A stretch of 64,000 nucleotides of DNA from positions 1 through 64,000 of the forward strand of contig JABJQG010000005.1 in the NCBI GenBank assembly GCA_018663505.1, given 5' to 3'. How positions within the stretch are numbered: position 1 is the stretch's first letter; each line of letters starts with the position of its first letter. This document shows, piece by piece, positions 1 to 64,000 of this stretch. The notes below the pieces were generated by a model, which searched no databases, was not told the DNA's origin, and saw nothing but the letters and a program-made list of their open reading frames with translations. The position numbers were made by a program, and so were the translations under genes. This DNA comes from Pseudobdellovibrionaceae bacterium (lineage in GTDB: Bacteria; Bdellovibrionota; Bdellovibrionia; Bdellovibrionales; UBA1609).

Positions 1-135
1 GCTTTCTTTTTAGTGGCCTTCTTCTTTGCGACTTTCTTCTTAGTAGCTTTCTTTTTAGTGGCCTTCTTCTTTGCGACTTTTTTCTTAGTAGCTTTCTTTT
101 TAGTGGCCTTCTTCTTTGCGACTTTCTTCTTAGTA
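1..135. repeat. Three tandem 45-bp repeats in the histone-like gene
   Basis: Positions 1-45, 46-90 and 91-135 are the same 45-base unit with a single mismatch (C to T in the second copy). Each encodes three KKKxx pentapeptides on the minus strand. A diverged fourth unit follows to about 180. The array continues past the left edge. The unit is a multiple of three, so copy-number change would keep the reading frame. Confidence 0.9.
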
Positions 136-197
136 GCTTTCTTCTTTACCACTTTTTTTTTGATAACTTTCTTTTTAGCTGCTTTTTTCTTTGCCAT
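1..197 (-). CDS. Lys-rich histone H1-like protein (partial)
   Basis: The reverse strand opens with ATG at 197 after an AGGGG ribosome site (7-base spacer) and reads MAKKKAAKKKVIKKK, then pentapeptides of the type KKKAT and KKKVA until the left edge; the C-terminus is outside the window. The composition is almost only Lys, Ala, Thr and Val, like the tails of bacterial H1-like and AlgP/HctB-type proteins, which bind DNA through charge. A role in nucleoid compaction is inferred. Because the repeats begin right after the start, no folded N-terminal domain precedes them. It could also be a basic tail leading into a domain beyond the edge. Confidence 0.75.
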   Translation of the reverse strand, partial: MAKKKAAKKKVIKKKVVKKKATKKKVAKKKATKKKATKKKVAKKKATKKKATKKKVAKKKATKKK

Positions 198-250
198 GGT
201 GTTCCCCTAAATAAAATGCCGTTATGCCAGTGTTTAACACAGGCTTCTAT

Positions 251-278
251 ATTGTATAAATTGGGTCCCGAAAGTCAA
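251..278 (-). promoter_or_regulatory. Predicted sigma70-type promoter of the histone-like gene
   Basis: On the minus strand TTGACT (278-273) and TACAAT (256-251) are separated by 16 bases and lie 54 bases upstream of the ATG at 197. The -35 box overlaps the U-tract of the flagellin terminator, so the two transcription units abut. Prediction from sequence only. Confidence 0.5.
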
Positions 279-309
279 AAAAAAAGCGTCAGGACTAGCC
301 CTGACGCTT
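277..309 (-). terminator. Rho-independent terminator after flagellin
   Basis: A perfect 10-bp stem (284-293 with 300-309, 6-base loop) is followed on the minus strand by a run of nine T (285-277). It lies 25 bases after the flagellin stop codon, a textbook intrinsic terminator. Confidence 0.92.
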
Positions 310-333
310 CGTATGCTAAAAATTAATTAAGAA

Positions 334-1167
334 TTATCCCAATAATTTTAGTGCCATACCACTTGTTTGGTTAGCTTGAGCTAGAGTAGAAGTTGAAGCT
401 TGTAACAAAATGTTGTTACGAGTCAATTCTGCAGAAGCATTTGCTACATCAGTATCTCTGATACGGCTGTTAGCAGCAGACATGTTCTCTTCAGCAACCT
501 GTAAGTTACTTACAGTAGAATTCAGTCTGTTTTGTAGCGCACCTAAGTTTGAACGCATAGAGTTTACGTTTTCTTGAGCATTATCAAGAGACTCTAAGGA
601 CCCTTGAGCGCTATCTTTACTAGTATAGTCTAATCCACCAAGGTTTAGAGCATCTAATGTAGCTACATTTGTTGCAGTATCAAAAGAAATTCTATCTTCA
701 GATTCATTATTGTAAATACCAATTTGGAAATCAAAAGTAGGACTAGAACCATCTAATAATTTAGTTGTTCCCCAAGTTGTTACACTCGCAATCCTTTGTA
801 CCTCGTCCTTAAGTTGTTGAACTTCCTTATCCACAAATCCTCTTTCTGTATCTCCGATAGTATCAGAAGAAGCTTGGATACCTAGTTCTCTAAGTCGAGT
901 TATAATGTTTCCGATTTCGTTTAAACCACCCTCAGCCGTTTGTACCATGGATATACCATCGTTAGCATTTCGGTTAGCTTGACGAGATGATCTAATTTGA
1001 CCTTTTAAGTTCTCAGAAATCGCCAAACCAGCAGCATCATCAGCAGCTTTGTTAATTCGACTTCCAGAAGCTAATTTAGCTAAACTAGAACCAATATTTT
1101 TTTGACTATCCATTAAATTTCTTTGAGCGTTAATGGCCGCTATGTTTGTTGATACTCTAAATCCCAT
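334..1167 (-). CDS. fliC: Flagellin
   Basis: A 277-residue flagellin, the structural subunit of the flagellar filament, exported by the flagellar type III system. The N-terminal helical D0/D1 region (about 1-140) begins MGFRVSTNIAAINAQRNL and contains the SGSRINKAADDAAGLAIS signature. The C-terminal D1/D0 region (about 190-277) ends with the ILLQASTSTLAQANQ block. The variable centre is very short (about 50 residues), typical of minimal flagellins. GGAGG lies 8 bases before the ATG, and a strong terminator follows. No other flagellar gene is near, so this is a stand-alone filament gene, as expected where several flagellin paralogues are scattered; paralogues cannot be seen here. Confidence 0.95.
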   Translation of the reverse strand: MGFRVSTNIAAINAQRNLMDSQKNIGSSLAKLASGSRINKAADDAAGLAISENLKGQIRSSRQANRNANDGISMVQTAEGGLNEIGNIITRLRELGIQASSDTIGDTERGFVDKEVQQLKDEVQRIASVTTWGTTKLLDGSSPTFDFQIGIYNNESEDRISFDTATNVATLDALNLGGLDYTSKDSAQGSLESLDNAQENVNSMRSNLGALQNRLNSTVSNLQVAEENMSAANSRIRDTDVANASAELTRNNILLQASTSTLAQANQTSGMALKLLG

Positions 1168-1975
1168 ATTATTATCCTCCGTTTATATTCATATTTAAGT
1201 CCTCCTTGGTATTCCCTATTTATGTATTTTTAGGGTTGGCATCCGAGCCATTATTTTTTTAGTTTACTTAATTGGAAAGTAATCCTTCCGTTGATTTTAA
1301 TTGTGCTTTCTTCCTTAATTCTCCTTTCAATCTAGTTCACAGAGCTTGACCTAACTCTTTGGTGAAATTCATCACCTGTGTTACAAAAGCTCTTTCGGGC
1401 CTGGTGCGGAAATCTTGACAGGACTCTAGGCTAAATTGGATCAAAAGTATTAAAACTTGGGCCTTTGATAGATCCAGGTCCTAAGACTTTGGGATTTAAA
1501 TCAATACCTTTAAACCGTAGACTAAAGGGGCTCTTAGAGGAACGTCTGGTTGTGATTTTTTAGCTCATTTGTAAAGGAAGTTTCCATGATTAGAGAGTTG
1601 TTGGTGTGAATACTGAGGTTTCATCTTACAGGATTCAAACTGAGTTTTTTGTTTTGGTAGGAAATTGTTTGGAGTAATGGCACTTATAACAACACAGACT
1701 TCTGGTAATTATTCTCGAAAGGTCTTGCACTCAAGTACTTAAGAAATTGAATTTCGAAGATTTACAAAAGACCTAAATTCTGGATATTAATTTGCAATTA
1801 AATCTACTGTATATTTGAAGTACGATTAATTTGATTTTGAGACTTAAGTTCAAAGACAAATTAAGGCACATGTAAACTTCATATACACACTAAAGCTAGG
1901 GGTTATTGAATCTGGCTTACTACCTGGCAGCTTACGCAAAAACCATTGGTTTTTAACATAGGAGAGAAATAGAAC
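1168..1975. other. 808-bp intergenic region with no gene seen
   Basis: Apart from the flagellin ribosome site (1176-1180) and the leader of the next gene, no open frame of useful length or RNA gene was recognised. A TTGACA near 1416 could be a -35 box but has no good -10 box or downstream gene. The flagellin promoter must lie in its left part; no clear sigma28 or sigma54 box was found. Confidence 0.5.
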
Positions 1976-2584
1976 ATGAAGCACCTATATAAAATAATTA
2001 TGATGATTGCAGTCTCTATAAGTATTAAGGCTGTGGCAGATGACTCGTTTAAAGAAGCAGTTAGTGACAAGGTATTGCTTTTTCAAATGGTAATCAACAA
2101 TCAAGGTGAAGCATCGAGTCCTTCATATGATCTTGTGGTTAAAGCGGCTGCATTTGGTAAGGATTCTTTTCGAGGCGAAGCAAAGGAAATATACAGGTTG
2201 ACAGTAAGAGATGCCGTTCAAGGGGTTGTAGAGAAAAGGTACTTTATCATTCCAGGTAAAGATTTAGTTTCCTCACTTTTAAAGGTTACGCAAGAACCCG
2301 TAGATCATTTTCATATAACGGTTAAGCTAGTTAGAGATTTTGGAATGATTGAGTTTAATAGTAGCTATAGCTACTTAAAGTTATATAAGGACGGTATTTT
2401 TCAATTGAGAGGAAACAGAACGTATGTGAGTAAATCCCAGGCAGTTGATTTTAAAGGCATTAATAATAAGAGCATTAAGGCAAGTGTAGTGTTAATGGAC
2501 GCCAATGAAGTTAACTTCTCTCCGAGAAAATTTGAAATAATTAATTCCAGAGGTTCAATTGAGTATGGAAATGCTCTTGATTGA
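1976..2584 (+). CDS. Secreted protein of unknown function
   Basis: A 202-residue protein I do not recognise. The N-terminus has Lys, a hydrophobic stretch (about 7-20) and an Ala-rich cut site near KAVADDS, a probable Sec signal peptide, so the mature protein should be periplasmic or outer-membrane exposed. The remainder is rich in alternating polar and hydrophobic residues, suggesting beta structure, with no Cys in the mature part. The start is supported by an AGGAGAG ribosome site about 8 bases upstream. It stands alone, with a hairpin terminator 46 bases after the stop. Confidence 0.7.
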   Translation: MKHLYKIIMMIAVSISIKAVADDSFKEAVSDKVLLFQMVINNQGEASSPSYDLVVKAAAFGKDSFRGEAKEIYRLTVRDAVQGVVEKRYFIIPGKDLVSSLLKVTQEPVDHFHITVKLVRDFGMIEFNSSYSYLKLYKDGIFQLRGNRTYVSKSQAVDFKGINNKSIKASVVLMDANEVNFSPRKFEIINSRGSIEYGNALD

Positions 2585-2630
2585 ATAAATCACTAGATTT
2601 AAAAAGTTTTCTTACTCATTTATTCTCACA

Positions 2631-2657
2631 AACAAGACAACTCTGGTCTTGTTGTTT
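2631..2657 (+). terminator. Probable terminator after the secreted unknown gene
   Basis: An 8-bp stem (2631-2638 with 2646-2653, 7-base loop) is followed by GTTTATATA. The T-tract is short, so efficiency is uncertain. Confidence 0.5.
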
Positions 2658-2674
2658 ATATAGAAAAATTTATT

Positions 2675-2845
2675 ATTGTCGACGACAATTTCTTAGTGAC
2701 CTGTATATGTATCAAAAAACATAGACTTCTCGACGGGCCGATTTAGCCAAATAACCCCGTCAGGTTTACCTCAATCTCTATTAGTTATTGGCCATTTTTC
2801 ATACTGTACAACAAAATCTCTGGGTAATTAAACCGCCAGTTACCC
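2675..2845. repeat. Cluster of inverted repeats in a gene-free stretch
   Basis: The gene-free interval 2585-2907 holds, besides the terminator, three more inverted repeats: a 7-bp palindrome around a single base at 2675-2689; GACGGG (2732-2737) with CCCGTC (2756-2761), enclosing a small GGC/GCC hairpin; and GGGTAA (2822-2827) with TTACCC (2840-2845). They precede a broken gene. They could be operators, a folded leader, or remains of a mobile element. Confidence 0.45.
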
Positions 2846-2907
2846 TTTGTAGTGATATTTAAAAATTTAATCTATTCATTTCTAAAGCATTGCAAAAGCA
2901 TTACAAT

Positions 2908-3605
2908 ATGTATGATAGAGAACTTAATTTAACTAAACTCCTAGAAAGAAAGTCTTTTTTTCTGTTTGGGCCGAGATCAACTGGTAAAACTACTCTTATT
3001 AAGCAACAGCTTCCAAACAGCAAAGTTTTCGATCTTTTGAAGTCCGAAACATATTTGAGGTTGGTTAAAAACCCAAGCCTGTTAGAGGAGAGTATTCAGG
3101 ATAACAACCAATATATAGTTATTGATGAGATTCAGAAGCTGCCAGCTCTTTTAGATGAGGTCCATAGGCTTATTGAAGCTAAAGGCATTCGCTTTCTGTT
3201 AACAGGAAGCAGTGCTCGAAAGCTGAAGCATGGTGGAGCTAATTTATTAGCCGGAAGAGCATGGCTGGCAAACCTTTTGGAGATGCTTTTGAACACTTTA
3301 TTATTTTAGAAGTCAGAGCTTATAATTCCTATGAAAGAAAAAAAATGAATCTTTGTTACTGGCGATCCACTACAAAATTTGAAGTTGACTTAATTGTAAG
3401 TCAGAAATGTGCTATAGAAATAAAATCAACAAAACTCGTACAGGACAAGCACCTTAAAGGTATTAGAGCTTTTAAAGAAGAGGAGTTAGTTAAAAAATAC
3501 ATTGTAGTTTCTCATGACACTGAAAAAAGAGAAACTAAGGATGGAATTGAAATATACCCATGGAAATTATTTCTAGATCAGCTTTGGAAATGTGAGGTAT
3601 TTTAA
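2908..3605 (+). pseudogene. Broken AAA_14/DUF4143 ATPase
   Basis: Two frames carry the ends of one protein. The first (ATG 2908, about 115 residues of use) has the P-loop GPRSTGKTTL, a Walker B-like YIVIDEIQKLP and the LTGSSARKLK block of AAA_14 ATPases. The second frame, from about 3261 to 3605, carries the DUF4143 C-terminus with FEHFIILEVRAY, a CYWRSTTKFEVDLIV nuclease-like motif and AIEIKS. Members of this family are usually near 380 residues. Here roughly 150 residues between the GRAW and GKPFG segments are gone and the join at about 3255-3265 shifts frame. The gene is therefore a deletion derivative and probably non-functional. A TTG upstream (2890) is less likely than the ATG. Confidence 0.82.
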
Positions 3606-3881
3606 TATTAACTGAGCCTGTAACTGAAATTCCCCAGCAAGAGTGGACATTTTTACTGATTAGCTAATTGTTTGTCTTCCTAAAAAGTACTGTATAAATA
3701 TGTGTTAAGTTATTTGAGTGGTTATAGTTTTGGCCATAAAATTGGTAATCTTTTCAATATGTGCAAAATAGAACTAGCTACATGATTGATAATCTGTATT
3801 TTTAAAAAATAGAATGTAAATTTTGTGAAAGGGGTGTAAGGCTAATATTACTAAACCCGTAAAAGCCTAGGGAGGTCCCTT

Positions 3882-4220
3882 TTGACACTTTCAAAGTTAT
3901 TAAAAATAAGTAATTACCTGCTGGTATTAACTTGGACTATGTTACTCAGTACGGGTTTAATTTTAAATTATAAGCTACCCCGCGGACCATTTAGAAATCA
4001 GGGTAAAGGCAGAGGTGGTGAAGAACTTTGGTCCATGACACGTCATGAATGGGGTGATATTCACTTTTATTTAGGACTTAGCGTACTTTTCTTTATTTTG
4101 TTGCATCTATATTTAAACCATTCTTGGTTTAAAATGCTTTATAAACAATTTGGAGCAACTAAAGTCTGGGGGAGTCTTTTACTTTTAGCTTTGATTTTGG
4201 TGCTGCCATGGATTAATTGA
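3882..4220 (+). CDS. DUF4405-type small membrane protein
   Basis: A 112-residue protein with three hydrophobic spans (about 8-28, 62-80 and 93-110). Between the first two is RHEWGDIHFYLG, followed by LHLYLNHSW. Conserved His in such spans is the pattern of DUF4405 proteins, which resemble the cytochrome b561 fold and may bind haem or act in membrane redox; no partner is nearby to support this. The start is TTG at 3882, chosen because GGGAGG sits 6-7 bases upstream and no ATG fits. The preceding 276 bases (3606-3881) hold no recognised gene. Confidence 0.7.
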   Translation: MTLSKLLKISNYLLVLTWTMLLSTGLILNYKLPRGPFRNQGKGRGGEELWSMTRHEWGDIHFYLGLSVLFFILLHLYLNHSWFKMLYKQFGATKVWGSLLLLALILVLPWIN

Positions 4221-4270
4221 ATTATATAGCTGAGAGATAGCCGTTTAAAGTCTGAAAACTTAGTTGATGA

Positions 4271-5200
4271 CTAAAAAAAATCCACACATTGCTCATAGAC
4301 TACGTTGGGTTGATCTTCCATTAAGTGGTGCCCAGACTTCTTGTCAGTAATGAGTTCACTGCCCTTGATAATTTTTTGTAGTTCTGTCATGTATTTTTTT
4401 GGTACCAAGTGGTCGTGTTTGCCGTAGAGAATTCTCACAGGTATAGTAATCTCTTTAAAGCACTTGGGCATACGTCTGTCTCTGAGTATGCTTGTTGCTT
4501 TCATAAAAGTTTTAATAGCATTAGGTTGTTTATCATAGGGTTCGAGGTACTTTTCTGTACTTTCTTTATTAACCAGGCTTTGGTTATAGACCACTTTGGA
4601 CTGCAGAAGGCCAATGATTTTTGTATTCACAAGGTGTGAGGCTAAGCTGGTAAATGGGATTAATTGAGGGTTGAGTTTTAGTAATTTTTTATTGGTGGCT
4701 GGTGATATAACCATATTCTTCTTAAAAACATTTGGGTGTTTTAAACTCAACCAAAGGCTAATGGCCCCACCCATTGAGCTACCAACTATATATGTGTTTG
4801 ATACATTTAATTTTTTAAGAAATAACAGAACTCTTTCACACTGTGCCTCTAAACCATAGTCTTGGTTTACAATTTTTGAGGACTTGCCAAAGCCAGGTAA
4901 GTCTAAAGCGATCACTCTATAATTTTGACTTAAGGGTTTATATAGAAAACGCCAAATATATAAAGAGGCACCTATACCGTGGAGAAGTAGCAGAGTAGGA
5001 CCTGACCCTTCGTCCACATAGTTAATTTCAAAATCAGGAATATTAATTTTTTTTTGTTCGGGAATGTAGGGTTCATTAAGGTCAAAATAGACTTTTTTAA
5101 CTAGAAAATATTTTTTAATTAACAAAAAGGCAAAAACTAGAAGGACTAATAGGAATACCAAAGCAATGTATGGAAAAAGTTGAGACTCAAATATAAACAT
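4271..5200 (-). CDS. Membrane-anchored alpha/beta hydrolase
   Basis: A 309-residue alpha/beta hydrolase with an N-terminal membrane anchor (about 8-30). The fold shows the oxyanion motif LLLLHGIGAS, the LDLPGFGKS strand, the nucleophile elbow GSSMGG, an acid in ILYGKHDHLVP and a catalytic His in SGHHLMEDQP, so the Ser-Asp-His triad is complete. The active domain should lie outside the inner membrane or on its surface; substrate is unknown (lipase, esterase or C-C hydrolase are all possible). Its ATG overlaps the stop of the upstream Cys-rich gene by one base (TAATG), so the two are translationally coupled. Confidence 0.87.
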   Translation of the reverse strand: MFIFESQLFPYIALVFLLVLLVFAFLLIKKYFLVKKVYFDLNEPYIPEQKKINIPDFEINYVDEGSGPTLLLLHGIGASLYIWRFLYKPLSQNYRVIALDLPGFGKSSKIVNQDYGLEAQCERVLLFLKKLNVSNTYIVGSSMGGAISLWLSLKHPNVFKKNMVISPATNKKLLKLNPQLIPFTSLASHLVNTKIIGLLQSKVVYNQSLVNKESTEKYLEPYDKQPNAIKTFMKATSILRDRRMPKCFKEITIPVRILYGKHDHLVPKKYMTELQKIIKGSELITDKKSGHHLMEDQPNVVYEQCVDFF

Positions 5201-5439
5201 TAATCAATCTCATGATTTCTGCAAAAGCACATGCGGCCATGCAGTTCGTAGGCTTTTAATTGGTTGGCTTTAAGGTGGTTTTTAGTATTATAACCCATGT
5301 TACAGCCTTCGTTCTCGGCAATAAAAAAAGAGCATTGCTCGCAACAATACATAAAATCAATTTTAGCAAAATCCCTTGGGTCTATTTTATCAAATATGAT
5401 GCCTCTGTTCAGAGGCGCGCATTTCTTTTTTGATGACAT
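5200..5439 (-). CDS. Small Cys-rich protein, probable metal binder
   Basis: A 79-residue protein starting MSSKKKCAPLN. It has seven Cys: one near the start, a CCEQC cluster, one in EGCNMGY, and a CFC pair near the C-terminus followed by RNHEID. This spacing suggests a zinc or iron-sulphur site, but I cannot name the family. The start at 5439 is preferred to an upstream ATG at 5463 because AAGGA lies 7 bases before it. It is the first gene of a two-gene unit with the alpha/beta hydrolase. Confidence 0.65.
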   Translation of the reverse strand: MSSKKKCAPLNRGIIFDKIDPRDFAKIDFMYCCEQCSFFIAENEGCNMGYNTKNHLKANQLKAYELHGRMCFCRNHEID

Positions 5440-5483
5440 TGACAAATCCTTACATATACACATCTTTTAAGTAAGATTATTTA

Positions 5484-5511
5484 TTGATAAAGTCAGTAAA
5501 TTTCGTAGAAT
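5484..5511 (+). promoter_or_regulatory. Predicted promoter of clpB
   Basis: TTGATA (5484-5489) and TAGAAT (5506-5511) are 16 bases apart and end 25 bases before the clpB ATG. It looks like a housekeeping promoter. No clear sigma32 box or CIRCE element was seen in the 73-base interval, although heat induction of clpB would be usual. Confidence 0.4.
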
Positions 5512-5536
5512 TTATATATTTTATTAGGGGTAAATT

Positions 5537-8137
5537 ATGAGTGAAATTGATCAAATGACACAAAATAGCCAGAAGGCCATGCAAAAGGCAGCGGATTTAG
5601 CTCAAAACCTAAATCATGCAAATGTGGAACCTGTGCATTTAGTTTTTGAAATATTGAAGCAAAAAGATAACGTCATTGTAAAGATCATTAAAGATCTTGG
5701 CTTAAAAATAAGAAGCTTTCAAGAGGCTTTGGATGCGAAAATTCAGACCTTAAATCAGGTGGAAGGGACAGATCTAAAAGTGAGCCCTAACCAGCAGCTT
5801 ATTCAGTTATTTAACAAAGCTCAACAAGAAGCTCAGGCAAATGGGGATTCTTTTGTTTCTACTGAACATTTTATCCAAGCCATATATAAAGGGGCAGATA
5901 AGGATGTAAAATCCATTCTTGAAGGGCAAGGTCTCCCAGCCCAATCCTTTAATGACCAACTTAAGGAAATTCGTGGTGATGAAAAAGTAACTACAGATAA
6001 CCCAGATAGTCAGTTGGATGCTTTATTAAAATACGCACGGGACCTTACAGAGTTAGCCGAAGAAGGCAAGCTTGACCCTGTGATAGGCCGTGACGAAGAG
6101 ATTCGAAGAGTGATTCAAGTATTATCTCGCAGAACAAAGAATAACCCCGTATTAATTGGAGAGCCTGGTGTGGGCAAAACGGCCATCGCTGAAGGCTTAG
6201 CTTTAAGAATTATTAATGAAGATGTTCCAGAAATTCTTTTTGGCAAACAGCTGGTGTCTCTAGATTTAGGTTCTTTATTAGCGGGAGCCAAATACCGCGG
6301 AGAATTTGAAGATCGTTTAAAAGCAGTGATAAAAGAAGTCACTGATAGTGATGGTGAGATTATTCTTTTCATAGATGAGCTTCACACCCTTGTGGGGGCC
6401 GGAAAAGGTGACGGGGCTATGGATGCTGGTCAAATTCTGAAACCCGCTCTAGCGCGCGGGGAGCTCCGTTGTGTGGGTGCCACAACTTTGGATGAATACA
6501 GAAAATACATTGAAAAGGACAAGGCCTTGGAAAGGCGTTTTCAGCAGGTTCTGGTACAAGAACCTAATGTACACGACTCAATTACCATTTTACGTGGTTT
6601 AAAAAGCAAATACGAAGTCCATCACGGTGTGCGCATTACAGATGCTGCTATTATTCAAGCTGTAAAGCTTTCTGATCGCTATATCACTTCTCGATTTTTA
6701 CCAGATAAAGCCATAGATTTAATGGATGAAGCAGCCAGTCGCTTAAGTATAGAAATTAATAGCGTACCTGGGGTAATTGATGAAATTCAAAGAAAAAAGG
6801 TACAATTGCAAATTGAAAGGGAAGCCCTAAAAAAAGAGTCTGATGAATCCGCTCAAAGCCGTTTAAAAGAGGTGGAACTGAGAATCGATGACTACACTGA
6901 ACAGGTGGATAAGTTAAAGCTTCAATGGGACAGTGAGAAGGCTGAAATCCAAGGAGCAAAGGATGTAAAAAAACGCATTGAAGCTGTGACCCTAGAAATT
7001 GAGCGTGCAGAACGAGATGGTGTCTTGGAAAAAGCAGCAGAGTTAAAATATGGCCAGTTGCCAGCTCTGCAACAACAACTAGAAGAGATCAACGCCAAAG
7101 CCGCAGCTCAAACTCACAGTGATAAAGCACAAAAAGATGAGCAACGCCTACTTAAAGAAGAAGTGGGTCCCGATGAAATCGCTGAAGTGGTTTCTAAATG
7201 GGTAGGAGTGCCTGTACAAAAAATGTTACAGTCAGAGTCCGATAAAATATTAAATATGGAAGAGCATATGCGGTTGAAAGTTGTGGGGCAAGATAAGGCC
7301 TTGGAACTTGTGGCAGATGCCATTCGACGCTCACGTGCTGAAATTTCTGACCCCAATCAGCCCATCGGTAGTTTTATGTTTTTAGGCCCCACAGGTGTGG
7401 GGAAAACGGAAACCGTAAAAGCTTTGTCTGAATTTTTATTCGATACTCAAGATGCTATTGTTCGCATTGATATGAGTGAATATATGGAAAAGCATTCCGT
7501 CTCCCGACTCATAGGTGCGCCTCCGGGATATGTTGGCTATGATGAAGGCGGGCAGCTAACAGAACGCGTACGACGTCGCCCATACAGTGTGGTTCTATTA
7601 GATGAGGTTGAGAAAGCTCACCCCGATGTTTTTAATATTTTACTCCAAGTGTTGGATGACGGACGTTTAACTGACGGCCAGGGACGCACAGTGGATTTTA
7701 AAAACACCGTGATAGTGATGACTTCAAATGTAGGATCTACGGCTATTATAGATCCTGCTTTGAATGAACAACAAAAAGACGATGCCATTCAACAGGCCTT
7801 AAAGCAAAGTTTTCGACCAGAGTTTCTAAACAGAATAGACGAGGTTGTTATATATAACAGCTTAGGCGAAGAACAAATTTCTGGTATTGTAGAAATACAA
7901 ATCCAACAACTTGTGGAACGTCTAAAAGAAAAGGATATTCACCTTAATTATGACGGAGAAGTTCTTAAGGTCATCGGTCAAAAAGGCTTTGATCCCATAT
8001 ACGGAGCTCGTCCATTAAAGCGAGTGATCCAAAGAGAAATACTCAATCCAATTTCCAAAATGATCATATCTCAAAATTTTACAAATGGTGGTGAAGTGAG
8101 CTTAATCGTGAAAAATGGAAAAATTGAGATAGAGTAA
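5537..8137 (+). CDS. clpB: ATP-dependent disaggregase ClpB
   Basis: An 866-residue Hsp100 chaperone, the normal length for ClpB. In order: two Clp_N repeats (about 1-145), first AAA+ module with Walker A GEPGVGKT (about 208-215) and Walker B ILFIDELH, the coiled-coil middle domain (about 410-540) that separates ClpB from ClpA, and the second AAA+ module with [10 protein letters not shown] (about 617) and the GYVGYDEGG pore loop. With DnaK/DnaJ/GrpE it threads aggregated proteins through its hexamer pore using ATP. No ClpP-binding tripeptide loop is evident, as expected for ClpB. It is transcribed alone, divergently from the Cys-rich/hydrolase pair. Confidence 0.97.
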
Positions 8138-8427
8138 ATCAGGTATCATATTTTAGGGATATTTTTGTAATAGTTGCACTCTTGTCAAGACTATGAGGGT
8201 TTCCATTAAGTCATTTACTTTTCTGCTAAAGTAAAGAAATTATAGAGTTTCTAAACACACATAAACTTGAAGGTCTTAGGTATTTTTTACTTTTTTTCAA
8301 ATCAAATTGTTGTTCACAAGTATTATAAAATTGGTGTTATGATAGCTCCATAAGTTAACAAGTTTGGTACTTTAGCAGAGAGAACTACTGGAGTGACCAC
8401 ACACAACAATAATTTATGGAGATGATC
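8138..8427. other. Intergenic stretch after clpB
   Basis: No gene, clear terminator or RNA was recognised in these 290 bases. They carry the leader of the next gene. Confidence 0.4.
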
Positions 8428-8985
8428 ATGAAATCGATTATTCTGAGTTCACTTTTGCTCTTACTGGTTTCTAATACATGTTTTGCAAGCAAAATACGAT
8501 TGGCAACATGTCATACTGTTATCCCGAGTCTTGAAGAGGGTGGGAAATCCACAGATGTTAGTGTAAAGGTTTACCATACTGGAAATTCACTTGAGGCTAA
8601 GGTAGATAAACCAGGAATCCCAACTAAAAAGTTTATTTCAGAAACTGAAGAGTATCCAGTTCGAAAGGATTTTTTAAAAAGCTTAGTTATGAATGATAAT
8701 GTTTTGTCTCCTAGCTTTGTGGAAGCTGATGACTGGAACTATGCAGAGAGGCTGTTAGCTCATGCCTATGCTTTGATGAATTCTCCTGTGTTTGCAATTT
8801 TTGAAAATTTTTCCACTGGGGTTGACCTTTCAAAAGTGAGGTCAGTTCGATTGTACTATTTGGACAAAGCAACAAAATTTGGTAGAGCCGCAATTGTTAA
8901 AACCCGAGATGAAAATGGTAGTGTATTAGGATCTTTTTTGAGTGGATTTTTTGTGACTCCATGTGATGCCAACCCTCTAAAGTAA
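8428..8985 (+). CDS. Secreted protein of unknown function
   Basis: A 185-residue protein with a clear Sec signal peptide (MKSIILSSLLLLLVSNTCFA, cut after FAS or CFA). I do not recognise the mature domain; it has two Cys, one near each end (ATCH and TPCDA), which could form a disulphide. Three in-frame ATGs lie close together at 8416, 8422 and 8428; the last is chosen because GGAG sits 6 bases before it and it gives the best signal peptide. It ends 28 bases before the insertion sequence and is first in a run of unknown secreted proteins. Confidence 0.68.
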   Translation: MKSIILSSLLLLLVSNTCFASKIRLATCHTVIPSLEEGGKSTDVSVKVYHTGNSLEAKVDKPGIPTKKFISETEEYPVRKDFLKSLVMNDNVLSPSFVEADDWNYAERLLAHAYALMNSPVFAIFENFSTGVDLSKVRSVRLYYLDKATKFGRAAIVKTRDENGSVLGSFLSGFFVTPCDANPLK

Positions 8986-9004
8986 TATTTTTAGACTATT
9001 TCTC

Positions 9005-9013
9005 ATTGGAGCG
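9005..9013. repeat. Left copy of the IS target-site duplication
   Basis: ATTGGAGCG at 9005-9013 recurs as a direct repeat at 10439-10447 (a C before both makes it 10 bases). ISL3-family elements usually duplicate 8 bp, so one or two matching bases may be chance. Confidence 0.75.
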
Positions 9014-9085
9014 GGTTCTTTGTCATAAAAATGGGGTCCAGTTTTACTCAGATCTGCATCAAAACAAGAAAAAGACATAAAAAAA

Positions 9086-9140
9086 GGCGTTCAACCATTG
9101 GTTAAATAAGTTTGCAAACAAAACTTAACCGGAGAACGCC
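9086..9140 (+). promoter_or_regulatory. Leader hairpin covering the transposase ribosome site
   Basis: GGCGTTC (9086-9092) pairs with GAACGCC (9134-9140), and inside it GGTTAA (9100-9105) pairs with TTAACC (9125-9130). The GGAG ribosome site (9131-9134) sits between the two right-hand arms. In a long transcript entering from outside, this fold would hide the start signal, a common way to limit transposase expression. Confidence 0.55.
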
Positions 9141-9144
9141 AGCC

Positions 9145-10407
9145 ATGATGATACCTAGAATATTTAGATTTGCAAACTATGAAACAGTAGATTTTAAAGA
9201 ATATTTATCAAAAAACAAAATAGAAATCCATTTAAAAAGAAATATGCATGCACGATTTTTGTGTGGCCACTGCAAACATAGAATTAAGCCAGATAAAGGG
9301 TGTTACAAAGTTGAGGTTCAACACTTGCCGTTGTTTAACAACCATTGTTATTTAGTTTTTAGAAAATATAAAGGTCAGTGTGCCCAATGTAAAAAAACAA
9401 GATCTGAACATATAGATTTTATATCAAAAGAAACTCCACATAAAACAAAAGATTATTCATGGTGGGTGGGAAGGTTATGTGAAATTTCACCAATATCAAA
9501 TGTTGCAAAAGTTTTAGATGAAAGTGCTTCAACCACATGGCGATTAGATTATAGTCGCATGAAAAGAATGCTTTCAAATTATAGAATTCCCAAACCAAAA
9601 CGAATTTGTGTTGACGAAGTTTATACCCGAAGAAAAAAAGAAAAAGGCGAAACCCGTGATGATTTATTTTTCACAATAATCTGTGACCTAGATACTAGAA
9701 AAGTAATTTGGGTATCTTATTCAAGGCGTAAGGAAGCTTTAGATGAATTTTTTTTAATTATAGGCAAGAAAGCTTGTGAAAAAATAACAGCTGTTGCAAC
9801 AGACATGCACGATGGGTACGGAGCTTCTGTGAGACAGTATTGTCCACAAGCTACCCTTGTGTGGGATCGATTTCATATTATGCAACAGTTTGATGATGCT
9901 GTAAATGAAACCCGAAAACAGTTACATGAAGAGGCTCAAAAAGGGTCTGAAGAACAGCGTTTAACTCGAGGTAAATTTAGATTTATGTTTTTAAAGAAAA
10001 GTTCAAAAAGAAGTTCCATTGAAAAACAACATATCGAAAGTGTGTTTGAAGAAAACAAACAGTTTTTAAGATTAGAATTAGTTAAGGAGCGAATGCATAG
10101 TTTTTTCAACGCGCGAACAGCAGAGGAGGCTTACGAAATTTTTGATGAAATAGGTGGTTGGGTCTTTCAATCAGATCTTGTACCACTGATGCGTTGGCAT
10201 GAATTTATGAGTAAGAAATGGCATATATTAAAAAACTATTTTGTTCATAGAATAACCTCTGGTTTAGCTGAGGGAATGAATCATGTGATTAAAACTCTAA
10301 AGAGAAAAGGCTATGGATACCGAAATATGCATTATTTCAAGCTTAAAATACTCCAAACTTGTGGATATTTAAACTCTGACTTCATCAATGACCCTTATAT
10401 GCTTTAG
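9145..10407 (+). CDS. ISL3-family transposase
   Basis: About 420 residues. The N-terminus has a zinc-finger pattern (FLCGHCKHRI then CAQCKKTR) that binds the element ends. The DDE catalytic core follows: first Asp in RICVDEVYTRR, second in VATDMHDGYGASV, and Glu in SGLAEGMNHVIKTLKRK, all in family order, with FHIMQQFDDAVN between. All three catalytic residues and both Cys pairs are present, so the enzyme looks active. A start at ATG 9145 is chosen because GGAG lies 10 bases upstream; a TTG at 9112 lies inside the leader hairpin and is unlikely. Confidence 0.93.
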   Translation: MMIPRIFRFANYETVDFKEYLSKNKIEIHLKRNMHARFLCGHCKHRIKPDKGCYKVEVQHLPLFNNHCYLVFRKYKGQCAQCKKTRSEHIDFISKETPHKTKDYSWWVGRLCEISPISNVAKVLDESASTTWRLDYSRMKRMLSNYRIPKPKRICVDEVYTRRKKEKGETRDDLFFTIICDLDTRKVIWVSYSRRKEALDEFFLIIGKKACEKITAVATDMHDGYGASVRQYCPQATLVWDRFHIMQQFDDAVNETRKQLHEEAQKGSEEQRLTRGKFRFMFLKKSSKRSSIEKQHIESVFEENKQFLRLELVKERMHSFFNARTAEEAYEIFDEIGGWVFQSDLVPLMRWHEFMSKKWHILKNYFVHRITSGLAEGMNHVIKTLKRKGYGYRNMHYFKLKILQTCGYLNSDFINDPYML

Positions 10408-10438
10408 TTTTGAGATGAAACTAAAATGAAATAGAAAC

Positions 10439-10447
10439 ATTGGAGCG
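10439..10447. repeat. Right copy of the IS target-site duplication
   Basis: The same ATTGGAGCG as at 9005-9013, directly after the right inverted repeat. Confidence 0.75.
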
Positions 10448-10569
10448 TAAAAAATGAGTGCACTTGTTTAGCTTATTTTTGTAAACGTTATTGGTACTCT
10501 AATTAGTGTTTATATTTCAGCTAGTTACGATCAGCAATATTGGCATAATGTCTGCATATTTGTAGGTTT

Positions 10570-11175
10570 ATGAAGACTTTCTTTAATATTAAAAAAATAT
10601 CTATAACAATAATTGGTGTTGTAACTATAGCAACATCCTCCATGGTCTATGCAAGTCAATGGTTTGTTCCTCCTTGGGGGATAAAGTATATAATGCCTGA
10701 CCCTCAGATCTTAGTGTTTAGTGCCCCATATTCTGAATGGGTGATTGACGTAGCTAAAGATCTAACTTTTAAGGTTGATTCACGTGGCAAGCTGGTAAAT
10801 GGAACAGAGCTAATATCAAAACTTAAAACTGCAGAGCAGACCCTTCATAATTCAGGTGTCTCAGGAATAACTGAAAACGAAGAATATTCAAGTAGATTAT
10901 TCTATTACAGATTGGATCTATTGTTATTAAGGTTTAACAACTTGTTTCATGATAATGATACAGAAATAACCTTAGCTTCATTTTATGAGATATATCTAAG
11001 CTTGGTTCAATCGGAGAATACAAGTTATTCAACACTTAAGGAGCTCTTAGAATTACGTAAGTTAACAAAATCTCTTTTAAATGGAGGTCAGTTAAGCGTC
11101 AAAGCCCTTTTAGATAATTCACGTGAAAGCTTGATTTCATTAGATTTTAACACAGCCATACTTAATAAAGAATAG
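10570..11175 (+). CDS. Secreted protein of unknown function
   Basis: A 201-residue protein with a signal peptide (hydrophobic about 11-27, cut near VYAS). The mature N-terminus has an aromatic-rich WFVPPWGIKYIMPDP segment; the rest looks helical with Leu-rich stretches and no Cys. No family is recognised. The ribosome site is weak (GTAGG a few bases upstream). It is followed 71 bases later by another secreted helical protein on the same strand and may share a transcript with it. Confidence 0.62.
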   Translation: MKTFFNIKKISITIIGVVTIATSSMVYASQWFVPPWGIKYIMPDPQILVFSAPYSEWVIDVAKDLTFKVDSRGKLVNGTELISKLKTAEQTLHNSGVSGITENEEYSSRLFYYRLDLLLLRFNNLFHDNDTEITLASFYEIYLSLVQSENTSYSTLKELLELRKLTKSLLNGGQLSVKALLDNSRESLISLDFNTAILNKE

Positions 11176-11246
11176 ATCTTAAGATTAAAAAACTAATGAT
11201 AAGAAATTGGTAGTATATTTTAAAACTTAAAAGAAGGAAATGATAC

Positions 11247-12482
11247 ATGAATGACAGTTACACAAAAAAAATTATAATATATTTTATAATTTTACTTAGT
11301 GGTCCAATTTACTCTGTGACCATGCCTAGTATCGTTCCGCATAATAGTGCAAAAAAAATGTGTGTTAGTTTATTTAGTGCACAGCCAAGTAAAAATATAA
11401 ACTCCATGCAAGCTAAACTATCGAGTTTTTTGAAAAAGATTTTAAAGGTACGGGAATCTGAAGAAATTGAAAACATTGATAATATTGATTACGACAAAAT
11501 TGATTCTGCCTTGAGTTTAATTGCAAAAGGGATTGATAACGTATTAAGTGGGGAGACTGGTCCGCTTTTATTTGGTGCACTGACTATTAACTCTTTTGCT
11601 GTTAAGAGCGTAGTAGACCAGTATTTAAACAAGTCTAAAAATGCCACAATTGAAGAACTTAGGCAGTTCCAAAAGAGCTTTGAACAACTGAAATCTTCCG
11701 CTGAAAGGAATGTGAATGGATCTCATCCAGATACAATGCTCGCTATTGAGACAGCGCTCTTAAATGTAAGAGGTAAGATAAATGGAACTGACAAATTTGG
11801 AGAGGTAAAGCTCCATAAAACAGATTTTTCGGCTGAAACAGTTATGCGACTGATATCCTACGAAAACCCCGAAGTTCTCACAACAGCCATTGTTAAATTC
11901 TCTAACGGATTAAATAAGCAATTAAGAAATAAGGATTTGAACTATGAGGAAAAGAGAAGCCTTTTACTGCAAATATCATTCTCTCGACTTAACAATTTTA
12001 AACTTAATGAGGAGACTAAATCTAACCTTATAGCGGCAAATCAAATATCAAAGTTTTATGCAGAAATGCAGCTAATGGCCGCACAGCATCTTGTGGAATT
12101 ATCAAGGAATAATAATGATCCAATAGCTTTGACAGCTGCATTTTTGGCGCTTTTTTCTTCTAGAATGTCTATAGGTACAACGTCTCTTTTAAAGGATGAA
12201 GTGACAATACTTCTTCTTAATCAAAACTTTGATTTTACAATGGCATCTGCTAAGGATGCTATACTTTATATTACCTCAAGTGAGTCCCAGTTAGGCTTAA
12301 GAAAAATGGATGTAGAGGAATTTATGGATGATATGGTTGAAGTTATTGCTGAGGTTAAATCAATTGAGCGAGGTATGTCAGAGCCTCCAGAAAGATATTC
12401 AACGGAAGCACTTGGTAGAGAGCGAATAGCCATGCTAGTAAAAAAACAATTACAAAATGCATCAAAGCCAAACCCTAATTAA
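11247..12482 (+). CDS. Large helical secreted protein of unknown function
   Basis: A 411-residue protein with an N-terminal hydrophobic segment (about 9-24, cut near IYSVT) and a long, mostly alpha-helical body full of heptad-like Leu/Ile/Ala spacing. Only one Cys is present. I recognise no domain. The start is supported by GAAGGA about 8 bases upstream. The gene ends 15 bases before the stop of the convergent beta-helix lipoprotein, with a short repeat between. The context (IS, unknown exported proteins) suggests an accessory locus, perhaps for surface contact; this is inference only. Confidence 0.62.
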   Translation: MNDSYTKKIIIYFIILLSGPIYSVTMPSIVPHNSAKKMCVSLFSAQPSKNINSMQAKLSSFLKKILKVRESEEIENIDNIDYDKIDSALSLIAKGIDNVLSGETGPLLFGALTINSFAVKSVVDQYLNKSKNATIEELRQFQKSFEQLKSSAERNVNGSHPDTMLAIETALLNVRGKINGTDKFGEVKLHKTDFSAETVMRLISYENPEVLTTAIVKFSNGLNKQLRNKDLNYEEKRSLLLQISFSRLNNFKLNEETKSNLIAANQISKFYAEMQLMAAQHLVELSRNNNDPIALTAAFLALFSSRMSIGTTSLLKDEVTILLLNQNFDFTMASAKDAILYITSSESQLGLRKMDVEEFMDDMVEVIAEVKSIERGMSEPPERYSTEALGRERIAMLVKKQLQNASKPNPN

Positions 12483-12496
12483 AAAGAACCTGGCAC
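12483..12496. repeat. Left 14-bp direct repeat flanking the beta-helix gene
   Basis: AAAGAACCTGGCAC occurs here and, identical and in the same orientation, at 14290-14303. The pair brackets exactly one gene (12498-14141). Confidence 0.75.
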
Positions 12497-12497
12497 C

Positions 12498-14141
12498 TTA
12501 CTCAACACCCATGTTCCAGCCTTCGTTGGTTGGCCGCTCTTCTCCTAGAAAATTGTGATGACCACCTATGTTGGTTTGATTGAAGCTAGGGTAGGAGCCT
12601 TCATTAAAAAGGTTTACTCCTTTGCCCTCAGGTGCTGAGCCTGGTTTTAGTAGGAAGGCCTGTTTTGCTTTGTGTATACTAGATATCGTTATGCTTTCAG
12701 GGTCAGGGATTAATGGTTTTAAGGAAAGGCCGAAGTCTCTGTCTTCATAAATGGAAGCGTTATCGTCAACGTATGTAATATCACTTGAGGAAGTATTGTT
12801 GTAAAAATAATTTTGACTCATAGAGAAGTTGACTGGTGGACCATCTCTATCCCAAATAAAATAAGGGTCGTTTTTTTTATTTGGATAGTTCTCAATATAC
12901 ATATTATTATGTACATGCAAATCTTCTACATCGATGTCAGGGTAGTTCCCACGTAGCATCATTACTGACCGAAGGTTATCTCCAGTGTTGTTATAAAATA
13001 AATTGTTGTGAACCCAAACTTTTGTAGAATTGCAAACGCTTAAAGCGGCATCTCCATGTGTGCCTGTGAAAATATTATTTCGAACAATAGCGTTATAAAC
13101 ATGTCCGTAGGGACTTAAGCCTCCACTTTCTGAATTTGTGGTTTCTCCAGTTCCAATGCCAACAGCTGAGTTGATATTATCGCTTGCGCCTGATGTGGGC
13201 CCAAAAATATTGTTTTCATAGAGAACATTAGTCATATTGAACTTGGAGTAAATCAAGTAATCCCCTCTACCAGCCACATGAAATAACCAACTATTTCTAA
13301 CTATAATATTTGTTAAACTGCCTACATGTGTAGAGTTTTTGTTGCTATCAGTGACATAAGAGCCAAAGAGATCTATAACTTCCTGAAAAGGGGTGCCTTT
13401 TGATGGAGGGCGTCGCCCTGGACTCCAGGCAATTACATGATCAAAAATAAGTCCATTGGTGGCACCAGAAACTTTTATAACATCAGCATCATAAGGAGCA
13501 TCATGAATCATTGAATTGTAAATTTTAATATTACTATTTGTTCCAGTAATTCGAATAAGCCCTTCTATTCGTTCACTTAATTCCAGCCCTTCATCCTTGC
13601 TGTTCCAAGTTCCGAAAATATCTAAACCATCAATCCCAGTATCATTTACATCTCTAAACCTTATGGCTAAAGTTAAATCAGAAAAAATTTTTGCCTCTCC
13701 GGGTCCATCTGCAGAAATCAACCAAACTCCAGTTTTCATGAGCAGGTTATCTTCGTTGTAAGTTCCGGCATGTATACATACTGCCTGGCCCTCTGTAGCT
13801 TTTTCAATGCCATCAGAGATGGTGCGGCAAGGGCTTGAGGCAGAACCACAATTAGCAAAACTAGCTGTACTATTTATTGAAACATGAATTTGATTTTCAA
13901 AAGTACATACTTTGCTATTCTCAAGGTTGCCGGTAGCCAGTGAGGGGCTATTGTTACCATTATTATTTTGGTTGTCATTTATTGGAGGAATTTGATGATC
14001 ATGTATAGAGGGAGCTAGAGCTTGATCTATAATTCCTGACTGCATGCCTTCACAAGAATTATATACAAAAGGGATGGCAGCAAAGGTTAATATTGCCAAA
14101 GTGTATTTGAATTTTACAATGAAACTTAAGTTCATAAACAT
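12498..14141 (-). CDS. Beta-helix surface lipoprotein
   Basis: A 547-residue exported protein. The N-terminus has a hydrophobic stretch ending VYNSCEGM, where Cys is a probable lipidation site. An Asn-rich linker (NDNQNNNGNNS, about 54-65) follows, then a DUF1565-like opening ('CRTISDGIEKATEGQ...AGTYNE') and many right-handed parallel beta-helix coils of the type NIKIYNSMIHD and NAIVRNNIFTG (about 170-460), as in polysaccharide lyases and adhesins. No pectate lyase active site could be assigned, so substrate is unknown. It may be a carbohydrate-binding or -cleaving surface protein. AAGG lies 5 bases before the ATG. Direct repeats flank the gene. Confidence 0.8.
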   Translation of the reverse strand: MFMNLSFIVKFKYTLAILTFAAIPFVYNSCEGMQSGIIDQALAPSIHDHQIPPINDNQNNNGNNSPSLATGNLENSKVCTFENQIHVSINSTASFANCGSASSPCRTISDGIEKATEGQAVCIHAGTYNEDNLLMKTGVWLISADGPGEAKIFSDLTLAIRFRDVNDTGIDGLDIFGTWNSKDEGLELSERIEGLIRITGTNSNIKIYNSMIHDAPYDADVIKVSGATNGLIFDHVIAWSPGRRPPSKGTPFQEVIDLFGSYVTDSNKNSTHVGSLTNIIVRNSWLFHVAGRGDYLIYSKFNMTNVLYENNIFGPTSGASDNINSAVGIGTGETTNSESGGLSPYGHVYNAIVRNNIFTGTHGDAALSVCNSTKVWVHNNLFYNNTGDNLRSVMMLRGNYPDIDVEDLHVHNNMYIENYPNKKNDPYFIWDRDGPPVNFSMSQNYFYNNTSSSDITYVDDNASIYEDRDFGLSLKPLIPDPESITISSIHKAKQAFLLKPGSAPEGKGVNLFNEGSYPSFNQTNIGGHHNFLGEERPTNEGWNMGVE

Positions 14142-14283
14142 AAAAACCTTATTAGGGACACAACTGTATCAACTTATATTCTATCAAAAAATCAAATGTA
14201 ATCATAGGGTAGTGTACTTGATATGTATTAAACTGATACAGTAGAATTAGGTGCAGGGTTCCTAATCTAGGATGCACTGTGCT

Positions 14284-14303
14284 CCAGGTAAAGAACCTGG
14301 CAC
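14284..14303. repeat. Right 14-bp direct repeat with overlapping hairpin
   Basis: Positions 14290-14303 repeat 12483-12496 exactly. Here the repeat also forms a 6-bp hairpin with its left neighbour (14284-14289 with 14295-14300). Lacking a T-run, it is not a standard terminator. The reverse complement, GTGCCAGGTTCTTT, may be a dispersed repeat of this genome. Confidence 0.7.
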
Positions 14304-14316
14304 TAAATTAGCTCAT

Positions 14317-15162
14317 TTATTGTGTAAATAAAGAAGTGCATTTAATTTTTGAATTTAATGTGTGTTTTTGTCTTAGTTGGTTAAACAGGGTTGTGAATTC
14401 TTTAAGCCTACTTTGACGACTTACATTCTGCTGCATTTCGTAGCCGCTGGCTTTTGATACTTCATAGAATATTTTATGTGCTTCATACATTACAAATCCA
14501 GATAGAGGATAATTATATTTATTCCATAATTTCCTATTTAAAATCTTTTCGTCAATTTCACTAAGATGTGGATGCACAAGGACAATAATTGAATGGAAGC
14601 GTTGCAATACATCTCCGGTATCTCCGCTCCCTCCGTAAGTCCTCATATACTCTCGGTAAATATTTCCCTTCAGCCTGGGTTCAGCATCAAGAATTTTTGC
14701 GAATTCATCATAAAAAATATTGTAAAAATCTCCTGGAAGTCTAATGGTAGGTGAGTTATTTACATTTTTATACCTTGGCAAGGTATAGCTAACCTCTTCT
14801 GCCAATTGATAGTCAATATTAGGAAATGAGTGAGGCGATTCACTACTTAGTTTGTATTCAAAATATACCTCTAAAAGTATTTTAAAATCTCTGAGGACAG
14901 AATCAGCAGATTCAAATGCGGCATCTAAGAACATTTTGTCAATTTCCACTGGAATTTCATAGTCATCAGAATAAACTTGGTGAGAAAATAAAAAAGAGAG
15001 CATCATCACTAGAATAGATAAAAATTGAAACGGTATTAAGCGTAAAAATCTATAAAATACAGCTCTAATTTGTAGTGATGCTTTGTTCATGCTGTATCTG
15101 TATTGCAAAATGCATTCCTGGTAAAGAGTTTTTAGGAGTATGTTTTTCTTTAATTTTAGCAT
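14317..15162 (-). CDS. Exported protein of unknown function
   Basis: Up to 281 residues; not recognised. A hydrophobic segment at about 43-61 followed by SHQVYSDD looks like a signal peptide. The long positive region before it suggests that the true start could be the Met at residue 25 (15090), but that codon has no good ribosome site, whereas AGGG lies just before the first ATG. The mature part is mainly helical with aromatic residues and one late Cys. It reads toward the beta-helix lipoprotein (175-base gap) and may be cotranscribed with it. Confidence 0.6.
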   Translation of the reverse strand: MLKLKKNILLKTLYQECILQYRYSMNKASLQIRAVFYRFLRLIPFQFLSILVMMLSFLFSHQVYSDDYEIPVEIDKMFLDAAFESADSVLRDFKILLEVYFEYKLSSESPHSFPNIDYQLAEEVSYTLPRYKNVNNSPTIRLPGDFYNIFYDEFAKILDAEPRLKGNIYREYMRTYGGSGDTGDVLQRFHSIIVLVHPHLSEIDEKILNRKLWNKYNYPLSGFVMYEAHKIFYEVSKASGYEMQQNVSRQSRLKEFTTLFNQLRQKHTLNSKIKCTSLFTQ

Positions 15163-15371
15163 TTTCCCTGTAATTTTAGCCGAAATCTGTTTTTTAAGGA
15201 CTTAGATAGTTGCCTAAACCTTGCTTGAATATTGGTAAGCATTGTTTCCATTAATCTTAGCCAAATTTGTTTACAAATAGAGTATTTTTTACATTATTTA
15301 TTTGTATTGTGTTGTTTAAAAACCATATTTATTGTAAATAGGCCCCTGCACATCAACAAGAAATAGGACCT

Positions 15372-16010
15372 ATGTTTTCTGGAATTATAGAAGTTAAATC
15401 TAAAATTATTCATACTCAAAAAAAGGATTCTAGCCTTGTTATTGAGGTTCAGCGCCCAGCAAGTTTTGACGATATTAAAGTTGGAGACTCCATTGCGCTC
15501 AATGGTATTTGTCTTACGGTTGAAAAATTTGATGCTCAAACTATACAGTTTACTATTGGTTTTGAAACCTTAAAAATCACTAATTGGTCTGAATTGGATT
15601 TAGTAAAGCTTCCGGTTAATTTAGAGAGATCCCTAAGGTTTGGCGATCGTATCCATGGCCATATGGTCACAGGACATGTTGATGCCATGGTTTCCCTTAA
15701 GGATAAAGTGTACAAAGGGGAGTGTTTAATTTTAAAGTTAAAGGTTCCGAAAAAATTAGAAGCATTTATCTGGAACAAGGGATCTGTGACATTGAATGGT
15801 GTTAGCCTTACGGTAAATAATTTTAACTCTGGGGTATTAGAGGTTTGTTTGATTCCAGAGACATTAAGACAAACCAATTTAGAATCTTATGAGCAATCCG
15901 ATTTATTAACTTTGGAAATAGATAATTTTTCTAGAGCCATTTATCGCTATTTTGAAACTCACGAAAATAATAAAATAAATATTGAAAATGTAAAGGAACC
16001 TCACTTATGA
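15372..16010 (+). CDS. ribE: Riboflavin synthase, alpha subunit
   Basis: A 212-residue enzyme that joins two 6,7-dimethyl-8-ribityllumazine molecules into riboflavin. It shows the two lumazine-binding half-barrels: the first begins [12 protein letters not shown] and has [15 protein letters not shown]; the second begins near [16 protein letters not shown] and has [13 protein letters not shown]. It heads a riboflavin group, overlapping ribBA by four bases (ATGA). No FMN riboswitch (RFN) fold was seen in the 209 bases upstream. Confidence 0.95.
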
Positions 16011-17188
16011 GCCCCATTAAAGATCTTATTGAAGATATAAAACTTGGTAAAATGGTTATCCTTGTGGATGACGAAGATCGAGAGAATGAAGGTGATCTTA
16101 TTTTAGCTTCAGACATGGTAGATGCTGCCAAAATTAATTTTATGGCCACACAAGCTCGAGGTTTAATCTGCCTATCATTAACCGGCAAGCAAATTACGAA
16201 CTTAGGGCTGCCACTGATGGTGAGAGAAGATTTAAATTATTCACCCAATCAAACAGCTTTTACATTAAGTATTGAGGCGGCAGAAGGTGTAACCACTGGT
16301 ATTTCAGCAGCTGACCGCGCTCACACAATTAAAGTGGCATCTAACTCAGAGGCAAAAAAATCTGATATTATTGTGCCAGGACATATTTTCCCTATTCAAG
16401 CGCAAAAAGGGGGCGTGTTAAAGCGAGCTGGCCACACGGAAGCCAGTGTGGACTTGTGTGGATTAGCTGGTTTAACTCCAGCAGCTGTTATTTGTGAAGT
16501 GATGAATGATGATGGTACTATGGCTAGAGTTGAAGATCTTAGAGATTTTTCTAAAAAACATGATATTAAAATGGGAACCATAGAGGACCTGATTCAGTTC
16601 CGTATTGAAAATGAATCTTTTGTGGAAAAAGTTTCAGAATCTAATTTTAGCTGTGAATATGGAGAAGGCTTTAATGTTCAGGTATACAAAAGCACTTTAG
16701 ATCAAAACGAGCACCTTGTATTTACTAAGGGTGATATTTCCGCGGCTCAAGACCCTGTACTTGTTAGAGTACACAGTGAATGTGTTATAGGAGATGTGTT
16801 TTCAGACAATAAAACCAAGTCTGGAGAGTTTTTAAGAGAATCATTTAAAGCCATTGATAAAGCAGGCACGGGTGTGCTCGTTTACTTGCGAAATGAAAGT
16901 GTTGAGGGTTGTTTATCCTATAGAGTCTCTAATTATGATAGTTATGAGAAAAATCCAGATCGCTTTTACAAAGACATGCCTTCAGAGAAAAGAGATTACG
17001 GCATCGGGGCGCAAATTTTAAGATCCTTAGGGCTATCCAGAATAAAATTATTATCAAATAGTGATTCTAAAAAAGTGGGAATAAAAGGCTATGGTTTAGA
17101 AATCACTGAAATTGTTCCTGTACTAAATCGTGCCACTACAGAATTTACTTTAAATGAATCAAAAGAAGGAGAACTTCATGGGCTTTAA
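16007..17188 (+). CDS. ribBA: DHBP synthase fused to a degenerate GTP cyclohydrolase II domain
   Basis: A 393-residue fusion. The first half (about 1-200) is 3,4-dihydroxy-2-butanone 4-phosphate synthase with its full active-site set: [11 protein letters not shown], the [12 protein letters not shown] loop, and [11 protein letters not shown]; it makes the four-carbon unit from ribulose 5-phosphate. The second half aligns with GTP cyclohydrolase II but keeps only the first zinc Cys ([10 protein letters not shown]); the later C-x-C pair is replaced around NKTKSG, and the catalytic QEGRGIGL is NESVEGCL. The end ([14 protein letters not shown]...GYGLEI) is conserved. The protein therefore resembles the RibBX type, active as RibB and probably inactive as RibA. 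Confidence 0.93.
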
Positions 17189-17627
17189 GGTTTCTGATAT
17201 TAAAAAAATCGGAGTTGTAACTTCAACTTATAACGAACCAGTGATAAGGGAGCTACAATCAGGGGCACTGAACCAACTAGAGAGCTTAGGCTTTGTTGAC
17301 GCACAAATTAAAAATATTGAAGTTCCAGGAGCTTACGAAATACCCTTAGCAGCACAATGGTTATTACAATCTGGTTGTGAAGCTGTCTTGTGTTTAGGCG
17401 CTGTGATTCGTGGGGAAACCACTCATTATGTTTATGTTTGTAATGCAGTAGAAAGGGGTTGCTCGGAATTACAATTAAAAAATAATGTACCTGTTGTTTT
17501 TGGTGTTCTAACTACTGAGAACAAAGAACAGGCTTTTGATCGACTTGGTGGAAAGAAGGGCCATAAAGGTAAAGACTGTGCCCAGACTTTGTATGATATG
17601 ATGTGCTTAAAAAAATCAATTTTATAA
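17178..17627 (+). CDS. ribH: 6,7-Dimethyl-8-ribityllumazine synthase
   Basis: A 149-residue lumazine synthase condensing the pyrimidine and DHBP into lumazine, the substrate of RibE; it forms hollow capsid-like or pentameric assemblies. Visible motifs are TSTYNEPV (Asn/substrate loop), EVPGAYEIP, and GAVIRGETTHYVYVC with the catalytic His. The start at 17178 is chosen over an upstream ATG (17154) because GAAGGAG lies 7 bases before it and the protein length then fits. It overlaps the ribBA end by 11 bases. nusB, a common follower, is not next. Confidence 0.94.
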   Translation: MGFKVSDIKKIGVVTSTYNEPVIRELQSGALNQLESLGFVDAQIKNIEVPGAYEIPLAAQWLLQSGCEAVLCLGAVIRGETTHYVYVCNAVERGCSELQLKNNVPVVFGVLTTENKEQAFDRLGGKKGHKGKDCAQTLYDMMCLKKSIL

Positions 17628-17639
17628 AAAAAGATATTT

Positions 17640-19985
17640 ATGAATTCAAAAAATAAAAATAATCATCAGGAGCACAGAGATCTTCCATGGGAATCTCATG
17701 CCAATGCTGAAAAAAGTAAAAGAAAAAAGGAATACAAGCTTGCGTTCTTTCTATTAATTTTATTTTTATTTTTAACTTTTGTGGAGTTTCGTTTATTTGA
17801 TATCTCGGATTCTTTGCCTTTTGTTCACTCTATTTTCTTTTTTGGTTTAGTAAATTTTAATATCATTTTATTTTTAACCCTTATTTTTATGATTTTCAGA
17901 AATGTGGTTAAGATATTTGCTGAAAAAGAAAAAAGCATTTTTGGGTCAACTCTAAAAGGTAAGCTGATAGCTGCATTTATGGCATTTAGCACAGTGCCTA
18001 CTATTCTTATGTTTTTAATTTCTTTAGTCTATCTGAATCATAGCTTTAACCGATGGTTTGGTGAGAAAATGTCAGGGATATTAAAATCATCACTAGAGAT
18101 AACTAATGAGTACTATGTAGGGGAAAAAAATAAAAATTATCATTTTGCTAATGTCTTGAGTAAAGAGATTAAGAAAGATGATAAAATTGATAATATCCGT
18201 TTGAAACTTGCAAAATATAGAAATCGTTTTGCCTTAGATCAGGTACATTATGTTGATAGTAGAGGAGTGAACTTATACGTATCCAGTGATAATTTGAGTA
18301 TGCCTAAAAACGTAAAGGCCAAAAAGGAATTTATTGTTAAGGGCACAGTTAAGAGACTTGAGGCGAGCTCCATTGTGAGTTCAGACCAGGGGAACTACGT
18401 TCGTGTTATTGTTCCTATTCTGGAGAAACCCAATGCTGCATTAATGGTTTCTTCTTTTATTGGTGTTCCTTTATTAACAAAAATAGATAAAATAGCAGGT
18501 GTCTATGCGGAAATTAGAAATATTAATCCTTTAGAGTACCCTGTTAAATCCATATATTTAAATATTCTCGTATTAATTACGCTGACAATTTTATTATTTG
18601 CATCTTGGTTTGGCTTCTACTTAGCCAGACAATTAGCTGTACCTCTTCAAGTTCTTGGTTTTGCAACCAAAGAGATATCAAAAGGCTACTATGAGCCTAT
18701 TAGTTATCAGGCCGGATCTAGAGAAGTAAATCATCTTATTGATAATTTTAATACAATGTCTTCAGAGTTACAAAAATCGGAAAAAGAGATACAGCAGGCT
18801 AATAATACCTTAAAAAACACTCTGGATCGCTTGGATCAACATTCTAAATACATTGAAGTTGTGCTCTCAAATGTTACCACCGGCGTTGTGTCTGTGGATG
18901 ATCACGGCTTTATTACTATGGTTAATGATTATGCACAGAAACTATTAGGCGTAAATCAAAAGGAGTTTTCTGGAGTAAAATCACGAGAATATTTTCCTAA
19001 AGAATATTACGAGGTATTTAAGGGTGTATTGGAGTCCATGGCTGAATTAAGGGTGGACCATCTAACTAAAGAAGTTAAAATTCAAGTACAACGACGATCT
19101 GTTCCCTTTCAAATTTCGGTATCAGTTCTGTACGATGAAATGAAAAAAGAAATTGGAAAAGTATTTGTGTTTGATGACCTGACTACAATATTAAAAGCAC
19201 AGAAAGCAGCAGCTTGGACAGAGGTGGCCAGTCGTCTGGCCCATGAAATTAAAAACCCGTTAACACCCATTAAGCTGGCAGCTCAGCGTTTAAAGAAGAA
19301 GTTCTCAAGCCAAATCACAGATGAAAGCTATATAGAGTCATTAAATATGATCATAGAGCAGACCGATGGTCTTCGTGATTTAGTTAATGAGTTTGGTCAT
19401 TTTGCTCGACTTCCAAAGGCTAACCCAGTGTCTACCTCTTTGAACCAGCTAATACAGCAAGTGATTGCCGTTTATGAAACTAGCGAAATCGTAGTGGGTC
19501 CTTTAAGTAAGGTAAAAAATTTAGAAAAGAAGATTCAAATTCAATTTACTGCTGATGACTCATTACCTGCTTTTTTGTTTGACCCTGACCAAATAAAAAG
19601 GGCTATGGTGAATTTAATAGATAATTCCATCATGGCTGTGGCTGGAAATAGAGATGGTCAGGTTGCCATTTCTACTCAGTTCAACTCTGATTTAAGATTG
19701 GCTCAAATTCACATTAAAGATAATGGACCGGGCTTTCCTGATGGCTTGGAGGGTAAAGTTTTTGAAGCATATATGACCACAAAACAGACCGGTACAGGCT
19801 TGGGATTAGCTATTGTAAAGCGAACCATCGAGGATCATAGTGGAGTGGTAAGAGCTCTGAACAACTCCGGTGGGGGAGCTCATATATTTATTGAATTACC
19901 TCTTGTTTTAAAAGAGACTAATACTAATACCTCAAAGAATTCATTTGTTGTTAAGGAGCCCTATGGTGAAGCAGATTATACCTAA
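17640..19985 (+). CDS. ntrY: NtrY-like membrane sensor histidine kinase
   Basis: A 781-residue sensor kinase. Three hydrophobic spans lie near the N-terminus (about 33-50, 60-85, 105-130), then a periplasmic or extracytoplasmic region, another span (about 303-325), a HAMP linker, a PAS domain (about 400-500), the HisKA site ASRLAHEIKNPLTPIK (His near 535) and a HATPase domain with NLIDNSI, DNGPGFP and GTGLGLAIV boxes. This is the NtrY layout. It should phosphorylate the NtrX-like regulator encoded next, whose gene overlaps it by 23 bases. It starts 12 bases after ribH and may share its transcript. The signal is unknown; nitrogen or redox are family precedents. Confidence 0.88.
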   Translation: MNSKNKNNHQEHRDLPWESHANAEKSKRKKEYKLAFFLLILFLFLTFVEFRLFDISDSLPFVHSIFFFGLVNFNIILFLTLIFMIFRNVVKIFAEKEKSIFGSTLKGKLIAAFMAFSTVPTILMFLISLVYLNHSFNRWFGEKMSGILKSSLEITNEYYVGEKNKNYHFANVLSKEIKKDDKIDNIRLKLAKYRNRFALDQVHYVDSRGVNLYVSSDNLSMPKNVKAKKEFIVKGTVKRLEASSIVSSDQGNYVRVIVPILEKPNAALMVSSFIGVPLLTKIDKIAGVYAEIRNINPLEYPVKSIYLNILVLITLTILLFASWFGFYLARQLAVPLQVLGFATKEISKGYYEPISYQAGSREVNHLIDNFNTMSSELQKSEKEIQQANNTLKNTLDRLDQHSKYIEVVLSNVTTGVVSVDDHGFITMVNDYAQKLLGVNQKEFSGVKSREYFPKEYYEVFKGVLESMAELRVDHLTKEVKIQVQRRSVPFQISVSVLYDEMKKEIGKVFVFDDLTTILKAQKAAAWTEVASRLAHEIKNPLTPIKLAAQRLKKKFSSQITDESYIESLNMIIEQTDGLRDLVNEFGHFARLPKANPVSTSLNQLIQQVIAVYETSEIVVGPLSKVKNLEKKIQIQFTADDSLPAFLFDPDQIKRAMVNLIDNSIMAVAGNRDGQVAISTQFNSDLRLAQIHIKDNGPGFPDGLEGKVFEAYMTTKQTGTGLGLAIVKRTIEDHSGVVRALNNSGGGAHIFIELPLVLKETNTNTSKNSFVVKEPYGEADYT

Positions 19986-21327
19986 AATTCTAGTGATTGA
20001 TGATGAAAAGCCCATTCGCACAATTCTTCAAGCCTCACTGGAGGATGAAAATTTTCATGTTCAAGTGGCTGAAAATGGCGAATCTGGTTTAGCAGTCTTT
20101 AAGTCCTTTCAGCCGGATATCATTTTGTTAGATATATGGATGCCAGGTGATTATGACGGTATTGAAGTGTTAAAGCAAATTAAGTCCTTTAGAACAAAAA
20201 CTCAAATTATAATAATGTCTGGTCATGGAACCATAGAAACAGCTGTTCAAGCCACGAAACTGGGTGCCTGGGATTTTGTTGAAAAACCGCTTTCGATGGA
20301 TAAAATATTAATATTAATATCTAACATTCTTCAATTTCAAAAAGAGGTTTCCGAAAAAAAAGTTTTATTAAACCGCCTAAGAAATAATATTGCTATTATT
20401 GGTGAGAGCAATGATGTGTTACATATGAAACAAATGATTTCTCGTATAGGTCCTACACAAGCATGGGTTTTAATCTCAGGAGAAAGTGGAACAGGTAAAG
20501 ATCTGATTGCTCAGAATATTCATTATTTAAGTTCACGCGTAGGCCAGGTTTTTTTAGAAGTTAACTGTAGCTTGATTCCTAATGAACTCATTGAAAGCGA
20601 ACTATTTGGTTACGAAAAAGACTATCATATAGGCTCTGTAAGTGCAGGTATAGGTAAATTCGAAAAAGCACATGGTGGTACACTTTTTCTTAATGAAATT
20701 AGTTCCTTAAGTTTAGAGGCTCAGGCCACTGTGTTAAGGATACTGCAAGAACAAAAGTTTAAGCGTTTGGGTGGAACCTCTGATATTGATGTTGATGTTC
20801 GAGTGATAGCATCTACAAGTAAAGATTTGAAAGAAGAAATAAGAAAAGGAAACTTCCGTGAAGACTTATATTATCGTTTAAATGTGATCCCTTTTCATAT
20901 TTCAGCTCTTAGAGATCGCCCAGTGGATATATCTAATTTGGCTTCACACTTTTCCAGTTATTTTGCTAGAGAAATGGGTGTCTTAGAAAAAAGATTTAGT
21001 GATAAAGCTATGTTTGTAATGAGAGACTATGTATGGCCTGGAAATGTAAGAGAACTTAAAAATTTTGTTGAACGACTTTATATTTTAACACCAGGAAAAA
21101 TTATTGAAGCTCAAGATTTAAGTTATGCTGGACTTAGCTTTGAGTCAGATAATATTGCCATTGCTCATGTAGTCAGTTTTAGGGATGCACGCTCCGATTT
21201 TGAGAAGAATTATCTCTCTAAAAAAATTGAAGAAAACAATGGTAATATAACTAAAACAGCTGAATCTATTGGACTTGAAAGAAGCTATTTACACAGAAAA
21301 ATCAAATCATACGGAATTGAATTATGA
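19963..21327 (+). CDS. ntrX: NtrX-like response regulator with a degenerate sigma54 loop
   Basis: A 454-residue regulator. Receiver domain with phospho-acceptor Asp near 57 (LLDIWMPGDYDG), AAA+ domain with Walker A GESGTGKD (about 173-180) and a Fis-type helix-turn-helix at the end (NITKTAESIGLERSYLHRK). The loop normally reading GAFTGA is DYHIGS (near 217-222) and the Walker B Asp is Asn (LFLNEIS, about 243). It is thus unlikely to remodel sigma54 polymerase and may act as an ordinary DNA-binding regulator. The ATG at 19963 has AAGGAG 4 bases upstream; a TTG at 19945 was rejected. Overlaps proS by four bases. Confidence 0.87.
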   Translation: MVKQIIPKILVIDDEKPIRTILQASLEDENFHVQVAENGESGLAVFKSFQPDIILLDIWMPGDYDGIEVLKQIKSFRTKTQIIIMSGHGTIETAVQATKLGAWDFVEKPLSMDKILILISNILQFQKEVSEKKVLLNRLRNNIAIIGESNDVLHMKQMISRIGPTQAWVLISGESGTGKDLIAQNIHYLSSRVGQVFLEVNCSLIPNELIESELFGYEKDYHIGSVSAGIGKFEKAHGGTLFLNEISSLSLEAQATVLRILQEQKFKRLGGTSDIDVDVRVIASTSKDLKEEIRKGNFREDLYYRLNVIPFHISALRDRPVDISNLASHFSSYFAREMGVLEKRFSDKAMFVMRDYVWPGNVRELKNFVERLYILTPGKIIEAQDLSYAGLSFESDNIAIAHVVSFRDARSDFEKNYLSKKIEENNGNITKTAESIGLERSYLHRKIKSYGIEL

Positions 21328-23072
21328 AATGGACAAAATCGTTTACTTATACACTTAAAGAATCTCCTGCTGATGCAGAAATAACTAGCCACAAGCTTAT
21401 GGTGAGAGCAGGTATGATTCGTAAATTAGCACCAGGACTCTATACATACGGAACCATGGCTTTAAGAAGCATTAAAAAATTCGAGCAAATTGTTCGTGAA
21501 GAATTAGAAAAGATTGATTGTGCAGAAATTCTTATGCCAATTGTTCACCCTAAGGAGCTTTGGGAGGAAACCGGACGTTGGCAAGAAATGGGACAGGGGC
21601 TCGCTCGATTTAAAAATAGAAATTCTCATGAATTTTGTTTAGCCGCTACTCATGAAGAGGCTGTTACAGATTATGTTCGACGTGATATAAAGAGCTACAG
21701 AGATTTGCCGATTTCTTTATTTCAGGTTCAAACAAAATTTCGTGATGAAATTCGTCCCCGCTTTGGTTTGATGCGAGGCCGTGAGTTTATAATGAAGGAT
21801 GCTTACACCTTTGATCTTGATGAGGCTGCGGCAATTAAAAGCTATGATCAGCTATTTCATGCCTATAAAAATATTTTCCAAAGAGTGGGTGTTGATTTTC
21901 GAATAGTAGATGCAGATTCTGGTAATATTGGTGGTAATAAATCCCAAGAATTTCATGTGTTGGCAGATAGTGGTGAGGACCACTTAATGGTCTCCACAGA
22001 GGGTGATTATGCAGCTAATATTGAAGTTTGCCCAGCCATTGATGTGGTCCCATTCACCAGCCAAGCAAGCGAACTCCCCATGGAGAAATTTGAAACAAAG
22101 GGACTAAAGAAAATTAGCACTCTTTCTAAAGCCTTAAAAATAGCAGAGAAAGATTTAGTGAAAAGTCTTTATTTTTCAACTGTAGAGTTAGAAGAGGGTT
22201 CTGAAAGTCTGTCCTTAAAGGAGTTAAAACCTATTTGTGTTTTATTGCGTGGCTCTGATGAGCTTAACCCCATAAAGTTAAAAAATTCTCTTGGATTGAT
22301 TAATCCCCCAATGATGCTAACTGATACCGAAGTTAATGAACTTACAGGCGCTTATCCGGGAAGTTGTGGACCTGTGAATTTAGAGATTCCTATTTATTTA
22401 GATAAGGGGTTAGAGGGTTATAAGAATTTTATTGTTGGTGCTAATGAAAATAATTTTCATTTAAAAAATGTTAATTTCCCAAGAGATTTTAAAGTTACAG
22501 ACACTGTAGATTTAAGAATGGCTAGAGAAGGTGATTTATCGCCAATGGGTAAAGGAACTTTAAAATCTTATCGCGGTATTGAAGTTGGACATATTTTTTA
22601 CCTCGGTACTAAATACTCTAAAGCTATGAAAGCTAACTATCTCGATGCACAAGGGAAGTCTCTACCTGTGGAGATGGGTTGTTATGGCATTGGAATTTCA
22701 AGAACTGTGCAGGCTGCTATCGAGCAAAGCAATGATAAGGACGGAATTATATGGCCCAAATCTATAGCGCCCTATATGCTTCATATTTGTCATTTAGACC
22801 CTAATGATGAGGCTGTAAATACAGTGGCTACAGATCTTTATGGGTCTTTGATGAGTGCTGGTGTTGAAGTTTTTATGGATGACCGTGAAGAGCGCCCTGG
22901 TGTAAAGTTTAAAGATGCAGACCTGTTAGGTTTTCCCTATAGACTTGTTATTGGCAAAAAAGGTGTGGACAAGGGTGAAGTTGAATTAGTTCACCGGTCT
23001 ACCAAAGAAAAACAGGTCATTCAATTAGCTAGTGCAACAGCACAGCTCATTGAATTACTGAGTACATCTTGA
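21324..23072 (+). CDS. proS: Prolyl-tRNA synthetase
   Basis: A 582-residue class II synthetase charging tRNA-Pro. Class II motifs: motif 2 region QTKFRDEIRPRFGLMRGREF and motif 3 GCYGIGISRTVQA. An insertion (about 230-390) resembles the YbaK-type editing domain that hydrolyses Ala-tRNA-Pro, and an anticodon-binding domain ends the protein (about 470-582), so it is the bacterial ProS type. ATGA overlap with ntrX implies a shared transcript. Its last 18 bases overlap the end of the convergent lipoprotein gene. Confidence 0.97.
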   Translation: MKWTKSFTYTLKESPADAEITSHKLMVRAGMIRKLAPGLYTYGTMALRSIKKFEQIVREELEKIDCAEILMPIVHPKELWEETGRWQEMGQGLARFKNRNSHEFCLAATHEEAVTDYVRRDIKSYRDLPISLFQVQTKFRDEIRPRFGLMRGREFIMKDAYTFDLDEAAAIKSYDQLFHAYKNIFQRVGVDFRIVDADSGNIGGNKSQEFHVLADSGEDHLMVSTEGDYAANIEVCPAIDVVPFTSQASELPMEKFETKGLKKISTLSKALKIAEKDLVKSLYFSTVELEEGSESLSLKELKPICVLLRGSDELNPIKLKNSLGLINPPMMLTDTEVNELTGAYPGSCGPVNLEIPIYLDKGLEGYKNFIVGANENNFHLKNVNFPRDFKVTDTVDLRMAREGDLSPMGKGTLKSYRGIEVGHIFYLGTKYSKAMKANYLDAQGKSLPVEMGCYGIGISRTVQAAIEQSNDKDGIIWPKSIAPYMLHICHLDPNDEAVNTVATDLYGSLMSAGVEVFMDDREERPGVKFKDADLLGFPYRLVIGKKGVDKGEVELVHRSTKEKQVIQLASATAQLIELLSTS

Positions 23073-24467
23073 GTGTTTATCCTCAGTCATCTGTTGTAGA
23101 AGACCCTCTGCAGATGGAAATATATTTTCCACAGTTTCACATTGGCTGATACTAATGTCTTTCTTTTGCAAGGTCTCTATACTCTCTAAAAGAAGTTGTA
23201 AGTAAAGGGAGACTTCCTGGTTAGAAGTTATATCATAAGACTCCTTAAATTGATTTTGCCCTATGAGTTGAGCCCAAAGTAAAAGGGCGTCCATTTTATT
23301 TTGCAAGTTAAGGTCACTTTGGTTTTCTAGCAGTGTGTATGCACCATGGGCAAAAATTGCACCAACCATGTGTTCATCTTTAAAGTTAGGAGCTAAGCAA
23401 GTGAGATCTTCATCTTTGTATTTTTGCCTGACACTTTTACCCATGCTTTGAGACTCATTGTTGGGACTCATTAAAATTTCAGTAACAGAAGATGTAAGGC
23501 GCTTTTGTTCACCATTAGAAAACTGCGAAAAAGTCACGTCTCTGTCTATACCAGAGCACTTAAAATCTAAGGTGAAGTCCAGATCAAATTGATCTTTGAG
23601 TGTATAGTAGGCAAAGAGATCAGAAAAACCTTCGTGAATACTATCTAAAATGGGATTGGAGTCATTGTTCTTAGAAGAAGAAATAGCCTTGTCCTGCATA
23701 TATTTAACAGGATGACTATTGAAACAACTATAAGTTTTATTTTTTAGGCTTAACAGTTGTGAGTGCGTATCAAATATAAAATGGCCAAATTCGTGAGCAG
23801 TAACCACTGGCATATCCCAGTAACTCTTATTTTGACGTCTTTCCTTTGTTTCCTCACTATGAGGTAAAAAAGCGATAATAGATTTGCCACTTTGAGTTCT
23901 TGTATATAAAGCGTTATCTGTTTTTTGTAGGTTATTTTTATTCATCCACTTTAAATTTGGGAGAATGGATATTTTTTCTAGTAAATCAGGTGGAACAGCA
24001 AGGTTTAAGCTTAAGTAGGATTTTCGAACATGATTTAAAATATAAGTGATCTTTAGAGTTGTGGCTTCAATGCTGTTATTTGGAAAAAGAGAATAGGAAT
24101 TACATATTTTAAGACTTTTGCCATAAAAAATTTGACCATCTTCAATGAGTGTTCCAGGCAGAGCCTCAGCAACAGCTGAAGAAAAGAAATGTGGAAACCC
24201 CCAGCTATTTTTAAAAACAAACTTCTTCTTAAAGAAGGATTTGTTGTTAAAATTTAAGTATTGAGATTGTATTTTCAGAATTCCAGTGGATTTGTTTTCT
24301 TGGCAGTTCTTATCGTATATTTCCATATTAATGGGTGTGAGGCCTGTATTGGATTTAACAATAGGCAGTGCAGAGGAGCCCCTGTCGCCACAACCCATTT
24401 GTAGAGTAAGAATTAAAACTATAATTGCTGAAAATATAGGCTTGCTGATAACTGGTTCGTGTTGCAT
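23055..24467 (-). CDS. Putative zinc metallopeptidase lipoprotein
   Basis: A 470-residue lipoprotein: signal peptide with lipobox LQMGC (Cys about 26). A zinc site HEFGH (about 224-228, in VVTAHEFGHFIFDTHS) is followed some 50 residues later by SIHEGFSDLFAY, whose Glu fits the third ligand of gluzincin (thermolysin-like) peptidases. The family is not named further. It should sit on the periplasmic or outer face of the envelope and cleave peptides or act in wall remodelling; target unknown. AAGGGGG precedes the ATG. The 257 bases to purA are divergent promoters with no other feature seen. Confidence 0.8.
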   Translation of the reverse strand: MQHEPVISKPIFSAIIVLILTLQMGCGDRGSSALPIVKSNTGLTPINMEIYDKNCQENKSTGILKIQSQYLNFNNKSFFKKKFVFKNSWGFPHFFSSAVAEALPGTLIEDGQIFYGKSLKICNSYSLFPNNSIEATTLKITYILNHVRKSYLSLNLAVPPDLLEKISILPNLKWMNKNNLQKTDNALYTRTQSGKSIIAFLPHSEETKERRQNKSYWDMPVVTAHEFGHFIFDTHSQLLSLKNKTYSCFNSHPVKYMQDKAISSSKNNDSNPILDSIHEGFSDLFAYYTLKDQFDLDFTLDFKCSGIDRDVTFSQFSNGEQKRLTSSVTEILMSPNNESQSMGKSVRQKYKDEDLTCLAPNFKDEHMVGAIFAHGAYTLLENQSDLNLQNKMDALLLWAQLIGQNQFKESYDITSNQEVSLYLQLLLESIETLQKKDISISQCETVENIFPSAEGLLQQMTEDKHSRCTQ

Positions 24468-24673
24468 TTATCCCCCTTGATTTAAAGCAAAATTAGGGGG
24501 AGTCATGTAAAAAATACAGTAAAAGCCCAGAAACAGGTCAAAATGAAAAAATTACACGTATAAGCAGACCTGTTCTATAAAATTAATTTATGACGTAAAG
24601 TTCCAATCCAGTGAGCCTATCGTCACGCAATGCAATACTATAGCTGAGCATGTGGCAGTACTTGTCAGTTTGA

Positions 24674-26020
<1,347 letters not shown>

Positions 26021-26028
26021 GTTCAGTG

Positions 26029-26056
26029 GCTTTTTGGGTAATTCCAAAAAGCTTTT
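26029..26056 (+). terminator. Rho-independent terminator of purA
   Basis: A 9-bp stem (26029-26037 with 26044-26052, 6-base loop) is followed by TTTT and, a little later, TATTTTT. It lies between the convergent purA and murJ genes. Confidence 0.85.
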
Positions 26057-26097
26057 GAATATTTTTATGTGAACCCAGGCCTTTAACTTATTGTAAA

Positions 26098-27696
26098 CTA
26101 GCTTCGTTTTAATTTTCGATTTATTAAAGAGATAATTTTACTAGATTCCTCAATTTTCATTTTATGGCTTATAGTAAAATAAATTACGGCCGCGCAGATA
26201 ATGTTAAAAGCAAGGGAAATTAAGTTCGTACCACCTTCAGGGAGAATGGCAGAGAGTCCTTTTGGTATATAGATGTTTGCATAGTACACCCAAATGCTCA
26301 TAAAAAATAATGGTACAAGGTAAACACTAATACTTTTTAGCAAATGAAATAAAGGGAAACTCCCTAGAAATTTTTTATAAAAAATACTGAGAATAATGAG
26401 GTTAAAATAGCCACTCAGTATTGTTGAGCCAACTAATCCGTAGAGTCCGTATTTTTGCATAAGCACAGGAGCCATAATCACATGAAACACAAGACTTAAA
26501 GCGGAGATAAATGCAGGGACCCATGTGTTTTTTATGGCATAGAAACTTGTGGCTAAAATTCTTATGACACTTATTGCGAGTAGCAAAAAGGCATACTCTT
26601 TAATAATATTTGCTGTGATTATGACATCGGCCTCAATAAACTGTCCGCGCTTAAAAAGAACGGTAACTATGGGATGGGCCAAAAGGTACATACCTAGAGC
26701 ACAAGGTAGAGAAAGAAAAAATAAGTTTTTAAGTTGGGCCAGCACTGTCTCTTTCATTTTGTCTAAATCTTGGTTGGCCCAGTGCTTGGATAGGGTAGGT
26801 AAGAGCGCAACGCTTAGGCTTACGGCAATAATAGAATTTGGAAGTTCTAAAATACGATCGGCAAAGTAAATGTAAGAATGGGATCCCTCGGAAAGCTCAC
26901 TTGCGTAATATATATTTACTAAACTCATAAGCTGCAAAATACCAAGCCCTATCATTCCAGGGATCATATTTTTGAAAATAGTTTTTAACTGCGGGTTCAT
27001 TTTCACGCTGCTTAATTGGGGCAGAAATCCCATGCTAAAAAGTTTATAGCCAGTAACAGCGACCTGAATAATTCCACCAATAATTACAGCCCAGGCCAGT
27101 AACTCATAATTTTGTGGATAAAAACCATAGGTGACAAAGGCAAAGATAATGAAAGTGAGGTTGAAAAGAGCAGGGGCCATGGCTGGGATAAAAAAGGACT
27201 TTAGGGCATTAAGTATGGCCATATAGTAGGCGTATGTGGTCACTAGGAATAAATAAGCAAACATAATGCGAGCAAGGGTGACGGTGAGTTCCACTTTTCC
27301 AGTAACAGCTTGGTAGGCATCTCCAGAAACCATAAGATTAATCATGGGTTCTATAAAAATTATACCTAAAATAGACAAAGTAGCACTCACAATAAGCAAC
27401 AGGGTGAACACCGAGTTGGCAAGATTTCTGGCCTGCTCCACCCCATTGAGCTCTTTTTCGCTCACAAATACGGGGATAAAGCTTACAGATAGGGAGCCCT
27501 CACCTAAGAGTCTACGGAACATATTAGGGAGACGAAAAGCTACCACAAAGGCATCTCTAACCATCACTGGAAACAAGCCTGCAAGAGCTAAGTCCCTGAT
27601 AAAACCTAGGATTCGGCTAATTCCAGTGCCTAGAGACATTTTGGCTGCAGAGATTGTAACCTGTTGGTCATCGCTTTGTGATTCTCTTTTTTTCAA
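26098..27696 (-). CDS. murJ: Lipid II flippase MurJ
   Basis: A polytopic protein of about 532 residues with 14 or so hydrophobic spans, of the MurJ/MviN family in the MOP superfamily, which moves lipid II across the inner membrane for peptidoglycan synthesis. Visible are the N-terminal SLGTGISRILGFIRD motif, VAFRLPNMFRRLLGEGS and GSLSVSFIPVF blocks typical of MurJ. A TTG start at 27696, close after GGTGA, is preferred; an ATG at 27750 has no ribosome site and falls in the predicted rpsT promoter. Divergent from rpsT. Confidence 0.92.
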   Translation of the reverse strand: MKKRESQSDDQQVTISAAKMSLGTGISRILGFIRDLALAGLFPVMVRDAFVVAFRLPNMFRRLLGEGSLSVSFIPVFVSEKELNGVEQARNLANSVFTLLLIVSATLSILGIIFIEPMINLMVSGDAYQAVTGKVELTVTLARIMFAYLFLVTTYAYYMAILNALKSFFIPAMAPALFNLTFIIFAFVTYGFYPQNYELLAWAVIIGGIIQVAVTGYKLFSMGFLPQLSSVKMNPQLKTIFKNMIPGMIGLGILQLMSLVNIYYASELSEGSHSYIYFADRILELPNSIIAVSLSVALLPTLSKHWANQDLDKMKETVLAQLKNLFFLSLPCALGMYLLAHPIVTVLFKRGQFIEADVIITANIIKEYAFLLLAISVIRILATSFYAIKNTWVPAFISALSLVFHVIMAPVLMQKYGLYGLVGSTILSGYFNLIILSIFYKKFLGSFPLFHLLKSISVYLVPLFFMSIWVYYANIYIPKGLSAILPEGGTNLISLAFNIICAAVIYFTISHKMKIEESSKIISLINRKLKRS

Positions 27697-27721
27697 ATTT
27701 TCACCGCTTTTTAAGATCCTG

Positions 27722-27750
27722 TTGCATAGGATATAACAGTATGGTATCAT
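27722..27750 (+). promoter_or_regulatory. Predicted promoter of rpsT
   Basis: TTGCAT (27722-27727) and TATCAT (27745-27750) are 17 bases apart, ending 50 bases before the rpsT start. Confidence 0.42.
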
Positions 27751-27800
27751 ACATACTTTTACAATATTTGTAATTTTATCATATTCTTAAGGAGTAAAAC

Positions 27801-28067
27801 TTGGCAAACCATAAGTCGGCAAAAAAAAGAGCTCGTCAAACAATCACTAAAACATTGAGATCTTCTCAAGCAAAAAAATCGGTACGAACTGCAGAGAAAA
27901 AATTACGTACTGCTATTACAGACAAAAACACTGATGAAGCTAAAACTTTGTTAACTTCTTTTGTTAGTAAAATGAGTAAAGCTGCTCAAAAAGGCTACTA
28001 TCACGCTAATACTTTATCTCGTAAAGTTGGCAGATTGTCTCAGCAAGTTTCAGGCATTAGTAAATAA
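27801..28067 (+). CDS. rpsT: Ribosomal protein bS20
   Basis: An 88-residue, strongly basic protein of the 30S subunit that binds 16S rRNA. It shows ANHKSAKKRARQT at the start and KAAQKGYYHANTLSRKVGRL near the end, both typical of S20. The TTG start is fixed by AAGGAG (27789-27794) and by the family N-terminus; use of TTG is common for rpsT, where a weak start is linked to autoregulation in E. coli. Confidence 0.96.
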   Translation: MANHKSAKKRARQTITKTLRSSQAKKSVRTAEKKLRTAITDKNTDEAKTLLTSFVSKMSKAAQKGYYHANTLSRKVGRLSQQVSGISK

Positions 28068-28105
28068 TTAGCGTTTAGGTTTCAAGGCTTCAGTTCTTTT
28101 GGAGC

Positions 28106-28474
28106 CTAATTATCTCCCACTATTAAGGCTTCGTCCTCTCTAGAGGCCACATAGTTTCTAATTTTTCTTTTTATATCAAAATCACTTTCTTGGAACTCCA
28201 CACCGATTTTCATTTTATGGTAGCCCTGTGAATCTTCCAATGAGTATCTAACAATACCTCTTACAACAGTTGAAAGTAAGCCTGGGATATTGAAGCTAAT
28301 GACAACAAGGTCATCTTTATTAAGAGGTGTACTGGAGGCGATAAGCATGCCCCGTTCTCCAACTTCAAATGATTGAGAAATTTCATAGACCCCTTTTGAT
28401 AACAAGCCAATTTTACGGAAAAATTGCCTGCGAGGTACGCGTCTATGTACGATATATTTTCGTTGATCACCCAT
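28106..28474 (-). CDS. PilZ-like protein with degenerate c-di-GMP motif
   Basis: A 122-residue single-domain protein. The first PilZ motif RxxxR is present (HRRVPRRQFFRK), but the second, normally D/NxSxxG, is SQSFEVGERG, so binding of cyclic di-GMP is doubtful. The beta-barrel pattern continues through VVRGIVRYSLED and KIGVEFQE. It may be a PilZ protein that acts through protein contacts. It is downstream of holA on the same strand (30-base gap) and convergent with rpsT. Confidence 0.72.
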   Translation of the reverse strand: MGDQRKYIVHRRVPRRQFFRKIGLLSKGVYEISQSFEVGERGMLIASSTPLNKDDLVVISFNIPGLLSTVVRGIVRYSLEDSQGYHKMKIGVEFQESDFDIKRKIRNYVASREDEALIVGDN

Positions 28475-28504
28475 GTTTAGGTTTCGGATTATTTCTAGTT
28501 AGAC

Positions 28505-29500
28505 TTAAGTGCACACGGAGAGAACAAAATTTTCTAACCAAATGTGAGAGGAAACAGGGGAAGATTTTAGTGCCTTATCTGTCTCGTAAAGGCTGGTAAT
28601 TGTTTGATTTATTTTATTTTCATTCCAGTTGCGGGCTTGACCTAGGTACTGTTTCATAAAGAAGCTAGGGACGCCCACTTTTTCGCTGAGCTTCTGTGGG
28701 GCTAGGCCCTGTTTGCGGCCTTCGAGCACAGAACTAAGAATCTTTAAATGGCGGTTTACTAGAACTAGAATGCCAACTTCGTTTTGACCATGATCAAGTA
28801 AGTTTGCCAAAGAGGTAAGTGCTTTGACTTTGTCATTGTTGCCTAAGGCTTCAGTAAACTCAAAAACACTATCAACACGAGAACGAGACACAACCTTAGC
28901 CACATCATCAGAATTAACATTATTTTTTTCGCCCACAAATTGTTTTAGCTTAATAAGCTCATTTTGAATTTCGTTCAGGTTGGAACCCACAAGCTGTTGG
29001 AGGAATAATACGGCATCTGGAGATAAGGAGAGCTGATTTTTGTGTGCAATATAATTGATCCAAGTGCCCATCTTATTGTCATAAGGTTTTTTAAGTTCTA
29101 CTGAAACTGCATTTTTAATTATGGTTTTGTAAGTCTTTTTTCTTTTATCCATTTTGTCTGCGACCATGACTAATACAGTAGTATCCACAGGGGACTCTAA
29201 AATGGCGTGGAGTTTTTCCCATTGTTTCTCTGTAAGCAGATGTGTTTGCTTAAATACCACAAGTCGTTGAGGGCACATCATGGGTAATGTGCCTATGACA
29301 TCACTGACTTTCGCAGTATCTACATCGGTGGCGTAAAAACTATCGTAATTAAAATCTGTTGCGCCCGTGCTAAGTACTTTGTTTTTAATGGAAAGTAAGG
29401 CTTCATCAATCAAAAAAGGTTCACTCCCTACAAGGAAATAAATATTATCAGTTTTTTTCTCTAATCTTTGTTGTAAGCCACGCAAATCTAGAGCTTTCAT
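28505..29500 (-). CDS. holA: DNA polymerase III delta subunit
   Basis: A 331-residue protein of the clamp-loader delta family, which opens the beta sliding clamp. The N-terminal AAA-like domain has IYFLVGSEPFLIDEAL and a later VVFKQTHLLTEKQW strand; the C-terminal helical collar (about 220-331) contains VLVNRHLKILSSV. As in other delta subunits, no functional ATP site is apparent. It overlaps lptE by four bases (ATGA), the same lptE-holA order known from enterobacteria. Confidence 0.9.
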   Translation of the reverse strand: MKALDLRGLQQRLEKKTDNIYFLVGSEPFLIDEALLSIKNKVLSTGATDFNYDSFYATDVDTAKVSDVIGTLPMMCPQRLVVFKQTHLLTEKQWEKLHAILESPVDTTVLVMVADKMDKRKKTYKTIIKNAVSVELKKPYDNKMGTWINYIAHKNQLSLSPDAVLFLQQLVGSNLNEIQNELIKLKQFVGEKNNVNSDDVAKVVSRSRVDSVFEFTEALGNNDKVKALTSLANLLDHGQNEVGILVLVNRHLKILSSVLEGRKQGLAPQKLSEKVGVPSFFMKQYLGQARNWNENKINQTITSLYETDKALKSSPVSSHIWLENFVLSVCT

Positions 29501-30060
29501 AGAACCTCTGTCATTCTGTTATATGCTTCGTTCATCATGTCCTTAGCAATATTACTATAAACTTGTTGGCGCACACTGTTGTTGTAGAGAGGATTTGCTG
29601 TGTTTATGACGTTTGATTTTAGCTGTGGAGCTAAATAGACTTTCTCTCCACTAAATTGGCTGGACCAAATGATTTTGTGATCAGAATTTCTTCTTAATCT
29701 TAAATCAACATTCATAATGATACGGTAACTAGCTGCAAGGGTCGTGTCACCAGGGAGTTCAGAGCTACCACTGGGGCTTTGGCGTTCCACCTTAATTTTT
29801 CTAATAAAACCTTCCACAGTTACAGGAGCCACGTGACTCTTAGTAATGTTAGCCACTTTAGATCTATTAAACTCCCGAATAAGTGCATTGGTGAAATAAA
29901 CCTCGACTTGTACATCTTTGGTGCGATTAGTAAACATAGGGATGGCAAGCTCCTTGTATCCACCCTTGAGTTCACGGTTACCATAGCCTAAGTGGTAACC
30001 GCAGCCTGTAACACAAGATGAAATTATAAATAATAAAATATACTTGAATAATGATTGCAC
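29497..30060 (-). CDS. lptE: LPS-assembly lipoprotein LptE
   Basis: A 187-residue lipoprotein with signal peptide and lipobox VTGC (Cys about 20), then GYHLGYGNRELKGG and IPMFTNRTKDVQVEVYFTNAL, the pattern of LptE/RlpB, which plugs the LptD barrel for insertion of LPS in the outer leaflet. A TTLAASYRIIMNVDLRL strand also fits. It is the first gene of a lptE-holA-PilZ run and divergent from the aminotransferase gene. lptD is not in the window. Confidence 0.9.
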   Translation of the reverse strand: MQSLFKYILLFIISSCVTGCGYHLGYGNRELKGGYKELAIPMFTNRTKDVQVEVYFTNALIREFNRSKVANITKSHVAPVTVEGFIRKIKVERQSPSGSSELPGDTTLAASYRIIMNVDLRLRRNSDHKIIWSSQFSGEKVYLAPQLKSNVINTANPLYNNSVRQQVYSNIAKDMMNEAYNRMTEVL

Positions 30061-30117
30061 AAGGGCATGTTCTCAGAATATTTTATTAAAGTCACTGAGA
30101 ATCAAAAGGAAATCCTT

Positions 30118-31257
30118 ATGGAATATGATAATTTATTAATGACCCCTGGTCCCGTTCCAATGCCTGAGTCGGTTTTAAATGAGCTCTCAAAACCTATGAT
30201 ACATCATAGGACACCTCAATTTACTCAGATCCTAAAGGAAGTGAATCAGCTGTTAAAACCTGTGTTTAAAACACAACAGGATGTGATATGTCTTTCCTCA
30301 ACAGGTACAGGAGCTATGGAAGCGGCTATGGTGAACATTTTATCACCAAAAGATAAAATACTGGTTATAGAAAGTGGGAAGTTCGGTGAACGGTGGACGA
30401 AGATAGCAAAAGTTTATGGAGTGCAAGTGCACAATATAGATGTGCCCTGGGGACAGGCTGTGGATCTAGAACTTTTTGAACAAAAGTTAACGGACAATAA
30501 ATATAAAGCTATCTTTACACAGTCCTGTGAGACAAGTACCGCAACACTTCAACCAGTGATGGAAATGTGTGCAATTAAAAACAAATGTTCTCCTCACAGC
30601 TTAATGGTAGTTGATGGAATATCAGCTGTTGGATCTACAGCTTTAGAAATGGACAAGTGGGGCATTGACGTTCTTGTTGCTGGGTCGCAAAAAGCTTTTA
30701 TGATCCCTCCGGGGTTGTCTATGATTGCTTTATCTAAGAAAGCTTGGTCGGCTTATACAACTTCTAGCTTGCCAAAATTTTATTTTGATTTAGGACAGGA
30801 ACTAAAATCTGTAGTTAAGAATCAGACCTTTTTCTCATCCTCAGTGAGTTTAATTCGAGCCCTAAGAGTTTCCTTAAATCATTGGAGTGATAACGGCGGT
30901 GTGGACGAGCAAATTGCACATTGTTTAAAGTTAGCAAAGCTGTCTCATAAGCTAACTATGGGATTGGGATTAGAATTATTTTCTCAATCACCTGCGCCCT
31001 CTGTCACAGCGATAGTGGTTCCTGAGAGCATAGATGGTGTACAATTAAGATTGTTACTAGAGGAACAATATAATGTTACGGTAATGGGCGGCCAAGGTCA
31101 GTTAAAAGGTAAAATTTTAAGGATTGGGCACTTAGGCTATATTAACGAAGCGCAAATTTCTGAGACCTATTTTAGAATAGGTTTAGCTTTGATGGATTTA
31201 GGTTATGAGCGAAACAGTATTGAGCATTTAAAAGCAGTGTGTAAAGTGAAAGATTAA
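30118..31257 (+). CDS. Class V aminotransferase (serine-pyruvate/phosphoserine type)
   Basis: A 379-residue PLP enzyme of the alanine-glyoxylate/serine-pyruvate aminotransferase group. The start MEYDNLLMTPGPVPMP contains the family TPGPV motif; the PLP Lys is in VLVAGSQKAFMIPPG. The start at 30118 has AAGGA upstream; an earlier ATG at 30055 overlaps the divergent lptE end and is rejected. Only three bases separate it from a phosphoglycerate dehydrogenase-like gene, so the pair may carry out the first two serine steps, with this enzyme replacing SerC; purely an inference from context. Confidence 0.87.
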   Translation: MEYDNLLMTPGPVPMPESVLNELSKPMIHHRTPQFTQILKEVNQLLKPVFKTQQDVICLSSTGTGAMEAAMVNILSPKDKILVIESGKFGERWTKIAKVYGVQVHNIDVPWGQAVDLELFEQKLTDNKYKAIFTQSCETSTATLQPVMEMCAIKNKCSPHSLMVVDGISAVGSTALEMDKWGIDVLVAGSQKAFMIPPGLSMIALSKKAWSAYTTSSLPKFYFDLGQELKSVVKNQTFFSSSVSLIRALRVSLNHWSDNGGVDEQIAHCLKLAKLSHKLTMGLGLELFSQSPAPSVTAIVVPESIDGVQLRLLLEEQYNVTVMGGQGQLKGKILRIGHLGYINEAQISETYFRIGLALMDLGYERNSIEHLKAVCKVKD

Positions 31258-31260
31258 AAA

Positions 31261-32226
31261 ATGAAAGTTATTTTAGTTTATAATGGTTATACACCAAAAT
31301 CTATTGCCATGCTGAAGTCTAATAGACAGTTGAAAGTAATTGTTTATCAAAATCAAAAAGAGTTTGATCAGTATATTTCTGATTCAACCATAGTTCTCAT
31401 TCGATCAAATACACAGGTGCACGAGAAACTAATATTAGGGGCGAAAAATTTAAAATTAGTAGTCACTGCCACCAGTGGTTTTGATCATATAGACTACTCG
31501 TGTTGTATGAAAAACAATATTAAAGTATTATACACGCCAAATGCAAATGTACAAAGTGCTGCAGAGTTAACTATTGGACATATGTTAAATATAAGTAGAA
31601 AACTAACTCAAGCACAAACCTCCTTGTTTAATGATCGATGGCGCAGCCCGGATTTGTTTGCTAGTAATCTGGGTGGAAAAAATTTGGGTATTGTAGGTTT
31701 AGGAAGAATTGGCCAAAAGGTTACTCAAATAGCTCAAGCTATTGGGATGAAAGTTGCGGCTTATGATCCCTATATAGAGCACTCCATGTTTCAAGCTTTA
31801 AATGTAGAACCTCAGGGGTTTATGGAGCTTTTAAGGAATTCAGATGTACTGTCGCTGCATGTGCCTTTAACTAAAGAAACCTTTGAAATGATTAATGCAA
31901 AAACACTTGTGGAGGCGAATACGGATTTGATTTTAATTAATGCCTCCAGGGGGCAAGTCATCAGAGAGCCAGATCTAATTCAGTGGTTGCAAAAGAAAAA
32001 AATAAAAGCCGCGGGTTTAGATGTTTACCACAAAGAGCCTTTAGTTAAAGATTCGGAATTGAAACAGTTGAAAAATGTATTTTTAACTCCACATATTGGT
32101 GCCTTTACGGAAGAGGCTTACGTAGAGGCCTCTGAGGATGCAGTTGCTAAAGCTCTTAGGTTTATTGATTCAGGTGAGTTGAGGGATGAGTTGCCATTGG
32201 ATCAAGCTTGGGCGAAGTTTTTGTAA
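31261..32226 (+). CDS. serA: D-3-phosphoglycerate dehydrogenase-like 2-hydroxyacid dehydrogenase
   Basis: A 321-residue NAD-dependent D-2-hydroxyacid dehydrogenase. NAD-binding GIVGLGRIGQKV, and the catalytic Arg (INASRGQVI), Glu (DVYHKEP) and His (LTPHIGAFTEEAY) are all present. It lacks the C-terminal ACT domain of long SerA, so feedback control by serine is not expected through that domain. Adjacency to a class V aminotransferase supports serine synthesis, but other hydroxyacids remain possible. Confidence 0.82.
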   Translation: MKVILVYNGYTPKSIAMLKSNRQLKVIVYQNQKEFDQYISDSTIVLIRSNTQVHEKLILGAKNLKLVVTATSGFDHIDYSCCMKNNIKVLYTPNANVQSAAELTIGHMLNISRKLTQAQTSLFNDRWRSPDLFASNLGGKNLGIVGLGRIGQKVTQIAQAIGMKVAAYDPYIEHSMFQALNVEPQGFMELLRNSDVLSLHVPLTKETFEMINAKTLVEANTDLILINASRGQVIREPDLIQWLQKKKIKAAGLDVYHKEPLVKDSELKQLKNVFLTPHIGAFTEEAYVEASEDAVAKALRFIDSGELRDELPLDQAWAKFL

Positions 32227-32271
32227 GTTTAGGATGTTGTGCTTCAATGGGACCTTTCTATCCTTGGGAGA

Positions 32272-32472
32272 TCGGGCCTAAAGGCAGCCCGAACCTGCCA
32301 ATTCTCCCACATCGTGTGGGAGAATCTATTGAATGAAATGGACTCAGTTTGTCTCGAGTATTAATTTTTTTAGATCTAATGGCACTATGCCATTAGATTG
32401 CGGTGCTCGAGGCTGCAAGCCTCGATTGTCAGGATGCATAAATCCCAATGGAAACACAATGTTCAATCCTGA
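32272..32472. other. Run of five stable hairpins, possible structured RNA
   Basis: Within about 200 bases between serA and mazG lie five inverted repeats: 32272-32277/32287-32292 (6 bp), 32301-32311/32315-32325 (11 bp, loop TCG), 32374-32383/32389-32398 (10 bp), 32407-32414/32418-32425 (8 bp, loop GCA), and 32429-32435/32466-32472 (7 bp). None is followed by a T-run on either strand. A minus-strand open frame across it lacks protein-like features. It may be a small RNA, a folded 3' end, or a non-autonomous mobile element. Confidence 0.5.
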
Positions 32473-32497
32473 TAAACCCACAGACGCCAAATAAACT

Positions 32498-33262
32498 TTA
32501 TTTAATCCTTTTCCAGTACTCATCTTTTTCCAACTGATTAAGAGAAAGAAAATCTTCGCCCTCTTGTTCAATAAGTTCTTTCATGGCAAGGTATCGCTTT
32601 TCAAATTTACTGTTAGCTTTTCTTAAGGCTTGCTCGGCCTCTATGTTCATGTGTCTGCCCAGTTGTACTAGGCTAAATAGTATGTCGCCGAATTCCTCTT
32701 CCATATGATTCTTGTTCTTTTCTGCCTGAGCCTCTTTAAATTCTGATATTTCTTCTAAGACTTTTTCTTGAACTTCTTCTGTGTTGGACCAGTCGAATTT
32801 TTGTGCTTTTGTTTTCTCTCCTATTTTTTGGCTCACTAAAAGTGGAGAAAGTGTTTTGCTAATATTAAATCCAGGACGTTTCTTTTTATTTTCTTTGGCT
32901 TTTATATTCTCCCAGTTTTCGTGGACTTCCTCGAGGTTTGCATCTAAGTCGTCAAAAACATGGGGGTGTCTTCTTACCATTTTTTCGCTGATAGTTTGAA
33001 TCACATCCTTAATATTAAAATTATTATCTTGTCTCGCTATTTCGGAATGAAGTACCACTTGTAGGAGTAGATCCCCTAATTCGCTTTTAATTTCGTTTGA
33101 GTTGTTCTCCTCGATGGCCTCTGCCAATTCATGAGACTCTTCTATGGCCCAGCGTATTAAGGTCTGGTGCGTCTGTTTTTTGTCCCAGGGACAGCCCTCT
33201 GGGCCTCTTAACTTTTCAACAATTTGTACAAAATCCTGGAAGTTATAGGCAGTTTGAGGCAT
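32498..33262 (-). CDS. mazG: Nucleoside triphosphate pyrophosphohydrolase MazG
   Basis: A 254-residue enzyme with two tandem MazG domains. The first has GPEGCPWDKKQTHQTL, the metal-binding AIEESHELAEAI and ELGDLLLQVVLHSEIA; the second has LEEISEFKEAQ and EEFGDILFSLVQL. It converts NTPs to NMPs and pyrophosphate, clearing damaged nucleotides and in E. coli lowering ppGpp. It is the full-length form, divergent from pgpH with 79 bases between. Confidence 0.95.
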   Translation of the reverse strand: MPQTAYNFQDFVQIVEKLRGPEGCPWDKKQTHQTLIRWAIEESHELAEAIEENNSNEIKSELGDLLLQVVLHSEIARQDNNFNIKDVIQTISEKMVRRHPHVFDDLDANLEEVHENWENIKAKENKKKRPGFNISKTLSPLLVSQKIGEKTKAQKFDWSNTEEVQEKVLEEISEFKEAQAEKNKNHMEEEFGDILFSLVQLGRHMNIEAEQALRKANSKFEKRYLAMKELIEQEGEDFLSLNQLEKDEYWKRIK

Positions 33263-33341
33263 GGCAGTACTCCTTTTTGTGGTGCAATTTCATTATGTCA
33301 TAGGTCTAGTCTAACTGATTTGAAAGAACAAATTTTATTTG

Positions 33342-35846
33342 ATGATTTCTCTTAATTTTGCCGATATATGTTATGATGAACAAAAGCAACTAGGGGCGCA
33401 ATTGAGTCAGAATAGTAAGAAGAATCAGACTTCAAAAAAAATTAGATCTAAGTACATAAGTCATACTCAGAAGGTTTTGGATTTTGTTGATACCTTAGGA
33501 CTCGAGAAAACTTTCTTAGGACGTTTTGCTTATTTATTAGATTCTAAATTTAATATCCGTAGAGTCTCCTTGTTATTTTTATTTTGCTTTGTCCTCTCTT
33601 TTGTTATTTATTTTAATTTTGACCTTAGTCTTTCAGTAAAAGTTGGTGGAGTAGCCACAGCTGATATAAAATCGCCAATAAATTTTGTAATGCTAGATGA
33701 GATTGCTACAGAAGAAAAGAGAATTGAGGCCGAAAAAAATGTACCTTTGGTTTTTGATTATGACCCAGACACATACGAAAAGGTACTTTCTAATCTCTAC
33801 TCAAGTTTTCATGAAATGCGCATGTTATCCAAAAACATTAATTGGCCAAAAAAAGATTGGAAGCGTGAAGAGAAGGTCAAAGAATTTTTGATAAATAAAG
33901 AAAAATTTGAGGAGATATTGAATGTTAAAATTTCCAAACGAATTTTTGAATGGTTAGTAGAGAAGCAGTTTAGTGTAAGCTTGGAGAATATTATCAAAAA
34001 TTCTCTGATTAGTTGGTTTAATAATAAAATTATTGATAAACCAGAAAATTTATTTTTAAAGAAAGACTCAAATGTATTACTTAGAAATATTCAATCAAAT
34101 AATGTGACGGTTTCTGTCCCTCTTGAGGAATTGAAAGCTATCAAAGATAAGTCTTCATTTAAAATAATAGAAAATTACAGGCTTAAAAGATTTAGCTTAC
34201 GTGATCGAAAGAATATGAAGATTTTTGCGAATTCTCTAGTTATTCCTAACGTCACTTTTAATAGGAATGAAACTGAATCAAAAAAATCAGCTTCTCGAGA
34301 ATCTGTTTTGCCAGTACAAATCTCCATAAAAAAGAATCAGGTTATAGTCAATAATGGCTCTGTGATTACTCCATTACATGTAACTATATTTAATGAAGTT
34401 GAAAAGAGAAAAAGTGAGAGAAATGTTCTGTTTGTTTCATTGCTGACAGGACTGCTACTATCACTTATTTTATTAGTTTTTCATTCTTATCTCAATCGAG
34501 TAGGTTCTAAGGAATTTAAAATTGGAGAGAAAACACTTAGTGTGATGACTTTGGTTACCTTTATGACCGTGCTTATGACTAAACTATTTATCTTTATTAC
34601 AGATGCCGCATTTTTAGATAAATATGGTTCAATTATTCCATCTACATTTTTTCTTTATGCTGCTCCGGTGGTTTCTGGATCCATGATTATTGGCATGCTT
34701 GTTAACTCTGGTAATATGGTTTGGCTCTACACCTGCTTTCTTTCTTTGGTAATGGCAACAATGATGGGAATGGACCTGTCTTACTTTGTCATTGTATTGG
34801 TAGGTGGTATTGCTGCGGCTCGAGGGGCGTTTAAATGCGAAAAGAGAAATGATATTTACTGGGCGGGCTTAGGGGCCGGTGGTGTAAGCGCTGTTGTCAT
34901 ACTGCTTATTGTTTCATTAAAATTCTATGGAAAACCAGAACTTGGAGATCAACTTTTATGGAATGTCCCGGCAGGATTAATTGCGGGAGTTCTAGCCTCA
35001 ATGATCACTATGATGGTCATTCCACTCATTGAGTCTGCATATAGTTACACCACTGACATTAAGCTTCTTGAACTCAGTAATTTAAGTCATCCGCTTATGC
35101 AGGAGCTTATTGTTAAAGCGCCAGGAACTTACCATCATTCACTAGTGGTAGGAAGTATGGTGGAAGCAGCAGCGAAAGAAATTGGCGCGAACTCCCTGTT
35201 GGGGAAAGTTATGGCTTATTACCATGATGTGGGAAAATCAGAACATCCCCATTATTTTATTGAAAACCAAAGGCCTGGTTATAACCCTCATGATCATGTT
35301 TCACCTTATATGAGTAAAACCATTCTTGTTGCCCACGTAAAAGATGGGGCGGAAAAAGCATTAGAGTATAAGTTGGGTAAGGCTATTTTAGATGGAATTT
35401 TACAACATCATGGAACTACTTTAATTTCATATTTTTATAATCGAGCTCTTGAGGAAGCTAATGGAGAGCCTGTTGATGAAAACGAATTTAGATACCCTGG
35501 GCCCAAACCACAATTCAAAGAGGCCGCTCTGGTGATGCTGGCAGACTCCATAGAGGCTGCGGCGAGATCATTTGATGAACCTACTGCTGCTAGACTACAG
35601 AAGTTAGTGAAAGATATTATTCAAGCTAAATTTTTGGATGGCCAATTAGAAGAGTGTAACTTAACTTTAAGAGATCTATCTATTATTGAAAATGCTTTTG
35701 AGCATGTTTTATTAGGTATGTACCATCAGCGAATAGATTACCCAGGTCAAAAACAGAAGGAAGTGGATATGGCTAAGAAGGAAGTTAAAAAGGGTAAGGC
35801 TGAGCTTCGTTTACAAGAGAATGTTTCCACTAAAAAAAGCTCATGA
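33342..35846 (+). CDS. pgpH: 7TM-HD phosphohydrolase (PgpH/YqfF-like)
   Basis: About 834 residues. An N-terminal cytoplasmic part, one span (about 70-90), a large extracytoplasmic region (about 95-360), a cluster of seven spans (about 365-580), then an HD domain with APGTYHHSLVVGSMVEAA, YYHDVGK and ILQHHGTTLI, the full metal set. PgpH of Listeria hydrolyses cyclic di-AMP; that activity is likely by homology. ybeY overlaps its end by four bases, a conserved pairing. Start uncertain: ATG 33342 has no good ribosome site, while a TTG at 33402 follows AGGGG by 5 bases. Confidence 0.9.
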   Translation: MISLNFADICYDEQKQLGAQLSQNSKKNQTSKKIRSKYISHTQKVLDFVDTLGLEKTFLGRFAYLLDSKFNIRRVSLLFLFCFVLSFVIYFNFDLSLSVKVGGVATADIKSPINFVMLDEIATEEKRIEAEKNVPLVFDYDPDTYEKVLSNLYSSFHEMRMLSKNINWPKKDWKREEKVKEFLINKEKFEEILNVKISKRIFEWLVEKQFSVSLENIIKNSLISWFNNKIIDKPENLFLKKDSNVLLRNIQSNNVTVSVPLEELKAIKDKSSFKIIENYRLKRFSLRDRKNMKIFANSLVIPNVTFNRNETESKKSASRESVLPVQISIKKNQVIVNNGSVITPLHVTIFNEVEKRKSERNVLFVSLLTGLLLSLILLVFHSYLNRVGSKEFKIGEKTLSVMTLVTFMTVLMTKLFIFITDAAFLDKYGSIIPSTFFLYAAPVVSGSMIIGMLVNSGNMVWLYTCFLSLVMATMMGMDLSYFVIVLVGGIAAARGAFKCEKRNDIYWAGLGAGGVSAVVILLIVSLKFYGKPELGDQLLWNVPAGLIAGVLASMITMMVIPLIESAYSYTTDIKLLELSNLSHPLMQELIVKAPGTYHHSLVVGSMVEAAAKEIGANSLLGKVMAYYHDVGKSEHPHYFIENQRPGYNPHDHVSPYMSKTILVAHVKDGAEKALEYKLGKAILDGILQHHGTTLISYFYNRALEEANGEPVDENEFRYPGPKPQFKEAALVMLADSIEAAARSFDEPTAARLQKLVKDIIQAKFLDGQLEECNLTLRDLSIIENAFEHVLLGMYHQRIDYPGQKQKEVDMAKKEVKKGKAELRLQENVSTKKSS

Positions 35847-36280
35847 AATTTGAAACAATAAACCAAACGGAGAGTGTGTTGCCTGAAGACGGACTTCAAG
35901 ATGTACTGGATCGTTGTGTGGATTTCTTTTCTGCTGAAGGAGTCATGGGAGCAGATCAATCTCAATGCTCAATTTATCTGGTTTTTGTAGAGAAATTGAA
36001 AATGCAAGAATTAAACCTGCAGTTTAGAAACATGGATAAACCAACAGATGTACTGAGCTTTGCTCCTTCAGAACCGGAATTCTTAGGTGAATTGGTGTTC
36101 TGCATAGATGTGCTAAAGCTTCAAGCTATGGAAAATAATCATAGCATTAGAAATGAGTTTATATATCTACTAATTCATGGCCTGCTCCACCTATTAGGTT
36201 ATGACCATGAAAATGATGACGACCAAGCAAAAGAGATGCTCGAATTGCAAGATAATTTGTTCGAAATTGTAAGGGAATAA
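35843..36280 (+). CDS. ybeY: Endoribonuclease YbeY
   Basis: A 145-residue metal-dependent RNase involved in 16S rRNA 3' end maturation and ribosome quality control. The zinc motif HGLLHLLGYDHEND near the C-terminus and the KPTDVLSFAP motif are diagnostic. It is translated together with pgpH (4-base overlap). Confidence 0.95.
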   Translation: MKFETINQTESVLPEDGLQDVLDRCVDFFSAEGVMGADQSQCSIYLVFVEKLKMQELNLQFRNMDKPTDVLSFAPSEPEFLGELVFCIDVLKLQAMENNHSIRNEFIYLLIHGLLHLLGYDHENDDDQAKEMLELQDNLFEIVRE

Positions 36281-36378
36281 CCTATATATTGCCACTGCAT
36301 TTGGTTAATGTTTGCTTAAATTATAGTATCGGTTTAGTATTCCTTGAAACTTTAAATTAGATAGAGAGTAGAATTGTT

Positions 36379-37498
36379 ATGTCTTTAGAAACTCAATTGG
36401 TAGATGTTAAATCAACACTTAAAAGTATGTCCGTGAAAATCAATGAGCTTCGGGGGTATCTTTGACATTGAGGTTAAAATAAAGCGGATTGAAGAATTAA
36501 AAAGATCTTCAGAGAATCCTCAGGTATGGAATGACCATAAACAGATGCAACAAATAAACAAAGAGCTTACTTCTTTAAGCTCAATTGTGGATCAATGGAG
36601 GCGCCTGGAAGCTCAAGTTGAAGACTCCCTTGTGCTTTTAGAAATGGCTGTGGATGAGAACGATAGTGAAACTTTTGTCCAAGTACAATCTGATGTAGAG
36701 CAAATGCAGGGACAAATTGATGGTCTTGAAACTCAAAGCTTGTTGAGTGGTGAAATGGATAGCTGTGGGTCTTATTTATCCATAAACTCTGGTGCTGGTG
36801 GTACTGAAGCCTGTGACTGGGCCCAGATATTAATGCGAATGTATATGCGCTATGCGGAGAGAAAAGGTTATAAAACACAAATTTTAGCCATGACTGAGGG
36901 GGAAGAGGCCGGAATTAAATCAGTGACTTTGTTGATCGAAGGAGACATGGCATATGGGATGTTGAAATCCGAATCAGGAGTGCACCGCCTAGTTAGAATA
37001 AGTCCCTTTGATTCCAACGCTAGAAGACACACTAGTTTTTCCTCTGTTTTTTGTTGGCCTGAAGTTGATGATAGTATTGAGGTTGAGATTAATAACGAAG
37101 ATTTACGTATAGACACTTATCGTTCCAGCGGCAAAGGTGGACAGCATGTAAATAAAACAGATTCAGCCGTTCGTATTACGCATTTACCTACTAATGTAGT
37201 TGTTCAGTGTCAGAGCCAGAGAAGTCAATTAGCCAATAAAGATAAATGTTTTAAAATGTTAAAATCAGCGCTTTATGAACTTGAAATAGAAAAAAGGAAT
37301 AAAGAAAAGGATGAGGTGAATTCAAGTAAAAGTGCTAATGAGTGGGGCAGCCAAATTCGTTCCTATGTTCTTGCTCCATATCAAATGGTGAAGGATCATC
37401 GAACTAACTTTGAAACTTCAATGCCAGATAGAGTATTAGATGGAGATTTAGACTCATATATAGAGTCCTATCTTAAAATGAAGGCTGTGAATCAATGA
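36379..37498 (+). CDS. prfB: Peptide chain release factor 2 (programmed +1 frameshift)
   Basis: RF2 is read as two segments: 36379-36462, then 36464-37498, giving about 372 residues. The first 28 codons end at CTT followed by in-frame TGA (36463-36465); skipping T36463 reads GAC and continues. The rest carries RF2 hallmarks: SPF anticodon-like tripeptide (RISPFDSN) and the catalytic SSGKGGQHVNKTDS with GGQ. RF2 ends translation at UGA/UAA, so low RF2 raises frameshifting and its own synthesis. The stop overlaps the lolC start (ATGA). Confidence 0.96.
36445..36466 (+). promoter_or_regulatory. RF2 frameshift site
   Basis: A Shine-Dalgarno-like CGGGGG (36451-36456) sits just before TAT CTT TGA C, nearly the same as the conserved bacterial AGGGGGTATCTTTGAC. 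It drives the +1 slip on the CTT codon, controlled by RF2 level. Confidence 0.95.
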
Positions 37499-38724
37499 AT
37501 TTTGCACGTTTCTGGTTTGCCTGGCACTTTTTTAAGACCAATTATTTTTTATTAAATCTGACGAATATTATCGCTGTGGTGGGCCTTGCTATTGGGGTGG
37601 CCTCTTTAGTCGTATCTATGGCTGTAGTTAGCGGATTTGAGACTACTCTTAAGCAAAACCTAGTGGAAACAATGGGGCATGTTCTGGTGGTAAAAAGAGG
37701 ACTTAAGCTAGATGATTTGCCTGAGCTTCGTGAACGCTTTCAGAAGAACATAGCTGATTTTGAAAGTTTAACCCCTTTTGCTACTCTTCAAGGGGTGCTT
37801 GCTCATAAAGGGGAATTGTCAGGTGTAATAATTGAGGGTTTGGACCCAAATACAGTAGATGAGGTTCTGAACTTCCGTCATCGTATTGTTTCAGGTAAGT
37901 ATGACTTGAGCTCTGATGGCCATGTAGCAGCAGCGCTCATTGGTTTGGGAATTGCAGATCGTTTCCAACTAAAAGTTGGAGATAAATTTAAAGTTGTGAT
38001 TCCAAAAAGCAACGGTATGGATTTACAAAGTTTAAGTCCAAAGTTGAAGGAATTTGTGGTTAAGGGAGTAATGCAGCTGGGGCGACATGAGTATAATCAA
38101 CGCTATATTATGACTGAATTAAGTGAGGCACAAAGCTTTGCAGAAACAAGCGAAAATATTTATGGTTTTAGGGTGAAATTAAAACGAGACATAGAAGCTT
38201 TTCCTGCAGCCCAGGAGATTATGCAACAGCTCGATTTCATGGGTTCAGCTCGTGCATGGGAGGAGAATCATTCCAATGTTTTTAAAGCTGTCAAACAAGA
38301 GCGTATCATAATATTTTTTGTTATTTTTATTATAATCATCGCGGCTTGTTTTAATTTAGCCAGTGCTCTTTATGTTAACTCGGTAAAACGAATAAAAGAT
38401 ATATGTATTATGAAGTCCATAGGGGCTACAAATAGTTTTGTGAGAAGTGTCTTTAGTTTGCAAGGCATGTTTCTTGGATTTATGGGAACATTACTAGGGG
38501 TTATTCTTGGATTTGCTCTTTGTTATATTTTCTATTGGGTGCAAAAACATTTTGGGTTAATCCCATCTTCTGTTTACCACGTAGATAGTATTCAAATTGA
38601 CATTAGGGGTGTGGATTTATTCTTTATTTTTGTTGCAACCATGGGGCTAAGTTATTTGGCTTCATTCTATTCCGCATCTCGAGGTGCTAAAGTTATGCCA
38701 GCAGAGGGGTTAAAGTATGAGTGA
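37495..38724 (+). CDS. lolC: Lipoprotein-releasing ABC transporter permease LolC/LolE
   Basis: A 409-residue permease of the FtsX/MacB-like LolCE family: one N-terminal span (about 20-45), a long periplasmic domain (about 50-270) and three C-terminal spans (about 275-300, 318-348, 370-395) with KRIKDICIMKSIGATNSFV before the second. With LolD it extracts lipoproteins from the inner membrane for transfer to LolA. There is a single permease gene, so it probably forms a homodimer (LolF-like) rather than a LolC-LolE pair. It overlaps lolD by 8 bases. Confidence 0.93.
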   Translation: MNFARFWFAWHFFKTNYFLLNLTNIIAVVGLAIGVASLVVSMAVVSGFETTLKQNLVETMGHVLVVKRGLKLDDLPELRERFQKNIADFESLTPFATLQGVLAHKGELSGVIIEGLDPNTVDEVLNFRHRIVSGKYDLSSDGHVAAALIGLGIADRFQLKVGDKFKVVIPKSNGMDLQSLSPKLKEFVVKGVMQLGRHEYNQRYIMTELSEAQSFAETSENIYGFRVKLKRDIEAFPAAQEIMQQLDFMGSARAWEENHSNVFKAVKQERIIIFFVIFIIIIAACFNLASALYVNSVKRIKDICIMKSIGATNSFVRSVFSLQGMFLGFMGTLLGVILGFALCYIFYWVQKHFGLIPSSVYHVDSIQIDIRGVDLFFIFVATMGLSYLASFYSASRGAKVMPAEGLKYE

Positions 38725-39412
38725 ATTTGTTTTGGAGGCCCAAGGGATTAAGAAGAGTTTCTCCCAGGGGGCTGGTGAATTAGAGATCTTAAAAGGGCTT
38801 AGTATAAAGGTTAAAGAGAATGATGATATCTGTATAGTGGGTTCCTCTGGGGCAGGTAAAAGTACTTTTTTACATATTTTAGGTACACTAGATGTGCCCT
38901 CAGAGGGAAAAGTTTTTTATCGAGGTGAGGATTTATTTATAAAGTCAGATAAAGACCTTGCACGGTTTAGAAATAATGAATTAGGCTTTGTTTTTCAGTT
39001 TCATCACTTGATGAATGAATTTGATGTTTTAGAAAATGTTATGATGCCCGCTTTTATTGCTGGGCAGTCTAAGAAAGATTCAAAAGATCGAGCTCGACAA
39101 CTGTTGGAACAGCTGGGGATGACTTCTCGGATTACTCATTTCCCCTCCCAACTTTCAGGTGGTGAAAAACAGCGGGTAGCTATTGCAAGATCTCTTGTGA
39201 TGAATCCAAGGGTACTATTTGCTGATGAGCCCACTGGGAACTTGGATAAAACTAATAGCTTAATGGTTCAGGATTTATTATTTCAAGTTAAAGAAGAGCG
39301 TAACCTTACGTTGATTGTGGTTACCCATGACACTAGCTTTGCAAAGAAGTTTAGTAATGTTTATGAAATGAAAGACGGTCTTTGGGATATTGATTCTGTA
39401 GTACAAGAGTAG
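38717..39412 (+). CDS. lolD: Lipoprotein-releasing ABC transporter ATPase LolD
   Basis: A 231-residue ATPase with Walker A GSSGAGKSTF, Q-loop FQFHHLM, signature LSGGEKQRVAIARSL, Walker B VLFADEPTGNLD and H-loop VVTHD. It powers the permease encoded just upstream. Length and the short C-terminus match LolD of other diderms. Confidence 0.95.
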   Translation: MSEFVLEAQGIKKSFSQGAGELEILKGLSIKVKENDDICIVGSSGAGKSTFLHILGTLDVPSEGKVFYRGEDLFIKSDKDLARFRNNELGFVFQFHHLMNEFDVLENVMMPAFIAGQSKKDSKDRARQLLEQLGMTSRITHFPSQLSGGEKQRVAIARSLVMNPRVLFADEPTGNLDKTNSLMVQDLLFQVKEERNLTLIVVTHDTSFAKKFSNVYEMKDGLWDIDSVVQE

Positions 39413-39510
39413 GAATTACTTATATGAGTGATTGTTTATGCGAATGCGGCTGAAGTTATTATGTGTTAAGTTCATAGCTTAGTTCAGACTTATTTGTTTT
39501 ATTAGATTCT

Positions 39511-39581
39511 TTAAAACGCGAAGCGCTCTGAAAGAGCAAGGGCAGGAGCCCGAGTTTTAATAATTAGAGCCAGGAAGGCTC
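39511..39581 (+). ncRNA. Possible structured RNA with GGA-loop hairpins
   Basis: TTAAAAC (39511-39517) pairs with GTTTTAA (39554-39560), enclosing hairpins GCTCT/AGAGC (39525-39537) and GGGC-AGGA-GCCC (39540-39551). A third hairpin, GAGCC-AGGAA-GGCTC (39567-39581), follows. Two loops expose GGA, as in CsrA/RsmA-binding RNAs. It is GC-richer than its surroundings. No promoter or T-run was identified, so it could equally be a folded 3' end of the lol transcript. Confidence 0.35.
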
Positions 39582-39611
39582 ACTATTCGGTTGCAATATT
39601 TAAGTTAAACA

Positions 39612-40124
39612 CTACTCCTCTGGATGAGTTAGGTATTCTTGAATTTTTTTAAAAGTCAATTTACTCATTTTAACAATGACGGCTCCATACCTAAAGTCAC
39701 AGTCTTCGCCCTGGTTTAGAGGTCCAACATTAATGATTTTAACATCGAATATAACATCTGGTAGACTAAGATTACCAGAAAGTTCTAGGGTTATGACACC
39801 GCCCAAATCTAGGTCTCGGTTGGATGAGTGAAAGCCAACGCCAGATAGAGAGATGTCAGTCATTTTTCCTTTAGCAACAACTTTGTTTTTATGATGAACA
39901 ATAATTGGACTGCGGTTAGGGAACCTTTCGTGTTGACGTCTGTCTTCAGCTTCTAGTTTGGAGAAATCAAAATTTATATCCCCATCTTTATCTGTTGATT
40001 GAACCAAATCGTAAAAGTGATCATCCAGCTTACCTACGGCATCCTTTATATCAATTTCAGACTCGGCCTCTTCCTTGTTGGCCAACGGATTGTCGAATTG
40101 TAAAACACGTTTTGATGAAGACAT
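39612..40124 (-). CDS. PilZ domain protein
   Basis: A 170-residue protein with an acidic N-terminal region (about 1-60) and a PilZ domain: RQHERFPNRSP supplies RxxxR and DISLSGVGF the D-x-S-x-x-G motif, both complete, so it should bind cyclic di-GMP. The target is unknown; type IV pili, flagella and envelope enzymes are all encoded nearby. It is divergent from bamA. Confidence 0.87.
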   Translation of the reverse strand: MSSSKRVLQFDNPLANKEEAESEIDIKDAVGKLDDHFYDLVQSTDKDGDINFDFSKLEAEDRRQHERFPNRSPIIVHHKNKVVAKGKMTDISLSGVGFHSSNRDLDLGGVITLELSGNLSLPDVIFDVKIINVGPLNQGEDCDFRYGAVIVKMSKLTFKKIQEYLTHPEE

Positions 40125-40447
40125 TTTAATTCCTCGAATGGTTTTAATGACTATCGGTGCTCTAAGTTATGAAGTTTAACGATTAATAAACTTGAGAAGC
40201 CAATGCGTTAATTCTAGCAAAAAGTTTAGGAAGTGCTGGTCTATCAAGCAGAAATTGTGGGATTTCTGTTGAAATACCCTTTCGCACCGCAGTACCTCAA
40301 AGCTACACACACCTAAACCTTGTTTTCAAATTCATACTATTATTCAATGTGATCTATCAAACCTAGACCTTTGACATAATAATGGATTAGGGATAGTTTG
40401 TTTTATTTAACTAAGTGCATAAAACTATTAGGAAAATACTGATTTTC
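40125..40447. other. Divergent intergenic region before bamA
   Basis: A 323-base interval between the PilZ gene and bamA. Aside from the bamA promoter candidate, no gene or fold was recognised. Confidence 0.4.
40371..40399 (+). promoter_or_regulatory. Predicted promoter of the bamA operon
   Basis: A perfect TTGACA (40371-40376) is 17 bases from TAGTTT (40394-40399), 48 bases before the chosen bamA start. The -10 box is weak. Confidence 0.42.
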
Positions 40448-42751
40448 ATGAGATGTAAAATAAACTCCTATTTAATAATACTTTTTATTTCCCTCTTAAC
40501 AGTTCAACCTGTTTTTGCAAAAAAAGTTGCTGAGATCAGAGTGCGTGGAAATAAAAAAATTGAAAAAGATGCTGTTGTTATCAAGCTATCTTCAAAAGTA
40601 GGACAAGAGTTTTCAGCTGATAATGTATCAAAAGATGTTAAGAGTTTATTTGATTTAGGCTTTTTTAATAATGTCATTGTTCATCAGGATAACATAAATG
40701 ATAAGCTTGTTTTAACATATGAAGTGAGTGAAAAACCGTCCATTATACAAATTGAATTTGAGGGAAATGGTGAACTGGACGACGAAGAACTATTGGAAGC
40801 CTCAGAGTTAAAATCTTATGATTTTTTAAATTATTCAGAAATTAAGTCAGCAGTAGAACGTATAGAAAAACTTTATGAAGATAAAGGGTTCTTTTTAGCA
40901 AAAGTGCGAACGGATATAGTCAAAGACCCTTCCTCAGCACATGGAATTAATATTAAATTTCAAGTTGAAGAAAATGAAATGGTTGTGGTTAAGAAAGTTC
41001 AATTTATTGGTAACCATGCTTTGTCAGTAGATAAACTGAAGTCTTCATTGCTAACACAAGAGGGCGGTTTTTTCAGTGCCATTTCTGGGGCGGGTTCTTA
41101 CAAGCAAGATATGTTTGATGTTGATATAAAAAGGCTTCATTTTATATACTATAATGAAGGTTATATTCAAGCAAAGGTGGATCGTCCTCAGGTCTACGTA
41201 ACACCTGATAAAAAGAGTATATATATAACAATCAGAATTGTTGAAGGTGAAAAATTTCATGTGGGGCAGATTGAATTTTCAGGTGACCTACTTTTCCCTT
41301 CAGAGAGCCTGAGGAAATCCATTTCACTTTCTAGTGAAGAGCTGTTCGTATGGGGTGACTTGCAAAAAGATGTACAGGCACTGCAAGCTAAATATGGTGA
41401 TTTAGGTTATGCCTACGCCAATCCAATTCCGAGAACCCGTATTTTAGAAAAAGAAAAAATTGTTGATATTACATTTGAAATTGATAAAGGGCACAAAGTG
41501 TATTTTGGTGAGTTTAATGTTGTTGGCAACTCAAAAACACGAGACAAAGTACTTCGTCGAGAGCTTAAGATTTTAGAGGGAGAGCTTTATAACGAAACTA
41601 GAAAGAGGGAGTCTGTTGCAAATATTCAAAGACTAGGTTTCTTTGAAACAGTCAGCTTTAATTCTAAAACTCCAAATGGACGTCAAGACTTGATGGACAT
41701 TGATATTGTTGTTAAAGAAAAAAACACAGGTACCATCCAAGTTGGAGCTGGGTACAGCACTCATCAAGACTTTGTTTTCAATGGGCAGGTGTCTCAACCT
41801 AATTTACTCGGTCGAGGACAAAACTTAGGTGTGACTATTGAGAAAGATAAAAACCGTGAAGAATTTGATGTGCACTTTACTGAGCCTTACTTTTTTGATA
41901 GCAAGTGGTCGGTAGGCTTTCGGGGATTCAACAAATCAGATCGTAGAGGTGATTACTCACAAAAAGGTGAGGGAGCCAGTGTGACTCTCGGTCACCCTTT
42001 AGCCAACTACTTAACTGGTTATATGGGCTATAAATATGAAGATACCCAATTAAAGCCATCAAGTGCTGATATAGAAATAGACGAAGATGTGTATCCATTG
42101 CATACCGCATCGGGAAGCAAAGGGGCGGTAACCTTATCATTGAGATATGACAAAAGAAATGATCGCCTTCAGGCTTCTGACGGTACATTTGCAAATGTAG
42201 CTTTAGAATATGTTGGTGTGGGTGGTAATAAAAAATACACTAAAGGACATATTAATTACAGATATTATAAGAATATTTTTTGGGATGTGATTTGGAGAAA
42301 TAACCTTACTTATGGTGTATTATCTTCTAATGATCCAAACCAAGAGCTACCTTTTAATGAAAGATTTCTATTGGGGGGTCCGAATAACTTAAGGGGCTAT
42401 TCTTACTTACAAGTGGGTAGAAGGAAGTATTCAGAAAAAGCATTTGATAGAACACTATCTGATAAACTAGCTAGAGTTCCTTTTGGTGGGACACAAAAAT
42501 TTGTTTATAATATGGAATTCCAATTTCCTCTTGTGGATGAAGCGGGAATTAAAGGTGTTATATTTTATGACATTGGTGGCGCTGACAATAGTTTAATTTG
42601 GGATGAATTTAAAAGTGATATTGGTTTTGGTTTTAGGTGGTATTCACCTATTGGCCCTTTGCGTTTTGAATGGGGATTGCCATTAGATGCTGATCCAGAC
42701 TACCATTCAGAGCAGTTGCAATTTCAGTTTTCTATTGGATCACCGTTTTAA
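40448..42751 (+). CDS. bamA: Outer membrane assembly factor BamA
   Basis: About 767 residues: signal peptide (MRCKINSYLIILFISLLTVQ, cut at VFA), five POTRA repeats (first VAEIRVRGNKKIEK; last HKVYFGEFNVVGNSKTR, ending about 410) and a 16-strand barrel that ends in an aromatic residue (GSPF), with the lid-loop motif FLLGGPNNLRGYS close to the usual RGF. It inserts beta-barrel proteins in the outer membrane. ATG 40448 is chosen for its signal peptide; a GTG at 40415 would add 11 residues. Skp follows by 47 bases. Confidence 0.95.
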   Translation: MRCKINSYLIILFISLLTVQPVFAKKVAEIRVRGNKKIEKDAVVIKLSSKVGQEFSADNVSKDVKSLFDLGFFNNVIVHQDNINDKLVLTYEVSEKPSIIQIEFEGNGELDDEELLEASELKSYDFLNYSEIKSAVERIEKLYEDKGFFLAKVRTDIVKDPSSAHGINIKFQVEENEMVVVKKVQFIGNHALSVDKLKSSLLTQEGGFFSAISGAGSYKQDMFDVDIKRLHFIYYNEGYIQAKVDRPQVYVTPDKKSIYITIRIVEGEKFHVGQIEFSGDLLFPSESLRKSISLSSEELFVWGDLQKDVQALQAKYGDLGYAYANPIPRTRILEKEKIVDITFEIDKGHKVYFGEFNVVGNSKTRDKVLRRELKILEGELYNETRKRESVANIQRLGFFETVSFNSKTPNGRQDLMDIDIVVKEKNTGTIQVGAGYSTHQDFVFNGQVSQPNLLGRGQNLGVTIEKDKNREEFDVHFTEPYFFDSKWSVGFRGFNKSDRRGDYSQKGEGASVTLGHPLANYLTGYMGYKYEDTQLKPSSADIEIDEDVYPLHTASGSKGAVTLSLRYDKRNDRLQASDGTFANVALEYVGVGGNKKYTKGHINYRYYKNIFWDVIWRNNLTYGVLSSNDPNQELPFNERFLLGGPNNLRGYSYLQVGRRKYSEKAFDRTLSDKLARVPFGGTQKFVYNMEFQFPLVDEAGIKGVIFYDIGGADNSLIWDEFKSDIGFGFRWYSPIGPLRFEWGLPLDADPDYHSEQLQFQFSIGSPF

Positions 42752-42798
42752 CATTTATAATTTAACTAAGATTTAATTAGTTTATAGGAGAATTAAGT

Positions 42799-43317
42799 AT
42801 GAAAAAAATAAATAAAAATACAATAATAGGTGCATTGTTAGCACTATTTATATCAGGTCAAGTTTTGGCTGAAGTTAAAGTAGCTGTTGTTGATATGCAA
42901 AAAGCTATTCAAGGCTCTGCTTCTGGAAAATTAGCTAAGAAAAAGTTAGAAAAAGCTTTTAATAAAAAGAAAAAGAAACTCGAGCAATTAGAATCAGATC
43001 TTAAAAAAATGCGTGAAGATTTAGAGAAAAAGAGCCTTGTGATGTCAGATGAAGTGAAATTAAAACGGCAACAAGAGTTTCAAAAAAAATATGTAACTTT
43101 TCAGCAAAAAAGAGCAAAAAGTGAGCAAGAAATTAGGCAAGAAGAGCAGAAATTGACTCAGCCTATACTCGTAAAAATAAAAAGTGTCATAAAATCAATT
43201 GCTAAAAAAGAAAAATATACAATGGTCTTTCAGAAAGCGGAGCACAATGTTCTTTTTGCTGAGGCAAGTATTGATATTACAAAAAGAGTGATTAAGGAAT
43301 TATCAAAGAAAAAATAG
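42799..43317 (+). CDS. skp: Periplasmic chaperone Skp/OmpH
   Basis: A 172-residue protein with signal peptide (cut near VLAE), a short beta strand KVAVVDMQKAIQG and long Lys/Glu-rich coiled-coil arms (about 45-130), then a return strand. This is the Skp 'jellyfish' pattern: trimers hold unfolded outer membrane proteins on the way to BamA. AGGAG lies before the ATG. A hairpin terminator follows 30 bases after the stop. Confidence 0.93.
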   Translation: MKKINKNTIIGALLALFISGQVLAEVKVAVVDMQKAIQGSASGKLAKKKLEKAFNKKKKKLEQLESDLKKMREDLEKKSLVMSDEVKLKRQQEFQKKYVTFQQKRAKSEQEIRQEEQKLTQPILVKIKSVIKSIAKKEKYTMVFQKAEHNVLFAEASIDITKRVIKELSKKK

Positions 43318-43347
43318 GGCAACCACTCTTTTAAATCTAATTTTTGG

Positions 43348-43376
43348 CCCAAGTTTTTAAAACTTGGGTTCTTCTT
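43348..43376 (+). terminator. Terminator-like hairpin between skp and fabZ
   Basis: A perfect 9-bp stem CCCAAGTTT/AAACTTGGG (43348-43356 with 43360-43368) is followed by TTCTTCTT. The interrupted T-tract suggests partial termination, which would lower lpx expression relative to bamA-skp. Confidence 0.65.
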
Positions 43377-43392
43377 ATTAAAGGATTCTATA

Positions 43393-43887
43393 ATGGGAAC
43401 ACCAGCTAAACCAGTTTTCACAAATATTGAGATCAGAAAAGTACTTTTGCATAGATATCCTTTTTTATTAATTGATCGGGTGGACAGCAAAGAAAGTGGT
43501 CCTAATCCAAAATCAAGAGTGGGTAATAAAGCCATTGTCAGAAAAAATGTCACAGCCAACGAGCCATTCTTTAATGGTCATTTTCCGGAGAACCCTGTGA
43601 TGCCTGGGGTGTTACAAATAGAGGCTATGGCTCAAGCTGGCGGTATGGCTTGTTATAGAGATGATAAGGACGCCTGCTTGGAGCTTGTAATTGCAGGAGT
43701 TAATAAATGCAAGTTTAGAGCCCCAGTAGTCCCAGGAGACACGTTGATGATTCACGCAGAAGTCCTTAAGGACCGTGGTTCAATTATTATTTTGCATTGT
43801 AAGTCCTACGTGGACTCGAAACTGGTTTCTGAAGTTGAGTTAATGTGTTCAATTTTAAAAAAGAACTCCCTAGGTAAAGGAGAATAA
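43393..43887 (+). CDS. fabZ: 3-Hydroxyacyl-ACP dehydratase FabZ
   Basis: A 164-residue hotdog-fold dehydratase of fatty acid elongation. The active site block is NGHFPENPVMPGVLQIEAMAQ, with catalytic His and the Glu in the following helix; RYPFLLIDRV near the start also fits. It competes with LpxA for 3-hydroxyacyl-ACP, which explains its conserved place one base upstream of lpxA. Confidence 0.96.
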   Translation: MGTPAKPVFTNIEIRKVLLHRYPFLLIDRVDSKESGPNPKSRVGNKAIVRKNVTANEPFFNGHFPENPVMPGVLQIEAMAQAGGMACYRDDKDACLELVIAGVNKCKFRAPVVPGDTLMIHAEVLKDRGSIIILHCKSYVDSKLVSEVELMCSILKKNSLGKGE

Positions 43888-43888
43888 A

Positions 43889-44668
43889 ATGATTCATAGT
43901 TCTGCTGTAATAGGTGAGAATGTTAAACTTGGAGCAAATGTTGAAATCGGACCGTTCGTTGTTATTCAAGGAAATACAACTTTGGGTGACGGCTGTAAGA
44001 TTATGTCTGGTGCTTCCATTGGAGCAACTACAGGTAGGGTGGTTTTAGGTAAAAATAATGTTGTTCACCAAGGAGCTATTGTGGGAGGCGACCCACAAGA
44101 TTTGCAGTATGATGGAGACCCTACAGAGCTGCATATTGGAGATAATAATACGATCAGAGAATATGTGACTATAAATTTGGGCACACTTAAAGATAAGGGC
44201 ATTACCATTATTGGAAACAATAATTTACTGATGGCTTATGTTCATATTGCCCATGATTGTGTGATCCATAATAATGTAGTTATTGCCAACTCCACTCAAA
44301 TGGCAGGGCATGTTGTTATTGAAGATAATGTCACTATTGGTGGAGTTTGCGGAATGAGTCAGTTTATTAGAATTGGTAAGTTTGCATATTTAGGGGGAAA
44401 TAGTACTTTTAATAAAGATATACTTCCTTTCTCTATTGCTGAAGGTCGTTGGGGAGTTATGCGAGCCACTAATAAAATTGGTTTGAGCCGTAATGGTTAT
44501 GAAAAAAAAGAAGTTGAAAGTATTCATAAAGCATTGAGAACATTTATTAGAGGTGGTTTAACTGTTGCTGAATCTGTAGAAAAGGTGAAGTCTAATATTC
44601 AGATTGATCAGAATATTCAATACCTTTTAGATTTTGCAGAGGCCTCTCAAAAAGGATTAGCAAGGTAG
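43889..44668 (+). CDS. lpxA: UDP-GlcNAc (or diamino analogue) acyltransferase LpxA
   Basis: A 259-residue left-handed beta-helix enzyme made of hexapeptide repeats (about 1-190), with catalytic His in YVHIAHDCVIHNN and a C-terminal helical part. It adds a 3-hydroxyacyl chain to the 3-position of UDP-GlcNAc, first step of lipid A. Because an oxidoreductase that could create a 3-amino sugar follows, the acceptor may be UDP-GlcNAc3N, giving an amide; sequence alone does not decide. Starts one base after fabZ. Confidence 0.95.
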   Translation: MIHSSAVIGENVKLGANVEIGPFVVIQGNTTLGDGCKIMSGASIGATTGRVVLGKNNVVHQGAIVGGDPQDLQYDGDPTELHIGDNNTIREYVTINLGTLKDKGITIIGNNNLLMAYVHIAHDCVIHNNVVIANSTQMAGHVVIEDNVTIGGVCGMSQFIRIGKFAYLGGNSTFNKDILPFSIAEGRWGVMRATNKIGLSRNGYEKKEVESIHKALRTFIRGGLTVAESVEKVKSNIQIDQNIQYLLDFAEASQKGLAR

Positions 44669-44673
44669 AGACT

Positions 44674-45606
44674 ATGAATAAAAAGATAAGAGCCGCAGTC
44701 ATTGGTGTTGGATATTTGGGTAAGTTTCATGCTGAGAAGTATTTTAAAATTGATAATTCAGAGTTAGTAGCAGTTTGTGATCTTAATAGGGAACAGGGTG
44801 AGGAAATTGCTAAAAAGTTCGAGGCAAAATATATTGCAAATTATGAAGAGCTTGTGGGACTTGTAGACGCTGTTACTATTGCATCTACCACCTCCTCACA
44901 CTATAAAATTGCTAAATTTTTTCTAGAGAATAATGTTCATGTTCATGTTGAAAAACCCATGACGACGACCTCACAGCAAGGGCAAGAACTGTGTGAGATC
45001 GCTGAAAGTAATAAATTAAAATTACAGGTAGGTCATGTTGAGCGCTTCAACCCAGCTCTTGTTAAAGCAAGGGAAAAATTAGCAAAGCCATTATTTATTG
45101 AATGCCATAGATTAGCGCCATTTAACTCTAGAGGAGCAGATGTTAATGTTATTTTAGATTTAATGATTCATGACTTAGATGTTGTATTATCTTTAGTAAA
45201 AAGTCCGATAAAAGAAGTGAAAGCCACGGGAACTCATGTCCTTATGTCTACTTTAGACATTGCTAATGCGAGGGTTGAGTTTGAATCAGGTGCTGTGGCA
45301 AATATTACGGCTTCTAGAGTGTCACAAACAGCTCAAAGGAAATTTAGAGTTTTTCAAGAGGATCAATACTTATCCATTGATTTTGGCTCGGGACAAGTTC
45401 AGCTTTATACGAAAGAGGGTGAACTCAAGGACGAATCTAAATTACCCATAAAAAAAGAAGAGTGGAATTTAGAAAAAAGTGATGCACTTTTAGCCGAAAC
45501 GGAAGCTTTTTTAGACGCAATTATTAATGATAAGCCATGTTTGGTTAGTGGTGAGGATGGAGTACGAGCACTTCAATTAGCAGAACAAATTATCCAACAA
45601 ATCTAG
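44674..45606 (+). CDS. Gfo/Idh/MocA-family oxidoreductase in the lpx cluster
   Basis: A 310-residue NAD(P)-dependent sugar oxidoreductase. Rossmann motif AVIGVGYLGKFHAEKY, the EKP motif (HVHVEKPMTTT) and a C-terminal sheet domain with DLMIHDLDVVLSLV are visible. Its place between lpxA and lpxB suggests action on UDP-GlcNAc, like GnnA, which oxidises C3 before GnnB adds an amino group. A GnnB-like aminotransferase is not in the window. Bdellovibrio lipid A is known to carry 2,3-diamino glucose, which fits. Confidence 0.85.
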   Translation: MNKKIRAAVIGVGYLGKFHAEKYFKIDNSELVAVCDLNREQGEEIAKKFEAKYIANYEELVGLVDAVTIASTTSSHYKIAKFFLENNVHVHVEKPMTTTSQQGQELCEIAESNKLKLQVGHVERFNPALVKAREKLAKPLFIECHRLAPFNSRGADVNVILDLMIHDLDVVLSLVKSPIKEVKATGTHVLMSTLDIANARVEFESGAVANITASRVSQTAQRKFRVFQEDQYLSIDFGSGQVQLYTKEGELKDESKLPIKKEEWNLEKSDALLAETEAFLDAIINDKPCLVSGEDGVRALQLAEQIIQQI

Positions 45607-45615
45607 GAACTTTTT

Positions 45616-46761
45616 ATGAGTCAAAAAATGCTAATTATTGCTGGTGAAGCATCCAGTGCATTGTATGCAGAAAGACTTATAGAGGAATTTAAGAATAATA
45701 ATTTTAACATCGAGTTTTATGGTGTAGGTTCTAATGCTATGGAAGCTTTAGGCTTTCGACGCCTTGGAAAATCTGAAGAGATGGCCGTTGTAGGACTTCA
45801 GGAGGTTTTGGCGCACTACAAGGATATTAAAAAGGTGTTTAATGACGTAGTTACAGAAACTTTTAAAGAAAAACCAAATGTAATATTACTTTTAGATTAC
45901 CCAGATTTTAATTTTAAATTAGCTAAAGAGCTGAGCTCTTTAAAAATACCAGTTGTGTATTATATTTCGCCACAGCTATGGGCCTGGAGAACTTCTAGGA
46001 TACAATTAGTAAAAAAATATATTAACAAAATGTTAGTCTTGTTTCCTTTTGAAAAAGATTTTTATAAGAAACATGATGTAGATGTAGATTTTGTTGGCCA
46101 CCCACTTTTAGATGAAATTGATGAAAAGCTATTCTCTACAAGCTTTCAAGCAGAACAAAGAAGTGGTTTTGCTATTAGCCCTAATGATTTTGTAGTAGGC
46201 TTAATGCCAGGTAGCCGAAAATCTGAAATAAAGCATCACCTTAGTACTCAAATTAAAGCTGCAGAGCATTTACTAATTCAGAAGCCTCAGGTTAAGGTCT
46301 GCGTGTTAGTTGCTGCTAAATTAAATATTGATGAACTAAAATCACAAGTGCATCAGCCAGATAAGTTTATTTGGGTTCAGAGCGACCCCGTAAAAATGAT
46401 ACCAATGGTGGATGTGGTTCTTTGTGCATCTGGAACAGCGACTATATTTGTGGGGTTACTTAAAAAGCCAATGGCTGTTATGTATAAAATGAATGCCTTT
46501 ACAGCTTTTCTAGCTAAGCGTCTTGTTAAAAATACTCCATTTTTTGGAATGGTAAATTTAATTTTAAACAAAGAGGTATGTAAGGAATTTTTTCAGGACC
46601 AAGCTAGTCCTGAAGAACTATCAGCAGAACTTCTCAAATTACTTAATGATAAGCCGTATTATGATGCTCAGGTATCACAACTGGAGGAATTAAGGGTTAA
46701 GTTAGGGAGCACTGGGGCTACCCAAAGGGTGTTTAAGAGCTTAATTGGGTACTTCCAATGA
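45616..46761 (+). CDS. lpxB: Lipid A disaccharide synthase
   Basis: A 381-residue GT-B glycosyltransferase (GT19) that links UDP-diacyl-glucosamine to lipid X. It has MLIIAGEASSALYAERLI at the start, YYISPQLWAWRTSRIQLVK, FVGHPLLDE, GLMPGSRKSEIKHH, and CASGTATIFVGLLKKPMAVMYK, all LpxB hallmarks (the usual GEASGD is GEASSA). lpxK overlaps its end by four bases. Confidence 0.95.
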   Translation: MSQKMLIIAGEASSALYAERLIEEFKNNNFNIEFYGVGSNAMEALGFRRLGKSEEMAVVGLQEVLAHYKDIKKVFNDVVTETFKEKPNVILLLDYPDFNFKLAKELSSLKIPVVYYISPQLWAWRTSRIQLVKKYINKMLVLFPFEKDFYKKHDVDVDFVGHPLLDEIDEKLFSTSFQAEQRSGFAISPNDFVVGLMPGSRKSEIKHHLSTQIKAAEHLLIQKPQVKVCVLVAAKLNIDELKSQVHQPDKFIWVQSDPVKMIPMVDVVLCASGTATIFVGLLKKPMAVMYKMNAFTAFLAKRLVKNTPFFGMVNLILNKEVCKEFFQDQASPEELSAELLKLLNDKPYYDAQVSQLEELRVKLGSTGATQRVFKSLIGYFQ

Positions 46762-47825
46762 GTAAAAAATTATTATTGGGTTTACCAACACTTATTTCAC
46801 AAATGTTGGTGGCGTCTAAGAACTGGATTTACGATAACTCCTCGTTGCAATCTACCATTCTTAGCATACCTATAGTTAGTATTGGGAATCTAAGTTTTGG
46901 TGGTACAGGTAAAACTGCTGTTGCAGATTATTTAATTAGTATGTTCAACTCTTATGGGCACTCAGTAGGTGTTATAAGTCGTGGCTATGGAGGTACATAT
47001 AAAGGCTTAGTCCAAGTTGATTTAGAGGAACCATGCTCCCTGTATGGTGATGAACCCTATATGTTGAAATCTAAATACCCATCTACTAAAGTAGTCTTGT
47101 GTAAAGATCGTCAACGAGCATATTTGGAGCTAATTAAAGATAAGAAAATCTCTTTGGCAATTGCTGATGATGCTTTTCAACATAGAAAAATGGGTAGAAC
47201 TTTAGATATAGTTATTATCGATGCCATGGAAGATTTAAAGAATTATTATTTATTTCCCAAAGGGCGGTTAAGAGAGCCAGTGAGTTCTCTTAAGAGAGCT
47301 GAGATTGTTATCATTAATAAATTTAACTTGGTTGAAAGTCATGAAAAAATGGCACTTATAACTCTTTTAAGAGAGAAGTTGCCTCAAAGTGTTTTGGATA
47401 AATTATCATTTTTTATAGGCTATTACGTAATTAATAGAATTCAATACTTGGGACAAAATTTATCTATCAAAGATCGTATAGACGATTTCATATTGGTTTC
47501 TGGTCTCGGTAATCCACATGCTTTTAGTAAATCTATTAGTAAAATTACTGATTTTAAATTCGAACATTTAGTTTTCACTGATCATCATGATTACACCCAG
47601 GGTGATGTGGATCTAATTTTAAAAAAATCAGATTATTTAGGTGTTAATAAAATTCTGACAACTGAAAAAGATTTTGTTAAGTTAAACAAGTTTGAAAGTA
47701 TTAGGCATCGGATATACGTTACAAAGCTTGAATTTGAAATTGAGAAACAACAGCAAAGTATACATCACATTAATTTTCAAGGTAGAGACAAGTTTCATGA
47801 AATACTTAACAGGCTTATTTTTTAA
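46758..47825 (+). CDS. lpxK: Tetraacyldisaccharide 4'-kinase
   Basis: A 355-residue P-loop kinase that phosphorylates the 4' position of the lipid A disaccharide at the membrane. The P-loop GNLSFGGTGKTAVA, GVISRGYGG, GDEPYML and DDAFQHRKMGR (catalytic Asp region) are all present. It overlaps the acyltransferase gene downstream by 29 bases and lpxB upstream by four. Confidence 0.95.
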   Translation: MSKKLLLGLPTLISQMLVASKNWIYDNSSLQSTILSIPIVSIGNLSFGGTGKTAVADYLISMFNSYGHSVGVISRGYGGTYKGLVQVDLEEPCSLYGDEPYMLKSKYPSTKVVLCKDRQRAYLELIKDKKISLAIADDAFQHRKMGRTLDIVIIDAMEDLKNYYLFPKGRLREPVSSLKRAEIVIINKFNLVESHEKMALITLLREKLPQSVLDKLSFFIGYYVINRIQYLGQNLSIKDRIDDFILVSGLGNPHAFSKSISKITDFKFEHLVFTDHHDYTQGDVDLILKKSDYLGVNKILTTEKDFVKLNKFESIRHRIYVTKLEFEIEKQQQSIHHINFQGRDKFHEILNRLIF

Positions 47826-48669
47826 ATCAATTTCTTGGTTAGTTCATTTTTCTCCTAAATGGTTTCAAAGCTTTTTAGGTGATTTCATAGGTTTTCTATG
47901 GTTTGATCTTTTGCGTATTCGCAGAAAAATAGTTTTGGATAATATTAAAATTGCCTTTCCAGATTTATCTTACAAACAAAGAGTGGCTTTAGGGCGTAAG
48001 TCATTAAGTGTATCTGGTCGCAATATAGTGAATTATTCACATTTACCCTTTATAAATAAAGAGAATTTTAAAGAATATGTGGAGATTGAGAATATTCACC
48101 ACATACAAGAAGCGCTGAGTAAGGGGAAAGGTGTCTGTCTGTTAACTTTGCATCTTGGCAATGGGGATTTAGGTGGAGTGGGTTTATCTTTAAGTGAACT
48201 TCCAGTACATCTTATATCTAAAGAATTTAAACTAAAATGGCTGAATGACCTATGGTTTGGGGTTCGCTCCAGACTCGGTGTTGGTTTTATTCCTCCTAGA
48301 AACAGTTCATATGCCATATTAAAAAAATTAAAAGCCAATGAAGTGGTGATTTTTGTTCTAGACCAATTTATGGGGCCACCCATAGGGGTAAAAACATTGT
48401 TTTTTGGCAAAGAAACGGGCACAGCTATGGGGTTGACTGTAATGGCCAAAAGAACAGGTGCGCCAGTTATACCGGTTTACTGTCATGAAAGGGCTGATGG
48501 AAAACAGGTTGTAAGTTGTGAAAGTGAGATTGAGTTTGAGGAAAAGGGAGAAAAGAGCGAAACTTTAACCTATATGACTCAAAAATATACTGATAAGCTT
48601 GAGTCTATTATTAAATTGTATCCCGAACAATGGATGTGGGTTCACAGGCGATGGAAAAAGTTCTCTTAA
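47797..48669 (+). CDS. lpxL: Lipid A late acyltransferase (LpxL/HtrB family)
   Basis: A 290-residue membrane-associated acyltransferase adding a secondary acyl chain to lipid A. The HX4D motif is LTLHLGNGDLGG; VFVLDQ-like IFVLDQFMGPPIGVKTLFFG and the ending WMWVHRRWK match the family. The start at 47797 (MKYLTGLFFKS) gives the usual N-terminal anchor; an open frame extending back to 47692 inside lpxK is not used. Position after lpxK is usual; the choice between LpxL and LpxM cannot be made here. Confidence 0.92.
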   Translation: MKYLTGLFFKSISWLVHFSPKWFQSFLGDFIGFLWFDLLRIRRKIVLDNIKIAFPDLSYKQRVALGRKSLSVSGRNIVNYSHLPFINKENFKEYVEIENIHHIQEALSKGKGVCLLTLHLGNGDLGGVGLSLSELPVHLISKEFKLKWLNDLWFGVRSRLGVGFIPPRNSSYAILKKLKANEVVIFVLDQFMGPPIGVKTLFFGKETGTAMGLTVMAKRTGAPVIPVYCHERADGKQVVSCESEIEFEEKGEKSETLTYMTQKYTDKLESIIKLYPEQWMWVHRRWKKFS

Positions 48670-49799
48670 TTTTAACAACTCTACTGGTGTCTTGTTCTGT
48701 ATTTGAGCTCACTGAAGAGCAGCAGAATGATATTGTTGATTATGATGAATACTCAGAGCTGGTAAAAGTAAAATCCTATGAAGTTGAAACTAAAGAGGTG
48801 GAAGAATCTTCAGAAATTTCATCAGCTGAACCTGGAATTAATAATAAAGAAACGACCAGGCCCACTACGAATTTACCTACAAATAAAACGGTTCCATTAA
48901 CTAAAGTAAAAACCATAAAAAAGAGTTCAGCACTTAAATTGAAATCAATAAAATCTCAAGCCAGAATTAAGAAATCTGAGGTTGGAAAAGTAGTTAAGAA
49001 ATCAATTAAGGCAAGTGATTTAGAAAAAGAAAAAACAGAGATAAAACATTTACCACTTATAGAGGATGGAGATGGTTTTATAGGTAGAAGGCCAGGTACT
49101 GATCCCTTTAACCCTGGAGAAAAGGTAGTATTGGACCTTAAGTATTTTAAAATGAAAGCTGGAAAATTAATTATATCTACTAAACCATATATTGAGGTGA
49201 ACGGCAAAAAATCCTATCATTTTGAAGTATCAATACACTCCTCCAAAATATTTTCCATGTTTTATAAGTTAGATAATATTGCTCATAGTTATGTTGATTT
49301 TTTAACTTTCAGACCATACAGCCACACAGTACATTTAAAAGAATCTGCCCAGGTCAAAGAGGCGCGATCATTTTTTGATTGGGAAAAGTTAGAAGCTAAC
49401 TATTGGGAAAATAGAATAGCTAAAGATGGCAAGAAATCTAGTAAAAAACTTAATTGGAATATTAAGGATTACTCGCAGAACGTGATCAGTGCTTTATTTT
49501 ATTTTAGGGCATTTACATTTACGTTGGGAAAAACCATTGAATTTTATGTGGCTGATAACAAAACTAATATTACATTTAAAGGAAAATTACTTAGAAAAGA
49601 AGTTATAAACACATCTATTGGAAAGATCAAAACAATTGTAATGAAGCCTGAATTTGTTGTAGATGGTTCATTTAAGCCTGTTGGTGATATTTTTTTCTGG
49701 CTTACAGATGACAACAAGAAGCAAATTGTGCGTATTCAATCCAAAATTAAAATTGGTTCCATATTTGCTGAAGTATCAGAACTGAGCACTGGACTTTAG
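48651..49799 (+). CDS. DUF3108 lipoprotein
   Basis: A 382-residue predicted lipoprotein: signal with lipobox LLVSC (Cys about 15), a low-complexity Lys/Ser/Thr-rich linker (about 30-130) and a DUF3108 domain starting at FNPGEKVVLDLKYFKMKAG. Members are periplasmic or outer-membrane-facing proteins of unknown biochemistry, often beside envelope genes. The start at 48651 overlaps lpxL by 19 bases; the earlier ATG at 48630 would spoil the signal peptide. Location at the end of the lpx run hints at a role in LPS or lipoprotein handling. Confidence 0.83.
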   Translation: MEKVLLILTTLLVSCSVFELTEEQQNDIVDYDEYSELVKVKSYEVETKEVEESSEISSAEPGINNKETTRPTTNLPTNKTVPLTKVKTIKKSSALKLKSIKSQARIKKSEVGKVVKKSIKASDLEKEKTEIKHLPLIEDGDGFIGRRPGTDPFNPGEKVVLDLKYFKMKAGKLIISTKPYIEVNGKKSYHFEVSIHSSKIFSMFYKLDNIAHSYVDFLTFRPYSHTVHLKESAQVKEARSFFDWEKLEANYWENRIAKDGKKSSKKLNWNIKDYSQNVISALFYFRAFTFTLGKTIEFYVADNKTNITFKGKLLRKEVINTSIGKIKTIVMKPEFVVDGSFKPVGDIFFWLTDDNKKQIVRIQSKIKIGSIFAEVSELSTGL

Positions 49800-49828
49800 G
49801 CTTAATTACCTGTGTTCTTGAGCCTAAA
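49795..49828 (+). terminator. Possible terminator at the end of the lpx run
   Basis: TTTAGGCT (49795-49802), which includes the DUF3108 stop codon, pairs with AGCCTAAA (49821-49828); the stem can extend by two more pairs. Only ATATTT follows, so it may instead stabilise the mRNA end. Confidence 0.4.
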
Positions 49829-49855
49829 ATATTTAAAATATATTATAATATAATA

Positions 49856-51022
49856 GTGAAACAAGTGAATTGCATACATTTTAATGGTTATAAACCCTGC
49901 GGGTTTTCAGGGAACTGTGACTCTAGCTGTGAGCATGTTAGCATAGCTGAACATAGAATAGTGATTGTTCATCTTGGTGCTCTAGGAGCCGTGTTAAGGT
50001 CCACATCTATTTTGCCAGCTATCCGAAGAAAGTATAAAAATGTACATATAACTTGGGTCACTGATGCTCCAGCTCATTTGATTCTGAAAAATAACACCTT
50101 AATTGATCGAGTGGTGACTTCAGAGTTTTCTGACATTTTAAAATTAACAAGCTTGAAATTTGATATGGCATTTTGCATTGATAAATCTCTAAAGGCCTCA
50201 GGTGTTTTAGGCCATATAAAGTATAATAAAATCTTTGGTTTTAAGGCTAATGAGTGTACAGGGGCAATTCTTCCTGTGACTCGCGCTGCACAGAATCTTT
50301 GGGAGATAGGTCTAGATGACCATTTAAAATTTAATGTGAATAAGAAAACAGAGCAACAACTAAATGTAGAGGCTCTCGAACTGGAGCCTTACAATAAAGA
50401 TGAGTACAGTTATACATTTACAGATGATGAACTTGTCACTGCAGCACAAAGGCGACGTTTATGGTCCCCTGGTGGGCAAGTTGTAGTGGGTATAAATACT
50501 GGGTGCGCTCCTACAATTGCATATAAAAAAATCTCTATTAAGTTGCAAAAAATAATGATTAAAAAAATAGCAGGCTTGCCAAATGTAAAGGTCGTTTTGC
50601 TTGGAGGCAGAGAAGACTCTGCAAACCATATAGAGATTGCTCAAAATCAGCCTGGAGTGATTTTATCTCCTACTCAAGAAGGGCTTAGAGATGGTTTCTG
50701 TAGTGTAGAGGCATGTGACATTGTGGTGAGCGGTGATTCTTTTGGTATGCATATGGCCATTGCTTTAAAAAAATGGGTTGTGGCTTGGTTTGGTCCCACA
50801 TGCGATCATGAAATTGAACTTTATGGCAGGGGAGTAAAGTTAAAATCTCCTTTAGAGTGCGCTCCTTGTTGGAAAAGAAATTGTGATAAGCTTGAAAAGT
50901 GTAATGATTTAGTTGATATTGAACAAATACTGACTGTAGTAAAGCAGGGGATAAAGTGCAAAGAAAAAACCTCATCATTCAAACAGCATTTATCGGAGAC
51001 ACCCTCCTCAGTATCCCTTTAA
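49856..51022 (+). CDS. Glycosyltransferase family 9 (heptosyltransferase-like)
   Basis: A 388-residue GT-B transferase of the ADP-heptose:LPS type. It begins with a four-Cys cluster (CIHFNGYKPCGFSGNC, then SSC) that could bind metal, then the GT9 start IVIVHLGALGAVLRSTSILPAI; the C-half has VVVSGDSFGMHMAIAL and WFGPTC, followed by Cys-rich CAPCWKRNC. It probably adds a core heptose or related sugar. The start is GTG at 49856 with no clear ribosome site, so the first residues are uncertain. Its end overlaps waaF by 67 bases. Confidence 0.85.
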   Translation: MKQVNCIHFNGYKPCGFSGNCDSSCEHVSIAEHRIVIVHLGALGAVLRSTSILPAIRRKYKNVHITWVTDAPAHLILKNNTLIDRVVTSEFSDILKLTSLKFDMAFCIDKSLKASGVLGHIKYNKIFGFKANECTGAILPVTRAAQNLWEIGLDDHLKFNVNKKTEQQLNVEALELEPYNKDEYSYTFTDDELVTAAQRRRLWSPGGQVVVGINTGCAPTIAYKKISIKLQKIMIKKIAGLPNVKVVLLGGREDSANHIEIAQNQPGVILSPTQEGLRDGFCSVEACDIVVSGDSFGMHMAIALKKWVVAWFGPTCDHEIELYGRGVKLKSPLECAPCWKRNCDKLEKCNDLVDIEQILTVVKQGIKCKEKTSSFKQHLSETPSSVSL

Positions 51023-52014
51023 TAAAAAAAATTAAGGAACTTTGTCCAGATGACCTATTGGTTTACTACTGCCGCAAAGGTATGGGTGAGTTTTTATTAA
51101 AAACGAAATTAGTTGATGAAGTTGTAGAAGTAGATAAAACCTCTAAAAAATCTGTGGCTGATTCTCAGGACAGACTGATCAAGCAAGAATTTAGGTACGT
51201 TATCTGCCCGCATGAATCCTTAAGAACACAGTTGCTTTGTATAAAGCTTAAGGCTGAGTTTAAATTTGGTTTTCACAAATGGTGGAATGGCTTAATTTTC
51301 AACAAAACCATAAAGAGAAATATGAATTTACCAGATGCTTTGAGGCAATTGAATCTGATTACATTAATGGACAAAGATTACTCTGAAGAATATCAAATTT
51401 TTGTTAGTCAGTATGTGGCGACGAAACAAGAAGTTGTGCAGAGTCAGAAAGTTTTGCATTTAAAAAATAAAATATCAAAGCAACAATCCTTAGTTTTTAA
51501 CAAGATCAATGAATCTTCAAGGGTTAAGAAAATAGCCTTAGCACCAGGCAGTGTTTGGGCTACAAAACGTTGGTCCATGGAAAAGTATAAAGAACTAACT
51601 TTGAATCTAATAAAAAGTGGTTATGAAGTTTACCTATTTGGCAGTCCTAACGAGAAAGAACTCTGTGATCAAATAGCAAGTAAAGTACCTGAAGCAAAAA
51701 ACTACGCAGGAGAACTCTCACTATTTGAGTCCTATGAGAAACTAGCAGAAGTAGATTTATTAATATCTAATGACAGTGGAGCCATGCATTTGGCAGCCTG
51801 TTCAGATACATATATAATCTCAATTTTCGGCCCCACAGTTAAGGAATTCGGTTACGAACCCTGGGTCACAAAATCCACCATCATCTCCGCAGACATATCC
51901 TGCAGACCCTGCGGCTCACACGGAGCAAAAAAATGCCCCTTGGGAACTCATGAATGTATGGAGCTAATAGAAGTTGCGGATGTAACAAAGGCCTTAGAGC
52001 GGTATAATTCATAA
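50956..52014 (+). CDS. waaF: LPS heptosyltransferase (WaaF-like)
   Basis: A 352-residue GT9 enzyme. N-terminal NLIIQTAFIGDTLLSIPLI, donor-site APGSVWATKRWSMEKY (the WPxxxW region of WaaF), LLISNDSGAMHLAA and FGPTVKEFGYEPW match heptosyltransferase II/III. It should transfer heptose from ADP-heptose in the cytoplasm to the LPS inner core. The GTG start at 50956 has AGGGG 5 bases upstream and lies inside the previous gene. A 7-bp tandem repeat runs through its stop codon. Confidence 0.9.
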   Translation: MQRKNLIIQTAFIGDTLLSIPLIKKIKELCPDDLLVYYCRKGMGEFLLKTKLVDEVVEVDKTSKKSVADSQDRLIKQEFRYVICPHESLRTQLLCIKLKAEFKFGFHKWWNGLIFNKTIKRNMNLPDALRQLNLITLMDKDYSEEYQIFVSQYVATKQEVVQSQKVLHLKNKISKQQSLVFNKINESSRVKKIALAPGSVWATKRWSMEKYKELTLNLIKSGYEVYLFGSPNEKELCDQIASKVPEAKNYAGELSLFESYEKLAEVDLLISNDSGAMHLAACSDTYIISIFGPTVKEFGYEPWVTKSTIISADISCRPCGSHGAKKCPLGTHECMELIEVADVTKALERYNS

Positions 52015-52073
52015 TTCATAATTCATAATTTGTGATTTGTGATTTGTGATTTGTGATTTGTGATTTGTGATTA
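52004..52073. repeat. Ten 7-bp tandem repeats across the waaF stop codon
   Basis: Units in order: ATAATTC three times, ATAATTT, GTGATTT five times, GTGATTA. The first copies encode the last residues and stop codon (52012-52014) of waaF. Seven is not a multiple of three, so loss or gain in the first units would change frame at the very end of the protein only. Confidence 0.9.
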
Positions 52074-52422
52074 TGTGAGCATTCAGCAATATTGATTTAT
52101 TCAAACCACCTAAATGGATACTAAGCATTGAAATTCAAGTTCTTCACTCCAAGCGTCTGCGAAGCTGTGCGTAAAATAATAATTTATTTTTTAGTATTTG
52201 ACAGGTTTTTTTAAAAAATTAGTGCATACTTTTTGTGGGTTAAGCCCTTTTACGCAAGGGGTCTCTAGGGCCTAAGGATCCTATTTTTACCACCATTCAC
52301 CCAAGCTTCAACGTTCACCAGGAGTTAATTACAAATTTGTATTAGACTTTGATTTAAAGGTAAAAAATCAGTTTTCAAAACTCATGTTAGATTCATTTTG
52401 AACATATACAAGGAGATATTAA
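52074..52422. other. Intergenic region before the HNH gene
   Basis: These 349 bases hold no recognised gene. There is a TTGACA near 52195 without a matching -10 box, a weak CCCTT/AAGGG hairpin near 52247, and a small TAGG/CCTA stem followed by TTTTT near 52267-52290 that may end transcription from waaF. Confidence 0.4.
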
Positions 52423-53190
52423 ATGAAACTACACCAACAATTATTAGTTCTTAGAGAGAAAGAAAATAAACTCACTTCTGAGATATTAGATAAGTTACAG
52501 CTTATGGAAAAATATCGTGCTTATTTAAAACTAGGCTATTCATCTTTATTTGATTATCTTGTGCGTGGGTTAAATTATTCAGAGTCCATGGCCTATCAAA
52601 GGCAGAGCTGTTTGCGTTTAAGTGGTGAACTTCCGGAAATTAAAGAAAAGTTAGATAATGGACAGCTGACTCATAGTAATATCTCTTTAGCCTATAAGCT
52701 TATTAAAGACCAATCTGTAGAAAAGAAACGGGAGGTGTTAAAATCCATTGAAAACAAATCCTTTCGTGAAGTTAAGAAAATTTTAGCCCCAGTTGCTCCT
52801 CCTGTTAAAATAAAACAACTGGTTTATCAAGATAAGGTAGTTCTAAAAATGGAACTCACACACAGTGAGCATGATAAGTTAAGCAAATTAAGAGCTCTGG
52901 GGGCACATAAGTATGACTTAGAATCACTATTTATGAAGCTAGTGGATAAAGAACTTAAGCAGTACGAGAAAGTAGATTACAAGCTATCTCATTCAAATAA
53001 CCCTAGATATATTTCTGTAAAATTAAGAAATAGCCTTTTAAAAAAAGCGAATTTCAAATGCCAATACTTGGGTTGTCAGGAAACTCACTTTTTGCAGATT
53101 GATCATGTCCAGGCAGTTAGGTTTGGTGGGCGGGCTGATCCGAGTAATCTTCAAGTTCTATGTTCGGGCCATAATCAAGGTAAAGGGTAG
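52423..53190 (+). CDS. HNH endonuclease family protein
   Basis: A 255-residue protein. The N-terminal half (about 1-120) is helical and resembles the region found before HNH domains in DUF222-like proteins; the C-terminus has a Cys pair (FKCQYLGCQE), LQIDHVQAVRFGG and NLQVLCSGHNQGKG, an HNH zinc-nuclease fold with the catalytic His in IDH. The protein ends immediately after HNQ, a few residues earlier than usual, so it might be slightly truncated. Function unknown: mobile-element nuclease or defence are possible. AGGAG precedes the ATG. Confidence 0.83.
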   Translation: MKLHQQLLVLREKENKLTSEILDKLQLMEKYRAYLKLGYSSLFDYLVRGLNYSESMAYQRQSCLRLSGELPEIKEKLDNGQLTHSNISLAYKLIKDQSVEKKREVLKSIENKSFREVKKILAPVAPPVKIKQLVYQDKVVLKMELTHSEHDKLSKLRALGAHKYDLESLFMKLVDKELKQYEKVDYKLSHSNNPRYISVKLRNSLLKKANFKCQYLGCQETHFLQIDHVQAVRFGGRADPSNLQVLCSGHNQGKG

Positions 53191-53229
53191 GGTGATTGTA
53201 TTCTGGATTTTGAGTCATTTTTAATATTA

Positions 53230-53664
53230 TTATAAGCTATCGGTATTCAGTTGCAGTTGTTTTTTACTGAGTAGACCTTTTCCGCAATTAGAAATTTCCT
53301 TACGCCAATGAGCTCCATGCTCTAACTTTAATTTTTTAGCTTTTAAATGAAGTTTATCCTGAAATGCAAATAACAGTAATGTATTATTATTTTTTCTTGT
53401 TTTAAAAAAGCTCCACGTTTTATGTAAATCAAATTCAAATTCTGCTTTTTTAGCATTATTATTTTGAGTCATCATGTGTTCGGCAAGGTTTGCATCTGCT
53501 TTTTCTAGTACTTTTTGCAATATAGGAATGTCAGGAGGGCAACTTCCTTCTGTTATTTGAATTAGCAGGTTTGTTGCATGATGTAGTGAGTTGTAAAGTT
53601 TTTGCTCTGAGGCAAAAATTAATGGACATGTTAAGGTGAAAAAAAGTAAAAATATACACTTCAT
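53230..53664 (-). CDS. Small secreted protein of unknown function
   Basis: A 144-residue protein with a signal peptide (MKCIFLLFFTLTCPLIFA, cut at FAS). The mature part is helical, Lys-rich, with two Cys (EGSCPP and SNCGKG) that could pair. No family is recognised. It reads away from the convergent HNH gene. The 105 bases to the response regulator are on the same strand, so cotranscription is possible. Confidence 0.6.
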   Translation of the reverse strand: MKCIFLLFFTLTCPLIFASEQKLYNSLHHATNLLIQITEGSCPPDIPILQKVLEKADANLAEHMMTQNNNAKKAEFEFDLHKTWSFFKTRKNNNTLLLFAFQDKLHLKAKKLKLEHGAHWRKEISNCGKGLLSKKQLQLNTDSL

Positions 53665-53769
53665 AAGTCCCCCTGAGTATTCTATTACATATTGTAAGCA
53701 TGGTTCTTATGGAGGGTCATTAATTAATTCTATATTAAAAAAACATCTATTCTAAGAAAGAGTTTAAAA

Positions 53770-55170
53770 CTAATGAAAATCCTTCACGTTAATCATATAC
53801 TTTTTTATTTTTCTTAGAAGAGTGTTTTTAGGAATATTGGCACTAGCCACAGTTTTATTAATTTTTCCCTTATTTGCTTTTAGGGCTGTAATTATGAAGT
53901 CTTTTTCTGATTCCTCTTTGAATTTATCAAAATCCATGGCTCCTGGAAAGTCTTGGGAAAATTTTAATTCCTGTTCCTTTGCTTTTTGGATGAGTTGTTC
54001 GGGAATACTTTTTATTGTAATTAATGGGCTTTCTTCTAAAATAAAAGCTCTTTGGATGATGTTTTCTAGTTCTCTAATATTTCCAGGCCATGTATAGTTT
54101 TTAAAAACACTGAGTACATCGGCGTGAATTCCCGAAATTATTTTTCCATGTTCTACATTGTATTTATTAACAAAAAAAGTACAGAGTTCGTAAATATCAT
54201 CTAACCTTTCTTTTAAAGGAGGAAGGAAGATGGGCATAACATTTAGGCGGTAAAAAAGGTCTTCTCTAAAAGTTTTGCTTTCGATCATTTGCTCTAGGTT
54301 TCTATTTGTGGCGGCAATGACCCTTGCATTAGTTTCAATTTCTCTGTGACTACCTACAGGTACGAATTTTTTTTCTTGTAAAACTCTCAGCAACTTTACT
54401 TGCATTTCTGGTGGGATTTCACCAATTTCATCTAAAAATATTGTTCCGTTATTGGCATGTTGGAAAAGACCAATTTTTCTTTTATCCGCCCCTGTAAAGG
54501 CTCCTTTTTCGTGTCCAAAAATTTCACTTTCCATTAAGCTCTCAGGTATGGCAGCGCAATTTATGGCTACGAATTCACCATGTTTTCTAGATGAGTTTTG
54601 ATGGATGGCATGGGCCACAAGCTCCTTACCAGTACCGTTATCACCACGGATTAAAACGGTGGTATCTACTTGACCTAACTTATAGATAAGGTTGTATACA
54701 CCTTTCATTTTTTCTGAACCTTTAACAAACTTGGAATCCAAATCATCGTCAAAGATGGGGTTATTGATGACCACCTTGTTAATGATGCCCTGAGCATCTA
54801 TACACTTTTTCATTATTTGAATGAGTTTATTTGAATCAACAGGTTTTTCTAAATAATCATAGGCACCACTTTTAATAGCAGTAATGGCATCTTGCAGGTT
54901 GCTATGGGCAGTAATAATAACAATAAAAATTTTTGGATTAATGGCTTTAATTCTCTCAAGGGCCTCAAGTCCGTCAACTCTTGGCATTTTTACATCCATA
55001 ATGACAAAATCGATATTTTGATTTTCTTGAACTAAATCAATGGCTTCTTGCCCATCGCCAGCTTCTAAAATGTTAACTTCTGGAAGCTCTGAGTTTTCTA
55101 ATATAGTAATAACAGCTTTTCGCAGTTCGGGTTCGTCGTCCACGATGAGTGTATTAATTGTCTTATTCAT
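53770..55170 (-). CDS. NtrC-family sigma54 response regulator
   Basis: A 466-residue activator: receiver with Asp in FVIMDVKMPRVDG (near 55), AAA+ domain with Walker A RGDNGTGKE (about 175-183), an intact GAFTGA loop (HEKGAFTGADKR, near 222-227), Walker B GTIFLDEIGE and arginine region FREDLYYRLNVMP, then a Fis helix-turn-helix (INKTVASANIPKNTLLRKIK). It should drive sigma54 promoters when phosphorylated. It follows its likely kinase by 14 bases. No sigma54 box was found in the window to name its targets. Confidence 0.92.
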   Translation of the reverse strand: MNKTINTLIVDDEPELRKAVITILENSELPEVNILEAGDGQEAIDLVQENQNIDFVIMDVKMPRVDGLEALERIKAINPKIFIVIITAHSNLQDAITAIKSGAYDYLEKPVDSNKLIQIMKKCIDAQGIINKVVINNPIFDDDLDSKFVKGSEKMKGVYNLIYKLGQVDTTVLIRGDNGTGKELVAHAIHQNSSRKHGEFVAINCAAIPESLMESEIFGHEKGAFTGADKRKIGLFQHANNGTIFLDEIGEIPPEMQVKLLRVLQEKKFVPVGSHREIETNARVIAATNRNLEQMIESKTFREDLFYRLNVMPIFLPPLKERLDDIYELCTFFVNKYNVEHGKIISGIHADVLSVFKNYTWPGNIRELENIIQRAFILEESPLITIKSIPEQLIQKAKEQELKFSQDFPGAMDFDKFKEESEKDFIITALKANKGKINKTVASANIPKNTLLRKIKKYMINVKDFH

Positions 55171-55184
55171 ATTTTATACCTATA

Positions 55185-56990
55185 TTAAATTGGAATGGAG
55201 AAGCCAATAGAAGTTCCTTTTCCAGGACTGCTTTGTACAAAAGTTTTCCCCTTATGTAAATCAATAAAATACTTTACTAAATAGAGCCCTAGTCCGGTGC
55301 CTTGTGCCAGCCCCTTAGTTAGGTTAGATCGATAAAACTTTTCAAAAATTTTATTTTGCTCACTTTTATCAATACCTATTCCATTATCTTCTACAAGGAA
55401 GAAAATTTCAGAATCTGTTTCGTAAGAGATGATATTTATTTTACTGTTTTCAGGAGAGTATTTGATGGCATTTTCAGTAATATTGAGGATGACTTCTTGG
55501 ATCAGTAGAGGATCTAAGCTCACTAAAAACATGGGTTCTAGGTGTAAGCTCATTTGGATATTCTTTTGAAGGGCGATAGGCTCTAATTGTTCATAAACAT
55601 TTTTGATTATGATGTTGAGATCTGTTGAAACGCAGTTCAATTTAATTTCTTGTGATTCTATCTTTAGAAGTTTAATAATTGTTTTTACATATTTTAGTAA
55701 CTCGTGGCTTTCCTTTTTTAACTGAAGTAAGTCCATTTTTAATGGATCAACCTGGTTGTCTAAGATTAACCTTTCTGTGATTGATTGTATCTTTGCAATT
55801 GGCGTGTTCAGGTCGTGACTTATTAAGCTGATGAAATTATTTTTTAAATTGTCATATTCGTTTTTTTGCATGGCCTCATAATTGAGCTTCCAAGCCATAT
55901 TTTCTTTTATACTCAATTTAAAACTCATGAATAATATAAAAGTAAATAATAGTTGTATTAGTGGAGTCCAAAGGGGAACCCACATATTGAGTACATCAAA
56001 GAAATAAATTGAAATTAAGAGATTAAAAGCTCCAATCCATGAATAAAAAATAAATGCTACAGAGACAGGATAAGATAGAATGATTGAAATTGCGATAATG
56101 ATGAGTACGGCAAGGTATATAGTAATATAGAATTTATTACTTTTTTTCACCCACAGTTCTCTTGTCATATTCTCTAGTAGATTGGAGGTGTAAAGCGCAG
56201 GTGAAATTGGACCTATGGGGGTATTTATTAAGGTGCCTGAAAAATCATTAGTTTGAAATATGATGACTCTATTTTTGATATGCTCTTCGGGGATGTTTTC
56301 CAATATCAAGTTTTTAAGACTATAGTGGAGAAAGTTATTTTTACGCCCAATAAAGTTTATCAGAGAGTTCTCATATATTTTTTTTGTATCAAAGGATTGT
56401 GACAATAAACTGTAGGTGGAAAAACTATGTAACATAAGTAGAGGGCTGGTACTCGGAAGTCTTCGGGATATACCATCATCGTCAATTTTTTGTTTAATGT
56501 GCCCTGTGCGCTGATAACTGTGTTGCACAAATGGATGCTTAAACACCAAGTTTTCATTAGTCAATATTGATGGCCAGACAACAGCTTTATTAAACAAAAA
56601 TGGATATTCATTTTCAAATTCTTTTGTGTAAAGGACCACGGGTCTATTTTTCTGAACGACACTGATAACTTTTGCTTTATGTTTAAGGAGTGATTTAAAA
56701 GCTGAATTCCAATACTTATACTGAAGCTCTGAGTCTAGTAATTTTTGTGCAGAACCTTGCGGTGACAACTGCTCTTTGTCTCTAAGGTATTTAAGATCAT
56801 CTTTAGTTATAAAAATGACTGTAATAAGATCGGATTGCTGAAGAGGACTTCTATTTTTTAAACGGAAGTCATAGTTCGAGGCCTCGTCAAATTGTAGAAA
56901 AACTAAGGAGACAATGAGGCAAAGCGCGGCTCTTAAGAGAATGCCCTTTTTATTGAGTAGGGAAAGGAATATGGTATTAATTTGTTTCAT
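55185..56990 (-). CDS. CHASE2-domain sensor histidine kinase
   Basis: A 601-residue kinase. An N-terminal span (about 16-33), a CHASE2 extracytoplasmic sensor (about 35-280, with NYDFRLKNR and FVQHSYQRTGHIKQKIDDDGISRR-like elements), three further spans (about 285-360), then HisKA (SLISHDLNTPIAKIQ, His near 392) and HATPase with ITENAIKYSP, VEDNGIGI and GTGLGLYLV boxes. The CHASE2 signal is unknown. It is first in a two-gene unit with the sigma54 regulator and divergent from ribF. Confidence 0.88.
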   Translation of the reverse strand: MKQINTIFLSLLNKKGILLRAALCLIVSLVFLQFDEASNYDFRLKNRSPLQQSDLITVIFITKDDLKYLRDKEQLSPQGSAQKLLDSELQYKYWNSAFKSLLKHKAKVISVVQKNRPVVLYTKEFENEYPFLFNKAVVWPSILTNENLVFKHPFVQHSYQRTGHIKQKIDDDGISRRLPSTSPLLMLHSFSTYSLLSQSFDTKKIYENSLINFIGRKNNFLHYSLKNLILENIPEEHIKNRVIIFQTNDFSGTLINTPIGPISPALYTSNLLENMTRELWVKKSNKFYITIYLAVLIIIAISIILSYPVSVAFIFYSWIGAFNLLISIYFFDVLNMWVPLWTPLIQLLFTFILFMSFKLSIKENMAWKLNYEAMQKNEYDNLKNNFISLISHDLNTPIAKIQSITERLILDNQVDPLKMDLLQLKKESHELLKYVKTIIKLLKIESQEIKLNCVSTDLNIIIKNVYEQLEPIALQKNIQMSLHLEPMFLVSLDPLLIQEVILNITENAIKYSPENSKINIISYETDSEIFFLVEDNGIGIDKSEQNKIFEKFYRSNLTKGLAQGTGLGLYLVKYFIDLHKGKTFVQSSPGKGTSIGFSIPI

Positions 56991-57087
56991 TATTAAGTTC
57001 TCAAAGGGGTGTCAACGCTACGTATCAAATCTTTTGGAAACATTCAATATAATTGATTTCTTTTGAAGAGTAGACAAAGTTTCCTAT

Positions 57088-58035
57088 ATGAAGGTTTGTG
57101 ATTTTAGAAGCTCAGAGCGGCTGCAAAGTAGTGTTTTGACCATTGGCAATTTTGATGGGGTTCATTTGGGGCATAGGGAACTAATCACTCATTTAGTTTC
57201 CACAGCCTCTCAGCGGCAATTACCAAGTGTTATTTATAGCTTTACTCCACATCCGGCAGTAGTTGTGGGGGGCAGAGGGGAGCATTTAAGAATTTCCAGT
57301 GAGGTTGATAATGAAAAAATCATGGATCAATTGGGAGTAGATGTTGTTTATTATGAAAACTTTACAAAACAATTTGCTCAATTGTCTGCCACAGAGTTTT
57401 TAGAAAATTATGTATTTAAAAGGTGGGGACCAAAGAAAATTATTTTTGGCTATGATTTTAAGTTTGGTGCATCAAAAGCATCAGGAGTCAGTGAAGTTAG
57501 GGATTTTTTACAATCAAAAGGATGTGAAATTGAGGTTTGCCCTCCGTTTTATTTGAATGATGATGTGGTATCTAGTTCGTTAATTAGGGAAGAAATAGGT
57601 CAAGGTAGGGTCGAGAGAACAAACGCCCTTTTGGGACGTCCACTTTCCCTTAGCGGTGTATTGGTGTCGGGCAAAGGTTTGGGTAAAACAATTAAGGTTC
57701 CCACCATGAATCTTAAACCTCATGGGGACATGTTTTTACAACCTGGGGTTTATGTGAGTAAAGTGAGAGTTGGTGCCCAAATTTTTCCTTCAGTAACAAA
57801 TATAGGTGTAAACCCTACTGTAGAGAGTAGTTCCCACATTAAAATTGAAACCCACATACTTGATTCAGTTCCAAACTATGATGAAGGTCAAATTTTCGAG
57901 TTATTTTTTTTAAAAAGATTGCGTGGTGAAAGAAAGTTTGAAAGCATTGATGCATTAGTGAATCAAATTAAAGAAGATTGCAAAATGGCAAAACAATACC
58001 TTAAGAGGCAAGATGAAGTGGGCTTATCTATATAG
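57088..58035 (+). CDS. ribF: Bifunctional riboflavin kinase/FMN adenylyltransferase
   Basis: A 315-residue enzyme making FMN from riboflavin and then FAD. The N-terminal nucleotidyltransferase has LTIGNFDGVHLGHREL and VVSSSLIREEIGQG (the ISSTxIR-like motif); the C-terminal flavokinase has GRPLSLSGVLVSGKGLGKTIKVPTMNL, where the usual GxxLGRTIGxPTAN is slightly changed. It overlaps the next gene by 23 bases and is far from ribE-ribBA-ribH. Confidence 0.95.
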   Translation: MKVCDFRSSERLQSSVLTIGNFDGVHLGHRELITHLVSTASQRQLPSVIYSFTPHPAVVVGGRGEHLRISSEVDNEKIMDQLGVDVVYYENFTKQFAQLSATEFLENYVFKRWGPKKIIFGYDFKFGASKASGVSEVRDFLQSKGCEIEVCPPFYLNDDVVSSSLIREEIGQGRVERTNALLGRPLSLSGVLVSGKGLGKTIKVPTMNLKPHGDMFLQPGVYVSKVRVGAQIFPSVTNIGVNPTVESSSHIKIETHILDSVPNYDEGQIFELFFLKRLRGERKFESIDALVNQIKEDCKMAKQYLKRQDEVGLSI

Positions 58036-58843
58036 ATCAGACTTAGACTTAAGGTATGAGCTACTTTCCAAAGAGCTTGCTACACAGGGTATTGAGAATC
58101 AATTTGAAGCATTGAAAATTAATCAGATGGATTTGTTAGAGCAATTTGATGATATTACGAAAAAATATGATCAGTTGCGGTGCGATTCAATTTTCACTGA
58201 TATTTTTTTTTCGAAATTGACTAAAAATAAAAAAACTTTAGAAGATATCAGGTCAGTAGATTGCTTAATTAAAACAGGAAATGAAAGTTGGGCAGATTGT
58301 TGTCTGTTTGATGGCGTTCAAAAATTTATAGTCTCTTCCAGTATTCGATTTGACTCAAGGGGGGAGGCTTTAGTGATTGGCACATCACCTCTATCTAGAA
58401 TGATGTGTGTCATTTTAATTAAACTAGGATATAAAAAGATTAACTTGAGCTCAATGTTTGAAGAACAAGGTGATGATCTTATTAAGTCATTATCATCGTT
58501 ATATTTCGGAGTAGACTTTCAATTTATCTCTCCTGATCAGTTAATTATGTTGCCAGGAACTAATACAGTTTTAGTTAATACTCTTAAAGTCTCTGAGGTT
58601 ACAGAACTTCTTTATAATGAACTTTATTATTTTAATTTTCTGACCAAAGGTGCTGTAGTTTGGGATATGTATTTTAGTGTAGAAAATAGTGTGCTCATAG
58701 ATGAAGCAAAAAAACTTGAAGTGCAGACCTATTCAGCGTTAAAAGCCACAGTAGCTAGTGATGAACTATGGCTGGCTAGGATTGGTTGCCCTCAGCTGAA
58801 TCTAACTGGATATTTTGATAAGATCTTGAAATTGATGAAGTGA
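58013..58843 (+). CDS. Degenerate shikimate dehydrogenase-fold protein
   Basis: A 276-residue protein only faintly like AroE. The second half has a Rossmann-type EALVIGTSPLSRMMCVIL where AroE has VIGAGGAARA, and AVVWDMYFSVENSVLIDEAKKL where AroE has DMVYNPxxTxLLxEA. The substrate-binding NVTxPxK and clear NTD motifs of the first half are missing, so dehydrogenase activity is unlikely. AGAGG lies 4 bases before its ATG inside the ribF end. It may be a pseudoenzyme; its place between ribF and pilB gives no firm hint of its role. The 134 bases before pilB hold no recognised gene. Confidence 0.6.
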   Translation: MKWAYLYRSDLDLRYELLSKELATQGIENQFEALKINQMDLLEQFDDITKKYDQLRCDSIFTDIFFSKLTKNKKTLEDIRSVDCLIKTGNESWADCCLFDGVQKFIVSSSIRFDSRGEALVIGTSPLSRMMCVILIKLGYKKINLSSMFEEQGDDLIKSLSSLYFGVDFQFISPDQLIMLPGTNTVLVNTLKVSEVTELLYNELYYFNFLTKGAVVWDMYFSVENSVLIDEAKKLEVQTYSALKATVASDELWLARIGCPQLNLTGYFDKILKLMK

Positions 58844-58977
58844 GAGAAATAACGGACCCTAGGGAACGTGCTAAGACAATGAATAATATTTTATAGAAAC
58901 TCGGACTTCTGTCTAGTTACAAAAAATGTCACCACAAGCTATTCTATTGCTATTAGTATGTTGTGGAGGGCTAAGAC

Positions 58978-60699
58978 GTGTCAAAAAAGAAAGCTATAGA
59001 TGAGCTGCTTGTAAGGAAAAATTTAGTTGGAATTGATCAACTGGAGGATGCAAGAGAGCTACAGAAAGAAAAAGGCGGAAATTTAACCTCAGCATTGATC
59101 AGCTTGGGGCACGTTACAGAAAAGGATTTATCTGAATTTTTAGGTGAAGAATATGGACTTCCCACAGTGGATCTTAGTACCTTTGAGTGTGACCCTGAAG
59201 CCTTAAAAACTCTAGATGGAAAAACTTGCATAAAATACAAAGTCATCCCTGTATCGAAAGCAGGGAAAACCCTTGTGGTGGCTTTTACTGACCCTAGCAA
59301 TATTTTTATTAAAGATGATGTGGCCTTGCTGTCACGTTGTAAAATTGAGATTGTTGTGGCTTCAGAACAAGGCATTTTATCGGCAATTGAAAAGTACTAT
59401 GGGAAATCTGCGGATGGAAGACCATCATTTGAAAACATGATTTCAGAGATTGAAGATGAGGATTTTGATTCATCAATTATGAGTGCAGGGGCTGAGGAAA
59501 TTGGCGAAGTTGGAAAAGAGGAAAGCCCCATTATCAGTCTTGTAAATGCAGTTTTAATGGATGCGATTAAATTAAAAGCTTCGGATATTCATATTGAGCC
59601 CTATGAAAAGAGATTTAGAATTCGCTTTAGGGTAGATGGTAAACTTACAGAGAAAATGCAGCCACCATTAAGTTCAGCTGGTGCAATAACTGCTCGTGTG
59701 AAAATTATCAGTAAAATGGATATTGCAGAGAGGCGCCGTCCCCAAGATGGGCGTTTAAAGGTGAAGCTGAGTAATGGAAAAGAAGTTGATTTTCGAGTGA
59801 GTTGCTTGCCCACGTTGTTTGGCGAAAAAATAGTTTTAAGACTCTTAGATAAAAGTAACTTACAGGCCGACCTAAGGGACTTGGGGCTTGAGGAAGAGCA
59901 GTTTAACACTATTAATGAAGCCATACATCAGCCTCAGGGAATGGTTTTAATCACTGGCCCTACGGGGAGTGGTAAAACCACCACCGTGTATTCCTGCCTC
60001 GCGGAATTAAATGCACCGGATGTTAATTTATCTACAGCTGAGGATCCTGTGGAATTTAATTTGGATGGAATTAATCAAGTACAAGTTCAAGCTGAGATTG
60101 GATTTAATTTTGCCGATGCATTGAAATCCTTTTTAAGACAAGATCCAGAGATTATTATGGTTGGTGAAATCAGGGATTTAGAAACGGCTTCTGTGGCATA
60201 CAAAGCAGCATCTACGGGTCATTTGGTTGTAAGTACCTTACATACGAATGATGCCACAGCTACTATCTCTAGGCTTTTAGATATGGGCGTTCCTGACTTT
60301 TTAGTGGCGGAGGCTACATCATTAGTTGTTGCCCAAAGATTATTAAAGAAAAACTGTCAGCACTGCTTGGTTGATGTTAAGATTTTAGATAAAACTCTTT
60401 TGTCCATTGGTGTTCTGCCGGAGGAAATTGCAGAATATCAGAATTTAAAAAAAGGCGAAGGTTGTGCACGCTGTAACGGTGGAGGCCAGTCGGGTAGAAT
60501 GGCTGTTTACGAAGTACTACGTTTAAATGCGGAAATTAAATCTGCTATTTTTGAGAAAGTTTCTCCTCTGGAACTTAGGCGCATAGCTATACTTTCTGGA
60601 GGAATGCAATCTTTAAGAAGAAGTGCTTTACTAAAGCTAAAGCGGGGTGAGGTGAGCATGGAAGAGATTATAAATGTAACTGTTGGAGATGATCTATGA
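58978..60699 (+). CDS. pilB: Type IV pilus extension ATPase PilB
   Basis: A 573-residue GspE/PilB ATPase that powers pilin polymerisation. N-terminal MshEN-type domain (about 1-150), then Walker A GPTGSGKTTT (about 327-336), Asp box, Walker B DPEIIMVGEIRD, His box TGHLVVSTLHTND, and a tetra-Cys zinc site (CQHC and CARC, about 50 residues apart). The GTG start at 58978 has GGAGGG 7 bases upstream. First gene of pilB-pilT-pilC-pilS; four-base overlap with pilT. Confidence 0.96.
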   Translation: MSKKKAIDELLVRKNLVGIDQLEDARELQKEKGGNLTSALISLGHVTEKDLSEFLGEEYGLPTVDLSTFECDPEALKTLDGKTCIKYKVIPVSKAGKTLVVAFTDPSNIFIKDDVALLSRCKIEIVVASEQGILSAIEKYYGKSADGRPSFENMISEIEDEDFDSSIMSAGAEEIGEVGKEESPIISLVNAVLMDAIKLKASDIHIEPYEKRFRIRFRVDGKLTEKMQPPLSSAGAITARVKIISKMDIAERRRPQDGRLKVKLSNGKEVDFRVSCLPTLFGEKIVLRLLDKSNLQADLRDLGLEEEQFNTINEAIHQPQGMVLITGPTGSGKTTTVYSCLAELNAPDVNLSTAEDPVEFNLDGINQVQVQAEIGFNFADALKSFLRQDPEIIMVGEIRDLETASVAYKAASTGHLVVSTLHTNDATATISRLLDMGVPDFLVAEATSLVVAQRLLKKNCQHCLVDVKILDKTLLSIGVLPEEIAEYQNLKKGEGCARCNGGGQSGRMAVYEVLRLNAEIKSAIFEKVSPLELRRIAILSGGMQSLRRSALLKLKRGEVSMEEIINVTVGDDL

Positions 60700-61763
60700 T
60701 TACGCTTCATCAACTTTTAAAAGCTGCGGTTAAACAAGGAGCTTCTGATTTACATCTATTGGTTGGCTCAGCACCAGTATTGAGAGTGAATGGAAGTTTA
60801 GTGAGGGTTAAAAGTAAAGCATTAACTGCTGATGAGGTAAAACAATTATGCTTTACCATACTTACAGATGAGCAGAGGATTGAGTTTGAGCAAAGAAGAG
60901 ATTTAGATTTTAGTTTTGGAGTAAAAAACTTATCTCGATTTAGAGGGAATTTATTTTATCAAAAAAATTCAGTATCGGCAGTATTTAGAAAAATACCCAT
61001 AGAAATTCCAGACATAAACTTATTAGGCTTGCCGCCACAAATTTTGGATGTGATTCACTATAAGTCAGGCTTAGTTTTAGTTGCTGGACCCACAGGCTGT
61101 GGGAAAACCACAACTATAGCGGGGTTAATTGATAAGTATAATAAAGAAAAGCGAGGCCATGTAATTACTGTTGAGGATCCTATTGAATACATACATTCTC
61201 ACAAAAATAGTATTATTAATCAGCGAGAAATAGGAGTAGATACTCCAAGTTATAATGATGCTTTAAGGTACATTTTAAGACAAGACCCCGATGTGGTGTT
61301 GTTAGGTGAGTTAAGAGATTTAAAATCTATTCAGGCAGCGATGTTGATTGCAGAAACCGGCCATCTCGTGTTTTCTACTATTCATACAAACTCAGCTGTT
61401 CAGTCAATAAGTCGTATTATTAGAGAGTACCCTGGAGATCAACAAGAAAAAGCACAGATACAGCTGAGTTCTCATTTAAGAGCTATAGTTAGTCAAAGAC
61501 TTGTTAAGTCGCGTGAGAGTGGACGAGTAGTAGCCTGTGAATATATGGCTTTAACTAGTAATATTCAAAATTTAATCCGGGATGGCAAGTTACATCAGGT
61601 GTATGGGATGATGCAAGTAGGTCAAGAGCAAACGGGGATGATGACACTGAATCAATCGCTTTTACAATTAGTTTTAAAACGAAAAATTGATGTGAGGGAA
61701 GCATTCGAAGAATCCGCAGACCCAGATGAACTTGATAGTTTATTAACTAAAGCTGGAGTGTAA
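60696..61763 (+). CDS. pilT: Type IV pilus retraction ATPase PilT
   Basis: A 355-residue PilT. Walker A GPTGCGKTTT (about 131-139), Walker B QDPDVVLLGELRD, His box TGHLVFSTIHTNSA, and the C-terminal region SNIQNLIRDGKLHQ, which corresponds to the AIRNLIRE retraction motif. No Cys-pair zinc site, as usual for PilT. It depolymerises the pilus to generate pulling force. Bdellovibrio has a second pilT; whether this genome does cannot be seen. Confidence 0.95.
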   Translation: MITLHQLLKAAVKQGASDLHLLVGSAPVLRVNGSLVRVKSKALTADEVKQLCFTILTDEQRIEFEQRRDLDFSFGVKNLSRFRGNLFYQKNSVSAVFRKIPIEIPDINLLGLPPQILDVIHYKSGLVLVAGPTGCGKTTTIAGLIDKYNKEKRGHVITVEDPIEYIHSHKNSIINQREIGVDTPSYNDALRYILRQDPDVVLLGELRDLKSIQAAMLIAETGHLVFSTIHTNSAVQSISRIIREYPGDQQEKAQIQLSSHLRAIVSQRLVKSRESGRVVACEYMALTSNIQNLIRDGKLHQVYGMMQVGQEQTGMMTLNQSLLQLVLKRKIDVREAFEESADPDELDSLLTKAGV

Positions 61764-61768
61764 TAATT

Positions 61769-62992
61769 ATGCCTAAATTTGTCTTTAGAGCAAAAGCATT
61801 TAATGGAAAGTTGGTTCGTGGTGAGATTGACGCTAAATCTCAAGAAGAGGCTCGAGTTAAATTAAGGTCTCAAAAATTAATACCCTCGTCTATTAATGAA
61901 AAAGTTGATAATAAATTAGGAGCTGGCCGAGGGGGAGATATAAACTTTTTTGCTCCTAAAGTAACACCTAAGGAACTACAGGTTTTTACAAGGCAGTTTG
62001 CAGTGTTAATTTCCTCAGGTGTACCTATTGTGCAGAGTATACAAGCGCTTTCAGAGGGGAACTCCAAAGAAACAGAACTGGTTCGTGTCTTAAGAGATAT
62101 GAACGCTAATGTGGAGAAGGGGAAAAGGCTAGCGGAGACCATGTTGGATCACCCAAGGGTATTTGATCGAACTTATGTGAATTTAGTGAAGGCAGGTGAG
62201 GAAGGTGGTGTTCTTGAAACTGTTCTGGAGCGCTTAGCTGGACAAATTGAGAAAAACCAAGCCCTTGCCTCAAAGGTTAAAGGTGCACTTGGATATCCAA
62301 TGGCTATTATTGTTGTAGCCATGCTTGTTATTGCGGCCATTATGATTTGGGTCATTCCAAGTTTTGTACAATTATTTGCAGGAAGTGGTAAAGAGCTTCC
62401 GTACCTGACTGTTTTAGTTATGGATATAAGTGATTTCTTTGTTGCCTATTGGTATATTATTATTCCTAGTCTTATTTTAATTCCAATTGGCTTTGTACAG
62501 TATTACAAAACTCCTGAAGGTCGCAAAGTTATGGATGCGGTCTTTATAGCTACCCCAATGTTTGGCGCTCTGGTGCAAAAAAGTGCTATAGCTAAGTTTT
62601 CACGCACTCTCTCTACTTTGTTAGCCTCTGGTGTAAGAATTGTGGACTGTTTAGAGATTGCAGCCGCCACTTCTGGAAATTGGGTTGTGGAGAAAGCAGT
62701 TTTAAAGTCCAAAGAATCCATTAATAAAGGACGAACAATTGTAGAGCCACTGATGAAGGAAAAATATATTCCAGAAATGGTCACCAAAATGATTTCTATT
62801 GGTGAGCAAACAGGGAATATAGATACGATGTTAGGTAAAGTAGCTGATTTTTATGAAGATGAGGTTGAGATTGCGGCTGATTCATTAACAAGTATGATTG
62901 AACCTTTGCTGATGGTAGTCCTTGGTGGAATTATTGCTGTTTTAGTTGTTGCCATGTACTTACCAATTTTTGACTTAGCAGGGAATGTTTAG
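61769..62992 (+). CDS. pilC: Type IV pilus inner membrane platform PilC
   Basis: A 407-residue GspF-type protein with two T2SSF domains. N-terminal FVFRAKAFNGKLVRGEI, a first domain with QVFTRQFAVLISSGVPIVQSI (about 70-195), spans near 172-198 and 218-240, a second domain with KFSRTLSTLLASGVRIVDCL, and a final span (about 375-400). It links the PilB/PilT motors to the growing pilus. Starts 5 bases after pilT. Confidence 0.95.
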   Translation: MPKFVFRAKAFNGKLVRGEIDAKSQEEARVKLRSQKLIPSSINEKVDNKLGAGRGGDINFFAPKVTPKELQVFTRQFAVLISSGVPIVQSIQALSEGNSKETELVRVLRDMNANVEKGKRLAETMLDHPRVFDRTYVNLVKAGEEGGVLETVLERLAGQIEKNQALASKVKGALGYPMAIIVVAMLVIAAIMIWVIPSFVQLFAGSGKELPYLTVLVMDISDFFVAYWYIIIPSLILIPIGFVQYYKTPEGRKVMDAVFIATPMFGALVQKSAIAKFSRTLSTLLASGVRIVDCLEIAAATSGNWVVEKAVLKSKESINKGRTIVEPLMKEKYIPEMVTKMISIGEQTGNIDTMLGKVADFYEDEVEIAADSLTSMIEPLLMVVLGGIIAVLVVAMYLPIFDLAGNV

Positions 62993-63003
62993 GGTTAATT
63001 ACT

Positions 63004-64000
63004 ATGTCGAATGTTGATTTTTTAACACAAGAGAATTATAAAACTGAAAGCTTGGGTGCTGATGAGCGCATTGATCGACTCATTGTAATTCAAGCTGTTC
63101 GGGTGATATTTTTAGTTTTTTTATTGATGATGATTGTTTCCTACCAATCATTTCAGGTTGAGTTTTTAAACCCAAATGTATGGGTACCAGTATACTTATT
63201 TTTGGCGGTATCGTTTTTAATTAATGCAATATTTTTGGTATACTTTGAGTCATTGTCCAAATATTGGGTAATGAGTGCTGCAGTATTTGCCTATGATGCC
63301 CTTTTATACACAAGCTTGATTTACTATACCGGGGCCAATCAATCTGTATTTTTGTTTCTATATTTAGTAAATATTATTTTGTGTGGTTTGGTTTACCAGA
63401 GAAAAGGAGCCATAACTTTATCTTTGTGGACCTCCATCCTGTTTAGTTTTTTATTAATTATGGGCCCAAATACTAAAGGACAGAATCTATTTTTTGCTGT
63501 GGTCTTAAACAATATTTCATTTTTTACGGTGGCCTTCTTAAGCGGAAAATTAAGCGAGCTTATTGCTTTTATGGGTCATCAGCTGGAGGCTAGAAACAAA
63601 GAAATTGATGAGCTTCAAGATTTTAGTAAAATTATTATTGAAAATATTGGCACAGGTCTACTTACCTTAAGTAGAGATTTTAAGATTTCATATTGTAATG
63701 ATGCTGCCTTGAAAATATTTGAAAGTGACCTTAAAATAGACGACCATATCGATAACCATTTTAATAATATTTCCTCATTGATTTTAGAAGGTCAAGGATC
63801 TTCTCGATTATTTGAATACAGTATTAATGATAAAATGAAAGGTAAGCAAGTTCTTGAATTTTCTGTCTCACCAATTATGGATACTAATGAAAACTCAGAA
63901 GTAAGAGGTTTTATTTTGCTATTTCAGGATAAAACCGAGATAAAGCGTTTGGAAAATGAGATTCGACAAAATGATAAATTAGCAGCTGTAGGTCAACTTG
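63004..64000 (+). CDS. pilS: Sensor histidine kinase PilS (partial)
   Basis: The ATG at 63004, 11 bases after pilC, opens a frame that runs to the right edge (332 codons visible). Six hydrophobic spans (about 32-185) lead to a linker, then a PAS-like domain (about 208-310; ENIGTGLLTLSRDF, FILLFQDKTEIKRLE) and KLAAVGQL, the start of the HisKA dimerisation helix. The layout and neighbours match PilS, which with PilR controls sigma54 transcription of pilin genes. The kinase core and PilR lie outside the window. Confidence 0.9.
   Translation, partial: MSNVDFLTQENYKTESLGADERIDRLIVIQAVRVIFLVFLLMMIVSYQSFQVEFLNPNVWVPVYLFLAVSFLINAIFLVYFESLSKYWVMSAAVFAYDALLYTSLIYYTGANQSVFLFLYLVNIILCGLVYQRKGAITLSLWTSILFSFLLIMGPNTKGQNLFFAVVLNNISFFTVAFLSGKLSELIAFMGHQLEARNKEIDELQDFSKIIIENIGTGLLTLSRDFKISYCNDAALKIFESDLKIDDHIDNHFNNISSLILEGQGSSRLFEYSINDKMKGKQVLEFSVSPIMDTNENSEVRGFILLFQDKTEIKRLENEIRQNDKLAAVGQL

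Follow-up and report, generated by a model that had tools for sequence, protein, structure and literature searches.

Between a serA-like gene and a mazG gene in the 64,000-nucleotide stretch of DNA analyzed here (the window), five perfect hairpins are crowded into about 200 bases of non-coding sequence. What such a cluster represents is the question raised by this locus, for which the original prediction offered three answers: an unrecognized RNA, a palindromic mobile unit, or an mRNA 3′ structure shared by the two convergent genes. Our analysis points to the second, and we consider it likely that the hairpins belong to a copy of a non-autonomous, palindromic, REPIN/MITE-like mobile family of the Y1-transposase type that is orphaned in its own genome.

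The hairpin cluster in the window

All five stems were found where they had been placed, one of them being 11 bp long rather than 10 bp, and the convergent neighbors named for the gap are borne out. On the left, a 2-hydroxyacid dehydrogenase gene (serA-like, + strand) has a stop that ends at 32226, and on the right, mazG (− strand) has its stop at 32498. The suspicion that this density of stems exceeds chance also holds. When perfect stems (6 bp or longer, loops of 3–9 nt) were counted in 200-nt segments moved in 20-nt steps, the observed stem sum was reached in 5 of 3190 steps, all 5 overlapping the hairpin region, which is the densest perfect-hairpin cluster of the window. Folded as RNA, positions 32260–32480 give −82.5 kcal/mol, whereas shuffled sequences average −55.5 (z −5.9; none of 200 as low), and the opposite strand also folds strongly (z −5.4). 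As predicted, T-runs are absent: neither a promoter-like nor a terminator-like pattern was found in 32100–32650. Rfam returned no match at gathering score across the 64-kb window and thus lends no support to the suggested unrecognized RNA.

Comparison with the other copies described below suggests that the feature exceeds the span first reported, extending over approximately 32222–32481, or ~260 bp. Of the two ends, the left is placed with less confidence, its match to the terminus being weak. With these limits, the serA stop codon (32224–32226) falls inside the left end of the element, and the mazG stop lies 17 nt past the right end. The element is without coding capacity; a 75-aa ORF that runs across it is a mechanical frame without support. 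Its parts are as follows.

32222–32481, no strand: whole element, copy of a dispersed family; approximate limits from terminus matching
32222–32233: match at the left end, TGTAAGTTTAGG against the family terminus TATGGGTTTATGAGTGGG; weak
32222–32270, + strand: left arm, type i, ending in ..CTATCCTTGGGAGA (arm comparison)
32253–32328, + strand: left half-unit (inner arm, HP1, and HP2); covariance model R1, 86.9 bits
32272–32292, + strand: HP1, 6-bp outer hairpin, stem 32272–32277/32287–32292 (stem search)
32301–32325, + strand: HP2, inner hairpin of 11 bp, carrying the family loop (A/G)TCGT (stem search, alignment)
32329–32370, no strand: AT-rich spacer of 42 nt (position between the half-units)
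32371–32442, − strand: right half-unit, inverted (inner arm, HP4, and HP3); covariance model R1, 58.2 bits
32374–32398, − strand: HP3, inner hairpin of 11 bp in the right half (stem search)
32407–32425, − strand: HP4, outer hairpin of 8 bp in the right half (stem search)
32427–32481, − strand: right arm, type ii, its reverse complement ending in ..GCATCCTGACAA (arm comparison)
32429–32435/32466–32472: 7-bp stem with a 30-nt loop (stem search)
32468–32481: match at the right end, CCTGATAAACCCAC in reverse complement, against the family terminus TATGGGTTTATGAGTGGG

The window copy is among many with degenerate arms, the left of type i and the right of type ii. Both arm types are also present in G082, a genome from another family of the same order. 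In other copies, the loop of HP1 is the insertion site of a probable IS481-family element.

A dispersed family of inverted half-units

A BLASTN search for further copies, the check proposed with the original prediction, was positive: positions 32260–32480 gave 42 matches in the window's own genome (3.78 Mb, 72 contigs). Of the three options, the palindromic mobile unit was thus the right one, with dozens of copies in this genome and, in a relative, half-units that flank transposase genes. A unique non-coding RNA is ruled out by the same dozens of copies. Read from 39 of the 42 BLAST places and the window copy, together with their flanks, a single architecture emerges (arm–HP1–linker–HP2–spacer–HP3–linker–HP4–arm), in which the right side is an inverted relative of the left. 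Full copies are about 260–290 bp long and gene-less, and consist of two inverted half-units around a spacer of ~42 nt. Each half-unit comprises a terminal arm, an outer hairpin, and an inner hairpin whose loop reads (A/G)TCGT, and covers about 75 positions. Covariance model R1, built on an alignment of 68 half-units, detected at least 126 of them in the own genome at E ≤ 0.1, with 150 of 725 first-look candidates scored. These 126 occupy 71 places as 55 adjacent pairs and 16 singles, several of the latter being cut by an IS or by a contig end. Orientation is head-to-head in 54 of the 55 adjacent pairs, with a spacer of 39–49 nt in 48 of the 54.

The spread of the family was followed in three sets of genomes. 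Within the taxonomic family, a DNA search matched 1 of 47 genomes, namely the window's own. Across 140 genomes of the order, the own-genome model matched 5 and model R2, which includes relatives, matched 13, leaving 127 without the family; the R2 matches in G008, G028, G071, G072, G095, and G132 are weak (27–30 bits) and may include chance ones, and those in G096 and G070 were looked at individually. In a sample of the phylum, 12 of 368 genomes matched, all within the order, under filters that were stricter than in the order search and that lost G028. High copy number is seen in two genomes only, the window's own and G082. When 85,000 species genomes were searched, a strict DNA pattern gave no matches and a looser one gave nine. 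Of these nine loci, L121 (Bdellovibrio sp. qaytius) alone scored well with the model (32.9 bits); scores were low at L119 (14.0 bits, E 0.085) and L120 (11.2 bits, E 0.48), and at E ≤ 1 the model did not match the remaining six. The few neighbors common to G082 and the own genome are in different arrangements or belong to different families. No neighbors of the element were found to be conserved across genomes save at L108 and L109 (G101 and G092, two species of one genus), where it lies between genes that, read by eye, we take to be rpsG and fusA. The copy at this position is an old, retained insertion.

Copies are concentrated at the 3′ ends of genes. With neighbors called from mechanical ORFs (240 nt or longer), 52 copies divide into 27 with convergent neighbors, 21 with neighbors in the same direction, and 4 with divergent neighbors, compared with 6, 53, and 30 of 89 background gaps taken from the flanks of the same loci. 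The 52 places exclude contig-end copies with no second neighbor and one place inside an ORF. The third option of the original prediction, an mRNA 3′ structure of convergent genes, therefore fits the position of most copies, and may describe a secondary effect or use of the element. Ordinary terminator-like hairpins with T-runs stand just outside the copies at L010, L018, L025, and L028, which makes a need for those copies as terminators there improbable.

A covariance search, also proposed as a check, was positive in that the stems covary, yet covariation here is not in itself proof of an RNA, as G·U is nearly absent (4 of 1155 cells). In the alignment of own-genome half-units, whose members are kin so that stem cells are not independent events, 98.3% of cells are paired, compared with 78.3% in shuffles and at most 48.3% with partners slid. 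Two-sided changes occur in 12 of 18 pairs, and the covariation score is 0.601 versus 0.229 in shuffles. The cross-genome alignment is 94.8% paired, with two-sided changes in 14 of 18 pairs. Leaving out the loop-closing pair, 1133 of 1155 stem cells are Watson–Crick, 4 are G·T, 13 are A·C, and 5 are other combinations. The near absence of G·T suggests that the stems are maintained by DNA hairpins or palindrome correction to a greater extent than by selection on RNA. The asymmetry between G·T and A·C was discarded as a strand test, as there are too few mismatches (4 versus 13). The arms were compared in 44 of the 54 head-to-head pairs, those with enough flank, and the two arms within a copy resemble each other more closely than arms taken from different copies (0 of 10,000 permutations), the own partner arm ranking first in 11 of the 44. 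The private changes common to both arms of a copy suggest palindrome correction or identity at birth.

These observations bear on the strongest rival explanation, in which the family is a structured RNA, either an mRNA 3′-end stabilizer or a bidirectional terminator-like block, that is kept because it serves the upstream genes. The prevalence of convergent over divergent neighbors, the strong folding of both strands, the covarying stems, and the rpsG–fusA position occupied in two species of one genus would all be in keeping with such a role. The composition of the stems is not: pairing that is almost only Watson–Crick is not what is expected for a selected RNA. Nor does the family correspond to an Rfam family; the window copy shows no terminator pattern with a T-run, and neighbors of the element are unconserved between genomes apart from rpsG–fusA. 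Its absence from 127 of 140 relatives indicates, moreover, that there is no general need for it. We therefore regard this explanation as unlikely.

Termini and transposases

Conservation among full copies ends beyond the terminus TATGGGTTTATGAGTGGG, as judged from 45 termini of other copies, and the terminus pattern gave 42 matches at no more than 3 mismatches versus 2 for a reversed control pattern. Two full-length copies share 90% identity along 291 nt, with similarity ending at the arm ends. The most alike copies reach 90% at full length and 94% over part of it; there is no near-identical pair and hence no sign of recent movement. For a comparison of occupied and empty sites, the genus is represented by one genome. 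Two loci, L058 (C6:12456–12517) and L074 (C29:10467–10563), carry mini-palindromes of the outer arms alone from which the hairpin core is absent. Another long, near-perfect palindrome of different sequence, with more than 130 bp per side, occurs at L084:1500–1830 (C16:89798 region) and is possibly a second palindromic family.

Long inverted arms and a defined terminus are also what a MITE of a classical DDE IS with terminal inverted repeats would have, in which case the internal hairpins would be incidental. Consistent with, for example, insertion at TA, most of the 45 termini have this dinucleotide immediately outside TGGG, either as a target duplication or as part of the terminus itself. However, no IS with this end was seen among the terminus matches listed (30 of 42 loci examined), the hairpins and inner arm are the parts that are conserved across genomes, and the genes that lie between such ends are Y1 and not DDE genes. 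A DDE origin is accordingly somewhat less probable still than a structured RNA.

The Y1 genes in question are those of G082; in all, 29 Y1 loci from G082, G117, G101, and G092 were scanned with the combined model. Half-units adjoin 8 of these, all 8 among the 12 loci of G082, a count that leaves out a match at L187 (13.8 bits, E 0.1). At L196 and L199, a 171-aa Y1 gene lies between inverted half-units on both sides (type I). The other six genes are copies of one 191–196-aa unit that has a single half-unit, about 300 bp upstream of the Y1 gene, and none on the other side (type II); the gene is readable in five of the six, and the proteins are 89–95% identical where readable. Because six of the eight associated genes are copies of one unit, there are effectively two independent associations, and most half-unit scores near the G082 genes are weak (16–19 bits). 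L136, also in G082, still has the two ends of the L199/L196 unit and the 5′ flank of its gene, but the gene itself is gone; by this comparison of sequences, L136 is a transposase-less deletion derivative of that unit.

In G082, the genes at L196 and L198–L207 make up a divergent Y1 branch with the two arrangements, type I and type II. Read by eye, all 16 of its proteins have the HUH motif (HxH), and 15 of the 16 have the aligned Tyr. Their Pfam Y1_Tnp scores (25.1 and 24.1 bits) are narrowly above the cutoff of 23. The NCBIfam REP model scores 22.1 bits against a cutoff of 80, and the IS200 cutoff is also far off. A PDB search with one Y1 protein gave nothing useful.

The window's own genome holds Y1 genes of another kind: PF01797 identified 10 places, RAYT-like, several with their own inverted repeats at the gene ends (at L050–L057, repeats of 27–39 bp). 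A repeat motif of these genes, GGTACGCCGATACTTTTTGCGAC-like, also occurs beside the L074 mini-palindrome. That these proteins mobilize the family is very improbable, as their flanking repeats are unlike the element (no match better than E 0.001) and none of the 9 loci scanned has a half-unit beside it. A tblastn search over 414 kb of own-genome loci gave no match to type I or type II, and genes of the G082 branch are absent among the own genome's Pfam matches. A cognate transposase could nevertheless have been missed, either as a divergent gene or as one in an assembly gap.

For the Y1-dependent mobile family that we favor, the half-units would be the ends recognized, as single-stranded hairpins, by a Y1 transposase of the divergent G082 branch. 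This enzyme would have spread the miniature copies in trans and would now be absent, or undetected, in the window's genome, and copies would survive mainly where promoters and coding regions are unharmed.

The family is itself a target. An IS of 1.27 kb, complete at L030:1–1283 (C56 of the own genome), encodes a 384-aa transposase that matches Pfam LZ_Tnp_IS481 (33 bits; cutoff 22.2) as well as rve_3 and rve; NCBIfam transpos_IS481 is the best model for the IS, at 184.5 bits, below its cutoff of 224. Many own-genome contigs end in this IS (contig ends L088–L105), and the assembly is broken by it at the outer-hairpin sites. A search with one end region of the IS gave 18 places, of which a junction script accepted 17 rows. 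L100 repeats L090; the row that was rejected, L104, differs in that its loop lacks one base and, judged by eye, represents the same site. In 17 of 17 distinct junctions the IS sits at the loop side of the outer hairpin, and it was not found elsewhere. Right-side IS flanks start with AAGG, AGGG, ACGG, or GGGG and left-side flanks end with AAGG, AGGG, or GGGG, and these matching tetramers make a 4-bp target duplication likely, although no copy with both flanks was seen.

Comparison with known systems

Several ISs, including IS1397, ISKpn1, ISPpu9, and ISRm22, likewise use a palindromic repeat (REP) as target. REP-targeting ISs of the IS3, IS110, IS4, IS256, and IS5 families are named by Tobes and Pareja (2006; PMC1525189), whose text has no mention of IS481, the probable type of the IS found here. 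The IS described above provides a natural case of strict palindromic targeting beyond the five families of that survey.

The element shares with the REP/BIME/REPIN repeats and their RAYT (TnpA-REP) proteins a dispersed, intergenic, palindromic, and often head-to-head organization. Its distribution around genes is also like that of REPs (Di Nocera 2013, PMC3733652), which are found where genes end, including the gaps that separate convergent genes, and are linked to Y1 HUH proteins (PMC3733652; Quentin 2018, PMC6006769). A REP unit, however, is one hairpin of 20–40 bp, whereas each end here has two hairpins and a long arm, and the REP tag, GTAG or CGTC at the foot of the hairpin, is absent. In alignment A1, GGGAGA leads into HP1 and a CGCA-like linker into HP2. 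The sequence CGTC is confined to the HP2 loop, where many own-genome copies have it and most G082 loops lack it. Of the features of a REP, then, head-to-head pairs are present, and the short-palindrome unit, the tag, and an own-genome RAYT flanked by the repeat are absent. RAYTs and the flanked proteins of G082 also represent separate Y1 branches. The element works like a REPIN or MITE but is not filed as a REP, since the defining REP tags are missing.

Other Y1 systems also resemble the family in layout. TIRtrons (TIRYT), for which a motif GGGGWSAS is reported, likewise have a Y1 gene between long inverted repeats and dispersed gene-less relatives (PMC3733652; compared by description); the ends of the present family are double-hairpin half-units. 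TnpA-Y1 class 3 is rare, with several atypical structures by the gene and high copy number, as here, and has a reported 5′ foot of CnGA plus Y-motif; this likeness, too, is by description (PMC6006769).

It is conceivable, although we hold it more doubtful than not, that these observations describe a Y1 (HUH) system in which symmetric double-hairpin half-unit ends with long arms are recognized by a divergent transposase branch, and in which the miniatures have become standing genome-wide 3′-end structures in one predator-type lineage, parasitized by an IS481-family element that recognizes the outer-hairpin loop. If the Y1 link is true, single-strand transposases gain a new end architecture of two hairpins and an arm per end. 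No description of such repeats was found in the open-access literature for this order, which includes Bdellovibrio sp. qaytius. The family also offers a data set for telling RNA-level from DNA-level reasons for covariation.

MITEs are gene-less repeats of 70–300 bp with inverted ends that lie near genes (PMC3733652), and the element is gene-less, inverted-ended, and within this size range. A candidate autonomous parent with the same ends occurs in G082, and none was found in the own genome. ERIC, NEMIS, RUP, YPAL, and Nezha are like the element in their size, inverted ends, lack of a gene, and position near genes, but, compared with ERIC-type MITEs, the element has four internal hairpins and a putative Y1-type parent in G082.
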